In this document: positions 1-39,530 of the stretch, one piece after another | How positions within the stretch are numbered: the first letter of the stretch is position 1 | Layout: the number at the start of each line of letters is the position of its first letter | Assembly (NCBI GenBank): GCA_011620345.1 | Contig: WOZJ01000011.1 | Location: 1 to 39,530 of the forward strand | Source: Nitrospirota bacterium | GTDB lineage: Bacteria > UBA2233 | Direction: 5' to 3' | DNA: 39,530 nt | Notes under the pieces: model-generated | What the model was told of the DNA's origin: nothing | The model's database searches: none | The model's input: the letters and a program-made list of their open reading frames with translations, nothing else | Translations under genes and position numbers: made by a program

Positions 1-963
1 GCTGACCAGCTTGCCTTTTTGGAGGATGACACCTATTTCCCGCCCGTCACGAACTACGATTGCGACGCGCTCGAGATCGAGGTGGATGCCCGAGGCTACA
101 TTCGTCAAAGGGCCACGATGCGCAAGCGTCTCCAACTCTACGACGACTATAAGGAACTATTGCGTTTCAAAGAAGGCAAGATCAAGGCGGGGGCCCCCAA
201 ACGCAAGGACATTATTTTTATGCTGACTCCGCCTCCACTCAAAAATCAAACGCTGCTTTCTTGGACCTACAAAGAAACCCCGGACGTGCGCAAGATGGTG
301 GACTGGTGGATCTACATCCCCGCCTTGCGACAGGTTAGGCGGCTGGCTACGGGAGAGCGATCGGATGGGGTAGCGGGCGGCGACATGACCTATGACGACA
401 TCGTCGGCCGGGAGCCCTTCGATGAGACCCATACCCTCCTCGGTGAGGATACCCTGCCGGCCGACGATATCATTCCCGAACCCGTAGATTGTTACGTCGT
501 CAAGGCCGTCCATACCGACCCTGGCTATTATTTGGGCAAGCGCATCGTTTGGATCGATAAAAAACGCTTCATCCGCTGGAGAGAAGAGCAGTACGACAAG
601 AAAGGCAACCTCTGGAAGATTTTCGAAAGGCGCATGGAGCCGCAAGGCAAAGACGCCGTCCTCGATCATACGAACTGGTACGACTGGAACGTCAAAAAGC
701 ACTTTAGGCAGTGGGTACGCATCTTTAACGTAAAACACGAGGGCAACTTCAAGGAAACGGAGTTCGAGCCCAATTTCTTAAGAAAAGAGTTTACCTGGCG
801 CGTGCCCGACATCGGCGCCTACCCTTACATCAAGTCTCCCAAGGACTTACCAAAGCTTCCCCCTCTTTTGGAAGGCAGGTTTCCCGGCGAGCGTAAATGG
901 GAAATTCCGGAAGAGACCAAGCGCTTGATCGAGAAAGAACGCAAGGAAGGCAAGGGGGCTTAA
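1..963 (+). CDS. LolA-like / DUF1329-type periplasmic protein (5' end outside window)
   Basis: The reading frame is open from base 1, so the true start lies upstream and only the last 320 residues are seen. The visible part has a motif that reads as D-W-W-I-Y-I-P-A-L-R-Q-V-R-R followed by G-G-D-M-T-Y-D-D. This pattern is typical of the outer-membrane lipoprotein-sorting (LolA-like) and DUF1329 families, which are periplasmic half-barrels thought to carry lipids or other hydrophobic molecules. The C-terminus is charged and rich in Lys and Glu. A DUF1302-like barrel starts 39 bases downstream. These two families often occur together, commonly near RND/MMPL exporters, so a trafficking role at the outer membrane is inferred. 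The cargo is unknown. Choosing between the two family names needs a profile search. Confidence 0.75.
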   Translation, partial: ADQLAFLEDDTYFPPVTNYDCDALEIEVDARGYIRQRATMRKRLQLYDDYKELLRFKEGKIKAGAPKRKDIIFMLTPPPLKNQTLLSWTYKETPDVRKMVDWWIYIPALRQVRRLATGERSDGVAGGDMTYDDIVGREPFDETHTLLGEDTLPADDIIPEPVDCYVVKAVHTDPGYYLGKRIVWIDKKRFIRWREEQYDKKGNLWKIFERRMEPQGKDAVLDHTNWYDWNVKKHFRQWVRIFNVKHEGNFKETEFEPNFLRKEFTWRVPDIGAYPYIKSPKDLPKLPPLLEGRFPGERKWEIPEETKRLIEKERKEGKGA

Positions 964-1002
964 ATTGCCCCGGTCAAAACGTAGACAAGGAGGATTCCGG
1001 GC

Positions 1003-2586
1003 ATGTTCGGGGCAGCAGGCAAAGGCTTGATTGCGGGCGTTTTGCTCGCTGGTTGGGCTGGGGGTGCGATGGCGCTCGATGGCGCCGATTTTCGTCGCAA
1101 GATTGAAGAGTTTGACCCCCTTGGGAAAGCGATTACTCAGCCGCTCCAAAGGAGCGTTCCAGGGCTCGAGATGAAGGCCAACCTCGAGAACTTGACGAGC
1201 CTGAGCATCCACAAGGACATGAACCGAAACCGAAACCTTCCTTCTACGAGCTCGAACTTCCAGGGTATCCACTGGCTCATGGATCTCCAGACGACCTACA
1301 GGCTGAATCCTGACCTGAAATTCACGGTTCGAAACATGTTCCTTTACAACGCGGCCTACGACTGGAACGACGGGTTCCGGAACTCGTTCTACGATTCTAT
1401 GGACACGCTTCACTATTACAACACTATGGATCAGATCCTCAGGGAATGGTATGCCGATTACCGAATCGGGGGGCTTCAACTGCGCGTCGGGAAACAGCAA
1501 GTCTCCTGGGGAAGGGTGGATGGCCGCCAGATTCTGGATATGGTGCACGGCTTCGATTACACCTGGTACCCTTTTCCCACGATCAACCCCTTTATTCCCG
1601 TGGAGTACCAAAGAATCCCCGAGTTCATGGTAAACGCCGATTATTTCTTTAATGGCTACGAATTCCAGTTTTTGTGGATACCGAACTTCGAGCCGAGCTT
1701 CGGGCCGACAGTCTCGGGCAGCCCGTGGGAGTTCAACCCGCGCGCTTCCTCGGCCATGGACCGCTTCTCGCGCGTGTCGTTTGCGAAGGCGGACAAGCCC
1801 GCGAGGAGCTTTGAAGACAGCCAAATCGGGGTGAAGCTGGGGGCGATGAAATACGGCTGGGACGTATCGTTGCACTATCTTTGGAGTTGGTCCGACTCGC
1901 CAACGATGTTTCAAAACGTGCTCTTGTTCGATAGGTTTAACCTCCCACCCATGCCAAAGTCTTCTTTGGCCGCCTCATCAAGCTTGAATACGGGCTTTAT
2001 TCGCGATCTTTGGCCGCCAGTGCACGTTCATTTGAACCCCAAGTACACCCGGGTGCACAAGTTCGGCCTGGGCGCTGACCGCTCCTTTGACTGGCTTGGC
2101 CGCCAGTGGGCGCTCAAGTTTGAAGGCCGTTACCTTAAGGGTAAATACTACCAGGTGAGGAACTACACCCCCGAAAACCACGGATGGGACAAGGCCGACT
2201 CGCTTTTGACGGGCGTTCAGCTCGAAACTTACTTTTATAAAGACTGGACAAACATCTTGCGCTGGGACCACGAGCACATCTTCGGCTACGACGGCGATAT
2301 GCTCGATTTGCCCGTCGGCTCGCCCCTCAACCGAAACCAAGATGGCATCTACTGGACCGTGCTCAAGCCTTTCGGGTTTACCAACGACAGGCTTACTATG
2401 AGAAGCCTTTGGATATGGCTTTCGGGTGACGGGGGGTTCCGCTACGAGCCTAACGTTACCTACGAGCTCTCTGAAAAACTCACCGTTCTTTTGGGCGGGC
2501 ATCTCTACTGGGGCAAGCCAGGAGGCGTTTTCGGCCAGTTCGCAAGGCACGATGGCGTTGACTTGGGGGTACAGTACGTGTTTTAA
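1003..2586 (+). CDS. DUF1302-like outer-membrane beta-barrel protein
   Basis: This is a 527-residue protein with a signal peptide (residues 1-24, hydrophobic core, cleavage after A-M-A). The rest is rich in aromatic residues alternating with polar ones, as in an outer-membrane barrel, and it ends in V-Q-Y-V-F with the terminal Phe typical of barrel proteins. The segment R-V-G-K-Q-Q-V-S-W-G-R near residue 165 matches the R-x-G-K-Q-x-V-x-W-G signature of the DUF1302 family. The ATG is preceded by AGGAGG at good spacing. It lies 39 bases after the LolA/DUF1329-like gene and is probably co-transcribed with it. The family is linked to hydrophobic-compound uptake or export in several proteobacteria; the substrate here is unknown. 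It converges on the molybdoenzyme operon. Confidence 0.82.
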   Translation: MFGAAGKGLIAGVLLAGWAGGAMALDGADFRRKIEEFDPLGKAITQPLQRSVPGLEMKANLENLTSLSIHKDMNRNRNLPSTSSNFQGIHWLMDLQTTYRLNPDLKFTVRNMFLYNAAYDWNDGFRNSFYDSMDTLHYYNTMDQILREWYADYRIGGLQLRVGKQQVSWGRVDGRQILDMVHGFDYTWYPFPTINPFIPVEYQRIPEFMVNADYFFNGYEFQFLWIPNFEPSFGPTVSGSPWEFNPRASSAMDRFSRVSFAKADKPARSFEDSQIGVKLGAMKYGWDVSLHYLWSWSDSPTMFQNVLLFDRFNLPPMPKSSLAASSSLNTGFIRDLWPPVHVHLNPKYTRVHKFGLGADRSFDWLGRQWALKFEGRYLKGKYYQVRNYTPENHGWDKADSLLTGVQLETYFYKDWTNILRWDHEHIFGYDGDMLDLPVGSPLNRNQDGIYWTVLKPFGFTNDRLTMRSLWIWLSGDGGFRYEPNVTYELSEKLTVLLGGHLYWGKPGGVFGQFARHDGVDLGVQYVF

Positions 2587-2748
2587 AGCTCTAGGGACAA
2601 AAGGTCTTGCAGGCTCCGAGCGCTTTTATGGCACATCCTGCGGGCAAGCGCTTTGTAGGGGGGGATTCAGCGGCAGCTGGAGTCCAGCTAATATAACCCA
2701 GGGGTTGATATTTGAGATATAAGTGGCGTTTAAGGCTTATTAAAAAGC

Positions 2749-2778
2749 GAGGGTAGCCCTAAGCATCGGGCTACCCTC
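2749..2778 (-). terminator. Rho-independent terminator of the molybdoenzyme operon
   Basis: A perfect 11-bp stem (2749-2759 with 2768-2778, core GGGTAGCCC) encloses an 8-base loop. On the - strand the stem is followed by GCTTTTTAA, a short U tract, about 20 bases after the last gene of the operon (stop at 2799). On the + strand no T run follows, so it mainly serves the - strand, although the hairpin could also slow polymerase coming from the DUF1302-like gene. Confidence 0.85.
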
Positions 2779-2798
2779 TAGAAGGCGCGATGGATCCG

Positions 2799-3038
2799 CT
2801 AGTGAGGCAGAAGGCCGAAGATTTCGAGGAATGTTGAAGCAAGCCAACTTAGGTAGTCCATACCACCGCCGAGCGTGGCACTAAGCATCGGGGAGAGAGA
2901 AAAAGAGTTTGTGATCTGCTCTGGAAGGCCGATTAAGGCGTAGACCCACCCGCTAGCAAAATCAAACGAGGCAGGAAGTGTATCCAGCAGGTTTAGCGAC
3001 ACGTTGTTGATCAGGTAAGTGGGGGACAGGTAATCCAT
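2799..3038 (-). CDS. Small hydrophobic protein of the molybdoenzyme operon (79 residues)
   Basis: I do not recognise this family. It is the last gene of the operon and has a strong ribosome site (GGAGGAAT, about 6 bases before the ATG) placed just after the stop of the 80-residue gene. The protein is almost free of basic residues and rich in Leu, Ser and aromatic residues. Its hydrophobic stretches are short (residues 30-38, 62-77) rather than a classic membrane helix. The pentapeptide M-D-Y-L-S occurs at the N-terminus and again at residues 60-64. No signal peptide or cysteines are seen. Its position suggests an accessory or anchoring role for the enzyme, but that is inference. The clear ribosome site and the terminator just after its stop support a real gene. 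Confidence 0.7.
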   Translation of the reverse strand: MDYLSPTYLINNVSLNLLDTLPASFDFASGWVYALIGLPEQITNSFSLSPMLSATLGGGMDYLSWLASTFLEIFGLLPH

Positions 3039-3053
3039 ATTTAGATTCCTCCG

Positions 3054-3296
3054 CTAAAAGTCAATTACAGGGATAGATCCCGCCGAAGCCCCAAGGATCT
3101 GCGAAAGCTGAACCATCAACTGGCCGGAGGGAACGGCTATTGCGTTTACGAGGGGGTGCAGGCTCGAAGGGGTTAAGCCTCTGAGAATGTTAGGTAGGCC
3201 TACCCCCAGAAACGTCCCCAAGAATCCTCCTGCAAGGTTTGGCAACAACCGGCCTGCGTAGCTAGCCGATTCAAGAAGCCACGTTACGTATTGCAT
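3054..3296 (-). CDS. Small hydrophobic protein of the molybdoenzyme operon (80 residues)
   Basis: I do not recognise this family. The chosen start (M-Q-Y-V-T-W) has AAGGAGA five bases upstream, and it lies 19 bases after the stop of the iron-sulfur subunit. A longer version starting at 3350 would overlap that subunit and lacks a ribosome site. The protein is rich in Gly, Leu and Pro, with weakly hydrophobic stretches at about residues 24-37 and 46-65, and very few charges. It has no cysteine, so it binds no cluster. It occupies the place where dms-type operons usually carry the large membrane anchor DmsC. A membrane-attachment, chaperone or substrate-access role is possible, but nothing in the sequence proves it. 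Confidence 0.72.
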   Translation of the reverse strand: MQYVTWLLESASYAGRLLPNLAGGFLGTFLGVGLPNILRGLTPSSLHPLVNAIAVPSGQLMVQLSQILGASAGSIPVIDF

Positions 3297-3315
3297 GTGT
3301 TTCTCCTTATGCTTC

Positions 3316-3882
3316 CTAGATGCCGATGTAGACTCTTGGCTTGAACACAATATTTGGCTTCGTCAGGCTTGGGTCTGCAAACCCGCCCTTAACCTGGCGT
3401 ACGTTGCCGTACTTGGCCAGGATCTCTTCTTTGGGGCCGAAATCTAACGCCCTCGTCAGGCAAGACATGACGCATTGGGGCTTCATCCCTTTTTCCAGCC
3501 GATCGATGCAGCCCGTACACTTCTCCATCATCGGGAGCTCGCTGGGGTTCATCGTGGCGAACTGGGGGGCGTCGTAGGGGCAGGCCGCCTTGCACTGTTT
3601 GCAGGAGATGCATTTGTCTAGGGGCAAGACAAGCCCGTTATCCTCTAGCTTGACAATATTCCCCACGGGGCAGGCCGCAATGCATGCCGGCTCGTCGCAG
3701 TGGTTGCACGAAATAGAGAGGTTGTAAACCTTGATGAGCGGGTAGATGCCCTCTTCGGGCGAACTGACCTTGCGCCACCTAGCCGGACCGAGGGCGACCT
3801 TGTTCCAATCCTTGCACGCTACAGTACAGGCTCTGCACTGTTGGCAGCGTTCCTGGTCGAAAAACCACATGTATTGAGACAT
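3316..3882 (-). CDS. DmsB-like iron-sulfur electron-transfer subunit
   Basis: This 188-residue protein has 16 cysteines in four ferredoxin-type groups (C13/16/19/23, C59/62/67/71, C91/94/97/101, C122/125/137/141), enough for four [4Fe-4S] clusters as in DmsB and its relatives. It begins with Q-Y-M-W-F-F-D-Q-E-R-C, close to the start of DmsB-type subunits. It has no signal peptide and would be exported together with the Tat-tagged catalytic subunit encoded just upstream. Its job is to relay electrons between the molybdenum subunit and a membrane or periplasmic partner. Its ribosome site AAGGAG overlaps the 10-base palindrome CTTTATAAAG (3892-3901). No typical DmsC or NrfD partner follows, so the electron acceptor or donor is unclear. 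Confidence 0.93.
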   Translation of the reverse strand: MSQYMWFFDQERCQQCRACTVACKDWNKVALGPARWRKVSSPEEGIYPLIKVYNLSISCNHCDEPACIAACPVGNIVKLEDNGLVLPLDKCISCKQCKAACPYDAPQFATMNPSELPMMEKCTGCIDRLEKGMKPQCVMSCLTRALDFGPKEEILAKYGNVRQVKGGFADPSLTKPNIVFKPRVYIGI

Positions 3883-3912
3883 GGTCTTCTCCTTTATAAA
3901 GTTTGGAAAGAC

Positions 3913-3943
3913 GGGCTACTCCGCAAAAGGGCGAGAGTAGCCC
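3913..3943 (-). other. Intercistronic hairpin between catalytic and iron-sulfur genes
   Basis: A 9-bp perfect stem (3913-3921 with 3935-3943, GGGCTACTC/GAGTAGCCC) continues after one bulged A with three more pairs (3922-3924 with 3931-3933) and closes on a 6-base loop. It lies just after the stop of the catalytic gene and before the ribosome site of the iron-sulfur gene. Only three U residues follow on the - strand, so it is more likely an mRNA stability or partial-termination element than a full terminator. Its arm GGGCTAC also occurs in the operon terminator. Confidence 0.65.
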
Positions 3944-3953
3944 TGATCATTTG

Positions 3954-6794
3954 CTACTTTCTGGTCTTAGTGGATTGTTGTCCTTGGCTAATATAGGCCT
4001 GGACGTTTTTGTCTGCAGTCTTACCCTCGGCCTTCTCCTGGTTCCAGGTGATCCCATCGACGAACACGCCGCTTTCGGGGTTGGTAAGAGTGCTGTCCGG
4101 TGTTTGAGAAACGCCGTCAATTGCAAACGGGTAGGTAGGAGACCAAACGCCGCCATCGTTGAGCGGGTTGGCAGGGTCGCCTTGGAAGGCTGGGGCATCG
4201 GCAACTTTCCGGACATCCACCAGGCCCGTGTGGGTGACAATGTTGGCCAAGAACTGTAAAGCATGCGGCATCATCGTGCCAAGGAACTCACAATCGCGCG
4301 TGAGCGTGCTTTGGCTGCCAGTTAGGTCAACCCCTTCCCCGCCTGGCTTAGCAAAGCTCGGCCAACGGCCGTTTTCGAGTGCCATGACGCCTTTCTTGAC
4401 CCGGTTTGTCACCCATGCGCGGACCTGAACGGTTCCACGGTCGTTGAACACCTGGACGATGTCGCCGTTTTTAACCCCGCGTGCCGTAGCGTCTTCGGGG
4501 TGTATCCATACGACATCGGGCCCCCACACGTCGTCTAACAGGACATTGTTGCTCCAGGCGCTATGGCTCCGTCGGATGCTCGCCGGAGCGCAGGTCTGCA
4601 GCGGGTACGTTGCCTGTTTTGGGTCTAGCGGGCCTTCCCAGTGATCCACCCATGCGGGGATGGGAGGGATACGTATCATCATATCCCGCATGCCTGGGTA
4701 ATCGTTCGGGAGCCACCACATATCGCGGGCACTGGGCGCGCTGTGCAAACGCTCGAGCGTTTCCGAGTAGACCTCGAACTTTCCCGAGGGCGTGCCGAAA
4801 GGAACCCCGTGGTTGATCTGGGCGGTGTAGGGGCTAGTCAGTGTGGGTAAGGGCTCGTAGTGGTCCTTTTGCACCGCCTTTTCTGGATTTTTACGCATCT
4901 CTTCGACGCTCGGAAGCTTGGGGTTGACGAGCCGCTCCATGGCCACGGCGATCTTGACGACCGAGCTTGTGCTGGGGTTTCCCTGCCACGCCGTACCGAC
5001 ACCACCCTTTTGGGCAACGAGTCCCCAGATTTCCGCGTCGGGTTTCGATTCCCAGGCAGGCTTGACGAGGCCCCCATGGTAGGCGACTCCAGGGGAGCCG
5101 GAGGCCAATAGGCTCTGGAAGTCCTCGAGCTCGACCGAGGTGGCAGCAGGGAGGACGATATCGGAAATCTTGGCCGTCGCCGTCATGGCGTAGTCTATCG
5201 CGCAGCTGAACTCTATCCTTGGCTGGCAGAGCCCCTTGGTGATCTTCCCCGATCCAGGCCAGGTGTTGACGGGGTTGCCCACGGAAACGCTCGCCCGGAT
5301 GATGGGCGCCTTTTCGCCGAAAGGAAGCGGCTTATCCGGGTTGAGGAGCATTTCGCCCAAAAATACGGCAGGAACGATTCGAATGAGAAGCCCCGGCGCC
5401 GCACCCACAAACCCCGCCATCGAAGGGGTCATCATCCCCACCGTCAGGCCCATCATGCCGGCTGCGCTCTTGAGCGTGTTCAACAAGGACATCGACGGGA
5501 GCGACCCGGCGATGCCGGCCCAGTTGCCGAGCTTGCCCACGTTACCCGTGGCGATCGCCATCGTGATGCCCGCCCAGTAGTAGGAATGTCCGATAGCACC
5601 CCGGTTCGGCCCGAGCGACATCATCAACGCGGCCGGTTGTTTGGAGGCGTACTCGATTGCCAACTGATGAATCTTGGTGGCAGGGATGCCCGTGATCCGC
5701 TCTGCCCACTCGGGGGTCTTGGCGATTCCATCGGCCCAGCGGCGTACCTTGGGGTCGTCAGAGTCGGTCTTGCCCAATAAGTAGGCCTGGTACTGGTCCC
5801 AGCCGTTCGTAAACCGCTTGATGTAGTCCCAGTTGATCAAGTTTTCTTGCATTTGTGCGTTCATCATCGCAGCGAATAGGGCAGCGTCAGACTGCGGGTT
5901 AATCGGGATCCATTCGTCTACCAGGTAGCTGAAGGCATAGTTGAAGCGCGGGTCGATCCCGTATACCTTGACTCCTCGCTCCCTTAGACGTTCTCGCATC
6001 TTGGCTAAGCGGTAGGGTGTGTTGCAGAGGTAGGTGTTCGTCGTCTGGTTGCAGCCTACTAAAATCACCATGTTGCTGTGCTCGGCCACCTGACGAAAAT
6101 CCGTCAACCCTTGCCCAGTTGTCCCCATCTCGACGCCTAACCAGTCGGTTATGACACCGCCCATCGAGGTGTCGTTCAAGGGCATGACGACGGGGCCCGC
6201 CAACGCCGGAACGACCCCGATCATGCCGAGCGTACCCTTGAAGCCGTTCACCCCCATGGACATGCCGGCCGTCATCGCGTTTATCAGGACGGAGTGCGGC
6301 CCGTACTGCTTTCCGATGCGCCTTAGCTCAGTGGCCACCTTTTGGGTGGCGTAGTCCCAGCTTACCCTGCGGTACTCCCCAGACCCCCTCGGACCTGTCC
6401 GTTCTAAGGGGTATTTCACGCGGTATGGGTCGTAGACTCGGAATTTGGTCGATTTGCCCCGGACGCAGTTTCTTACTTGCGGACAGCCGTAGGCATCGTC
6501 TGCATCGCCCGTGTCGTCAGTGGCCACCCGTGTGATCCTGCCGTTCTTTACGTAAATCTTGTGAAGGCAGTTCATTCCTGCGCAGTTGAATGAATCTGAC
6601 GCCCAATAGAAGGTCTCGTCGTCGAAGGCCGGAACCTGCGCCCCTTGGGGCACTTGCGCAAACAAGCGTTTAGGGCTTGCAAGCGTTGCCAATGCTCCTC
6701 CGGCTGCTGCGAGCGCCGCGGAGGCCTTCAGGAAGATGCGCCTCGAAACGGAAGGGAGAAAGCCCTCCTTCGAAAGACCGCTTAAGGACCCCAT
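3954..6794 (-). CDS. Tat-exported molybdopterin oxidoreductase, DmsA-like catalytic subunit
   Basis: This 946-residue protein starts with a twin-arginine signal (S-R-R-I-F-L-K at 17-23, then an Ala-rich core), so it folds in the cytoplasm and acts outside the inner membrane. An N-terminal cluster region (C71, C76, C110) is followed by V-R-G-K-S and K-Y-P-L-E-R, as in DmsA-type enzymes. S210 in N-D-T-S aligns by eye with the molybdenum-binding serine of DmsA. The C-terminal part has the dinucleotide-binding domain (V-F-N-D-R-G and A-L-E-N-G-R-W). It is longer than DmsA (about 814) because of an extra tail of roughly 85 residues. Residues 444-484 form an unusually hydrophobic, Met-rich stretch. 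ATG follows GGAGGG by 7 bases. The substrate is unknown. Confidence 0.9.
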   Translation of the reverse strand: MGSLSGLSKEGFLPSVSRRIFLKASAALAAAGGALATLASPKRLFAQVPQGAQVPAFDDETFYWASDSFNCAGMNCLHKIYVKNGRITRVATDDTGDADDAYGCPQVRNCVRGKSTKFRVYDPYRVKYPLERTGPRGSGEYRRVSWDYATQKVATELRRIGKQYGPHSVLINAMTAGMSMGVNGFKGTLGMIGVVPALAGPVVMPLNDTSMGGVITDWLGVEMGTTGQGLTDFRQVAEHSNMVILVGCNQTTNTYLCNTPYRLAKMRERLRERGVKVYGIDPRFNYAFSYLVDEWIPINPQSDAALFAAMMNAQMQENLINWDYIKRFTNGWDQYQAYLLGKTDSDDPKVRRWADGIAKTPEWAERITGIPATKIHQLAIEYASKQPAALMMSLGPNRGAIGHSYYWAGITMAIATGNVGKLGNWAGIAGSLPSMSLLNTLKSAAGMMGLTVGMMTPSMAGFVGAAPGLLIRIVPAVFLGEMLLNPDKPLPFGEKAPIIRASVSVGNPVNTWPGSGKITKGLCQPRIEFSCAIDYAMTATAKISDIVLPAATSVELEDFQSLLASGSPGVAYHGGLVKPAWESKPDAEIWGLVAQKGGVGTAWQGNPSTSSVVKIAVAMERLVNPKLPSVEEMRKNPEKAVQKDHYEPLPTLTSPYTAQINHGVPFGTPSGKFEVYSETLERLHSAPSARDMWWLPNDYPGMRDMMIRIPPIPAWVDHWEGPLDPKQATYPLQTCAPASIRRSHSAWSNNVLLDDVWGPDVVWIHPEDATARGVKNGDIVQVFNDRGTVQVRAWVTNRVKKGVMALENGRWPSFAKPGGEGVDLTGSQSTLTRDCEFLGTMMPHALQFLANIVTHTGLVDVRKVADAPAFQGDPANPLNDGGVWSPTYPFAIDGVSQTPDSTLTNPESGVFVDGITWNQEKAEGKTADKNVQAYISQGQQSTKTRK

Positions 6795-7008
6795 AGGGGA
6801 TACCCTCCATATACGTTAGTGGGAAACACAAAAATTACCTTGTCCCCGAAGGTAGCATAAAAGGGAATAGAATGCAATATACTTTAATTAGTCGAATAAA
6901 GCCATGTATATAAGAGTATATAATGTAGCGTATATGTGCATAAACGCCTTATAACAAGCCATGCGTAAAAAACCAGGAAATTTTTCCATACATAAAAACC
7001 TGAATCTA

Positions 7009-7037
7009 TTGTAAATATATATGGCGATCGATAAAGT
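7009..7037 (+). promoter_or_regulatory. Candidate sigma-70 promoter for rpsB operon
   Basis: TTGTAA (7009-7014) and TAAAGT (7032-7037) are separated by exactly 17 bases, each matching the consensus at four of six positions. This would give a leader of about 150 bases before rpsB. The area is AT-rich, so chance matches are likely. Confidence 0.35.
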
Positions 7038-7090
7038 ACACAACAAATCGGCCATTCACCCTCTTGTTTCCTAAGCCTTAGGAGGTTGCT

Positions 7091-7171
7091 ATGATGAAAA
7101 AGAAGGATTGTGCTTTTCGTTTAGATAGGCTAAACTACCCGCTTATGGTGCGGTTTTTAAGGATTCTGTGA
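7091..7171 (+). CDS. Possible 26-residue leader peptide upstream of rpsB
   Basis: A short frame (M-M-K-K-K-D-C-A-F-R...) follows a consensus AGGAGG site by 5 bases, better than the site in front of rpsB itself. Inside it, a weak 4-bp GC stem (7139-7142 with 7150-7153) is followed by TTTTT. It ends 27 bases before rpsB. It could be a leader involved in controlling the ribosomal-protein operon, or a chance frame; no known peptide is recognised. Confidence 0.35.
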   Translation: MMKKKDCAFRLDRLNYPLMVRFLRIL

Positions 7172-7198
7172 TCAAAGGGAGGCGAAAAGAGCAAAGAC

Positions 7199-8001
7199 AT
7201 GGTGAACCCAGGGCAAGTCTCGATCAGGCAAATGCTGGAAGCCGGCGCTCATTTCGGGCATCAAGTGCGCAGGTGGAACCCAAAAATGAAGCCCTATATC
7301 TTCGGCCAGCGAAACGGCCTGTATATCATCGACCTTCAAAAGACCGTCAAGTTTTACGAAGAAGCCCTTACTTTCCTCAGGGAAGTTGGAGCACGCGGAG
7401 GAAAAGTGCTTTTCGTCGGCACAAAGCCTCAAACCCAGGAAGTTATTCGGGAACAGGCGAGCCGGTGTGGAATGCCCTATGTCATCAAACGCTGGCTTGG
7501 TGGGATGTTGACGAACTTCCCAACAATTCGAAAGACCGTGGAACGCCTAGAGCAGATTGAGCAGATGGAAAAAGAAGGCCAGCTCGAGCTGCACACCAAG
7601 AAGGAGGCGACGAAGCTCCGCAAGGAGCGCGAAAAGCTTTTGACCTACTTAGGAGGCATCCAAACGATGACGAGGCTTCCAGATGCCCTCTTCGTCGTAG
7701 ATACCAAGAAAGAGGCTATTGCGATCCACGAGGCAAACATCTTAGGAATTCCCGTCGTTGGGCTGGTAGATACAAACGGCGACCCTGACTTTGTCGAATA
7801 CATCGTGCCCGCCAACGACGACGCGATCAAATCGGTCCGGTTTTTTGCCTCTGGCGTCGCCGATGTCCTTTTGGAGGGCATGAGGCTGGCCAAAGACATG
7901 GGGATTCGCGTGGACATTCCTCAAGATGGCGCTGTCGCGCCGCAGGGCATGCCCTCGGGATCCATCGAGGAGACCTTTTTGGAGGAGGGTGTGAGCAAGG
8001 C

Positions 8002-8005
<4 letters not shown>
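7199..8005 (+). CDS. rpsB: 30S ribosomal protein S2
   Basis: A 268-residue S2 protein that binds the 30S subunit at the head-body junction and is needed for translation initiation. The N-terminus reads S-I-R-Q-M-L-E-A-G-A-H-F-G-H-Q followed by W-N-P-K-M-K-P-Y-I-F, the family hallmark, and the central part carries R-W-L-G-G-M-L-T-N. The ATG at 7199 matches the usual S2 start; the nearest strong ribosome site (GGGAGG) is about 16 bases away, longer than normal. It is the first gene of the classic rpsB-tsf-pyrH-frr set, and its stop overlaps the tsf start (ATGA). Confidence 0.98.
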
Positions 8006-9262
<1,257 letters not shown>

Positions 9263-9265
9263 GCG

Positions 9266-9838
9266 ATGGAAGGAAAAGAAGGCGGAGCCTCAGCACTTTT
9301 CGATGAAACAAGGCAATCTATGGAAAAGACGCTGGAGGTGTTTTCCTCTGAGCTCACCAGCGTGCGGACTTCAAGGGCGCATGCTGGGCTCATAGAACAT
9401 CTTAAGGTCAATTACTACGGGAGTACGCTCCCCATGAACCAGGTGGCTACACTTTCGGTCCAGGATGCCAGGACGCTCATCGTGGAGCCGTGGGACAAGG
9501 CCATGCTTGAACCCCTTCAGAAGGTTGTTCAAAGTGCCAACCTAGGGGTCGGCGTTGCGAGCGACGGGGCCAAGTTGAGGGTTTCAATTCCAGAGCTTAC
9601 CCATGAAAGGCGTATCGAGGTTGTCAAATACGTGCACAAGCTCGGGGAGGATGCCAAGGTGGCGCTCAGGAACGTGCGTCGTCATACCCTCGATAGGCTC
9701 AAGAACCTTCAGAAAGACAAGATCCTTTCCGAAGACGACCTTCATAGGGCCCAAGACGAGCTCCAAAAGCTTACCGACCGGTTTATCGAGCAGGCGGATG
9801 TGCTCTTGAACCGCAAGGAGCGCGAAATCCTGGCCTAA
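9266..9838 (+). CDS. frr: Ribosome recycling factor
   Basis: A 190-residue RRF that splits post-termination ribosomes together with EF-G. The R-T-S-R-A/H motif near residues 35-38, Y-Y-G-S-x-x-P-M-N-Q-V-A-T near 51-62, and R-V-S-I-P-E-L-T-H-E-R-R are all present, and the charged helical C-terminus is intact. The N-terminus is about five residues longer than in E. coli. In many proteobacteria uppS-cdsA-dxr follow frr; here a bifunctional-nuclease-family gene follows instead after 22 bases. Confidence 0.97.
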   Translation: MEGKEGGASALFDETRQSMEKTLEVFSSELTSVRTSRAHAGLIEHLKVNYYGSTLPMNQVATLSVQDARTLIVEPWDKAMLEPLQKVVQSANLGVGVASDGAKLRVSIPELTHERRIEVVKYVHKLGEDAKVALRNVRRHTLDRLKNLQKDKILSEDDLHRAQDELQKLTDRFIEQADVLLNRKEREILA

Positions 9839-9860
9839 GGACTTAGGAAGAGGATGCCTT

Positions 9861-10358
9861 ATGCTAAGTGAAGTCAAGGTAGCCGGATTGGTCAAGGATC
9901 CTTTTCAGGATACTTGGATCGTTATGCTCGAAGAGAAGGAGGGGAAGCGCGTTCTTCCCATATGGATCGGGCAGTTCGAGGCCCAAGCGATTCTTATGGA
10001 GATGGGCCATAAGACGCCGCCAAGGCCGCTCACGCACGACCTCATGAAGTCGCTGCTCATCGCGCTCGATGCGATCGTAGAGCATATTGTCGTCTGCGAT
10101 TTGGTGGGATCTACTTTTTATGCGAAACTTCATATCCAGAAGGACGGGAAAACGTTCGAGGTCGATGCAAGGCCGTCCGATTCGGTCGCTTTGGCCCTTA
10201 GGTTCCAGGCGCCGATCTACGTCGATGCCAAGGTCATTGACCAGGCAGGGCTCGAGAGCCCAAAGGGATTGGTCAAGGAGGCGAGGAAAGAGTCAGACAA
10301 TTGGATCGATGACATGTTTCGAGACCTCGAGGGGAAGGAGAAGGGTAAGGAGGAGTAA
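9861..10358 (+). CDS. Bifunctional nuclease (BFN/DUF151) family protein
   Basis: A 165-residue protein with the BFN domain across its first ~130 residues: the start V-x-G-L-V-K-D-P, the core L-P-I-W-I-G-x-x-E-A-Q-A-I, and V-D-A-R-P-S-D-S-V-A-L-A-L-R are diagnostic. Plant members have been reported to show DNase and RNase activity, but the role of bacterial members is poorly defined. A Lys/Glu-rich tail follows the domain. Its stop codon directly abuts the ATG of the ABC ATPase gene, so it is co-translated with the exporter block, yet no functional link is known. Confidence 0.93.
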   Translation: MLSEVKVAGLVKDPFQDTWIVMLEEKEGKRVLPIWIGQFEAQAILMEMGHKTPPRPLTHDLMKSLLIALDAIVEHIVVCDLVGSTFYAKLHIQKDGKTFEVDARPSDSVALALRFQAPIYVDAKVIDQAGLESPKGLVKEARKESDNWIDDMFRDLEGKEKGKEE

Positions 10359-11066
10359 ATGCTGGAGGTGTCTGGCCTAACGAAGCGCTACGGGGACATC
10401 CTCGCGGTTGACGACATCGGGTTTCAGCTGGAGAAGGGGGAAGTTGCCGCCTTTCTTGGGCCGAACGGTGCCGGGAAGACCACGACGCTTCGAATTGTAA
10501 CGGGCTATTTGCCTCCCACGGCGGGAGCAGTGCTTATTGGGGGGGTCGATTTGAGGCGCGAGCCTACAAAGGCCAAACGGATGGTCGGTTATCTCCCCGA
10601 AATCCCTCCGCTCTACCCGGAAATGCGGGTCGAGGGATACTTGCGGTTCGTAGGTAAGCTCAAGGGCCTTAGAAAGCAAGAGCTCGAAAAAGCAATCGAA
10701 GAGGCAATCGATCGTTGTCGGCTTAAAGATGTCCGGAAACGGTTTGTGTATGCTCTCTCTAAGGGTTACCGGCAACGGTTGGGGCTTGCCCAGGCGATTC
10801 TCGGAAACCCAGGGCTTTTGATTCTCGACGAGCCGACGGCCGGGCTGGACCCAGCCCAGATCGTCGATATGCGTTCGTTCATTCTGGAGCTCAAAGGCTC
10901 CCACACCATTCTTCTAAGTACCCATATCCTTTCCGAGGCGGCCCAGATTTGCAACCGTGTCCTGATCATTCACAAAGGAAAGCTGGTGGGCGACGGGACG
11001 CTCGAACAATTCGCAACGGGAAGGAGCCTCGAAGAAACTTATATGAGCCTGGTCGCGTATTCTTAA
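10359..11066 (+). CDS. ABC transporter ATPase, GldA-like
   Basis: A 235-residue ATPase with all core motifs: Walker A G-P-N-G-A-G-K-T-T (about 35-43), signature L-S-K-G-Y-R-Q-R, Walker B L-L-I-L-D-E-P-T-A-G-L-D-P, and the switch histidine in L-L-S-T-H-I. It belongs with the ABC-2 type exporters, most like the ATPase of the Gld-type system, because a GldF-like permease and a GldG-like auxiliary protein follow. Such systems outside Bacteroidetes have no proven gliding role; their substrate is unknown. Confidence 0.93.
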   Translation: MLEVSGLTKRYGDILAVDDIGFQLEKGEVAAFLGPNGAGKTTTLRIVTGYLPPTAGAVLIGGVDLRREPTKAKRMVGYLPEIPPLYPEMRVEGYLRFVGKLKGLRKQELEKAIEEAIDRCRLKDVRKRFVYALSKGYRQRLGLAQAILGNPGLLILDEPTAGLDPAQIVDMRSFILELKGSHTILLSTHILSEAAQICNRVLIIHKGKLVGDGTLEQFATGRSLEETYMSLVAYS

Positions 11067-11147
11067 CGATCTTTTAAGACGTTTGGTTGCCCTCTCCAGC
11101 TGAAGGGGGATGATAGACAAGAAGGCTATGGATAAGGGAAAACGCGT

Positions 11148-11921
11148 ATGCGCAAAACGATGACGATTGCCCTCAAAGACCTTCGTGCGTACTTTGTTTC
11201 ACCCATCGGCTACACCGTGCTGAGCGTATTCCTCTTGCTCACGGGCTGGCTGTTCAACGGGTTGATCAACCGTTACATCATGATCACCATGTACTACCAA
11301 CAGATGGGGAACCCCTCGGCGTTCAGGGATTTCAACCTCAATACTCAGATTTTGACGCCGTTTTTCCATAACATGGTCTTTGTGTTTATTTTTATTGTTC
11401 CCTTGTTTACGATGCGCCTGTTCGCCGAAGAACGAAAGATGCGCACCGACGAGCTGCTGATGACCCTCCCTCTTGAGGATATTCATATTCTCATGGGGAA
11501 GTTTTTCGCCGGCCTTTCGTTTTTAGGGATCGTCTTGATCTCTACCGTCGTATTCCCCATTCTGCTCGTCATTTACGGAAACCCGGACGTTGGCCCGATC
11601 TTTTCTGGGTATCTTGGGGTATTCCTTGTCGGGGCGGCCTTCGTTTCCGTCGGGCTGTTTGCTAGCTTCACGACAGAAAACCAGGTGGTCGCGGCTATAG
11701 TGAGCTTCGTAATTTTTCTTCTGCTATACCTTATCAATATCAACGTTCCCGAGGCCGAAAGTTCGTTTAAGTCGGTTTTGATGTACCTGTCTTTGTTCGA
11801 CCAGATGGATTCGTTCGCCAAGGGTTTGATCGCTTTGCCGAACATTGTTTACCTAGTCAGTTTCTGCGTTTTAGGTCTCTTTTTGGGGAAAATTGCAATT
11901 GAAATTCGGCGTTGGAGGTAG
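11148..11921 (+). CDS. ABC-2 type permease, GldF-like
   Basis: A 257-residue integral membrane protein with about six hydrophobic helices. The loop R-K-M-R-T-D-E-L-L-M-T-L-P-L after the second helix is a hallmark of GldF-type permeases, and the start (I-A-x-K-D-L-R-A-Y-F-V-S-P-I-G-Y) also fits the family. It pairs with the ATPase encoded 81 bases upstream. Its last codons supply the ribosome site (GGAGGT) for the GldG-like gene that follows, so the two are coupled. Substrate unknown. Confidence 0.92.
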   Translation: MRKTMTIALKDLRAYFVSPIGYTVLSVFLLLTGWLFNGLINRYIMITMYYQQMGNPSAFRDFNLNTQILTPFFHNMVFVFIFIVPLFTMRLFAEERKMRTDELLMTLPLEDIHILMGKFFAGLSFLGIVLISTVVFPILLVIYGNPDVGPIFSGYLGVFLVGAAFVSVGLFASFTTENQVVAAIVSFVIFLLLYLININVPEAESSFKSVLMYLSLFDQMDSFAKGLIALPNIVYLVSFCVLGLFLGKIAIEIRRWR

Positions 11922-11926
11922 CTTCC

Positions 11927-13444
11927 ATGCCCCTTCGGTTCAGGCCGCTTTTGTTTTTGGGGCTCTGTTGTCTCGCTTTCGGAGCGCTCTTCATTTTTTC
12001 GAGTCAAAGCGTTCTTGTCCTGTACTCGCGGGTCAACCTTGCGTTAGGAGGCCTGTGCATTCTTTCGTTCGTTGCGATCAACGCACGCTCCCTAAAAGCT
12101 TTTTTCCCCGGGAAGGAGGCAAGAAGGTTCTCCGAAACGACGGTGTATGCCCTGTTGTTCATCGGGACGATCGTCGCGCTGAACTTCTTTGCCTACCGGC
12201 ATCCAGTTCGTGCCGACTTGACCCAGGAAAAAGTGTTTACGCTCTCCGAGCAGTCGAAGGCGCTCCTTAGCGAGCTTCGCTCTCCCATCACGATCTATGC
12301 CTTTGTCAAAGGCGGCCAAGACCCTAGGGCCGAAGACTTGCTTAAAACGTATCATCACTACAACCCGGGGCTTGTACGCTACGAATTGGTCGATCCAAAC
12401 CAGCGGCCAGATTTGGCTGAAAAGTACGGCATCCGTCGTTATGGAGTCTTTGTCGTCACGGACGGTAGTCAGTTTCGTATGGCCGAGGAGGCGCTCGAAG
12501 AAAGCGTTACAAACGCAATGCTCGGGTTGCTGAAAACCAGAGACCGCGTCGTGTATCTTCTTGAAGGCCATGGGGAACGGGGGGTTCAGGACGGGAGCGA
12601 AGAAGGCCTCAAGGCGTTTATGGATCAGCTCGAGCGTGAAGGTTTTCGGGTGAAGTCCTTGTTGTTGGCGAGCGTAGGAAAAGTGCCGGACGATGCCAAT
12701 GTGCTTGCGGTTATCGGTCCGAAAAAGCCTTTTCTCAACGAAGAAATCGAGAGGATTAAGGCGTATCTCGATAAAGGTGGGAAGCTGTATTTCTGCCTTG
12801 ACCCCAACACGCAAACAAACCTCGAGCCTTTTTTGGCAAGCCTTGGGGTGGAGACGGGCAACGATATCGTGATCGATATGCAGCTTCGGCTATTTCAGGG
12901 GCCCGTTTTGGGGCTTGACCCTATCGTTCAGGACTACGAAATGCACCCGATTACCAAAAGCCTGACGGGTAGGACGTTGTTTTCCATGGTAAGGTCTATC
13001 CGGCCTAAGCGACCCCTGCCCAAAGGAGTGAGCGCAGAGCCGATCGTCAAGACCTCGCCGGCGAGCTGGGCCGAGACCGATATTCATCGAGTACTCGAGA
13101 AGTCGGAAGCCACGATGGAGGAGGAAAAAGATGTCCAAGGACCCATTCCGATTGCCGTAGCCTGGCAAAGGGGGGACGCGAGGATGGTCGTGTTCGGAGA
13201 CAGTGATTTTCTCAAGAACGCCTTCTTTAACAAACTCTTTAACGCGGACTTGGCGTTGAACGGCATGAACTGGCTTGCGGAGAACACGACGCTCCTTACG
13301 ATTCGCCCCAAAGGGGGAAAGGCGGCCTTCTTGTTCTTGACTCCGGCACAGATTGACACGATATTCGTGTTTGGCGTCCTGATAATTCCCCAGCTTCTGT
13401 TTGCCCTTGGGTTGATTGTCTGGGATTGGAGGAGGCGAGGCTGA
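11927..13444 (+). CDS. GldG-like ABC-associated auxiliary protein
   Basis: A 505-residue protein of the ABC-transporter auxiliary (GldG-like) family. It has N-terminal membrane segments (about residues 7-55 and 70-90), a large periplasmic part beginning with R-A-D-L-T-Q-E-K-V-F-T-L-S-E-Q-S, and a C-terminal membrane helix just before W-D-W-R-R-R-G. The sequence T-L-S-x-Q-S/T following a transmembrane segment is typical. ATG 11927 was chosen because GGAGGT lies 7 bases upstream. Its stop overlaps the ATG of the DUF4340 gene by one base. It probably forms the extracytoplasmic part of the exporter complex. Confidence 0.9.
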   Translation: MPLRFRPLLFLGLCCLAFGALFIFSSQSVLVLYSRVNLALGGLCILSFVAINARSLKAFFPGKEARRFSETTVYALLFIGTIVALNFFAYRHPVRADLTQEKVFTLSEQSKALLSELRSPITIYAFVKGGQDPRAEDLLKTYHHYNPGLVRYELVDPNQRPDLAEKYGIRRYGVFVVTDGSQFRMAEEALEESVTNAMLGLLKTRDRVVYLLEGHGERGVQDGSEEGLKAFMDQLEREGFRVKSLLLASVGKVPDDANVLAVIGPKKPFLNEEIERIKAYLDKGGKLYFCLDPNTQTNLEPFLASLGVETGNDIVIDMQLRLFQGPVLGLDPIVQDYEMHPITKSLTGRTLFSMVRSIRPKRPLPKGVSAEPIVKTSPASWAETDIHRVLEKSEATMEEEKDVQGPIPIAVAWQRGDARMVVFGDSDFLKNAFFNKLFNADLALNGMNWLAENTTLLTIRPKGGKAAFLFLTPAQIDTIFVFGVLIIPQLLFALGLIVWDWRRRG

Positions 13445-14796
13445 TGTCGTGGCGCACGCTAGGCGCCCTTGTCGCGTTTCTTCTGGTGTGCGGGTCTGTA
13501 TACTACCTAGAGGTCTACAGGCATCAAGAGGTACGACAAGGCGAGTCGGGAAAAAAGTTGCTGTCATTTCAGAAAGACAACGTCCGGGCGATCGAGATCA
13601 TCGAAGGCGACAAGCAAATACGACTTGCAAGACGCGGAGAGTACTGGTTTCTTGAGAAACCGATGGAATCGCTTGCATCGGCCGATGAGGTGAACTACTT
13701 GCTAGATGCGCTCCTTGGCATGGAAAAGAATGAAGAACTCACTCCGTCTGGCAGGTTGAGCCCGGTTGCATACGGAATCGGCCCTGGCTCCTCCGAGGTT
13801 CGGCTTACGCTTGAGGGCGGAAAGGTAGTTCGCCTGTGGGTGGGCAAGAAGGCACCCGTGGAGTACGCTCAGTATCTTGCGCTAGGAGAGCAAAGCCACG
13901 TTTTCCTCGTCAACTCCGTCCTGGACTACACCCTAGGGAAGAACGTGGACGAGTTCAGAGAGCGACGCTTGTTCGCCATGGGTGCGAACCAACCCGTGGA
14001 AGTCACAATTCGAACGAACGACGTTTCTTTGACCATACGGAAACAAGATGGGAGCTGGCGGGTGGAAAGCCCTAAAGAGCCCGAATACGACGATGCGGAG
14101 GTTTCGCTGCTTGGGACCGCGATTGAGGGACTAAAAAGACAAGAATTTCTTGACGACGTAGCAGCTGGGCTCAAGGAACGAATTCGCTCCGAGGTGAAGG
14201 GCCGCATCGAGGTCGTCACCAAAGAAGGCAAAAAATGGAACCTTTTGATCGGCCCGCAGGAGAAAGAATCGCACCTTGCCTTGCTAGAGCCCGGTAGCGA
14301 GGCCTTTCGTCTCACGAGTTACGACGTGAGCGCCATTTTAAAAACTCCGGTGGCGCTGCAGAAGAAAGAGGTGTTTTCTGTCTCGGGAAAAGACCTGCAA
14401 GAAATCCGGATCGTTCGTTATCTCCCTTACAGCAAAGCGGGAAACCTGACGTTTATCGTACGAAAGGAAGGGGAAGAATACGGCCTACTTCAAGGAGGCA
14501 AGCCCCGCAAGCCTGCTTATAACTTATCCATTTTTGTCGATAACCTGCTTGGGGTACGTGCACGAGATGTTCTCGAAGGGAAGCCCGAAGCGATCTCTAG
14601 CGTAGGCTTGGATAAGCCGGACTTTACGGTAACACTCGTTACCTCGGGCGGGTCCACCACGGAAGCCGCCTTGAAAAGGACGCAAAGGGACGGGGGAACT
14701 AAAGTCTTTTTGAAGGTTATGGGAAAGGATGCCTATTGCGAGGTCGATCCGTTACTATGGGATCGGTTGGATCGCTTAACCCGGCCGGTTTCTTGA
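13444..14796 (+). CDS. DUF4340 domain protein, partner of the Gld-type exporter
   Basis: A 450-residue protein with one N-terminal membrane anchor (about residues 7-22) and a periplasmic body containing repeated W-x-L/V-x-x-P and Y-G-L/I-x-x-P elements, the pattern of DUF4340 proteins. Members of this family are commonly the last gene after GldA, GldF and GldG-like genes, as here. The molecular role is not established. The start ATG overlaps the preceding stop (TGATG) and is preceded by GGAGG, showing tight translational coupling. The hrcA promoter region follows. Confidence 0.9.
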   Translation: MSWRTLGALVAFLLVCGSVYYLEVYRHQEVRQGESGKKLLSFQKDNVRAIEIIEGDKQIRLARRGEYWFLEKPMESLASADEVNYLLDALLGMEKNEELTPSGRLSPVAYGIGPGSSEVRLTLEGGKVVRLWVGKKAPVEYAQYLALGEQSHVFLVNSVLDYTLGKNVDEFRERRLFAMGANQPVEVTIRTNDVSLTIRKQDGSWRVESPKEPEYDDAEVSLLGTAIEGLKRQEFLDDVAAGLKERIRSEVKGRIEVVTKEGKKWNLLIGPQEKESHLALLEPGSEAFRLTSYDVSAILKTPVALQKKEVFSVSGKDLQEIRIVRYLPYSKAGNLTFIVRKEGEEYGLLQGGKPRKPAYNLSIFVDNLLGVRARDVLEGKPEAISSVGLDKPDFTVTLVTSGGSTTEAALKRTQRDGGTKVFLKVMGKDAYCEVDPLLWDRLDRLTRPVS

Positions 14797-14815
14797 GGGG
14801 GTTGCCAGTTATTGC

Positions 14816-14844
14816 CTTGACATTCCATTCGGCATGGACATTTA
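14816..14844 (+). promoter_or_regulatory. Candidate heat-shock type promoter of hrcA-grpE-dnaJ
   Basis: CTTGAC (14816-14821) and GACATTTA (14837-14844) are 15 bases apart, similar to sigma-32 sites (CTTGAAA and CCCCATNTA), though the -10 part lacks the C run. The same stretch holds a perfect TTGACA (14817-14822), but the best sigma-70 -10 (TATCTT) is 20 bases away. No CIRCE inverted repeat is seen before hrcA. Confidence 0.4.
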
Positions 14845-14887
14845 TCTTATTAGTAGAGAGAGTTTGCCTATTAAGCCCGAATGAGAA

Positions 14888-15892
14888 ATGCCACAAAAAA
14901 GAGTAAGCGCGGAGCGTGGTCATTTGAACGCAAGGGACGAGGATCTGCTCCGTCAGCTAGTTGAGTTGCATACGACAGCAGGGCGGCCGATCGGCTCAAA
15001 GGTTCTTTCGGAAAGGACAGGGGGGGGAGGTTTGTCTCCTTCTTCTATCCGGAACGCGATGGCCAAGTTAAAAAAGGAGGGTTACGTGTCTCAGCGCCAC
15101 CCTTCTGGCGGGCGCATCCCTACAGTGAAGGCCTACCGATATTACGCCGACCATCTACTCAAGCCCAGGAAGCCTTCCCCTGCCATGCTTCGCCGACTGG
15201 AAAATGGGCTTTCAGGGGCTCTTAACTGGAATGAGGGCGGAGGAGATTTCCTCATGCTTTCCCGTGTTTTGGCCACCCTATCCAATCAGGCTGGAATCGT
15301 CGCTCTTAAGCCTCCTAGCCGGAAACCTGGGCTTACGATTGCCGAAGGTATGAGTTTTGAAGGAAGGGCATTCTATGCCTTCTTGGAGCATATGCTTAAG
15401 AATCCTCTTGCCTTCCTGGGATCCATGCCCCTTAAGGCCGTCGGCTTGGAAATGAACCGCTGGAAGGCTTCGTTGTTGCTTTCAGTAACCGAGACGTCGC
15501 ATATCCAGGGTGGAGAAGGGGAGTTGGCGGTCTTCTGGGAAGGCATAGGCAACCTTGCGATGACCCCAGAGTTCGGCTCTACGGAAGGCTTGCGGCAGCT
15601 ATTTGAGATGCTAGAAGAGCGGGAGAGGATTGGAGAAGCCTTGATTCAGGCTATCCAAGCCCGTAAGCAACGGGTTGAAGTCTTGTTTTCGCGTCTGGAC
15701 CTTGGGCTTCGCTGGAAAACGGAATTATCCTACGTAGTCTCTACGCACGCATCCAAAGAGGCCGGGGATGTGGTGATAGGAGTTGTAGGGCCCATACGGA
15801 TGGACTATGCCAGTGTGGTTCCTTTTGTCGCCCATGTGGCGGGAATGCTCGAGGAAAGAACTGCGATAACGCTCAAGAGAGGCTTTTCTTAG
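14888..15892 (+). CDS. hrcA: Heat-inducible transcription repressor HrcA
   Basis: A 334-residue HrcA. The N-terminal winged-helix domain is clear (G-R-P-I-G-S-K-x-L-S, S-x-x-S-I-R-N-x-M-A-x-L, G-Y-V-S-Q-R-H-P-S-G-G-R-I-P-T), as is the family's C-terminal V-V-G-P-x-R-M-D-Y. HrcA binds CIRCE operators and is stabilised by GroEL. No CIRCE is visible in its own leader, so targets (for example groESL) would lie elsewhere. The ribosome site is weak (A-rich, no GGAGG). It heads a hrcA-grpE-dnaJ cluster in which dnaK is absent. Confidence 0.96.
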   Translation: MPQKRVSAERGHLNARDEDLLRQLVELHTTAGRPIGSKVLSERTGGGGLSPSSIRNAMAKLKKEGYVSQRHPSGGRIPTVKAYRYYADHLLKPRKPSPAMLRRLENGLSGALNWNEGGGDFLMLSRVLATLSNQAGIVALKPPSRKPGLTIAEGMSFEGRAFYAFLEHMLKNPLAFLGSMPLKAVGLEMNRWKASLLLSVTETSHIQGGEGELAVFWEGIGNLAMTPEFGSTEGLRQLFEMLEERERIGEALIQAIQARKQRVEVLFSRLDLGLRWKTELSYVVSTHASKEAGDVVIGVVGPIRMDYASVVPFVAHVAGMLEERTAITLKRGFS

Positions 15893-15904
15893 GAGGGAAT
15901 GACG

Positions 15905-16522
15905 ATGCCTGACGCTGAGGAAAGGACCTCGGGGCCGCAAAGCGGCTCCGAGGATGCAGGAACGGTTCAAGTCGCCGAAAGAACGAATACGCCCGCGCCA
16001 GAATCCATATCCGAGGGGGAAAGAGGGCTCTTGGATACGATCGATGCGTTAAAGGGCGAACTGGGTAAAAACGAGGAGCGTATCCGGGAGTTGGAAGACC
16101 TGCTTCTTAGGGGCAGGGCAGAGCTGGAAAACTTAAGAAAGAGGTTTCAAAAAGAATCGCAAGAAGCGTTGAAGTACGCGATCGACCCGTTCGTGAAAGA
16201 CCTGTTGCCCTCGATCGATAATCTTGAGCGGGCCCTCGAGGCGGCCAAAGGTACGGACAATAGCGAAGCGCTCCTCCAAGGGGTTACGCTTACGCTAGGC
16301 GAGCTCAATCGGACCCTCGCCAAACATGGGGTTCAAGAAGTAAAAAGTGTTGGGCTTGCCTTCGATCCCAGGGTTCACGAGGCAATCGAGAGTCAAGAGA
16401 CGGAAGATGTGCCAAGCGGCCATGTAGCGAAAGAATACCAAAAAGGATACGCCCTCCATGGCAGGCTGATTAGGCCCGCCAGGGTTAGCGTAAGCGCCAA
16501 CAGGGCAGTAAAAGAGCCCTAA
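15905..16522 (+). CDS. grpE: Nucleotide exchange factor GrpE
   Basis: A 205-residue GrpE, the exchange factor of DnaK. A charged, low-complexity N-terminal region (about 1-40) leads into a long coiled coil containing R-A-E-L-E-N-L-R-K-R, followed by the beta domain with the signature V-x-x-V-G-L-A-F-D-P-R-V-H-E-A-I. ATG 15905 is preferred over the ATG two codons earlier because AGGAGG then sits about 8 bases away. It lies 12 bases after hrcA and 15 bases before dnaJ. Confidence 0.95.
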   Translation: MPDAEERTSGPQSGSEDAGTVQVAERTNTPAPESISEGERGLLDTIDALKGELGKNEERIRELEDLLLRGRAELENLRKRFQKESQEALKYAIDPFVKDLLPSIDNLERALEAAKGTDNSEALLQGVTLTLGELNRTLAKHGVQEVKSVGLAFDPRVHEAIESQETEDVPSGHVAKEYQKGYALHGRLIRPARVSVSANRAVKEP

Positions 16523-16537
16523 ACTTCGAGGGAGATT

Positions 16538-17626
16538 ATGCCGAAGGACTACTATACAGCCTTGGGTGTCCACCCGGAGGCGACTCAAGAGGAGATCAAA
16601 AAGGCATACAGAAAGCTTGCGCTCGAGTTCCATCCCGACAGGAACTCCGGAGACAAGGGTGCCGAAGAGCGGTTTAAGGAGATCCAGGAGGCTTATGAGG
16701 TGCTTCGGGACCCTAAGAAGCGCTATGCGTACGATAATGCGGGTTTCGGGTTATCGGGCAATCTAGGCGGTTCGGGCAGCGCGTTTGAAGACCTGTTTGG
16801 CGACTTCTTTGAAGACTTCTTCGGGCGGGGAACGGGGAGGTCTAAGAGGGCAAAGCGAGGTGCAGACCTACGCTACGACCTCGAGATCACCCTTGAAGAA
16901 GCGCTCCATGGGGCGGAAAAGGTGATTACGGTTCCAAGGGAGGAAGCCTGTGGCGCTTGCAACGGGACGGGAGCCAGGGACGGGGTGGCATATGTCCCCT
17001 GCGGCCAATGCAAGGGCACCGGCCAAATTCGTTACGCTCAAGGTTTTTTTGCCGTTCAAAAACCTTGCATGGCGTGCCGCGGCACAGGTCGGATCGTTCG
17101 AGAACGTTGCGAGCCATGCCATGGAGCCGGGCACCAAGAGGTTATGGACAAGTTGACGGTCAACCTTCCTCCAGGAACCTACGAAGGAATGAGACTTCTT
17201 GTTGAAGGGAAGGGGCAACGCGGATCGAACGGTGGAACGCATGGGGACTTTTACGTCTACGTGAAGTTCAAGCCCCATGAGATGTTCGTTGTCCGAGGTC
17301 TAGACTTGCATGCCGACCTGGACGTCCATTTTGTGGAGGCTGCGCTTGGGGCGCAAAAGACGATACCGACACTCGAGGGCTCGACAGAAATTCGCATTCC
17401 TCAGGGGTTAAACAAGGAGCAAATGCTGAAGATTTCCGGCCTTGGGCTCGCCTTGTACGGAAAGCCTGGAAGGGGAGATCTGTACGTCCATCTTAACGTA
17501 GCATTCCCCAAAAAACTGACGGCAGAGCAACGGGACCTACTCGTCAAACTGGGTAAGGAGTTCGGCATCGAGGTGCCACAGGGCGAAGGCGGCCTGCTAG
17601 GCAGGATCAAGGGTGCTTTCCGTTAG
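16538..17626 (+). CDS. dnaJ: Chaperone DnaJ
   Basis: A 362-residue type I DnaJ. It shows the J domain with H-P-D near residue 33, a Gly/Phe-rich linker (about 68-100), and four C-x-x-C-x-G-x-G zinc-binding repeats (about 134-200). The C-terminal substrate-binding domains follow. It stimulates DnaK ATPase and delivers unfolded clients. dnaK itself is not between grpE and dnaJ. The 3' end overlaps the start of the LpoA-like gene by 14 bases. Confidence 0.97.
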
Positions 17627-19457
17627 AGGCTGGCGTACGGCCCTCGTCGTTTTCTTTATAGGCTGTGCGAGCACGCCTACACCCGCAGGACTTTCAACCC
17701 AAGAGTTGTTGCACAGGGCTGAGGGGTTTCTGGATAAAGGGGCCTACAAGGAGGCTCTCGAAGACTACGAAGCACTCCTTCAGAGGCCACTACCTCAAGA
17801 AATAGAGCGCGAGGCGCTTTACGAAGCAGGCCAGTTGGCTCTTCATGAGGGCAGGCCCAAAGAGGCCGCTTCTTACCTAAGCGAATACCTAAAGCATAAT
17901 CCTGACGCACAAGGTAAAGAGGAGGCTATCAAGAAACTGGCCTTGGCCTTGATGGACCTTCGGGATTACAGGGGTGCCAAAGCGTGGCTAACAAGGCTCG
18001 GCCCATCTAGGGACTGGCTCGTTCATGCCTACCTCTACAACGCCTCCAAAGGGCTTCAAGAGCCAAGGTCCGAAAAAATTGTCCATCTTGTTCGAGCGAT
18101 CGCCCTGGCCGAGGATGCAAAGGACCGAAGAGAGCTTGAAGGCCTACTACTCAAGGAGTTTGCAGACACAAGGGCTGCGGGGTTCCCTTTTTTGGTCGAA
18201 AAGAGGCAAGACCCGGAAGCCAAGGAGGCCGTCTTCTATGCGTGGCTTCTCAAGGCGCGCCAAGAAGAGAATTCTTCGGAGATTGCGCGCTGCCTCGGCG
18301 CCTGGCGAAAAGCCGGTGGGCCGAAGGTTCTTCCTGAGAATGTTTTGGGAGGGGTTGCTGTTCGAGGTGTTCCGGATGCCAGGCTAAAAGAGGCCCTCGA
18401 AAGGCCGCGCAAGAAAATTGGCATGCTTTTGCCTCTCAATGGTTCTTTTGCGCCGCTCGGGGCTGAAGCCCTTAGAGGGGCACTGCTCGGGGTTGGAGCT
18501 TTGGCGCTTCCTGGTTTTGAGTGCCCGGATATTGCGGAAGTTGTTTTTTTGGACACCTCGGAGGGTCCGTTTCTGGCCGAGCAGCGTTTGGAGGAATTTG
18601 CAAACAACCCGGATGCGGTATTGGCGATTGGCCCTGTTGTGAGCGACTTGGCGGTCCCATTGGCAAGCAGGGCCAATACCCGGGGGTTGCCCATCGTATT
18701 GCTGGCTCCAAGAGCAGGGCTGACTCGAGTCGGCCCCTGGACGTTCAGGAATGCCGTCCATGCAAAACTCCAGGCAAAAGCGCTCGTCGGGTATGCCCTT
18801 GGCTCAAAAAAGCTCGGCAGGTTTGCCGTTGCTTACTCGGACGATGCATTCGGCAGGGAGCTCTCGGAGGCGTTTTCTCAAACGCTCCAGGAGGCGGGCG
18901 GTGCGGTGTCTGCCAATATTCCTTACGGCCAAGGGGACGAGGAAGCGCTTCTTTCAGTGGCGCGGCGTATTGCTGCCGCCAGCCCCGAGGGCGTCTTTGT
19001 AGCCGATTCTCCAAGGCAGGGGGCTCACCTCATACGGGCTCTTCGTGGCATGCTAGGGCCTTCTGCCCTCATCCTTGCGGCCAACACCTTCAACGACCCG
19101 GATGAGGCAGGCAAAAATGGCTCAGACTTCGAGGGGGTCGTATTTGCGGACAGCTATGACGCAAGCGCCCCAAGCCGCGCTGTTCGGAGGTTTGAGTCTG
19201 GATTTGCCCAAACGTTCCACGTGGTTCCTAGCCCGCTTGCCGCGCGCACCTTCGATACGGTCGGCTTGGCCTTGCACGTCCTCGAGCCTTGCCTTGGCGT
19301 CTCTTCCGAGGTACGTAAATGTATCGCGGAAGGCTTGAGCGGGCTGTCCGTGTACATCGGGGTATCGAGCCCAATCCGTTTCGACGAAGACCGCGACCTT
19401 GCGGGGGATTTGTTCTTGTTTCAAATCCAGCAAGGCAGGATCGTACGCATTCCTTAG
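17613..19457 (+). CDS. LpoA-like penicillin-binding-protein activator lipoprotein
   Basis: A 614-residue lipoprotein: a short signal ends in F-I-G-C, so C18 is probably lipidated. Residues ~25-265 contain TPR-like helical repeats (for example [10 protein letters not shown]), and ~278-614 form a periplasmic-binding fold starting I-G-M-L-L-P-L-N-G. This two-part layout is that of LpoA, which activates peptidoglycan synthase PBP1A from the outer membrane; a generic branched-chain amino-acid binding protein is the alternative. The start is GTG inside dnaJ, with AGGA seven bases upstream. A dnaJ-lpoA-like overlap suggests co-translation. Confidence 0.85.
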
Positions 19458-19467
19458 CCCTCATCGC

Positions 19468-19496
19468 TTGACACCCCCCATTTTGTGGTTTTACTT
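19468..19496 (+). promoter_or_regulatory. Candidate promoter of lon
   Basis: A perfect TTGACA (19468-19473) is followed 17 bases later by TTACTT (19491-19496), a poor -10. The C-rich CCCCCCATTTT at 19474-19484 resembles the -10 of a sigma-32 promoter (CCCCATNT), though a matching -35 at the right distance is not convincing. It is the only gap before lon (94 bases), so a promoter here is plausible. Confidence 0.35.
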
Positions 19497-19551
19497 GGAA
19501 GAGAGGTCCATCGAAAATTCAAGCAACTTGCGATAAGGAGTTTTTTAAACA

Positions 19552-21945
19552 ATGACTGATGAAACTCGAGAGCAAAAGGAAAAAGACATCGACGTTCCGG
19601 AGGTCTTGGCCGTTTTGCCCATCCGGGATGTCGTCGTGTTCCCGATGATCTCGCTCCCTTTGTTCGTCGGGAGGCCGAGTTCGGTGATGGCACTCGAGCA
19701 CGCTCTCGGAAGTCACAAGCTCGTCCTCCTCGTAGCCCAAAAGGACGGGTCTATAGAGAATCCTGCGCTTGGTGACCTTTTTGAGGTAGGGACCGTTGCA
19801 AGCGTAGTTCGAATGCTCAAGCTCCCCGATGGGAGGGTCAAAGTCCTCATTCAAGGCCATAAACGGGCGCGCATTCTTGAGCTTGCCCAGGAAGAGCCCT
19901 TCCTATCCGTTAGGGTAGAGGTACTTGAAGAGCCGAAGCTTACCGATATCCCGCTCGAGGTTGAGGCGCTTATGCGCAACGTGAAAGAAAAGATCGAAAA
20001 GATTATCCAGTTGCGAGACATGCCATTAGAGATCATGGCCGTCGTGAACAACATCGCGGAGCCAGGTGTTTTGGCCGATTTGGTTGCCTCGAACTTAAGG
20101 CTCAAGATCGAGGAGTGGCAAGCCGTACTCGAGCTCTTGGACCCCGTACAGCGGCTTGGCAAGGTGGACGGGTACCTTGCCAAGGAGGTAGCGCTCTCCC
20201 AGATGCAGACCAAGCTTCAGAATCAGGTCAAAGAAGAGATCGACAAAACCCAAAGGGAGTATTTTCTAAGGGGTCAACTCAAGGCGATTCAAGACGAGCT
20301 CGGCGAGTCCGATAGCAAGCTACAAGAGATCGAGGAGTACAACAAGCGGATAGAGAAGGCGAAGATGCCGAAGAAGGCCAAGGAGGAGGCCGAACGGCAG
20401 CTCAAGCGGCTAGAGACGATGCATCCCGATTCGGCCGAAGCCTCGATCATTCGAACATATCTTGACTGGCTCGTGGAGCTCCCCTGGGGCGTCTCCATGA
20501 AGGAAAACTTAGGACTCAAAGACGCCAAGCGAGTGTTGGACGAAGACCACTACAATTTAGAGAAGGTCAAAGAGAGAATTCTCGAATTCTTGGCGGTCAG
20601 GAAACTAAAGAAATCGGCCAAGGGGCCGATTCTTTGCTTTGTCGGTCCTCCTGGTGTAGGAAAGACCTCTTTGGGGAAATCCATCGCGAGGGCGATGGGA
20701 AGAAAATTCGTTCGTCTCTCTTTGGGCGGCATGAGGGACGAAGCAGAAATTCGGGGTCACCGCAGGACGTATATCGGGGCGATGCCGGGCCAGATCGTCC
20801 AGCAGATCAAGAATGCAGGGTCCAACAACCCCGTGTTCATGCTGGACGAGGTCGACAAAATCGGCATGGATTTTCGGGGGGATCCATCCTCTGCCCTCTT
20901 GGAAGTGCTCGACCCCGAGCAGAATCACAGCTTCATGGACCACTACCTGGGCGTACCGTTCGACCTCTCGAAGGTTATGTTCGTTGCGACGGCCAACGTG
21001 CTCGACACGGTTCCGGGCGCGCTACGCGACAGGATGGAGGTGATCTCGATTCCAGGCTATACCCCGGATGAAAAGCTGAGGATTGCCAAGAGCTACATCG
21101 TCCCCCGCCAGCTCGAGGCCAACGGGCTCGAGCCAGGCCAGGTGGTGTTTTCAGAGGATGCGCTCAAGCTATTGATTGAGGAGTACACAAGAGAGGCTGG
21201 CTTGCGCAACCTAGAGCGGGAGATCGCCTCCATTTTGCGGAAGGTCGCCAAAGAAGTGGCCGAGGGGAAGCGAAAGAAGGCGTTCATCTCGGTTGCCAAA
21301 GCGCGCAGGTACTTGGGCCCGGCCAAATACCTGGGTCAGGAAAAGCTCGATAAAGAAGAGATAGGCGTGGCCACGGGGCTTGCATGGACTGCGGCCGGGG
21401 GCGAGATCCTTCACGTCGAGGTTAGCCTGGCCAAAGGGAAGGGAACCTTGACGCTTACGGGACAGTTGGGCGAGGTAATGAAGGAGTCGGCGCAGGCCGC
21501 CTTGAGCTACGCTAGGGCTCACGCCAAGGAGTACGGCATCGATGAGGACTTCTATCAGCACCTCGACATCCATATCCACGTTCCGGCAGGTGCGATCCCT
21601 AAGGACGGCCCGTCGGCCGGCGTGACGATCGTGGCGGCCTTGATAAGCGCGCTGTCCAAGATTCCCGTCAAGAAAGATGTAGCGATGACGGGAGAGATTA
21701 CGCTAAGGGGTAGGGTTCTTCCTGTGGGTGGAATCAAAGAGAAGGTGCTTGGCGCGCTCCAAGCGGGCATCCGAGCCGTGGTCCTGCCCTTCGAGAACGA
21801 GCCGGACTTTGAGGAGGTCCCTCCAAAGATTCGTAAGGAGATCTCGCCCATCTACGTAAAAAGCGTGGACGAGGTGTTGAAAAACGTGCTCGCGTTCGAC
21901 GTGCTCCAAAAGCAGGATATGGAACTCGCCAGGGCTTCCGTGTAG
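19552..21945 (+). CDS. lon: ATP-dependent protease La (Lon)
   Basis: A 797-residue Lon, close to the usual length. The N-terminal substrate domain (about 17-210) begins L-P-I-R-D-V-V-V-F-P; a coiled coil follows. The AAA+ module has Walker A G-P-P-G-V-G-K-T near 365-372 and L-D-E-V-D-K-I-G as Walker B. The protease domain carries K-D-G-P-S-A-G with catalytic S688 and K731 in G-G-I-K-E-K, 43 residues apart as in E. coli. It degrades misfolded and regulatory proteins in the cytosol. ATG is preceded by AAGGAG at 11 bases. It follows the chaperone cluster, consistent with shared stress control. Confidence 0.98.
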   Translation: MTDETREQKEKDIDVPEVLAVLPIRDVVVFPMISLPLFVGRPSSVMALEHALGSHKLVLLVAQKDGSIENPALGDLFEVGTVASVVRMLKLPDGRVKVLIQGHKRARILELAQEEPFLSVRVEVLEEPKLTDIPLEVEALMRNVKEKIEKIIQLRDMPLEIMAVVNNIAEPGVLADLVASNLRLKIEEWQAVLELLDPVQRLGKVDGYLAKEVALSQMQTKLQNQVKEEIDKTQREYFLRGQLKAIQDELGESDSKLQEIEEYNKRIEKAKMPKKAKEEAERQLKRLETMHPDSAEASIIRTYLDWLVELPWGVSMKENLGLKDAKRVLDEDHYNLEKVKERILEFLAVRKLKKSAKGPILCFVGPPGVGKTSLGKSIARAMGRKFVRLSLGGMRDEAEIRGHRRTYIGAMPGQIVQQIKNAGSNNPVFMLDEVDKIGMDFRGDPSSALLEVLDPEQNHSFMDHYLGVPFDLSKVMFVATANVLDTVPGALRDRMEVISIPGYTPDEKLRIAKSYIVPRQLEANGLEPGQVVFSEDALKLLIEEYTREAGLRNLEREIASILRKVAKEVAEGKRKKAFISVAKARRYLGPAKYLGQEKLDKEEIGVATGLAWTAAGGEILHVEVSLAKGKGTLTLTGQLGEVMKESAQAALSYARAHAKEYGIDEDFYQHLDIHIHVPAGAIPKDGPSAGVTIVAALISALSKIPVKKDVAMTGEITLRGRVLPVGGIKEKVLGALQAGIRAVVLPFENEPDFEEVPPKIRKEISPIYVKSVDEVLKNVLAFDVLQKQDMELARASV

Positions 21946-21951
21946 CCCTTC

Positions 21952-23004
21952 ATGGCAGCAGATAGCTCGCTTCGTGCGCTTGGTGAGTTCGGCCTGATCG
22001 CTAGGGTCGAGGAGGGGCTAGCGAGGGAAAACTCCAAAACCTTCTTGAGCGTTCTTAAGGGAATCGGCGACGATGCGGCTGTATGCAAACTTAGAGAAGA
22101 AGGAAGCCTGCTCGTCACGACCGACTTGTTGATTGAGGGGGTTCATTTCGACCTTGCCTACGAGTCCCCGGAAACCATCGGGTTCAAGGCGTTGGCCGTT
22201 AACGCGAGCGATATCGGTGCGATGGGGGGAGAGCCTTGGGGGTTTGTGCTGGCGTTGGCCCTTCCTTCAGGCTTTTCCAAAGACTGGCTCGATCGGTTCT
22301 TAAGCGGGATGGCGGCGTTCCAGGATGCGCATCCATGCATTGCTTTGGGGGGGGATACTTCCAAGAGCCCGGGCGGGGCGTTCCTTTGCGTCACGTTTTT
22401 AGGGAGGCTTCCTCAATCTTCCAAGCTTTTGGCGAGAGACGGGGCTAGACCTGGCGACAGGATTCTCGTAACGGGAATCCCGGGCAGCTCTGCCCTCGGG
22501 CTGAATCTTCTTAAGCGTTTTGGGCCTTCTGCGCTGGAAAACCAAGAAGCGCGGCCGTTTGTCGAAGCTTATCTAAAGCCGCGCCCACCTCTCGTGTTTG
22601 CGAAAGAAGTCGCCCAAAAAGGGCTTGCAAACGCCGCCATTGACATCTCCGACGGGCTGGTTCAGGATCTTGGTCATATCGCCCGCCTCTCCAACCTCCG
22701 GGCCTTCCTCGAGCTAGAATCCATTCCCATGGAAGGGCTCGAGCCTATGTCTTGCATGTTAGGAATCGAGGCATCGGACCTGGCGCTGGCCGGTGGAGAA
22801 GATTATGGGCTGATCCTTTCCGTACCCGCCCATTCCCTAAAAGAGGTTCAGCGCCTGGGAAAACGCCTCAACGTCGTGGTGCACGAGGTGGGCCGCTTTG
22901 AAAGAGGCGAGCAGGGGGTGTATACCTGCAAAGAGGGCCAGGCCCCTTCCAGGCTTAAAAAGGGAGGTTACGAACATTTCCGAGATGAAAGCGCGCATCC
23001 TTGA
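21952..23004 (+). CDS. thiL: Thiamine-monophosphate kinase
   Basis: A 350-residue ThiL that phosphorylates thiamine monophosphate to thiamine diphosphate, the last step of the pathway. The N-terminal G-I-G-D-D-A-A-V motif, V-N-A-S-D-I-G-A-M-G, and the later D-I-S-D-G-L and G-G-E-D-Y-G-L motifs place it in the PurM/ThiL ATP-binding superfamily. Length is slightly above the usual ~330. The ribosome site is poor. It starts six bases after lon, and its end overlaps larB by 20 bases. No other thiamine gene is nearby. Confidence 0.94.
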   Translation: MAADSSLRALGEFGLIARVEEGLARENSKTFLSVLKGIGDDAAVCKLREEGSLLVTTDLLIEGVHFDLAYESPETIGFKALAVNASDIGAMGGEPWGFVLALALPSGFSKDWLDRFLSGMAAFQDAHPCIALGGDTSKSPGGAFLCVTFLGRLPQSSKLLARDGARPGDRILVTGIPGSSALGLNLLKRFGPSALENQEARPFVEAYLKPRPPLVFAKEVAQKGLANAAIDISDGLVQDLGHIARLSNLRAFLELESIPMEGLEPMSCMLGIEASDLALAGGEDYGLILSVPAHSLKEVQRLGKRLNVVVHEVGRFERGEQGVYTCKEGQAPSRLKKGGYEHFRDESAHP

Positions 23005-23743
23005 GCTGTTCGAGCAAGTCCGCAATGGGGCGATTCAGCCCGAGGCGGCGGTAGAACAGCTCAAGTTTTTGCCCTTCGAGGATATCGGCATTGCCAGGGT
23101 TGATACCCACAGGGAGCTAAGACAAGGCTTCCCCGAGCTTATCTACGGCAAGGATAAAGACTTCGAATCGATCCAGCGGATTGCCGAGGCAATGTATGGC
23201 CTGCCTTCCCCCGTTCTTGTCACAAGGCTCTCCCCGTTTAAGGCGAGCAGGCTTTTGAAGGCGTTCCCCGACGCGCAATACTTCCCAAAGGCAAGGATTC
23301 TTAGGCTTAACGAACGCTACATCCGCCCCCAAAACCTTGGGACTGTCGGGTTGGTTTCTGCGGGAACGTCGGATGGCCCCGTGCTCGAAGAGGCCTGCAT
23401 CACGCTCGAGACGTTGGGCGTGAAGACGGAAGTGCTCTTCGATGTGGGCGTTGCCGGGGTTCATCGGCTCTTTCCGGAGATCGAACGGCTCCAGACTTGC
23501 CGTGTACTGATCGCGATCGCGGGCATGGAGGGCGCTCTGGCGAGCCTGCTGGGGGGGATGTTCGAAGCGCCCGTTCTCGCCGTCCCGACCTCGTGCGGGT
23601 ATGGGAGCCATTTGAACGGCTTTACCCCTTTGCTTGCAATGCTGACGAGCTGTGCCAACCTGGCCGTCTTTAACATCGACAACGGCGTGGGCGCGGCCTT
23701 GTTCGCGTTCCGCGTGCTAAAGGCCCAAGTGGCGAAGTCATGA
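22985..23743 (+). CDS. larB: Nickel-pincer nucleotide biosynthesis protein LarB
   Basis: A 252-residue LarB, related to the PurE family, which carboxylates nicotinic acid adenine dinucleotide at the first step of nickel-pincer cofactor synthesis. The C-terminal half has V-G-L-V-S-A-G-T-S-D, G-V-A-G-V-H-R-L, I-A-G-M-E-G-A-L and P-T-S-C-G-Y-G, all typical. ATG 22985 is chosen because the product then has family length; a longer frame from 22898 would run deep into thiL. The GGGAGG site lies about 17 bases upstream, which is long. It overlaps larC by an ATGA junction. Confidence 0.94.
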   Translation: MKARILELFEQVRNGAIQPEAAVEQLKFLPFEDIGIARVDTHRELRQGFPELIYGKDKDFESIQRIAEAMYGLPSPVLVTRLSPFKASRLLKAFPDAQYFPKARILRLNERYIRPQNLGTVGLVSAGTSDGPVLEEACITLETLGVKTEVLFDVGVAGVHRLFPEIERLQTCRVLIAIAGMEGALASLLGGMFEAPVLAVPTSCGYGSHLNGFTPLLAMLTSCANLAVFNIDNGVGAALFAFRVLKAQVAKS

Positions 23744-24933
23744 GCAAAAAGATCCTCGTTTTGGAGTGCATCGGGGGAATCTCTGGGAACATGATGCTCG
23801 GAGCGCTAGTAGATCTCGGGCTTGAGCTAGGTCCGCTCGAATCAGAGCTCAAACGTCTCGGCATTGAAGGCTTTGAGATCATCCTAAAAAAAGAGGCCAG
23901 GGAGGGGATCGCGGGGGCTTACCTGGACGTGGCCCCTACGGGTTCCTCGAAGGACGAAGAAGTGCCGTATTCCAGGATCCGGGCTTTTTTGGGAGGCCTG
24001 CCAAGGTCGCCCTATATCCAGAGGGCCGTGCTAGCCTTTGATGCGCTCGCCGTGGCCGAGGCCAAGGTGCACGGGACAACCCCCGAAGCGGTACACTTTC
24101 ACGAGTTAGGGGCCGTTGATGCGCTCGTCGATATCCTAGGGAATGCCTTGGCGCTCGATTGGCTGGGCGTAGGGGAAGTGTTCTGCATGGAAGTTCCCGT
24201 TGGCCAGGGCTTGGTTCAAACCAGGCACGGAGCCTATCCCTCGCCGGCCCCTGCAACACTCGAGCTTTTAAAGGGTTTTCGCCTCCTTTGGAGGGATGTC
24301 CCCCACGAGATGGTGACTCCGACGGGCGCCGTGCTGCTTAAGACCTTTGTTCGACGTCCAGGGGTGTTGCCATGCCCTTTTGTCCTTGAAAAAACGGGCT
24401 ACGGGCTCGGAACGGCCCATTTTCCCGGCCTACCCAACGTCTTGAGGGCAACGCTCGGCAATGCCTGTCACGAGGGCGGAGGCGAGGATGGCCTGCAACA
24501 AGACTCCGTTTGGGAGCTAGCCTTTCAGGTTGACGATATGACCCCAGAAGAAGTCCAATGGGCGCTTCAGGCGTTGATGGATGCGGGAGCGCTGGATGTA
24601 TTCCTAAGCCAGGGGTTGATGAAGAAAGGGCGTCCAGGGTTCCTGCTCGAAGTGCTGGTATCCCAAGAGAACAAAGAGGCGATCGTTTCGTGGGTTCTTA
24701 AAAACACCTCGAGCTGGGGGGTGCGTGAATCTTGGCGGACCAGAAGCATTCTTTCGAGGCAAGAGCGTGAAGTCCAGACATCGATGGGCTCAGTACGCCT
24801 TAAAGCCTCGGTCGGCTTTGTCCAGAAGGAGAAAGTCGCGTTCGATGACGTCTGCCGGATCGCGGGCGAGCTTGGGCAAAGCCCTAGAAGTATTCTCGAT
24901 CGCATAAAGCGCGAGCTCGACGGCAACCATTAA
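23740..24933 (+). CDS. larC: Nickel insertion protein LarC
   Basis: A 397-residue LarC, the CTP-dependent enzyme that inserts nickel into the pincer nucleotide. The start (L-E-C-I-G-G-I-S-G-N-M-M-L-G-A-L) and V-H-F-H-E-L-G-A-V-D-A-L-V-D-I are characteristic. Unlike the Lactobacillus gene, which needs a programmed frameshift, this is one continuous frame. It starts on the larB stop (ATGA). larA (racemase) and larE (sulfur transferase) are not in the window. The stop shares TTAA with the convergent phosphatidyltransferase gene. Confidence 0.95.
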   Translation: MSKKILVLECIGGISGNMMLGALVDLGLELGPLESELKRLGIEGFEIILKKEAREGIAGAYLDVAPTGSSKDEEVPYSRIRAFLGGLPRSPYIQRAVLAFDALAVAEAKVHGTTPEAVHFHELGAVDALVDILGNALALDWLGVGEVFCMEVPVGQGLVQTRHGAYPSPAPATLELLKGFRLLWRDVPHEMVTPTGAVLLKTFVRRPGVLPCPFVLEKTGYGLGTAHFPGLPNVLRATLGNACHEGGGEDGLQQDSVWELAFQVDDMTPEEVQWALQALMDAGALDVFLSQGLMKKGRPGFLLEVLVSQENKEAIVSWVLKNTSSWGVRESWRTRSILSRQEREVQTSMGSVRLKASVGFVQKEKVAFDDVCRIAGELGQSPRSILDRIKRELDGNH

Positions 24934-25511
24934 GAAAGCCTTTTTAAGCTGTACGCGATGCGCTGAAAGATCGTTACGAATGACAGCACGAGCATGGCCC
25001 AAAGTGCCGGCTTTAACACCCCGAAGAGAAGCCCGATAATCAGGAGGGCCATTCGGTGAGGCCGCTCGAGCACCCCCACCTTGCATGCTTGGAGGAATTG
25101 CTCCGCCTTTGCCCGAATGTATGGGGTAATTAGCGCGCCGGCCATGCTTGCCGCAACCAAGAGAGCGCCGGGCCGGTCGTTAAGGACTGAATAATGCCAT
25201 AAGAGGCCAAAGAACAGGGCTGCATCGGCCAAGCGATCCAGACAGGAATCGAGGAAAGCTCCCCTTCTGCTCTCCAGCCCTAGGGTTCTTGCCGCGTATC
25301 CGTCGAACACGTCCATCAGGCCCGAGGCAAGAACAAGAATCCCTCCCCAGCCCATAAGCCCGTTTGCAAGGAGCAAGGAGGCCAAAAGCGCAAACAAAAG
25401 CCCGGTAGCGCTGAGCCAAGATGGCGTCAAACCCGGGATGTGCCGCAAGATGCCAGTCATCGGGGCGAGGAGTCGGTCGGTTGTGGCTCTATCGGGCATC
25501 CAATAGTTCAT
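24930..25511 (-). CDS. CDP-alcohol phosphatidyltransferase family enzyme
   Basis: A 193-residue membrane enzyme with about five to six hydrophobic helices. The full CDP-alcohol phosphotransferase signature is present: D67, D70-G71, A74-R75, then G84, D88 and D92 at the exact family spacing. Such enzymes join a CDP-activated lipid to an alcohol acceptor in the inner membrane, for example PgsA making phosphatidylglycerol phosphate; the acceptor here cannot be read from sequence. The start ATG at 25511 has AAAGGGA upstream; an extension to 25778 would be out of family. It is the only - strand gene right of 7000. Confidence 0.93.
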   Translation of the reverse strand: MNYWMPDRATTDRLLAPMTGILRHIPGLTPSWLSATGLLFALLASLLLANGLMGWGGILVLASGLMDVFDGYAARTLGLESRRGAFLDSCLDRLADAALFFGLLWHYSVLNDRPGALLVAASMAGALITPYIRAKAEQFLQACKVGVLERPHRMALLIIGLLFGVLKPALWAMLVLSFVTIFQRIAYSLKRLS

Positions 25512-25542
25512 AATGTCCCTTTCTTTATCGCGGTCCTTATGG

Positions 25543-25570
25543 TTGGTGAAATAACAAGGGCTCTGATACT
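25543..25570 (+). promoter_or_regulatory. Candidate promoter upstream of gloA
   Basis: TTGGTG (25543-25548) and GATACT (25565-25570) lie 16 bases apart, each with four matches to consensus; a TATATA follows at 25572-25577. This lies in the divergent gap between the phosphatidyltransferase gene and gloA, where a rightward promoter is needed. Confidence 0.3.
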
Positions 25571-25578
25571 CTATATAC

Positions 25579-25767
25579 ATGAAAGAGGCTGTTTCAGGCC
25601 AGGGCATACGGATGTCTCGAACCTTCGTATGGGTTGCCGGGGCAGGGTTGGCGACGGATGCCTTGCGGACCATCGCCAGGCAGTGCTCGGTACTCGCCAA
25701 CGGGGGGCAGGGCGGTCTCATGCAGGAAGCCTCCAAAGGGACGAGCGATGCGGAGAGATTGGCATGA
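25579..25767 (+). CDS. Possible small ORF coupled to gloA (62 residues)
   Basis: The frame runs from ATG 25579 to a TGA that overlaps the gloA ATG (ATGA), as a coupled upstream gene would. However, there is no ribosome site in front of it, the product matches nothing I recognise, and it lies at the expected transcription start. It is either a poorly translated leader or chance. Confidence 0.2.
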   Translation: MKEAVSGQGIRMSRTFVWVAGAGLATDALRTIARQCSVLANGGQGGLMQEASKGTSDAERLA

Positions 25768-26153
25768 GGTTGTTGCATACGATGATTCGGGTCGCAGACC
25801 TTGATGCTTCCCTTGATTTTTACATAAATAAGCTGGGGATGCGTCTCTTAAGAAAAAAAGACTACCCGGAAGGCCGGTTTACGCTGGCCTTTGTTGGTTA
25901 CGAGGACGAGAAAGCGGGCGCGGTAATCGAGTTGACGTACAACTGGGATATCAAGGCCTATGACTTAGGGGATGGCTTCGGCCACGTTGCGGTCAGCGTC
26001 CCGGATATCTACGCCTTTTGCAAGTCTCTTGAGAGAAATGGGGTGAAGATTGTCCGTGAGCCCGGGCCCATGAAGCATGGAACGACCGTGATCGCCTTCA
26101 TCGAGGACCCGACGGGCTACAGAATCGAGCTCATCCAAGAAGAAATCCAATAA
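25764..26153 (+). CDS. gloA: Lactoylglutathione lyase (glyoxalase I)
   Basis: A 129-residue glyoxalase I that turns the glutathione-methylglyoxal adduct into lactoylglutathione. It is very like the E. coli enzyme (start M-R-L-L-H-T-M, then A-V-I-E-L-T-Y-N-W and T-T-V-I-A-F-I-E-D-P). All four metal ligands are at the E. coli positions: H5, E56, H74 and E122. Its length and spacing fit the nickel/cobalt-dependent bacterial type. The ATG at 25764 was chosen by family length; an in-frame extension to 25440 has no similarity. A ribosome site (GGAGA) is about 8 bases upstream. Confidence 0.97.
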   Translation: MRLLHTMIRVADLDASLDFYINKLGMRLLRKKDYPEGRFTLAFVGYEDEKAGAVIELTYNWDIKAYDLGDGFGHVAVSVPDIYAFCKSLERNGVKIVREPGPMKHGTTVIAFIEDPTGYRIELIQEEIQ

Positions 26154-26164
26154 AGGGGCGCGTG

Positions 26165-26653
26165 ATGGATCTTCGGTTTGAGCGGGTTGCGCTCGAAAAG
26201 CCAGAGCATGTAAACGTGATCGTAGGCCAGGCGCATTTCATCAAGACCGTCGAAGACCTTCACGAGACGCTGGCCACGCATACACCCGCTGCAAAGTTTG
26301 GGCTTGCCTTCGTGGAAAGCTCCGGCCCTTGCCTTGTGCGCGTTTCGGGAAACGACGCCGTGATGAGTGAATTAGCGGCCCGGAATGCGCTTAGGGTAGG
26401 GGCAGGGCATACCTTCTACATCTTTTTGGACGGGGCGTTTCCCATTGCGGTCCTAAACGCCATCAAGGGAGTCCAAGAGGTTTGCCTGGTTTACTGCGCT
26501 ACGGCAAACCCCCTTGAAATCATCGTGGCCGAGAGTGCGCAGGGCCGGGGGATCGTGGGCGTTATCGACGGCCAAGCTCCGAAAGGCATCGAGGCGGATG
26601 AGGACAAGGCCAAGCGCAAAGAGCTTTTACGGCAATTCGGCTATAAGGCTTAG
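26165..26653 (+). CDS. Adenosine-specific kinase (DUF355 family)
   Basis: A 162-residue protein of the adenosine-specific kinase family, described as phosphorylating adenosine to AMP. The pattern G-Q-A-H-F-I-K-T-V-E-D-L-H-E-T-L, F-G-L-A-F-x-E-S-S-G and V-Y-C-A-T-A-N-P-L-E-I-I-V-A is typical, as is the G-V-I-D-G-x-x-P-K-G-I-E motif near the end. The family is common in archaea and thermophilic bacteria, a weak hint about lifestyle. ATG 26165 has AAGGGG six bases upstream; the GTG just before it is less well spaced. It follows gloA by 11 bases. Confidence 0.88.
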   Translation: MDLRFERVALEKPEHVNVIVGQAHFIKTVEDLHETLATHTPAAKFGLAFVESSGPCLVRVSGNDAVMSELAARNALRVGAGHTFYIFLDGAFPIAVLNAIKGVQEVCLVYCATANPLEIIVAESAQGRGIVGVIDGQAPKGIEADEDKAKRKELLRQFGYKA

Positions 26654-26663
26654 GACGCCAGTA

Positions 26664-26840
26664 ATGGGAATAAACGCGTTTCAAGAATGCATAGTTTGTG
26701 CTTGGAGGGCTGTCTGTGCCAAGCGTTTCCAGAAACGTGCAGGGGTTGCGCGTTTCTGCGAAGATTTTTCCGAAGACAAAACGCTTAGGCCTCTAAATAC
26801 CGACGAAACGGCTTCCAAGTCTTTCTTCGAGGAGAATTGA
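26664..26840 (+). CDS. Small four-cysteine protein upstream of argS (58 residues)
   Basis: This short gene has a good ribosome site (AGGA, 8 bases before ATG) and fills the gap between the kinase gene and argS. The product has C9-x2-C12-A-W-R-x2-C18-x-K-R-F and C32-E-D-F, giving four cysteines that could hold a zinc ion or an iron-sulfur cluster. I recall similar short C-x-x-C-A-W-R...C-x-D-F proteins in delta-proteobacteria but cannot name a family. The C-terminal third is acidic and likely disordered. Its stop lies five bases before the argS ATG, and its last codons hold the argS ribosome site (GAGGAG). Confidence 0.72.
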   Translation: MGINAFQECIVCAWRAVCAKRFQKRAGVARFCEDFSEDKTLRPLNTDETASKSFFEEN

Positions 26841-26845
26841 TCCGC

Positions 26846-28504
26846 ATGCCAAAAAGCGTGATTCAAGGGCTTTACAGAAGGCTTGAGGTGTGGCTCGAGC
26901 GGCGGATCTTAGAAGTCTTCAAGCTTTCAGAGTCCTTGGATATCGCATTCGAACGCCCAAAGGAAGGGTTTGGAGATTTGGCGACCCCGGTCGCCTTCCA
27001 GTTGGCAAGGCTCCTTAGGATGCCTCCCATAGAGATTGCCAAGATGTTAGAGGCCCAAGCCGTAGACCTACCCCAAGGCTTTTCCGCGCTACGCGCGGCC
27101 CCTCCTGGATATTTGAACGCTGAATTCGATCCAGAGTTTTTAAAGAATGCGTTGGTGGAGGTGCTCGAGCACCCAGAGCTTTTCGGGAGGTTCGACGATG
27201 GCTCTGGCAAACGAGCTCAGGTGGAGTTCGTAAGCGCAAACCCTACAGGCCCGCTCACGGTCGGCCATGGCAGGCAAGCTGTCCTAGGGTCCTCGATCGC
27301 CAACCTTCTGGAGGCGCTCGGGTTCGAGGTGACACGGGAGTATTATTACAACGACGCCGGAAGACAAATGCGAGTGCTTGGTGAATCCATCCGGGCGCGC
27401 TACCTAGAGCTTCTTGGTGAGCCGGCAAGCTTCCCGGAGGATGGCTACCAGGGCGATTACATTCGGGAGATCGCAAGGCAAATCTTCGAGGACTTCGCAG
27501 ATAGGCTCAAAACGGAGGTCTCGCACGAGCCTTTCCAGAAGTACGGCGAGCGGGTCATTTTTGAAGACATCCAGCGCACGCTCCAAAGGCTCGACATCAG
27601 GTTCGACGTGTTTTTCGGCGAGCACACGCTTTACGAAGACGGGAGTATCGAGCGGGTTCTGGAGCGTCTGAACTCATTAGGCCTTTTGTACGAAAAGGAC
27701 GGTGCCTTATGGTTCGAGGCCAAGGCATTCGGGCAACCCAAGGACCGCGTGTTCCGTAAGGCCAGCGGGGAGTACACATACAGGCTTCCGGATATCGCCT
27801 ACCACGTCCAAAAGCTAGGGCGTGGGTTCGATTTGATCGTGGACGTGCTCGGGGCCGACCATCACCTCTCGAGCCAGGACGTCCTTACAACGATCAAGGT
27901 GCTGGGCCAGGATGTTTCCCGCATTCGCATCGTCTTGCATCAGTTCGTTACGCTCGTAAGAGGCGGGGAAAGGGTCAAGGTCTCCACCCGCAAGGCCACC
28001 TACGTGACACTCGATGAGCTGATCGACATGGTGGGGAAGGACGCCTGCAGGTTCTTCTTTTTATTGCGAAAGGCCGACACGCACCTAGACTTCGACATCG
28101 ACCTTGCCAGGAAGCAGGGCGAAGAAAACCCGGTCTACTACGTCCAGTATGCGCACGCAAGGATCTGTTCCGTGTTCGAAGTGGCGAAGAATCGAGGGGT
28201 TGCTCTGCCCAACCCGGGCATTGAGGCGCTTCAAACGCTGAGTGAAGCGGAGCTTCCCCTGCTCAAGGCGATTTTTTGGCTAGAGCATACCCTTAGAGAG
28301 GCCGCAAGGGAACTCGAGCCGCACCGCGTGGTCTACGCGCTGATGGACATCGCCGGGCTTTTCCATTCTTTCTACAACCACAACCGGATCCTCGAGAGCC
28401 CGGAGGAAATAAGGGGTATGCGGCTCTTGCTCGTTCAAGGGCTGGGGGTTGCTCTTCGAAGAGGGCTTTCATTGCTGAACGTTACAGCCCCGGAGAAGAT
28501 GTGA
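26846..28504 (+). CDS. argS: Arginyl-tRNA synthetase
   Basis: A 552-residue class I synthetase that charges tRNA-Arg. The N-terminal tRNA-contact domain is followed by the HIGH-type motif N-P-T-G-P-L-T-V-G-H-G-R (about 132-143), D-A-G-R-Q near 172, and V-K-V-S-T-R-K-A-T-Y in the KMSKS region, a divergent form common in ArgRS. The C-terminal anticodon-binding domain includes Y-V-Q-Y-A-H-A-R. ATG 26846 has GAGGAG about 10 bases upstream; the TTG at 26837 would sit too close to it. The next gene begins 4 bases later. Confidence 0.97.
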   Translation: MPKSVIQGLYRRLEVWLERRILEVFKLSESLDIAFERPKEGFGDLATPVAFQLARLLRMPPIEIAKMLEAQAVDLPQGFSALRAAPPGYLNAEFDPEFLKNALVEVLEHPELFGRFDDGSGKRAQVEFVSANPTGPLTVGHGRQAVLGSSIANLLEALGFEVTREYYYNDAGRQMRVLGESIRARYLELLGEPASFPEDGYQGDYIREIARQIFEDFADRLKTEVSHEPFQKYGERVIFEDIQRTLQRLDIRFDVFFGEHTLYEDGSIERVLERLNSLGLLYEKDGALWFEAKAFGQPKDRVFRKASGEYTYRLPDIAYHVQKLGRGFDLIVDVLGADHHLSSQDVLTTIKVLGQDVSRIRIVLHQFVTLVRGGERVKVSTRKATYVTLDELIDMVGKDACRFFFLLRKADTHLDFDIDLARKQGEENPVYYVQYAHARICSVFEVAKNRGVALPNPGIEALQTLSEAELPLLKAIFWLEHTLREAARELEPHRVVYALMDIAGLFHSFYNHNRILESPEEIRGMRLLLVQGLGVALRRGLSLLNVTAPEKM

Positions 28505-28507
28505 GCG

Positions 28508-29077
28508 GTGCGGCTCGAGATTTCCCCCTTCGGGGGTGTCCTCCTGGTAGGTTTTGGCATGGGGCTGGTCGTGTTGGGTTTTCTTGCGGGAACCTACTTC
28601 GGCTCTAGTCTTGAAACGGCCACCAGGAAACCCACGGATGATACCGCAACGGGGCCCGAAAAGCCTGCTTCTGGGCAAGTTTTCGCTCCTAGACCTTCGT
28701 TGCCACAAACCCCGCTTGAAGAGAACGCGGGTGAGCCATTTGGCCCTGAGGGCCGAGCGCCGGCTCCTTCCTTGGCCTTGGAGGCTTCTTCGGAGCCCAA
28801 GGCCAAGCCGAAGCCTTCTGGATACTATAGCGTCCAGGTAGGGGCATTCAAGGTCCGATCCCAGGCGGAGGCAATGGCAAAAAGGTTGAGACAAAACGGG
28901 TTTGAGCCGTTTCTTGAGCGGTACAACGCCAAGGATGGGCTTTGGTATCGCGTCCGTACCGGCCGGTTCAAAAATCCCAAAAAGGCCAAGGCATTTCTTG
29001 GCAAGGTGCGGGCTAGCTTCAAGGAGGCGTACGTGGCAAAAATTGAGGATGAAACGGCCATCGAGGAAGTGGATTAG
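28508..29077 (+). CDS. SPOR-domain inner-membrane protein
   Basis: A 189-residue protein: an N-terminal membrane helix (about 9-31), a Pro/Ala/Glu-rich linker (about 35-105) and a C-terminal SPOR domain (about 108-180; Y-S-V-Q-V-G-A-F, A-E-A-M-A-K-R-L, W-Y-R-V-R-T-G-R-F). SPOR domains bind denuded peptidoglycan at division septa, so a cell-division or envelope role is likely. It starts with GTG and a weak ribosome site, 3 bases after argS. Its stop overlaps the trpE GTG (TAGTG), so it leads the trp operon. Confidence 0.9.
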   Translation: MRLEISPFGGVLLVGFGMGLVVLGFLAGTYFGSSLETATRKPTDDTATGPEKPASGQVFAPRPSLPQTPLEENAGEPFGPEGRAPAPSLALEASSEPKAKPKPSGYYSVQVGAFKVRSQAEAMAKRLRQNGFEPFLERYNAKDGLWYRVRTGRFKNPKKAKAFLGKVRASFKEAYVAKIEDETAIEEVD

Positions 29078-30576
29078 TGCTGCCGGATCGACGCGCGGAG
29101 AACCTTCAGCGGGCGTTCGCGATCAAGAAGGATGGCTACGACGGGTGGGTCCCTGCCAAAACGTTCGTTTTGGATACGGAAACGCCCGTAAGCTTGTTTT
29201 TGAAGCTAAGGGACATCAGCCCCGTTGGCTGCCTTTTAGAGAGCGTGGAGGGTGGCGAGTTCTGGGCAAGGTACTCCTTCATAGGGGTCGGGTTCCGGTG
29301 GATCCTAAGGGCCAAAGACCGCCTTGTTGAGATTGAGACCCCCGAAGGGGGCGGGCGGTGCTTTGAAGGCGAGGCTCTTGATGCCTTAAAGGAGCGCGTC
29401 TTGGACAAGAGGGTTTATAGGCAAGGCGATCTTCCGCCTTTTTTTGGGGGGGCGATAGGCTATTTGGGCTATGATTCCGTAAGGCGCTTTGAGCGAGTTC
29501 CAGACTTGGGGAAGCCAAGGTTGGACCCTTTCGATGCCCATTTTTTCTTTCCCAAGGTCCTTATCGCCGTCGACAGGTTTCGCTACGCGTTCACACTCAT
29601 GGCCTACGTGGATTTGAATGCTTTTGACCTTGAAGCCGAAGTTTGCCGCGCCCACGAGGCGATAGAGCAGATCGAGGATTTGGCGTTTACAAAGGTCGTT
29701 CCCTCTGTCCGGATGGACGGGTTCGAGGGCTTCAAAGAGAAGACGTTCGAGCTTACGGGTAGCGTTTCCCCGGATGCCTACCGAACCTGGATCCTCAAAG
29801 CCAAGGCCTACATCGAGGCTGGCGACATTATCCAGGTCGTCCCTTCGAGGCGATTCCACACGCCTTTTAAGGCCGACCCTTTTGCTTTGTACCGCGTCCT
29901 TCGGCTCCTGAACCCGTCGCCCTACATGTTCTACCTTCAAAACGGGTCCGAGACGGTTGTCGGTTCCTCTCCGGAGGTGTTGGTCCGTGTGTCGGCAGGC
30001 CGTGTCCTTACCCGCCCTATCGCCGGGACAAGGAGGCGTGGGAGGACTCAAGACGAAGACATCAGGCTGGAACGAGAGCTTTTAGGGGATACGAAAGAAA
30101 GAGCGGAGCATTTAATGCTGGTGGACTTGGCCCGCAACGATGTCGGGAGAGTTGCCGGGGTTGGTAGCGTGCGGGTGTCCCAGTTCATGCACATCGAACG
30201 CTATTCCCACGTGATGCACATCGTCAGCGATGTGATAGGGACTCTAAAGAACGGCCTTGGCCCGCTCGATGCCCTAAGGGCCTGCTTTCCTGCGGGGACG
30301 CTGACGGGGGCTCCAAAAGTACGGGCGATGGAGATCATCGAGGAGCTCGAGGCCCACAGGCGAGGGATTTACGGCGGGTGTGTGGGGTACGTCGGGTTTG
30401 GCGGAGCGCTCGACATGGGCATCACGATCCGAACGGCCTGGATTCGGGGAGACACGGCCTACTTCCAGGCCGGCGGCGGCATCGTGGCCGACTCCGACCC
30501 TGCCAGCGAAGAGGATGAAGTCAAGAATAAGGCGATGGCCATGGCTCAGGCGATCGCGATCGCAACCAACGCCTAG
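29077..30576 (+). CDS. trpE: Anthranilate synthase component I
   Basis: A 499-residue TrpE that makes anthranilate from chorismate with ammonia from TrpG. The L-L-E-S-V-E element near residues 52-57, part of the tryptophan feedback site, is present. So are the chorismate-domain motifs: S-P-S-P-Y-M-F-Y-type segment near 287, R-P-I-A-G-T-R-R-R-G, D-L-A-R-N-D-V-G-R, and F-P-A-G-T-L-T-G-A-P-K. It starts with GTG overlapping the SPOR gene stop. No leader peptide or trp attenuator is visible upstream, so control must come from further up or from feedback. Confidence 0.96.
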   Translation: MLPDRRAENLQRAFAIKKDGYDGWVPAKTFVLDTETPVSLFLKLRDISPVGCLLESVEGGEFWARYSFIGVGFRWILRAKDRLVEIETPEGGGRCFEGEALDALKERVLDKRVYRQGDLPPFFGGAIGYLGYDSVRRFERVPDLGKPRLDPFDAHFFFPKVLIAVDRFRYAFTLMAYVDLNAFDLEAEVCRAHEAIEQIEDLAFTKVVPSVRMDGFEGFKEKTFELTGSVSPDAYRTWILKAKAYIEAGDIIQVVPSRRFHTPFKADPFALYRVLRLLNPSPYMFYLQNGSETVVGSSPEVLVRVSAGRVLTRPIAGTRRRGRTQDEDIRLERELLGDTKERAEHLMLVDLARNDVGRVAGVGSVRVSQFMHIERYSHVMHIVSDVIGTLKNGLGPLDALRACFPAGTLTGAPKVRAMEIIEELEAHRRGIYGGCVGYVGFGGALDMGITIRTAWIRGDTAYFQAGGGIVADSDPASEEDEVKNKAMAMAQAIAIATNA

Positions 30577-30585
30577 GGAAAGGGC

Positions 30586-31158
30586 ATGTCCGGAATCCTT
30601 TTGATCGACAACTACGATTCATTTACCTACAACCTCTACCAGTATTTTGGCGAGCTTGGGGTGCTCCCGGAGGTCGTGCGCAACGACGAGGCCTCCCTCG
30701 ATGCGCTTGAGGTGAAAAACCCTGGCGCGCTCGTCATTTCTCCGGGGCCTTGCACGCCGAAAGAGGCGGGCATCAGCGTAGAGGCCGTACGCAGGTTCTC
30801 GGGCAGGGTTCCCATCCTTGGAGTATGTTTGGGCCACCAAGCGATCGCCGAAGCCTTCGGCGGCAAGGTAGTGTTGGCAAGGAGGCTGATGCACGGGAAG
30901 ACCTCGATGGTTTTCCACGACGGCCTCGGCGTATTCAAGGAGATTCCCAGTCCTTTTCGTGCGGTCCGTTATCACTCGCTTATCGTCGATGCCGAAAGCC
31001 TTCCTCAAGACCTTGAAATCCACGCCGTGAGCGAGTACAACGAGCCTATGGCGATAAGGCACCGGAGCTTGCCCGTATTCGGTGTTCAGTTCCACCCGGA
31101 ATCCATCCTGACGGAACATGGCCATCAGCTCCTTCGAAACTTCTTAGAGCTCATCTAA
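30586..31158 (+). CDS. trpG: Anthranilate synthase glutamine amidotransferase
   Basis: A 190-residue class I amidotransferase that supplies ammonia to TrpE. It has [10 protein letters not shown] at the start, the catalytic cysteine in G-V-C-L-G-H-Q-A-I, and the His-Glu pair in [12 protein letters not shown]. The same subunit often also serves PabB in folate synthesis; no pabB is in the window. It lies 9 bases after trpE and one base before trpD. Confidence 0.96.
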
Positions 31159-31159
31159 G

Positions 31160-32191
31160 ATGCCCTCCAAGGCGGTTGAAACGCTTCTCAAGGGGGGGGC
31201 TCTAAGCGTCGAGGAGACGGAAGGGTTCATCGAGGGCATGATCAAGGGCTCTATCGACGAGCCCCTCATGGTGGCGTTCTTGACAGCCCTGGCGATGAAA
31301 GGCCCCTCGAAAGAAGAGCTCCTAGGCGCCGTGCTGGTGTTTCAAAGACACGCTGCTCTAATTACCCCGCCCCCTTATCATTTGATGGATACCTGCGGGA
31401 CAGGGGGTAAGGCATACCCGACCCTGAACGTCTCAACGCTGAGCGCGTTCGTCGTGGCGAGCTTCGGGGTTAAGGTTGCAAAGCACGGCAACAGGTCATT
31501 TAGGAATGCTCTTGGTTCAGCCCAAGTGCTCGAACGGCTTGGCGTCAACGTCGCGCTAGAGCCGGAGAGGTCCTTAAGGCTGCTCGAAGAGGTCGGCGTT
31601 GGGTTTTTCTTGGCCCCAGCCTACCACCCAGCCATGCAGGCCGTTAAAGGCTTGAGGGCAAAGCTTCCTTTCAGGACGTTGTTTAACCTTCTTGGCCCTC
31701 TGACCAACCCCTTGCCTTTGACCTACCAGGTCGTGGGCGTGTACGATTCCCGGTATGTTCACTTGATTGCAGAGTGCCTCAGGATCTTGGGGCGTAAGCG
31801 GGCCTGCGTAGTGTACGGTGAGGACGGCCAAGATGAACTCTCTTTGGCTTCCCCCAGTGTCCTGGCCGTTCTTCAAGAAGACGGACGGATCGAGCGTTTG
31901 AGGGTAGAGCCCGAAGACTTCGGGGTTTCTAGGTTTTCCAAAGAAAGGCTGATTCTTCAGACCCAAGAAGAGCAACTCGAGGCCTTCCAGCGGGTGATAG
32001 AAGGCAATCCATCGCCTTGGCTGGAGCTTGTTGCCTTGAATGCTGGGCTTGCGCTGTTTGTATGCGGCCTGACAGGCAATATTAAGGGAGGCTATGGCTT
32101 GGCAAAGGAGGCGCTCTTGACGAGGTCTGCTTTGGGGGTGTTTGAACGCTTCAAAAAAACGGCTCGAGGCGATGACTCCGTTCCTTCCTGA
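31160..32191 (+). CDS. trpD: Anthranilate phosphoribosyltransferase
   Basis: A 343-residue TrpD that transfers the phosphoribosyl group of PRPP to anthranilate. Clear motifs are M-D-T-C-G-T-G-G (PRPP site, about 76-83), V-A-K-H-G-N-R-S (about 111-118) and F-N-L-L-G-P-L-T-N-P near 174-183. Length is normal for the stand-alone enzyme. It overlaps the trpC start by 20 bases. Confidence 0.97.
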   Translation: MPSKAVETLLKGGALSVEETEGFIEGMIKGSIDEPLMVAFLTALAMKGPSKEELLGAVLVFQRHAALITPPPYHLMDTCGTGGKAYPTLNVSTLSAFVVASFGVKVAKHGNRSFRNALGSAQVLERLGVNVALEPERSLRLLEEVGVGFFLAPAYHPAMQAVKGLRAKLPFRTLFNLLGPLTNPLPLTYQVVGVYDSRYVHLIAECLRILGRKRACVVYGEDGQDELSLASPSVLAVLQEDGRIERLRVEPEDFGVSRFSKERLILQTQEEQLEAFQRVIEGNPSPWLELVALNAGLALFVCGLTGNIKGGYGLAKEALLTRSALGVFERFKKTARGDDSVPS

Positions 32192-32975
32192 GGTCGTAAA
32201 GCGTACGCTTGCCGATCTCGAGGCGAAAAGGGCCAAAGAGCCCTTGGTCGAGCTTGAAAAGAAACTTTCTTCTTTTCCCCCAAAAAAACCGGGGGCGCTC
32301 CTTTCTAAGTTTCTTGGCAAAGAGCCCGATACAAAGCTGATTTGTGAAATCAAAAGGGCTTCTCCCTCCAGAGGGGTTCTTTTAGGCCGGCTGGACGTCC
32401 GGGAGCTAGCCCAGATTTACGAAGGTGCAGGGGCGTTTGCATTGTCGGTCCTCACGCAACCCTTAGGGTTTCATGGCAGCCTCAGGGACCTTGAAGTTGC
32501 GAGGCAGGCCTTTGGCGGACCAATCCTTAGGAAGGACTTTATCTTTGATATCTACCAGCTTTACGAAACGGCCCTTGCCGGAGCCGACCTAGTTTTGTTG
32601 ATCGTGAGGATTCTGTCCAAAGACAAGCTTGAAGAGCTCGTAAGCGCCTCAAGATCGCTAGGGCTTCTGCCTTTGGTCGAGCTTCACTCCGAAGAAGACT
32701 TAGATAAGGTCTCGGGCCTCGAAGGGCCGCTGCTATTGGGGTTGAACGCAAGGGACCTTGCCTCGCTCACGATTGATCATGAGAGGGTCGAAGCATTGCT
32801 TCGAGAGCCTTTAGGCTCCTACCCGGTTGTGATCGAAAGCGGCATTGACCAAAGAGAGCAAGTGCTGGCCTACAAAAGGCACGCGCGGGTTTGCGCCTTT
32901 CTTGTGGGCGAGGGTATCCTAAAGAGCAGCGATCCAGCTGGAAAAATCCGCGAATTGACCGGGGGTAAAATATAA
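32172..32975 (+). CDS. trpC: Indole-3-glycerol-phosphate synthase
   Basis: A 267-residue TIM-barrel enzyme that closes the indole ring. The motifs [20 protein letters not shown]-x-[12 protein letters not shown], and G-L-N-A-R-D-L are as expected, and V-I-E-S-G-I near the end forms the phosphate site. ATG 32172 is chosen by similarity; a TTG at 32142 is possible. It is monofunctional in length and not fused to TrpF. It is followed after two bases by trpB, where trpF is normally found. Confidence 0.96.
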
Positions 32976-32977
32976 GG

Positions 32978-34168
32978 GTGAGTAAGGCGGGCTATTTCGG
33001 GGAGTACGGAGGCAGGTTCGTCTCCGAACTGCTCCTTGGGGCGCTCAAAGAGTTGGAACAGGCCTATAATTCTGTCGGCAAGGACCCTTCCTTTCAGAAG
33101 GCCCTTGCGGAGGCGCTGCGCGATTTTGCCGGAAGGCCTACGCCTATTTTGCAGGCCAAACGCTTCACCGAAGCGATCGGGCTTGAAGCCACGCTGGTTT
33201 TGAAGCGCGAGGACCTTTGCCATACGGGTGCGCACAAGATCAACAACGCGCTGGGCCAGGCCCTCATGGCCAAGGTGCTCGGCAAGAGCGAGCTGATTGC
33301 CGAAACTGGGGCCGGTCAGCACGGGGTTGCGACGGCCACGGTGGCCGCATCCTTGGGGTTCGACTCCTGCAAGATTTTCATGGGTACTGAGGACCTAAAA
33401 AGACAGGCCCCGAACGTTCAGCGTATGGAGCTTTTAGGATCTGAGGTGATCCCCGTCGCCAAAGGGCAGGGAACGCTGAAAGACGCCATTAACGAGGCCA
33501 TGCGCTACTGGGTGAGCCATTTGAAAACCACGCATTACCTCTTCGGTACGGTAGCAGGGCCTCACCCTTACCCCACGATTGTTCGAGATTTCCAGGCCGT
33601 CATCGGTAACGAGCTCAAAGCCCAGACAAAGGAGCGCTTTGGCAGGCTTCCGGACGTTCTAATTGCCTGTGTCGGCGGTGGGTCGAACGCGATGGGGGCG
33701 TTCTTTCCGTTTTTGGATGAGGCGGGCGTGGCGCTTGTCGGGGTCGAGGCGGGCGGCAGGGGGGAAGGCATGGGTGAACATGCGGCCAGCCTGACACGCG
33801 GAACGGTAGGGGTGTTGCACGGGGCCATGTCCTACGTTTTGCAAACTGACGAAGGGCAGATCGCTCCCGTGCACAGCGTTTCGGCGGGGTTAGACTACCC
33901 TGGCGTGGGGCCCGAGCTCTCATACCTCAAATCCACCGGCCGGGCCAGGTTCGTGACGGCGAGCGATGAGGAGGCGCTTAGGGCCTTTCGGTTGCTTGCG
34001 AGTACCGAGGGGATTCTTCCGGCGCTCGAGAGCGCCCATGCGCTCGGCTGGCTCATGGCCCAGGCCAGGGCGTTTTCCAAGGATACGTTGATCGCGGTAA
34101 ACCTCTCTGGGCGTGGAGACAAAGACCTGGAGCTCGTCGGATCGTTCGAGGGGGGCCGCCGTGGGTAG
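32978..34168 (+). CDS. trpB: Tryptophan synthase beta chain
   Basis: A 396-residue beta subunit that condenses indole and serine. The PLP lysine is K87 in H-K-I-N-N, the same number as in Salmonella. The glycine-rich cofactor loop C-V-G-G-G-S-N-A, the substrate loop E-T-G-A-G-Q-H-G and the start [10 protein letters not shown] place it in the TrpB1 group that works with TrpA. It starts with GTG two bases after trpC, and its end overlaps trpA. Confidence 0.97.
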
Positions 34169-34988
34169 CAAAATCAAAGATATCTTCGCTTCTCAGGGCA
34201 AAGTGCTCATCGGGTATGTGACGGCCGGATACCCCGTTCCAGACGAGCAGTTCTTCGTAGAGCTCGCCTTGGCTCTTCATGAAGCGGGCGTAGACATTTT
34301 GGAAGTAGGCGTGCCGTTTTCTGACCCGATGGCCGACGGGGAAGTGATCCAGAGGGCCATGCAAGGAGCCCTGTCTGGAAATTTTGGGCTAAAACGGACG
34401 CTTAAGGCAATCGAGATGCTCAAGGAGTGCCATGAAGGGCTGCCGGTGGTTTTGTTCGGGTACTTCAACCCGTTTTACCGGATGGGGCTGGATGCGCTAA
34501 CCATGCGCCTTAAAGAGCTTCAGGCTGCGGGCATCTTGGTGGTCGACCTCCCTGTCGAGGAAGGCGCCCGATGGTACAGGGCGATCAAGTCTGAGGGCAT
34601 TGATCCGATCCAGGTTGTTCCGAACGACGTGAGCCTAGAAAGGCTCCAAGAGATCGCCCCGTTTGTCGGAGGGTTTCTTTATGTCACCTCGAGTTATGCC
34701 CCGACAGGGGGGACGGTTGGCCGGATTCCTTCCTTATCCTTTACGATCGAGAGGGCAAGGGCTACGCTCGACCTTCCGGTGGCAGTCGGGTTTGGCATCC
34801 AGACGCCTGAAGACGCTTTCCAGATCGGCAATGTTGCAGACGGGGTCATCGTGGGCTCCGCGCTGATCCGCGCGCTCGAGGACGGGATTGCAGAGGGTGG
34901 CCCAAAACGAGCGATTCAGCTTGCCCAAAAGAAGGCCGAAGCGCTCAAAAAAAGCCTTATTAAAGGAGCCTTGCTATGGCGTTCTTGA
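34161..34988 (+). CDS. trpA: Tryptophan synthase alpha chain
   Basis: A 275-residue TIM barrel that cleaves indole-glycerol phosphate to indole. The catalytic pair is visible as E48 ([10 protein letters not shown]) and D59 (M-A-D-G), equivalent to E49 and D60 in Salmonella. The GTG start at 34161 gives normal length and has GAGGGGG about 7 bases upstream; a frame extension to 34113 lies inside trpB and has no similarity. It overlaps trpB by 8 bases and accD by 13. Confidence 0.96.
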
Positions 34989-35869
34989 TGGCCAGGCGCG
35001 AGAAGCCCGAAGAGAACCTGTGGGTCAAGTGTCCCGGGTGCGGTGAGGTCGGGTTTAAAAAGGACTTGGGCCGCAACCTAAAGGTATGTCCTGCTTGCTC
35101 GTACCACTTTCGGATGAGCGCAAAAGAGCGGATCGAGCAGCTCATCGATCCTGGAACGTTTCAAGAGATGGACGTTGCGATCCTTTCCAGGGATCCGCTA
35201 CGGTTCAAAGATAGCAAGTCTTACAGGGCTAGGCTTAAGGAATCGAGGAAGAAAACGGGCCATGCCGAAGCGCTCGTTTCGGGGGTAGGGCTCCTAAGCG
35301 GTGTTCGCGTGAGCCTCGCCGTGTTCGAGTTCGGGTTTCTCGGTGGAAGCATGGGGGCCGTCGTCGGGGAAAAGCTCCTTAAGGCCATGCTGAGGGCCAA
35401 AGAAGAGCGCATTCCTCTCGTCACCGTCAGCGCTTCGGGCGGGGCTAGAATGCACGAAGGGGTGATCTCTCTCATGCAGATGGCCAGGACGATCTCCGGG
35501 CGTCTTCTGCTCTCGAAAGAGGGGGTTCCGTTTTTAAGCATCCTAACAGATCCTACGACAGGAGGGGTTGCGGCAAGTTTCGCTTTTCTGGGTGATGTCA
35601 TTTTGGCCGAACCTGGGGCGTTGATCGGGTTTGCAGGCCCTAGGGTGATCGAGGAAACCGTCAAGCAAAAGCTTCCAGAGGGGTTCCAGAGGGCCGAGTT
35701 CTTGCTTGCCAAGGGGATGATCGACGGCGTTGTTCCGAGGGCGGAGTTAAAGAAAAAGGTTGCCACGTTCCTCTATCACCTTTGGCCGCCGGCCAAGGAG
35801 GCCTGTATGAAGAAATGGGCCAAACGGCCCAAGGAGGGAGCGTCTGTTGCAGGAAACGGGGGTACCTAG
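34976..35869 (+). CDS. accD: Acetyl-CoA carboxylase carboxyltransferase subunit beta
   Basis: A 297-residue AccD, which with AccA transfers the carboxyl group from biotin to acetyl-CoA in fatty-acid synthesis. An N-terminal zinc ribbon (C-P-G-C ... C-P-A-C, about 19-41) precedes the crotonase-like domain with G-G-S-M-G, S-A-S-G-G-A-R-M-H-E-G and P-T-T-G-G-V-A-A-S-F. The ATG lies inside the end of trpA with AAAGGAG upstream. The trpBA-accD-folC order is common in proteobacteria. Confidence 0.97.
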   Translation: MAFLMARREKPEENLWVKCPGCGEVGFKKDLGRNLKVCPACSYHFRMSAKERIEQLIDPGTFQEMDVAILSRDPLRFKDSKSYRARLKESRKKTGHAEALVSGVGLLSGVRVSLAVFEFGFLGGSMGAVVGEKLLKAMLRAKEERIPLVTVSASGGARMHEGVISLMQMARTISGRLLLSKEGVPFLSILTDPTTGGVAASFAFLGDVILAEPGALIGFAGPRVIEETVKQKLPEGFQRAEFLLAKGMIDGVVPRAELKKKVATFLYHLWPPAKEACMKKWAKRPKEGASVAGNGGT

Positions 35870-35902
35870 GCTTGCCTCGGGTCGCCCAAAGGAAGGCGTT
35901 CT

Positions 35903-37234
35903 ATGGGAAGGCCGCTTGAGGGCTCTTTTATGGGCGCTGCAATAGACTTTCCTTGCCCTAGTAGCCCGCTGGAACTCTTTTCGCTCCATCCGCTCGAGCT
36001 CGTTTCCATGAGGCCCTCTTTGGGCCGTCTTGAGGCCGTATTGCATGCGTTGGGAGATCCGCATGCGGGCTTCCCTTCGATCCTCGTCGCCGGTACAAAC
36101 GGGAAGGGCTCCACCTCGACGTTCCTTTCGGCAGGGCTGATCGCCTCCGGCCTCAAAACAGGCCTTTTTACCTCGCCTCACCTGCTTAACCCTTTGGAGA
36201 GAATCCTGATTCAGGGCCGGCCCCTCCCAGAAGAACGGCTCGATGCCGCCTTTTATAGGATTCACCGTGCTGTTCTAGAACTTCAGCTGCCTCTCACGTT
36301 CTTTGAGTGGCTCAGTGCCCTTATGTTCGTCGCGTTCCAAGAAAGCGGCGTGGATGTGGGCGTGCTCGAGGTGGGCATGGGGGGCAGGCTCGATGCGACC
36401 AACTTGGCAAAGCGCAGGATTGCTACCGTCATCACGAGCATCGGGAGAGACCATACAGGCTTTCTAGGCGAGAGCCTCGACCAAATCCTTGTAGAAAAGG
36501 CTGGAATTGCCAGGCCCGAGGCCCCGTTGTTTGCCCATCTTCCTCAGCGTGGACTCCAATCGCGATTGGATGGGTTTGCAGAGGCCCGCGGGGTCCGCGT
36601 AGTTTTTTTGGGGAGACAGGTCCGTTACCGTCTTCTCGAGGCCTCGCTTTTCTCCACGCGGTTCGTGTTCGAAGGCCGCTCTTTAAAGGCGGAAATTGTG
36701 CTTGGCATGCTTGGCGAGCATCAGGCGGCCAATGCAAGCCTCGCTTTGGCCGTGCTTGAGCACCTAGCAAACGAAGGCAGTCTTGGAGTCCGGATGCCAG
36801 AGGCGGTCGGGGCGCTAAAATCGGCCTTTTTGCCTGCCAGGATGCAGCTGCTCGGGCAAGCCCCGCTTGTTCTCCTAGATGGGGCGCACAACGTCCACGG
36901 GGCGATCGCGCTCGTATCTTTCTTGGGTCCAAGGCTCGAAGGCTCGCACCCGGCCTGTATCGTCGGGATGAGCAAAGGCAAGGACGTCTCTGCGATGCTT
37001 AAATGCCTTTATCGGCTGAATCCTGCGTTCGTGTTTCCCGAGGTGGACCACGATCGGCTTTTGTCTGCCCAGGCGATCGCAAGGGAGGCCCAGGGGTTGG
37101 GCATGCCCTTTCGGGTTACTCCAACAATCTATGACGCGTTCGAGCTCTTCCATGGTCAACAACCGATACTCTTTACGGGGTCGCTTTACTTTGCCGGGGA
37201 GGTGCTCAAGGCGCTAGGAAAAGGGGAGCCATGA
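35903..37234 (+). CDS. folC: Folylpolyglutamate/dihydrofolate synthase
   Basis: A 443-residue Mur-ligase-family enzyme that adds glutamate to folates and, in many bacteria, to dihydropteroate. The P-loop A-G-T-N-G-K-G-S-T is near 63-71, L-F-T-S-P-H-L near 89-95, E-V-G-M-G-G-R-L-D-A-T-N near 154-165, and the late L-D-G-A-H-N motif is present. ATG 35903 has GGAAGG about 7 bases upstream. The stop overlaps the lptD ATG (ATGA). Confidence 0.95.
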   Translation: MGRPLEGSFMGAAIDFPCPSSPLELFSLHPLELVSMRPSLGRLEAVLHALGDPHAGFPSILVAGTNGKGSTSTFLSAGLIASGLKTGLFTSPHLLNPLERILIQGRPLPEERLDAAFYRIHRAVLELQLPLTFFEWLSALMFVAFQESGVDVGVLEVGMGGRLDATNLAKRRIATVITSIGRDHTGFLGESLDQILVEKAGIARPEAPLFAHLPQRGLQSRLDGFAEARGVRVVFLGRQVRYRLLEASLFSTRFVFEGRSLKAEIVLGMLGEHQAANASLALAVLEHLANEGSLGVRMPEAVGALKSAFLPARMQLLGQAPLVLLDGAHNVHGAIALVSFLGPRLEGSHPACIVGMSKGKDVSAMLKCLYRLNPAFVFPEVDHDRLLSAQAIAREAQGLGMPFRVTPTIYDAFELFHGQQPILFTGSLYFAGEVLKALGKGEP

Positions 37235-39462
37235 GGCCGAGCTTCTTTTTGATCGGTTTAGCGCTTCTTTGTTGCTTTGCTCTCCCCGCGAAAGGGGCGG
37301 AGACCCAAGGCGTCCTCGGCCTCGATCAAGAGCTTTCCCGGCTTCCTTTGAGCATACAAGCCGACAGGACGGATTATGTTCATACAACCCGAACGCTCGT
37401 ACTTACGGGCCACGTGCTCGTCCGCTATGGGGATTTCCTTATAAGGGCGGACGAATTGACGCTCCATATCGCGACGCTAAGGCTCGAGGCATCGGGCGGC
37501 GTGGCCCTCAGGGCGCCTTACGGATTGATCCTCGGCCGAGCGCTCTCGATGGACCTCCCACGCGACACGTTCGAGCTTAAGGAAGGCTCGATCGAGCTCA
37601 AAAACGAGGGGTACTTTATCCAAGGAAAAAGGCTTATCAAGAAGCCGGGCATGCGTTTTCTGATCGAAGACGGCGAAATGACGAGCTGTTTGTGTGCCCA
37701 GCCAAGGCCCTGGGTGCTCAAAGTCAAGGAGATGGAGGTCAACTTTCACGGGATGAGCAAGGGCAAAGGGGCGAAGGTTGCACTCTTTGAGCACACGGCC
37801 GCCTACCTGCCTAGGTTCATCGCCCCGATAAAGAAAGATCGGCAGACGGGGTTCTTGATGCCGAGAATGGCCTATTCGGACAGGGACGGGTTTAAGTTTA
37901 ACCTTCCGTTCTACCTTGAGATTGCCAGGAACATGGACGCCACGTTCGCGATCGACTACAGAGGGAGGCGAGGCGTTGGCGGGGATGTCGAGTACCGGTA
38001 TATCTTTTCGGACAGGAACTACGGCTGGATCAACGCCACAGGGTTCAGCGACACGTCCTACGACCAGGAGCGCAGGGAGCGGCTCGATTCCAAAAAGGGG
38101 CGGTTCCGTGTTGACATGCTCCACCACCAGGACTTCTCGGACGACGCCTACATGCGGGCCGACATCCACTATACCAACGACCGCACGATGGTAAGGGACT
38201 TGTCCGGCGATTCCGATATCCGTACGCTGCCATACTTTAAAACAAAGGTAGGGGCGGCCTACAATACAGAAGATTCGCTCCTTATGGGCGAATTTCGGTA
38301 CTTTCAGGACCTTCGGTACGAAGACCCATACACGCTCAAACAGCTCCCACATTTGGCGCTTGCAAGCTACAAGCCGGGCGTCCTTGGGACTCCCTTCACG
38401 CTCGATTTCGACACGAGCCTGGATTATTTCTTCAGCCAGCAAGGGCAACGGGGCGCGCGCTACGACCTTTTGCCGACCCTTCGATACCCCACGCTTCCTT
38501 TTTCGTTGTTTGCGTTCGAACCTTACGTGGGCTTAAGGGAAACCCTATACGACACAACGGGCGATGTCGAATCGAGAGAGCTATACTCTCTAGGGTTTCG
38601 GTCCTCGAGTGAGTTTCTCAAGGATTACGGCGTGTCGTTCTTCAACGTAAGTAAGCTGCGCCATATCCTAGAGCCAGGGCTTGATTTTAAGCATACGCCG
38701 AACGCCGACCAGGCACGGTTGCCATACTACACGGCCGAAGACGATATCCTTCGCCAAGACGCGTTCACTTACAGCCTGAACAACCGCTTTTACGCCAAGA
38801 CCGTGGACGGGTCGGCAAGGGAGTATTTTAGGTATCGTATCGACCAAACGTACGACCTTCAGGGCAACTTTCGCGAGCCCTATTACGTGTCCAACCGAAC
38901 GCGGCACTTCTCGAACATCAAGAACACGTTTGAAATTTTGCCGAAAGAAAGGCTGTTCTTCGATACGAGCTTCGAGGTCAACCCAGAGGAAGGAAAGGCG
39001 AACGTGTTCGGGGCCTTTCTTCGGTACGACTCTCCAAGGGGGGACTCCTTCGAGCTCGCCTACAGGTACAACACCGAAGACATCTACAACATCAACGGCA
39101 TTCAGACGCTTATGGAGTTCCGGCTTTCCAGGATGTTTGCCGCCTACATCGGTAACCGCTATTTGATCGGAGAATCGAAGAACTTGGAATCCGTCTACGG
39201 GATCGAGTACAACTCTCCTTGTGACTGTTTCGACATCTTGTTTACCTACGAGCAGCGCGTCAACCCCGATGAGCAGGAGTTCGCGGTCTTGTTCAACTTG
39301 AAAGGCTTGGGCTTTTTTGGGTCTCGTCCCTACCTTACAAGGCTGATGGACAGGGAGGTCGATTATTGGAACCGCTACTGGGGGCGGGAGCGTTACCAAA
39401 CGCTTTCTCAAGACGACTCGGCATCGCCGAGGCATCCCATTCCTCCTAGGTTGAGACGATAG
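37231..39462 (+). CDS. lptD: LPS-assembly protein LptD
   Basis: A 743-residue outer-membrane protein that inserts lipopolysaccharide into the outer leaflet with LptE. A signal peptide (about 1-23) leads to an OstA-type beta-jellyroll domain (about 40-150; I-Q-A-D-R, L-T-G-H-V-L-V-R-Y-G), then a large aromatic-rich barrel. Four cysteines outside the signal peptide lie in two C-x-C pairs, C153/C155 and C664/C666, probably forming inter-domain disulfides as in E. coli LptD, whose cysteines are arranged differently. The C-terminus is Pro/Arg-rich. It overlaps folC by 4 bases and ends the operon. Confidence 0.95.
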   Translation: MRPSFFLIGLALLCCFALPAKGAETQGVLGLDQELSRLPLSIQADRTDYVHTTRTLVLTGHVLVRYGDFLIRADELTLHIATLRLEASGGVALRAPYGLILGRALSMDLPRDTFELKEGSIELKNEGYFIQGKRLIKKPGMRFLIEDGEMTSCLCAQPRPWVLKVKEMEVNFHGMSKGKGAKVALFEHTAAYLPRFIAPIKKDRQTGFLMPRMAYSDRDGFKFNLPFYLEIARNMDATFAIDYRGRRGVGGDVEYRYIFSDRNYGWINATGFSDTSYDQERRERLDSKKGRFRVDMLHHQDFSDDAYMRADIHYTNDRTMVRDLSGDSDIRTLPYFKTKVGAAYNTEDSLLMGEFRYFQDLRYEDPYTLKQLPHLALASYKPGVLGTPFTLDFDTSLDYFFSQQGQRGARYDLLPTLRYPTLPFSLFAFEPYVGLRETLYDTTGDVESRELYSLGFRSSSEFLKDYGVSFFNVSKLRHILEPGLDFKHTPNADQARLPYYTAEDDILRQDAFTYSLNNRFYAKTVDGSAREYFRYRIDQTYDLQGNFREPYYVSNRTRHFSNIKNTFEILPKERLFFDTSFEVNPEEGKANVFGAFLRYDSPRGDSFELAYRYNTEDIYNINGIQTLMEFRLSRMFAAYIGNRYLIGESKNLESVYGIEYNSPCDCFDILFTYEQRVNPDEQEFAVLFNLKGLGFFGSRPYLTRLMDREVDYWNRYWGRERYQTLSQDDSASPRHPIPPRLRR

Positions 39463-39484
39463 GGGCGGGAATTCTTCAGGCCCA

Positions 39485-39530
39485 TTAGCCGAAAAGAAGA
39501 GGAAAGGTATAATAGGGCCATGGGGTTCCA
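39485..39530 (+). promoter_or_regulatory. Candidate promoter and start of the next gene at the window edge
   Basis: A perfect TATAAT (39508-39513) has TTAGCC 17 bases upstream (39485-39490). An ATG at 39520 lies at the expected transcription start, so the next gene might be leaderless; alternatively GGAAAGG at 39501-39507 could act as its ribosome site. Only three codons are visible, so the gene cannot be identified. Confidence 0.4.

Follow-up and report, generated by a model that had tools for sequence, protein, structure and literature searches.

The mode of anchoring commonly serves to classify complex iron-sulfur molybdoenzymes, and the operon described here, in which two genes for very small proteins occupy the place where an anchor gene is expected, raises the question of what those proteins do for the enzyme encoded with them. 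The operon lies in a stretch of 39,530 nucleotides (the window; GC 55.7%) that forms one entire contig (C39) of a 1.796 Mb draft genome, 96.8% complete, from the lineage UBA2233. This is the name of the candidate phylum Candidatus Cutipiota, of which two genomes are known (1.8-1.89 Mb, GC 55.75-56.11%), recovered from a tailings pond and from soil contaminated with oil (PMC11382960). In our comparison the sister genome from UBA2233 was the sole close relative, and all other genomes had only the domain in common with these two, both of which are drafts (93-97% complete). Where labels are needed, G000 is the window genome, G001 is the sister genome, and C9, C53 and the like are contigs.

Layout of the operon and its enzyme

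The operon runs along the minus strand from 6794 to 2749, with the genes for a catalytic subunit (A), a second subunit (B) and two small proteins (SP1 and SP2) in that sequence, followed by a terminator:

3954..6794, minus strand: A, DmsA-like catalytic subunit, 946 aa, with a Tat signal and Ser at the Mo-ligand position
6465..6596, minus strand: FS0 motif of A, SD-x2-NC-x4-C ... C, seen when A is aligned with E. coli DmsA and further relatives
3957..4202, minus strand: C-terminal extension of A, about 80 residues, from alignment
3316..3882, minus strand: B, DmsB-like subunit, 188 aa, without a signal peptide, 16 Cys in four [4Fe-4S] cysteine groups
3303..3308, minus strand: Shine-Dalgarno site AAGGAG of SP1, from the sequence
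3054..3296, minus strand: SP1, 80 aa, hydrophobic, without a signal, homologous in three operons
3047..3052, minus strand: Shine-Dalgarno site GGAGGA of SP2, from the sequence
2799..3038, minus strand: SP2, 79 aa, hydrophobic, homologous in two operons
2749..2778, minus strand: intrinsic terminator ending the operon, 11-bp stem with 8 GC pairs, T run

An earlier sequence-only reading had described a Tat-exported DmsA-like subunit, a four-cluster DmsB-like subunit, two small low-charge proteins with strong ribosome sites and a closing terminator, and every one of these elements is present; the unusual enzyme architecture that it proposed we likewise judge to be real. A carries the twin-arginine motif SRRIFLK and matches TIGR01409 at its cut-off, TatC is encoded in the window genome, and B has all 16 cluster cysteines of DmsB. 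A matches DMSO reductase families, all of them below their curated cut-offs (435.9 bits against TIGR02166, cut-off 777.7), and the best match of B, to TIGR02951, is also below its cut-off (159.2 bits against 214.1).

In a HMMER alignment, and thus at the level of sequence, the Ser of the motif DTSMGG in A aligns with the Mo-ligand Ser of DorA; by this ligand criterion, A is a predicted member of the Ser-coordinating group (DmsA/DorA/TorA), and the ligand suggests S- or N-oxide chemistry for its substrate. Members of subfamily II (ethylbenzene dehydrogenase, steroid C25 dehydrogenase and NarG) have an Asp ligand to Mo and a His ligand in FS0 (PMC8840923), and a steroid- or ethylbenzene-dehydrogenase-like enzyme was rejected for A, which has Ser at the Mo position and no His at FS0. 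In FS0 of A, Asp stands in the position of the first Cys of the E. coli DmsA motif, and the second spacer has one extra residue. Both features are common to all three Cutipiota copies of A, and with Asp in place of Cys these copies lack the four-Cys FS0 of the DmsA type. All three copies also have the C-terminal extension (65-82 residues), which is missing from E. coli DmsA and the other relatives aligned, and is found only where the small proteins occur.

The enzyme thus resembles E. coli DmsABC in its Tat-exported Ser-type A, its 16-Cys B and the order of the two genes, but A is only 31% identical to E. coli DmsA, from which its FS0 Asp and C-terminal extension set it apart, and the Cutipiota operon has two small proteins instead of DmsC. 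No DmsC was found in the operon or elsewhere in either genome, and the NrfD-like proteins found belong to two operons, one for a hydrogenase and one Hmc-like, neither linked to A-B; at 93-97% completeness, an unlinked anchor lying in a gap could be missed. DmsA-B pairs from G033, G172 and G310 similarly have no linked DmsC or NrfD in the stretch read, but these enzymes are 27-35% identical to those of Cutipiota, with no Tat signal in the frames read and no small-protein genes. When the GTDB contig collection was scanned, B gave no match and an alignment of A recovered only the sister genome.

Conservation and character of the small proteins

The sister genome contains two further operons (on C53 and C9) with A, B, SP1 and SP2 in the same order, each ending in a terminator-like hairpin, so that the four-gene unit with its terminator occurs three times in two genomes, in differing surroundings. 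Because this order, both small genes and the hairpin are repeated twice in the sister genome, the small frames are not a product of chance. The A subunits of C53 and C9 are 64% and 54% identical to the window copy. Between the window and C53, SP1 and SP2 are each 42% identical (z = 18.6 against shuffles in both cases); SP1 of the window is also related to that of C9 (z = 5.5 against shuffles), where a 65-aa protein without clear similarity to SP2 takes the place of SP2. The small proteins thus accompany the enzyme in three of three operons from two genomes, the SP2 of C9 by position only, and the suggestion that they stand where an anchor gene would be expected was borne out by the absence of a linked DmsC or NrfD from all three. 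A DUF1302 remnant beside the C53 operon matches the intact DUF1302 gene of the window in side and strand, a placement that supports orthology of these two operons; no relative of DUF1302 or DUF1329 was found near the C9 operon.

Codon changes in the small genes concentrate at third positions, and dN/dS is about 0.36 (0.50/1.41) for SP2, against 0.18 in A and 0.10 in B; for SP1, dS is saturated. Judged from these sequence comparisons, SP1 and SP2 are real coding frames under selection, tied to the enzyme and faster-evolving than it.

SP1 has no Lys, Cys or signal, and SP2 has no Lys, Arg or Cys. With no Cys and no conserved His in either, binding of haem or an iron-sulfur cluster is unlikely. 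The model of SP1 predicts a helical hairpin (mean pLDDT 72), and that of SP2 is poor, too weak for use. Classical transmembrane segments are weak in the small proteins, except in SP1 of C53, which has a strongly hydrophobic stretch of 19 residues (mean hydropathy 2.1).

That the small proteins are unknown, as first supposed, agrees with the searches run, in which they matched no known family or fold. Pfam held no family for either up to E = 1, and NCBIfam, PHROGs and PADLOC gave nothing informative for the window proteins and no defence family; SP1 of the sister genome had only weak phage-library matches without function and a weak match to FecCD. Nor did we recover a family, a PDB fold or a credible relative among 384 further sampled genomes: profile searches of PDB sequences returned nothing credible, a fold search with the SP1 model gave no match at E <= 0.001, and a plasmid search with SP1 gave none. 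Several candidates were set aside, including a c-ring-like hairpin for SP1, to which there is only weak fold similarity that we do not count as evidence; SP1 matches in other lineages (E ~1e-4 or worse), mostly inside frames of 300-400 aa that are probably transporters; SP2 matches in other lineages (E 0.002 or worse), two of three with internal stop codons; and the idea that SP1 and SP2 are two copies of one family (z = 1.2).

Similar small proteins elsewhere in the lineage

Small proteins of this kind also occur beside other enzymes. In the two genomes, all four loci encoding a PepX_C hydrolase directly precede a short gene that has a Shine-Dalgarno site and encodes a hydrophobic protein: one on C26 of G000 (60 aa), its orthologue on C6 of G001, and one each on C17 (45 aa) and C53 (56 aa) of G001. 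The two hydrolases with complete frames have signal-like N-termini and match the CocE/NonD family. Behind the 56-aa gene, at positions 1343-1450 of C53 in G001, lies a decayed C-terminus of SP2. In addition, a second Tat-molybdoenzyme operon, on C58 of G001, has two small look-alike genes (45 and 43 aa) at its head, followed by genes for an exported rhodanese-like protein, a catalytic subunit, an iron-sulfur subunit and a cytochrome b. Apart from the SP2 remnant, these look-alikes have no clear homology to SP1 or SP2; their resemblance to these two lies in size, hydrophobicity, composition and the missing signal. Across twelve such small proteins, Lys makes up 0.1%, Cys is absent, and net charge ranges from 0 to -7.

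When about 1.24 Mb of the two genomes (stretches overlapping slightly, about one third of each genome) was scanned by composition, 12 frames were returned in G001 and four in G000, numbers that show rarity and association rather than exact rates, since the sample was partly picked around enzymes of interest. One of the four G000 frames (L093) is antisense to ribosomal-protein genes and another is an internal start of SP1. The same scan returned none from 576 kb of control DNA (104 kb from E. coli, 72 kb surrounding DmsA relatives in other lineages, and 400 kb from G376). Three look-alikes of G001 (L114, L161 and L151, on C48, C22 and C11) have no obvious exported enzyme alongside, the one on C11 sitting behind a flagellar hook-type gene.

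The sequence-only reading had proposed that the small proteins replace the anchor, a proposal that homologues occurring independently of the enzyme would count against. Its positional side holds, in that the pair is always found with the enzyme and no DmsC or NrfD is linked; as a specific substitute for a quinol-oxidising anchor it fares less well, because look-alikes follow hydrolases that need no quinone anchor and one operon keeps its cytochrome b. Independent homologues are represented, weakly, by the SP2 remnant behind a hydrolase and the look-alikes elsewhere, and these shift the reading from a replacement anchor towards a lineage-specific companion of exported enzymes.

What the small proteins may do

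Our best reading, held tentatively and with a mechanism that we infer, is that SP1 and SP2 are lineage-specific hydrophobic companions of exported enzymes. A-B itself could be a Tat-exported, Ser-type complex iron-sulfur molybdoenzyme without a linked integral anchor, made together with two companions that hold it at the membrane, a proposal that falls just short of an even balance in our estimate. Folding of A and B would take place in the cytoplasm before export by Tat, in which B would travel as the hitchhiker of A. Without a signal peptide to direct them, SP1, as a helical hairpin, and SP2 would become embedded in the membrane or rest on its surface and would bind the enzyme, possibly at the lineage-specific C-terminal extension of A. 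They might then hold and organise the enzyme at the lipid surface, in a docking or assembly role comparable to that of TorE or CydX. Obvious ligands for haem or clusters are absent from SP1 and SP2, so that electrons would be exchanged via B, in either direction, with a partner whose gene lies elsewhere, and the same kind of companion may serve other exported enzymes of the lineage. Operon conservation, selection on the small frames, the lack of DmsC, the SP1 hairpin, the look-alikes, the extension of A and the precedent of TorE favour companions of this kind; against them stand the poor SP2 model, the weak transmembrane segments, the look-alikes without an exported enzyme and an anchor possibly hidden in a gap, and contact between the small proteins and the enzyme is something that we infer.

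Were SP1 and SP2 instead a true DmsC substitute, a membrane module of two proteins that both anchors A-B and provides a quinol site, their occupation of the dmsC position, constant association with the enzyme and the failure to find DmsC in the genomes would be accounted for, as would the 19-residue hydrophobic stretch of C53 SP1. However, such a module is unlikely given that similar proteins lie beside hydrolases needing no quinol site and in an operon with its own cytochrome b, that no His or Cys is conserved, and that few segments are long enough to span a membrane. Molybdoenzymes commonly need private chaperones, and the pair might be export or assembly helpers that are absent from the mature complex: both proteins are small, signal-less, co-transcribed and of a kind adjoining several exported enzymes, and the single TorD-like protein detected is encoded elsewhere. 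To this role, too, we assign a low probability, as proteins so hydrophobic and nearly chargeless are unlike soluble chaperones, and hydrolases with Sec-like signals would have no use for the helper of a Tat enzyme.

Presentation of a hydrophobic substrate, for example by a lipid-like surface round the enzyme where it meets oil or membrane, would suit the oil-contaminated soil and tailings pond from which the lineage comes (PMC11382960). It would also suit the convergent neighbour of the operon in the window, a DUF1302-DUF1329 pair whose relatives include AmeA/AmeB of monoterpene efflux (PMC6394551), together with the DUF1302 remnant by the C53 operon and the CocE-type esterases that carry similar small proteins. 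This role is nonetheless very unlikely, the Ser ligand suggesting S/N-oxide chemistry rather than hydrocarbon hydroxylation and no such neighbour having been found at the C9 operon. Finally, the lack of any family match, the fast divergence, the SP2 remnant that follows a hydrolase gene and some isolated look-alikes could point to genes unrelated to the enzyme, such as bacteriocin-like peptides, small toxins or selfish genes residing in operons, but this is scarcely credible for frames under selection whose order is kept in three operons, whose net charge is neutral or negative, and for which no defence family and only the functionless phage-library matches of sister SP1 were found.

Companions of exported enzymes have partial precedents. 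TorE (56 aa) strengthens the anchoring of TorC, with which it forms a 4:4 complex (PMC6134056). TorE and NapE, of the TMAO and periplasmic nitrate reductase systems, are like SP1 and SP2 in being short and hydrophobic and in having their genes alongside those of an exported molybdoenzyme system (PMC6134056). However, TorE binds a c-type cytochrome and the Cutipiota operon has no cytochrome gene, the NapC/TorC type included; moreover, SP1 and SP2 form a pair of 79-80 aa with almost no positive charge and have no NapE-family match in Pfam. CydX/AppX and KdpF, small hydrophobic subunits whose genes come immediately after those of the large subunits, are required for activity or stability (PMC6134056), and E. 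coli appX is located behind appB; these proteins of about 30 aa, however, are single helices in integral membrane complexes, and we found no similarity to SP1 or SP2. The threefold recurrence of the four-gene unit and the look-alikes beside other exported enzymes suggest that these small proteins are an undescribed kind of enzyme partner.

An anchorless enzyme line with two tiny proteins as its partners would be a new architecture among complex iron-sulfur molybdoenzymes, and it supplies a testable gene set. It is conceivable, if rather doubtful, that signal-less, almost Lys-free and Cys-free hydrophobic proteins of about 40-80 aa are general companions that place exported enzymes at the envelope in Cutipiota, as a modular localisation system. 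Such a system, on the same doubtful footing, would be encoded singly or in pairs with enzymes of unrelated chemistry and not described elsewhere, with SP1 and SP2 as its best-conserved case. If this wider class is real, a whole phylum from sites polluted with hydrocarbons organises its exported enzymes in a manner of its own, by means of proteins small enough for annotation pipelines to miss easily. The habitat and the DUF1302-DUF1329 pair, although the pair lies on the strand opposite to the operon, hint at apolar compounds.

Small proteins beside exported enzymes

In the two genomes, the window's own and its sister G001, every gene for a PepX_C/CocE-type hydrolase is followed directly by a gene for a small hydrophobic protein; these proteins (45-60 aa) are almost without Lys and belong to no assigned family, and the motif GPYLASLP is common to two.

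L082:4555-4737, plus strand, small protein behind hydrolase
L083:228-410, plus strand, small protein behind hydrolase
L081:4770-4907, minus strand, small protein behind hydrolase
L071:1012-1182, plus strand, small protein behind hydrolase

Downstream of one such pair, on contig G001:C53, lies the remnant of a relative of SP2, the 79-aa protein of the window's molybdoenzyme operon.

L071:1343-1453, plus strand, degraded C-terminal end of the SP2 relative (57% identity over 35 residues)

On G001:C58, the operon of a second Tat-molybdoenzyme opens with two small proteins; its other genes encode a rhodanese-like protein that is exported, the enzyme itself, an iron-sulfur subunit and a cytochrome b.

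L107:4608-4893, minus strand, two Lys-free proteins (45 and 43 aa)

Further small proteins of like composition occur with no obvious exported enzyme adjoining.

L114:5246-5371, minus strand
L161:13679-13831, minus strand
L151:4446-4742, plus strand, downstream of a flagellar hook-type gene

Hydrophobic stretches in exported proteins

Two exported proteins carry a hydrophobic stretch directly after the signal peptide, similar in style to the small proteins; these stretches might be docking segments.

L107:4078-4578, minus strand, rhodanese-like protein, LTQPMVDMFIPLAGNMFSF
L082:2834-4558, plus strand, hydrolase on contig C26, LGPLMQGVASSAFNALPGTLS

Neighbours and FS0 site of the window operon

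Convergent with the molybdoenzyme operon are two genes related to AmeB and AmeA, parts of an apolar monoterpene efflux system; the sister's C53 operon is adjoined by a DUF1302 C-terminal remnant (L022:1775-1952, 75-81% identical).

Window 19-963, plus strand, DUF1329 (LolA-like), AmeB relative
Window 1003-2586, plus strand, DUF1302, AmeA relative

Within the DmsA-like subunit A, the first FS0 ligand shows a natural Cys-to-Asp change, kept in three copies of A.

Window 6465-6596, minus strand, FS0 motif with the changed first ligand, Ser-type DMSO reductase relative
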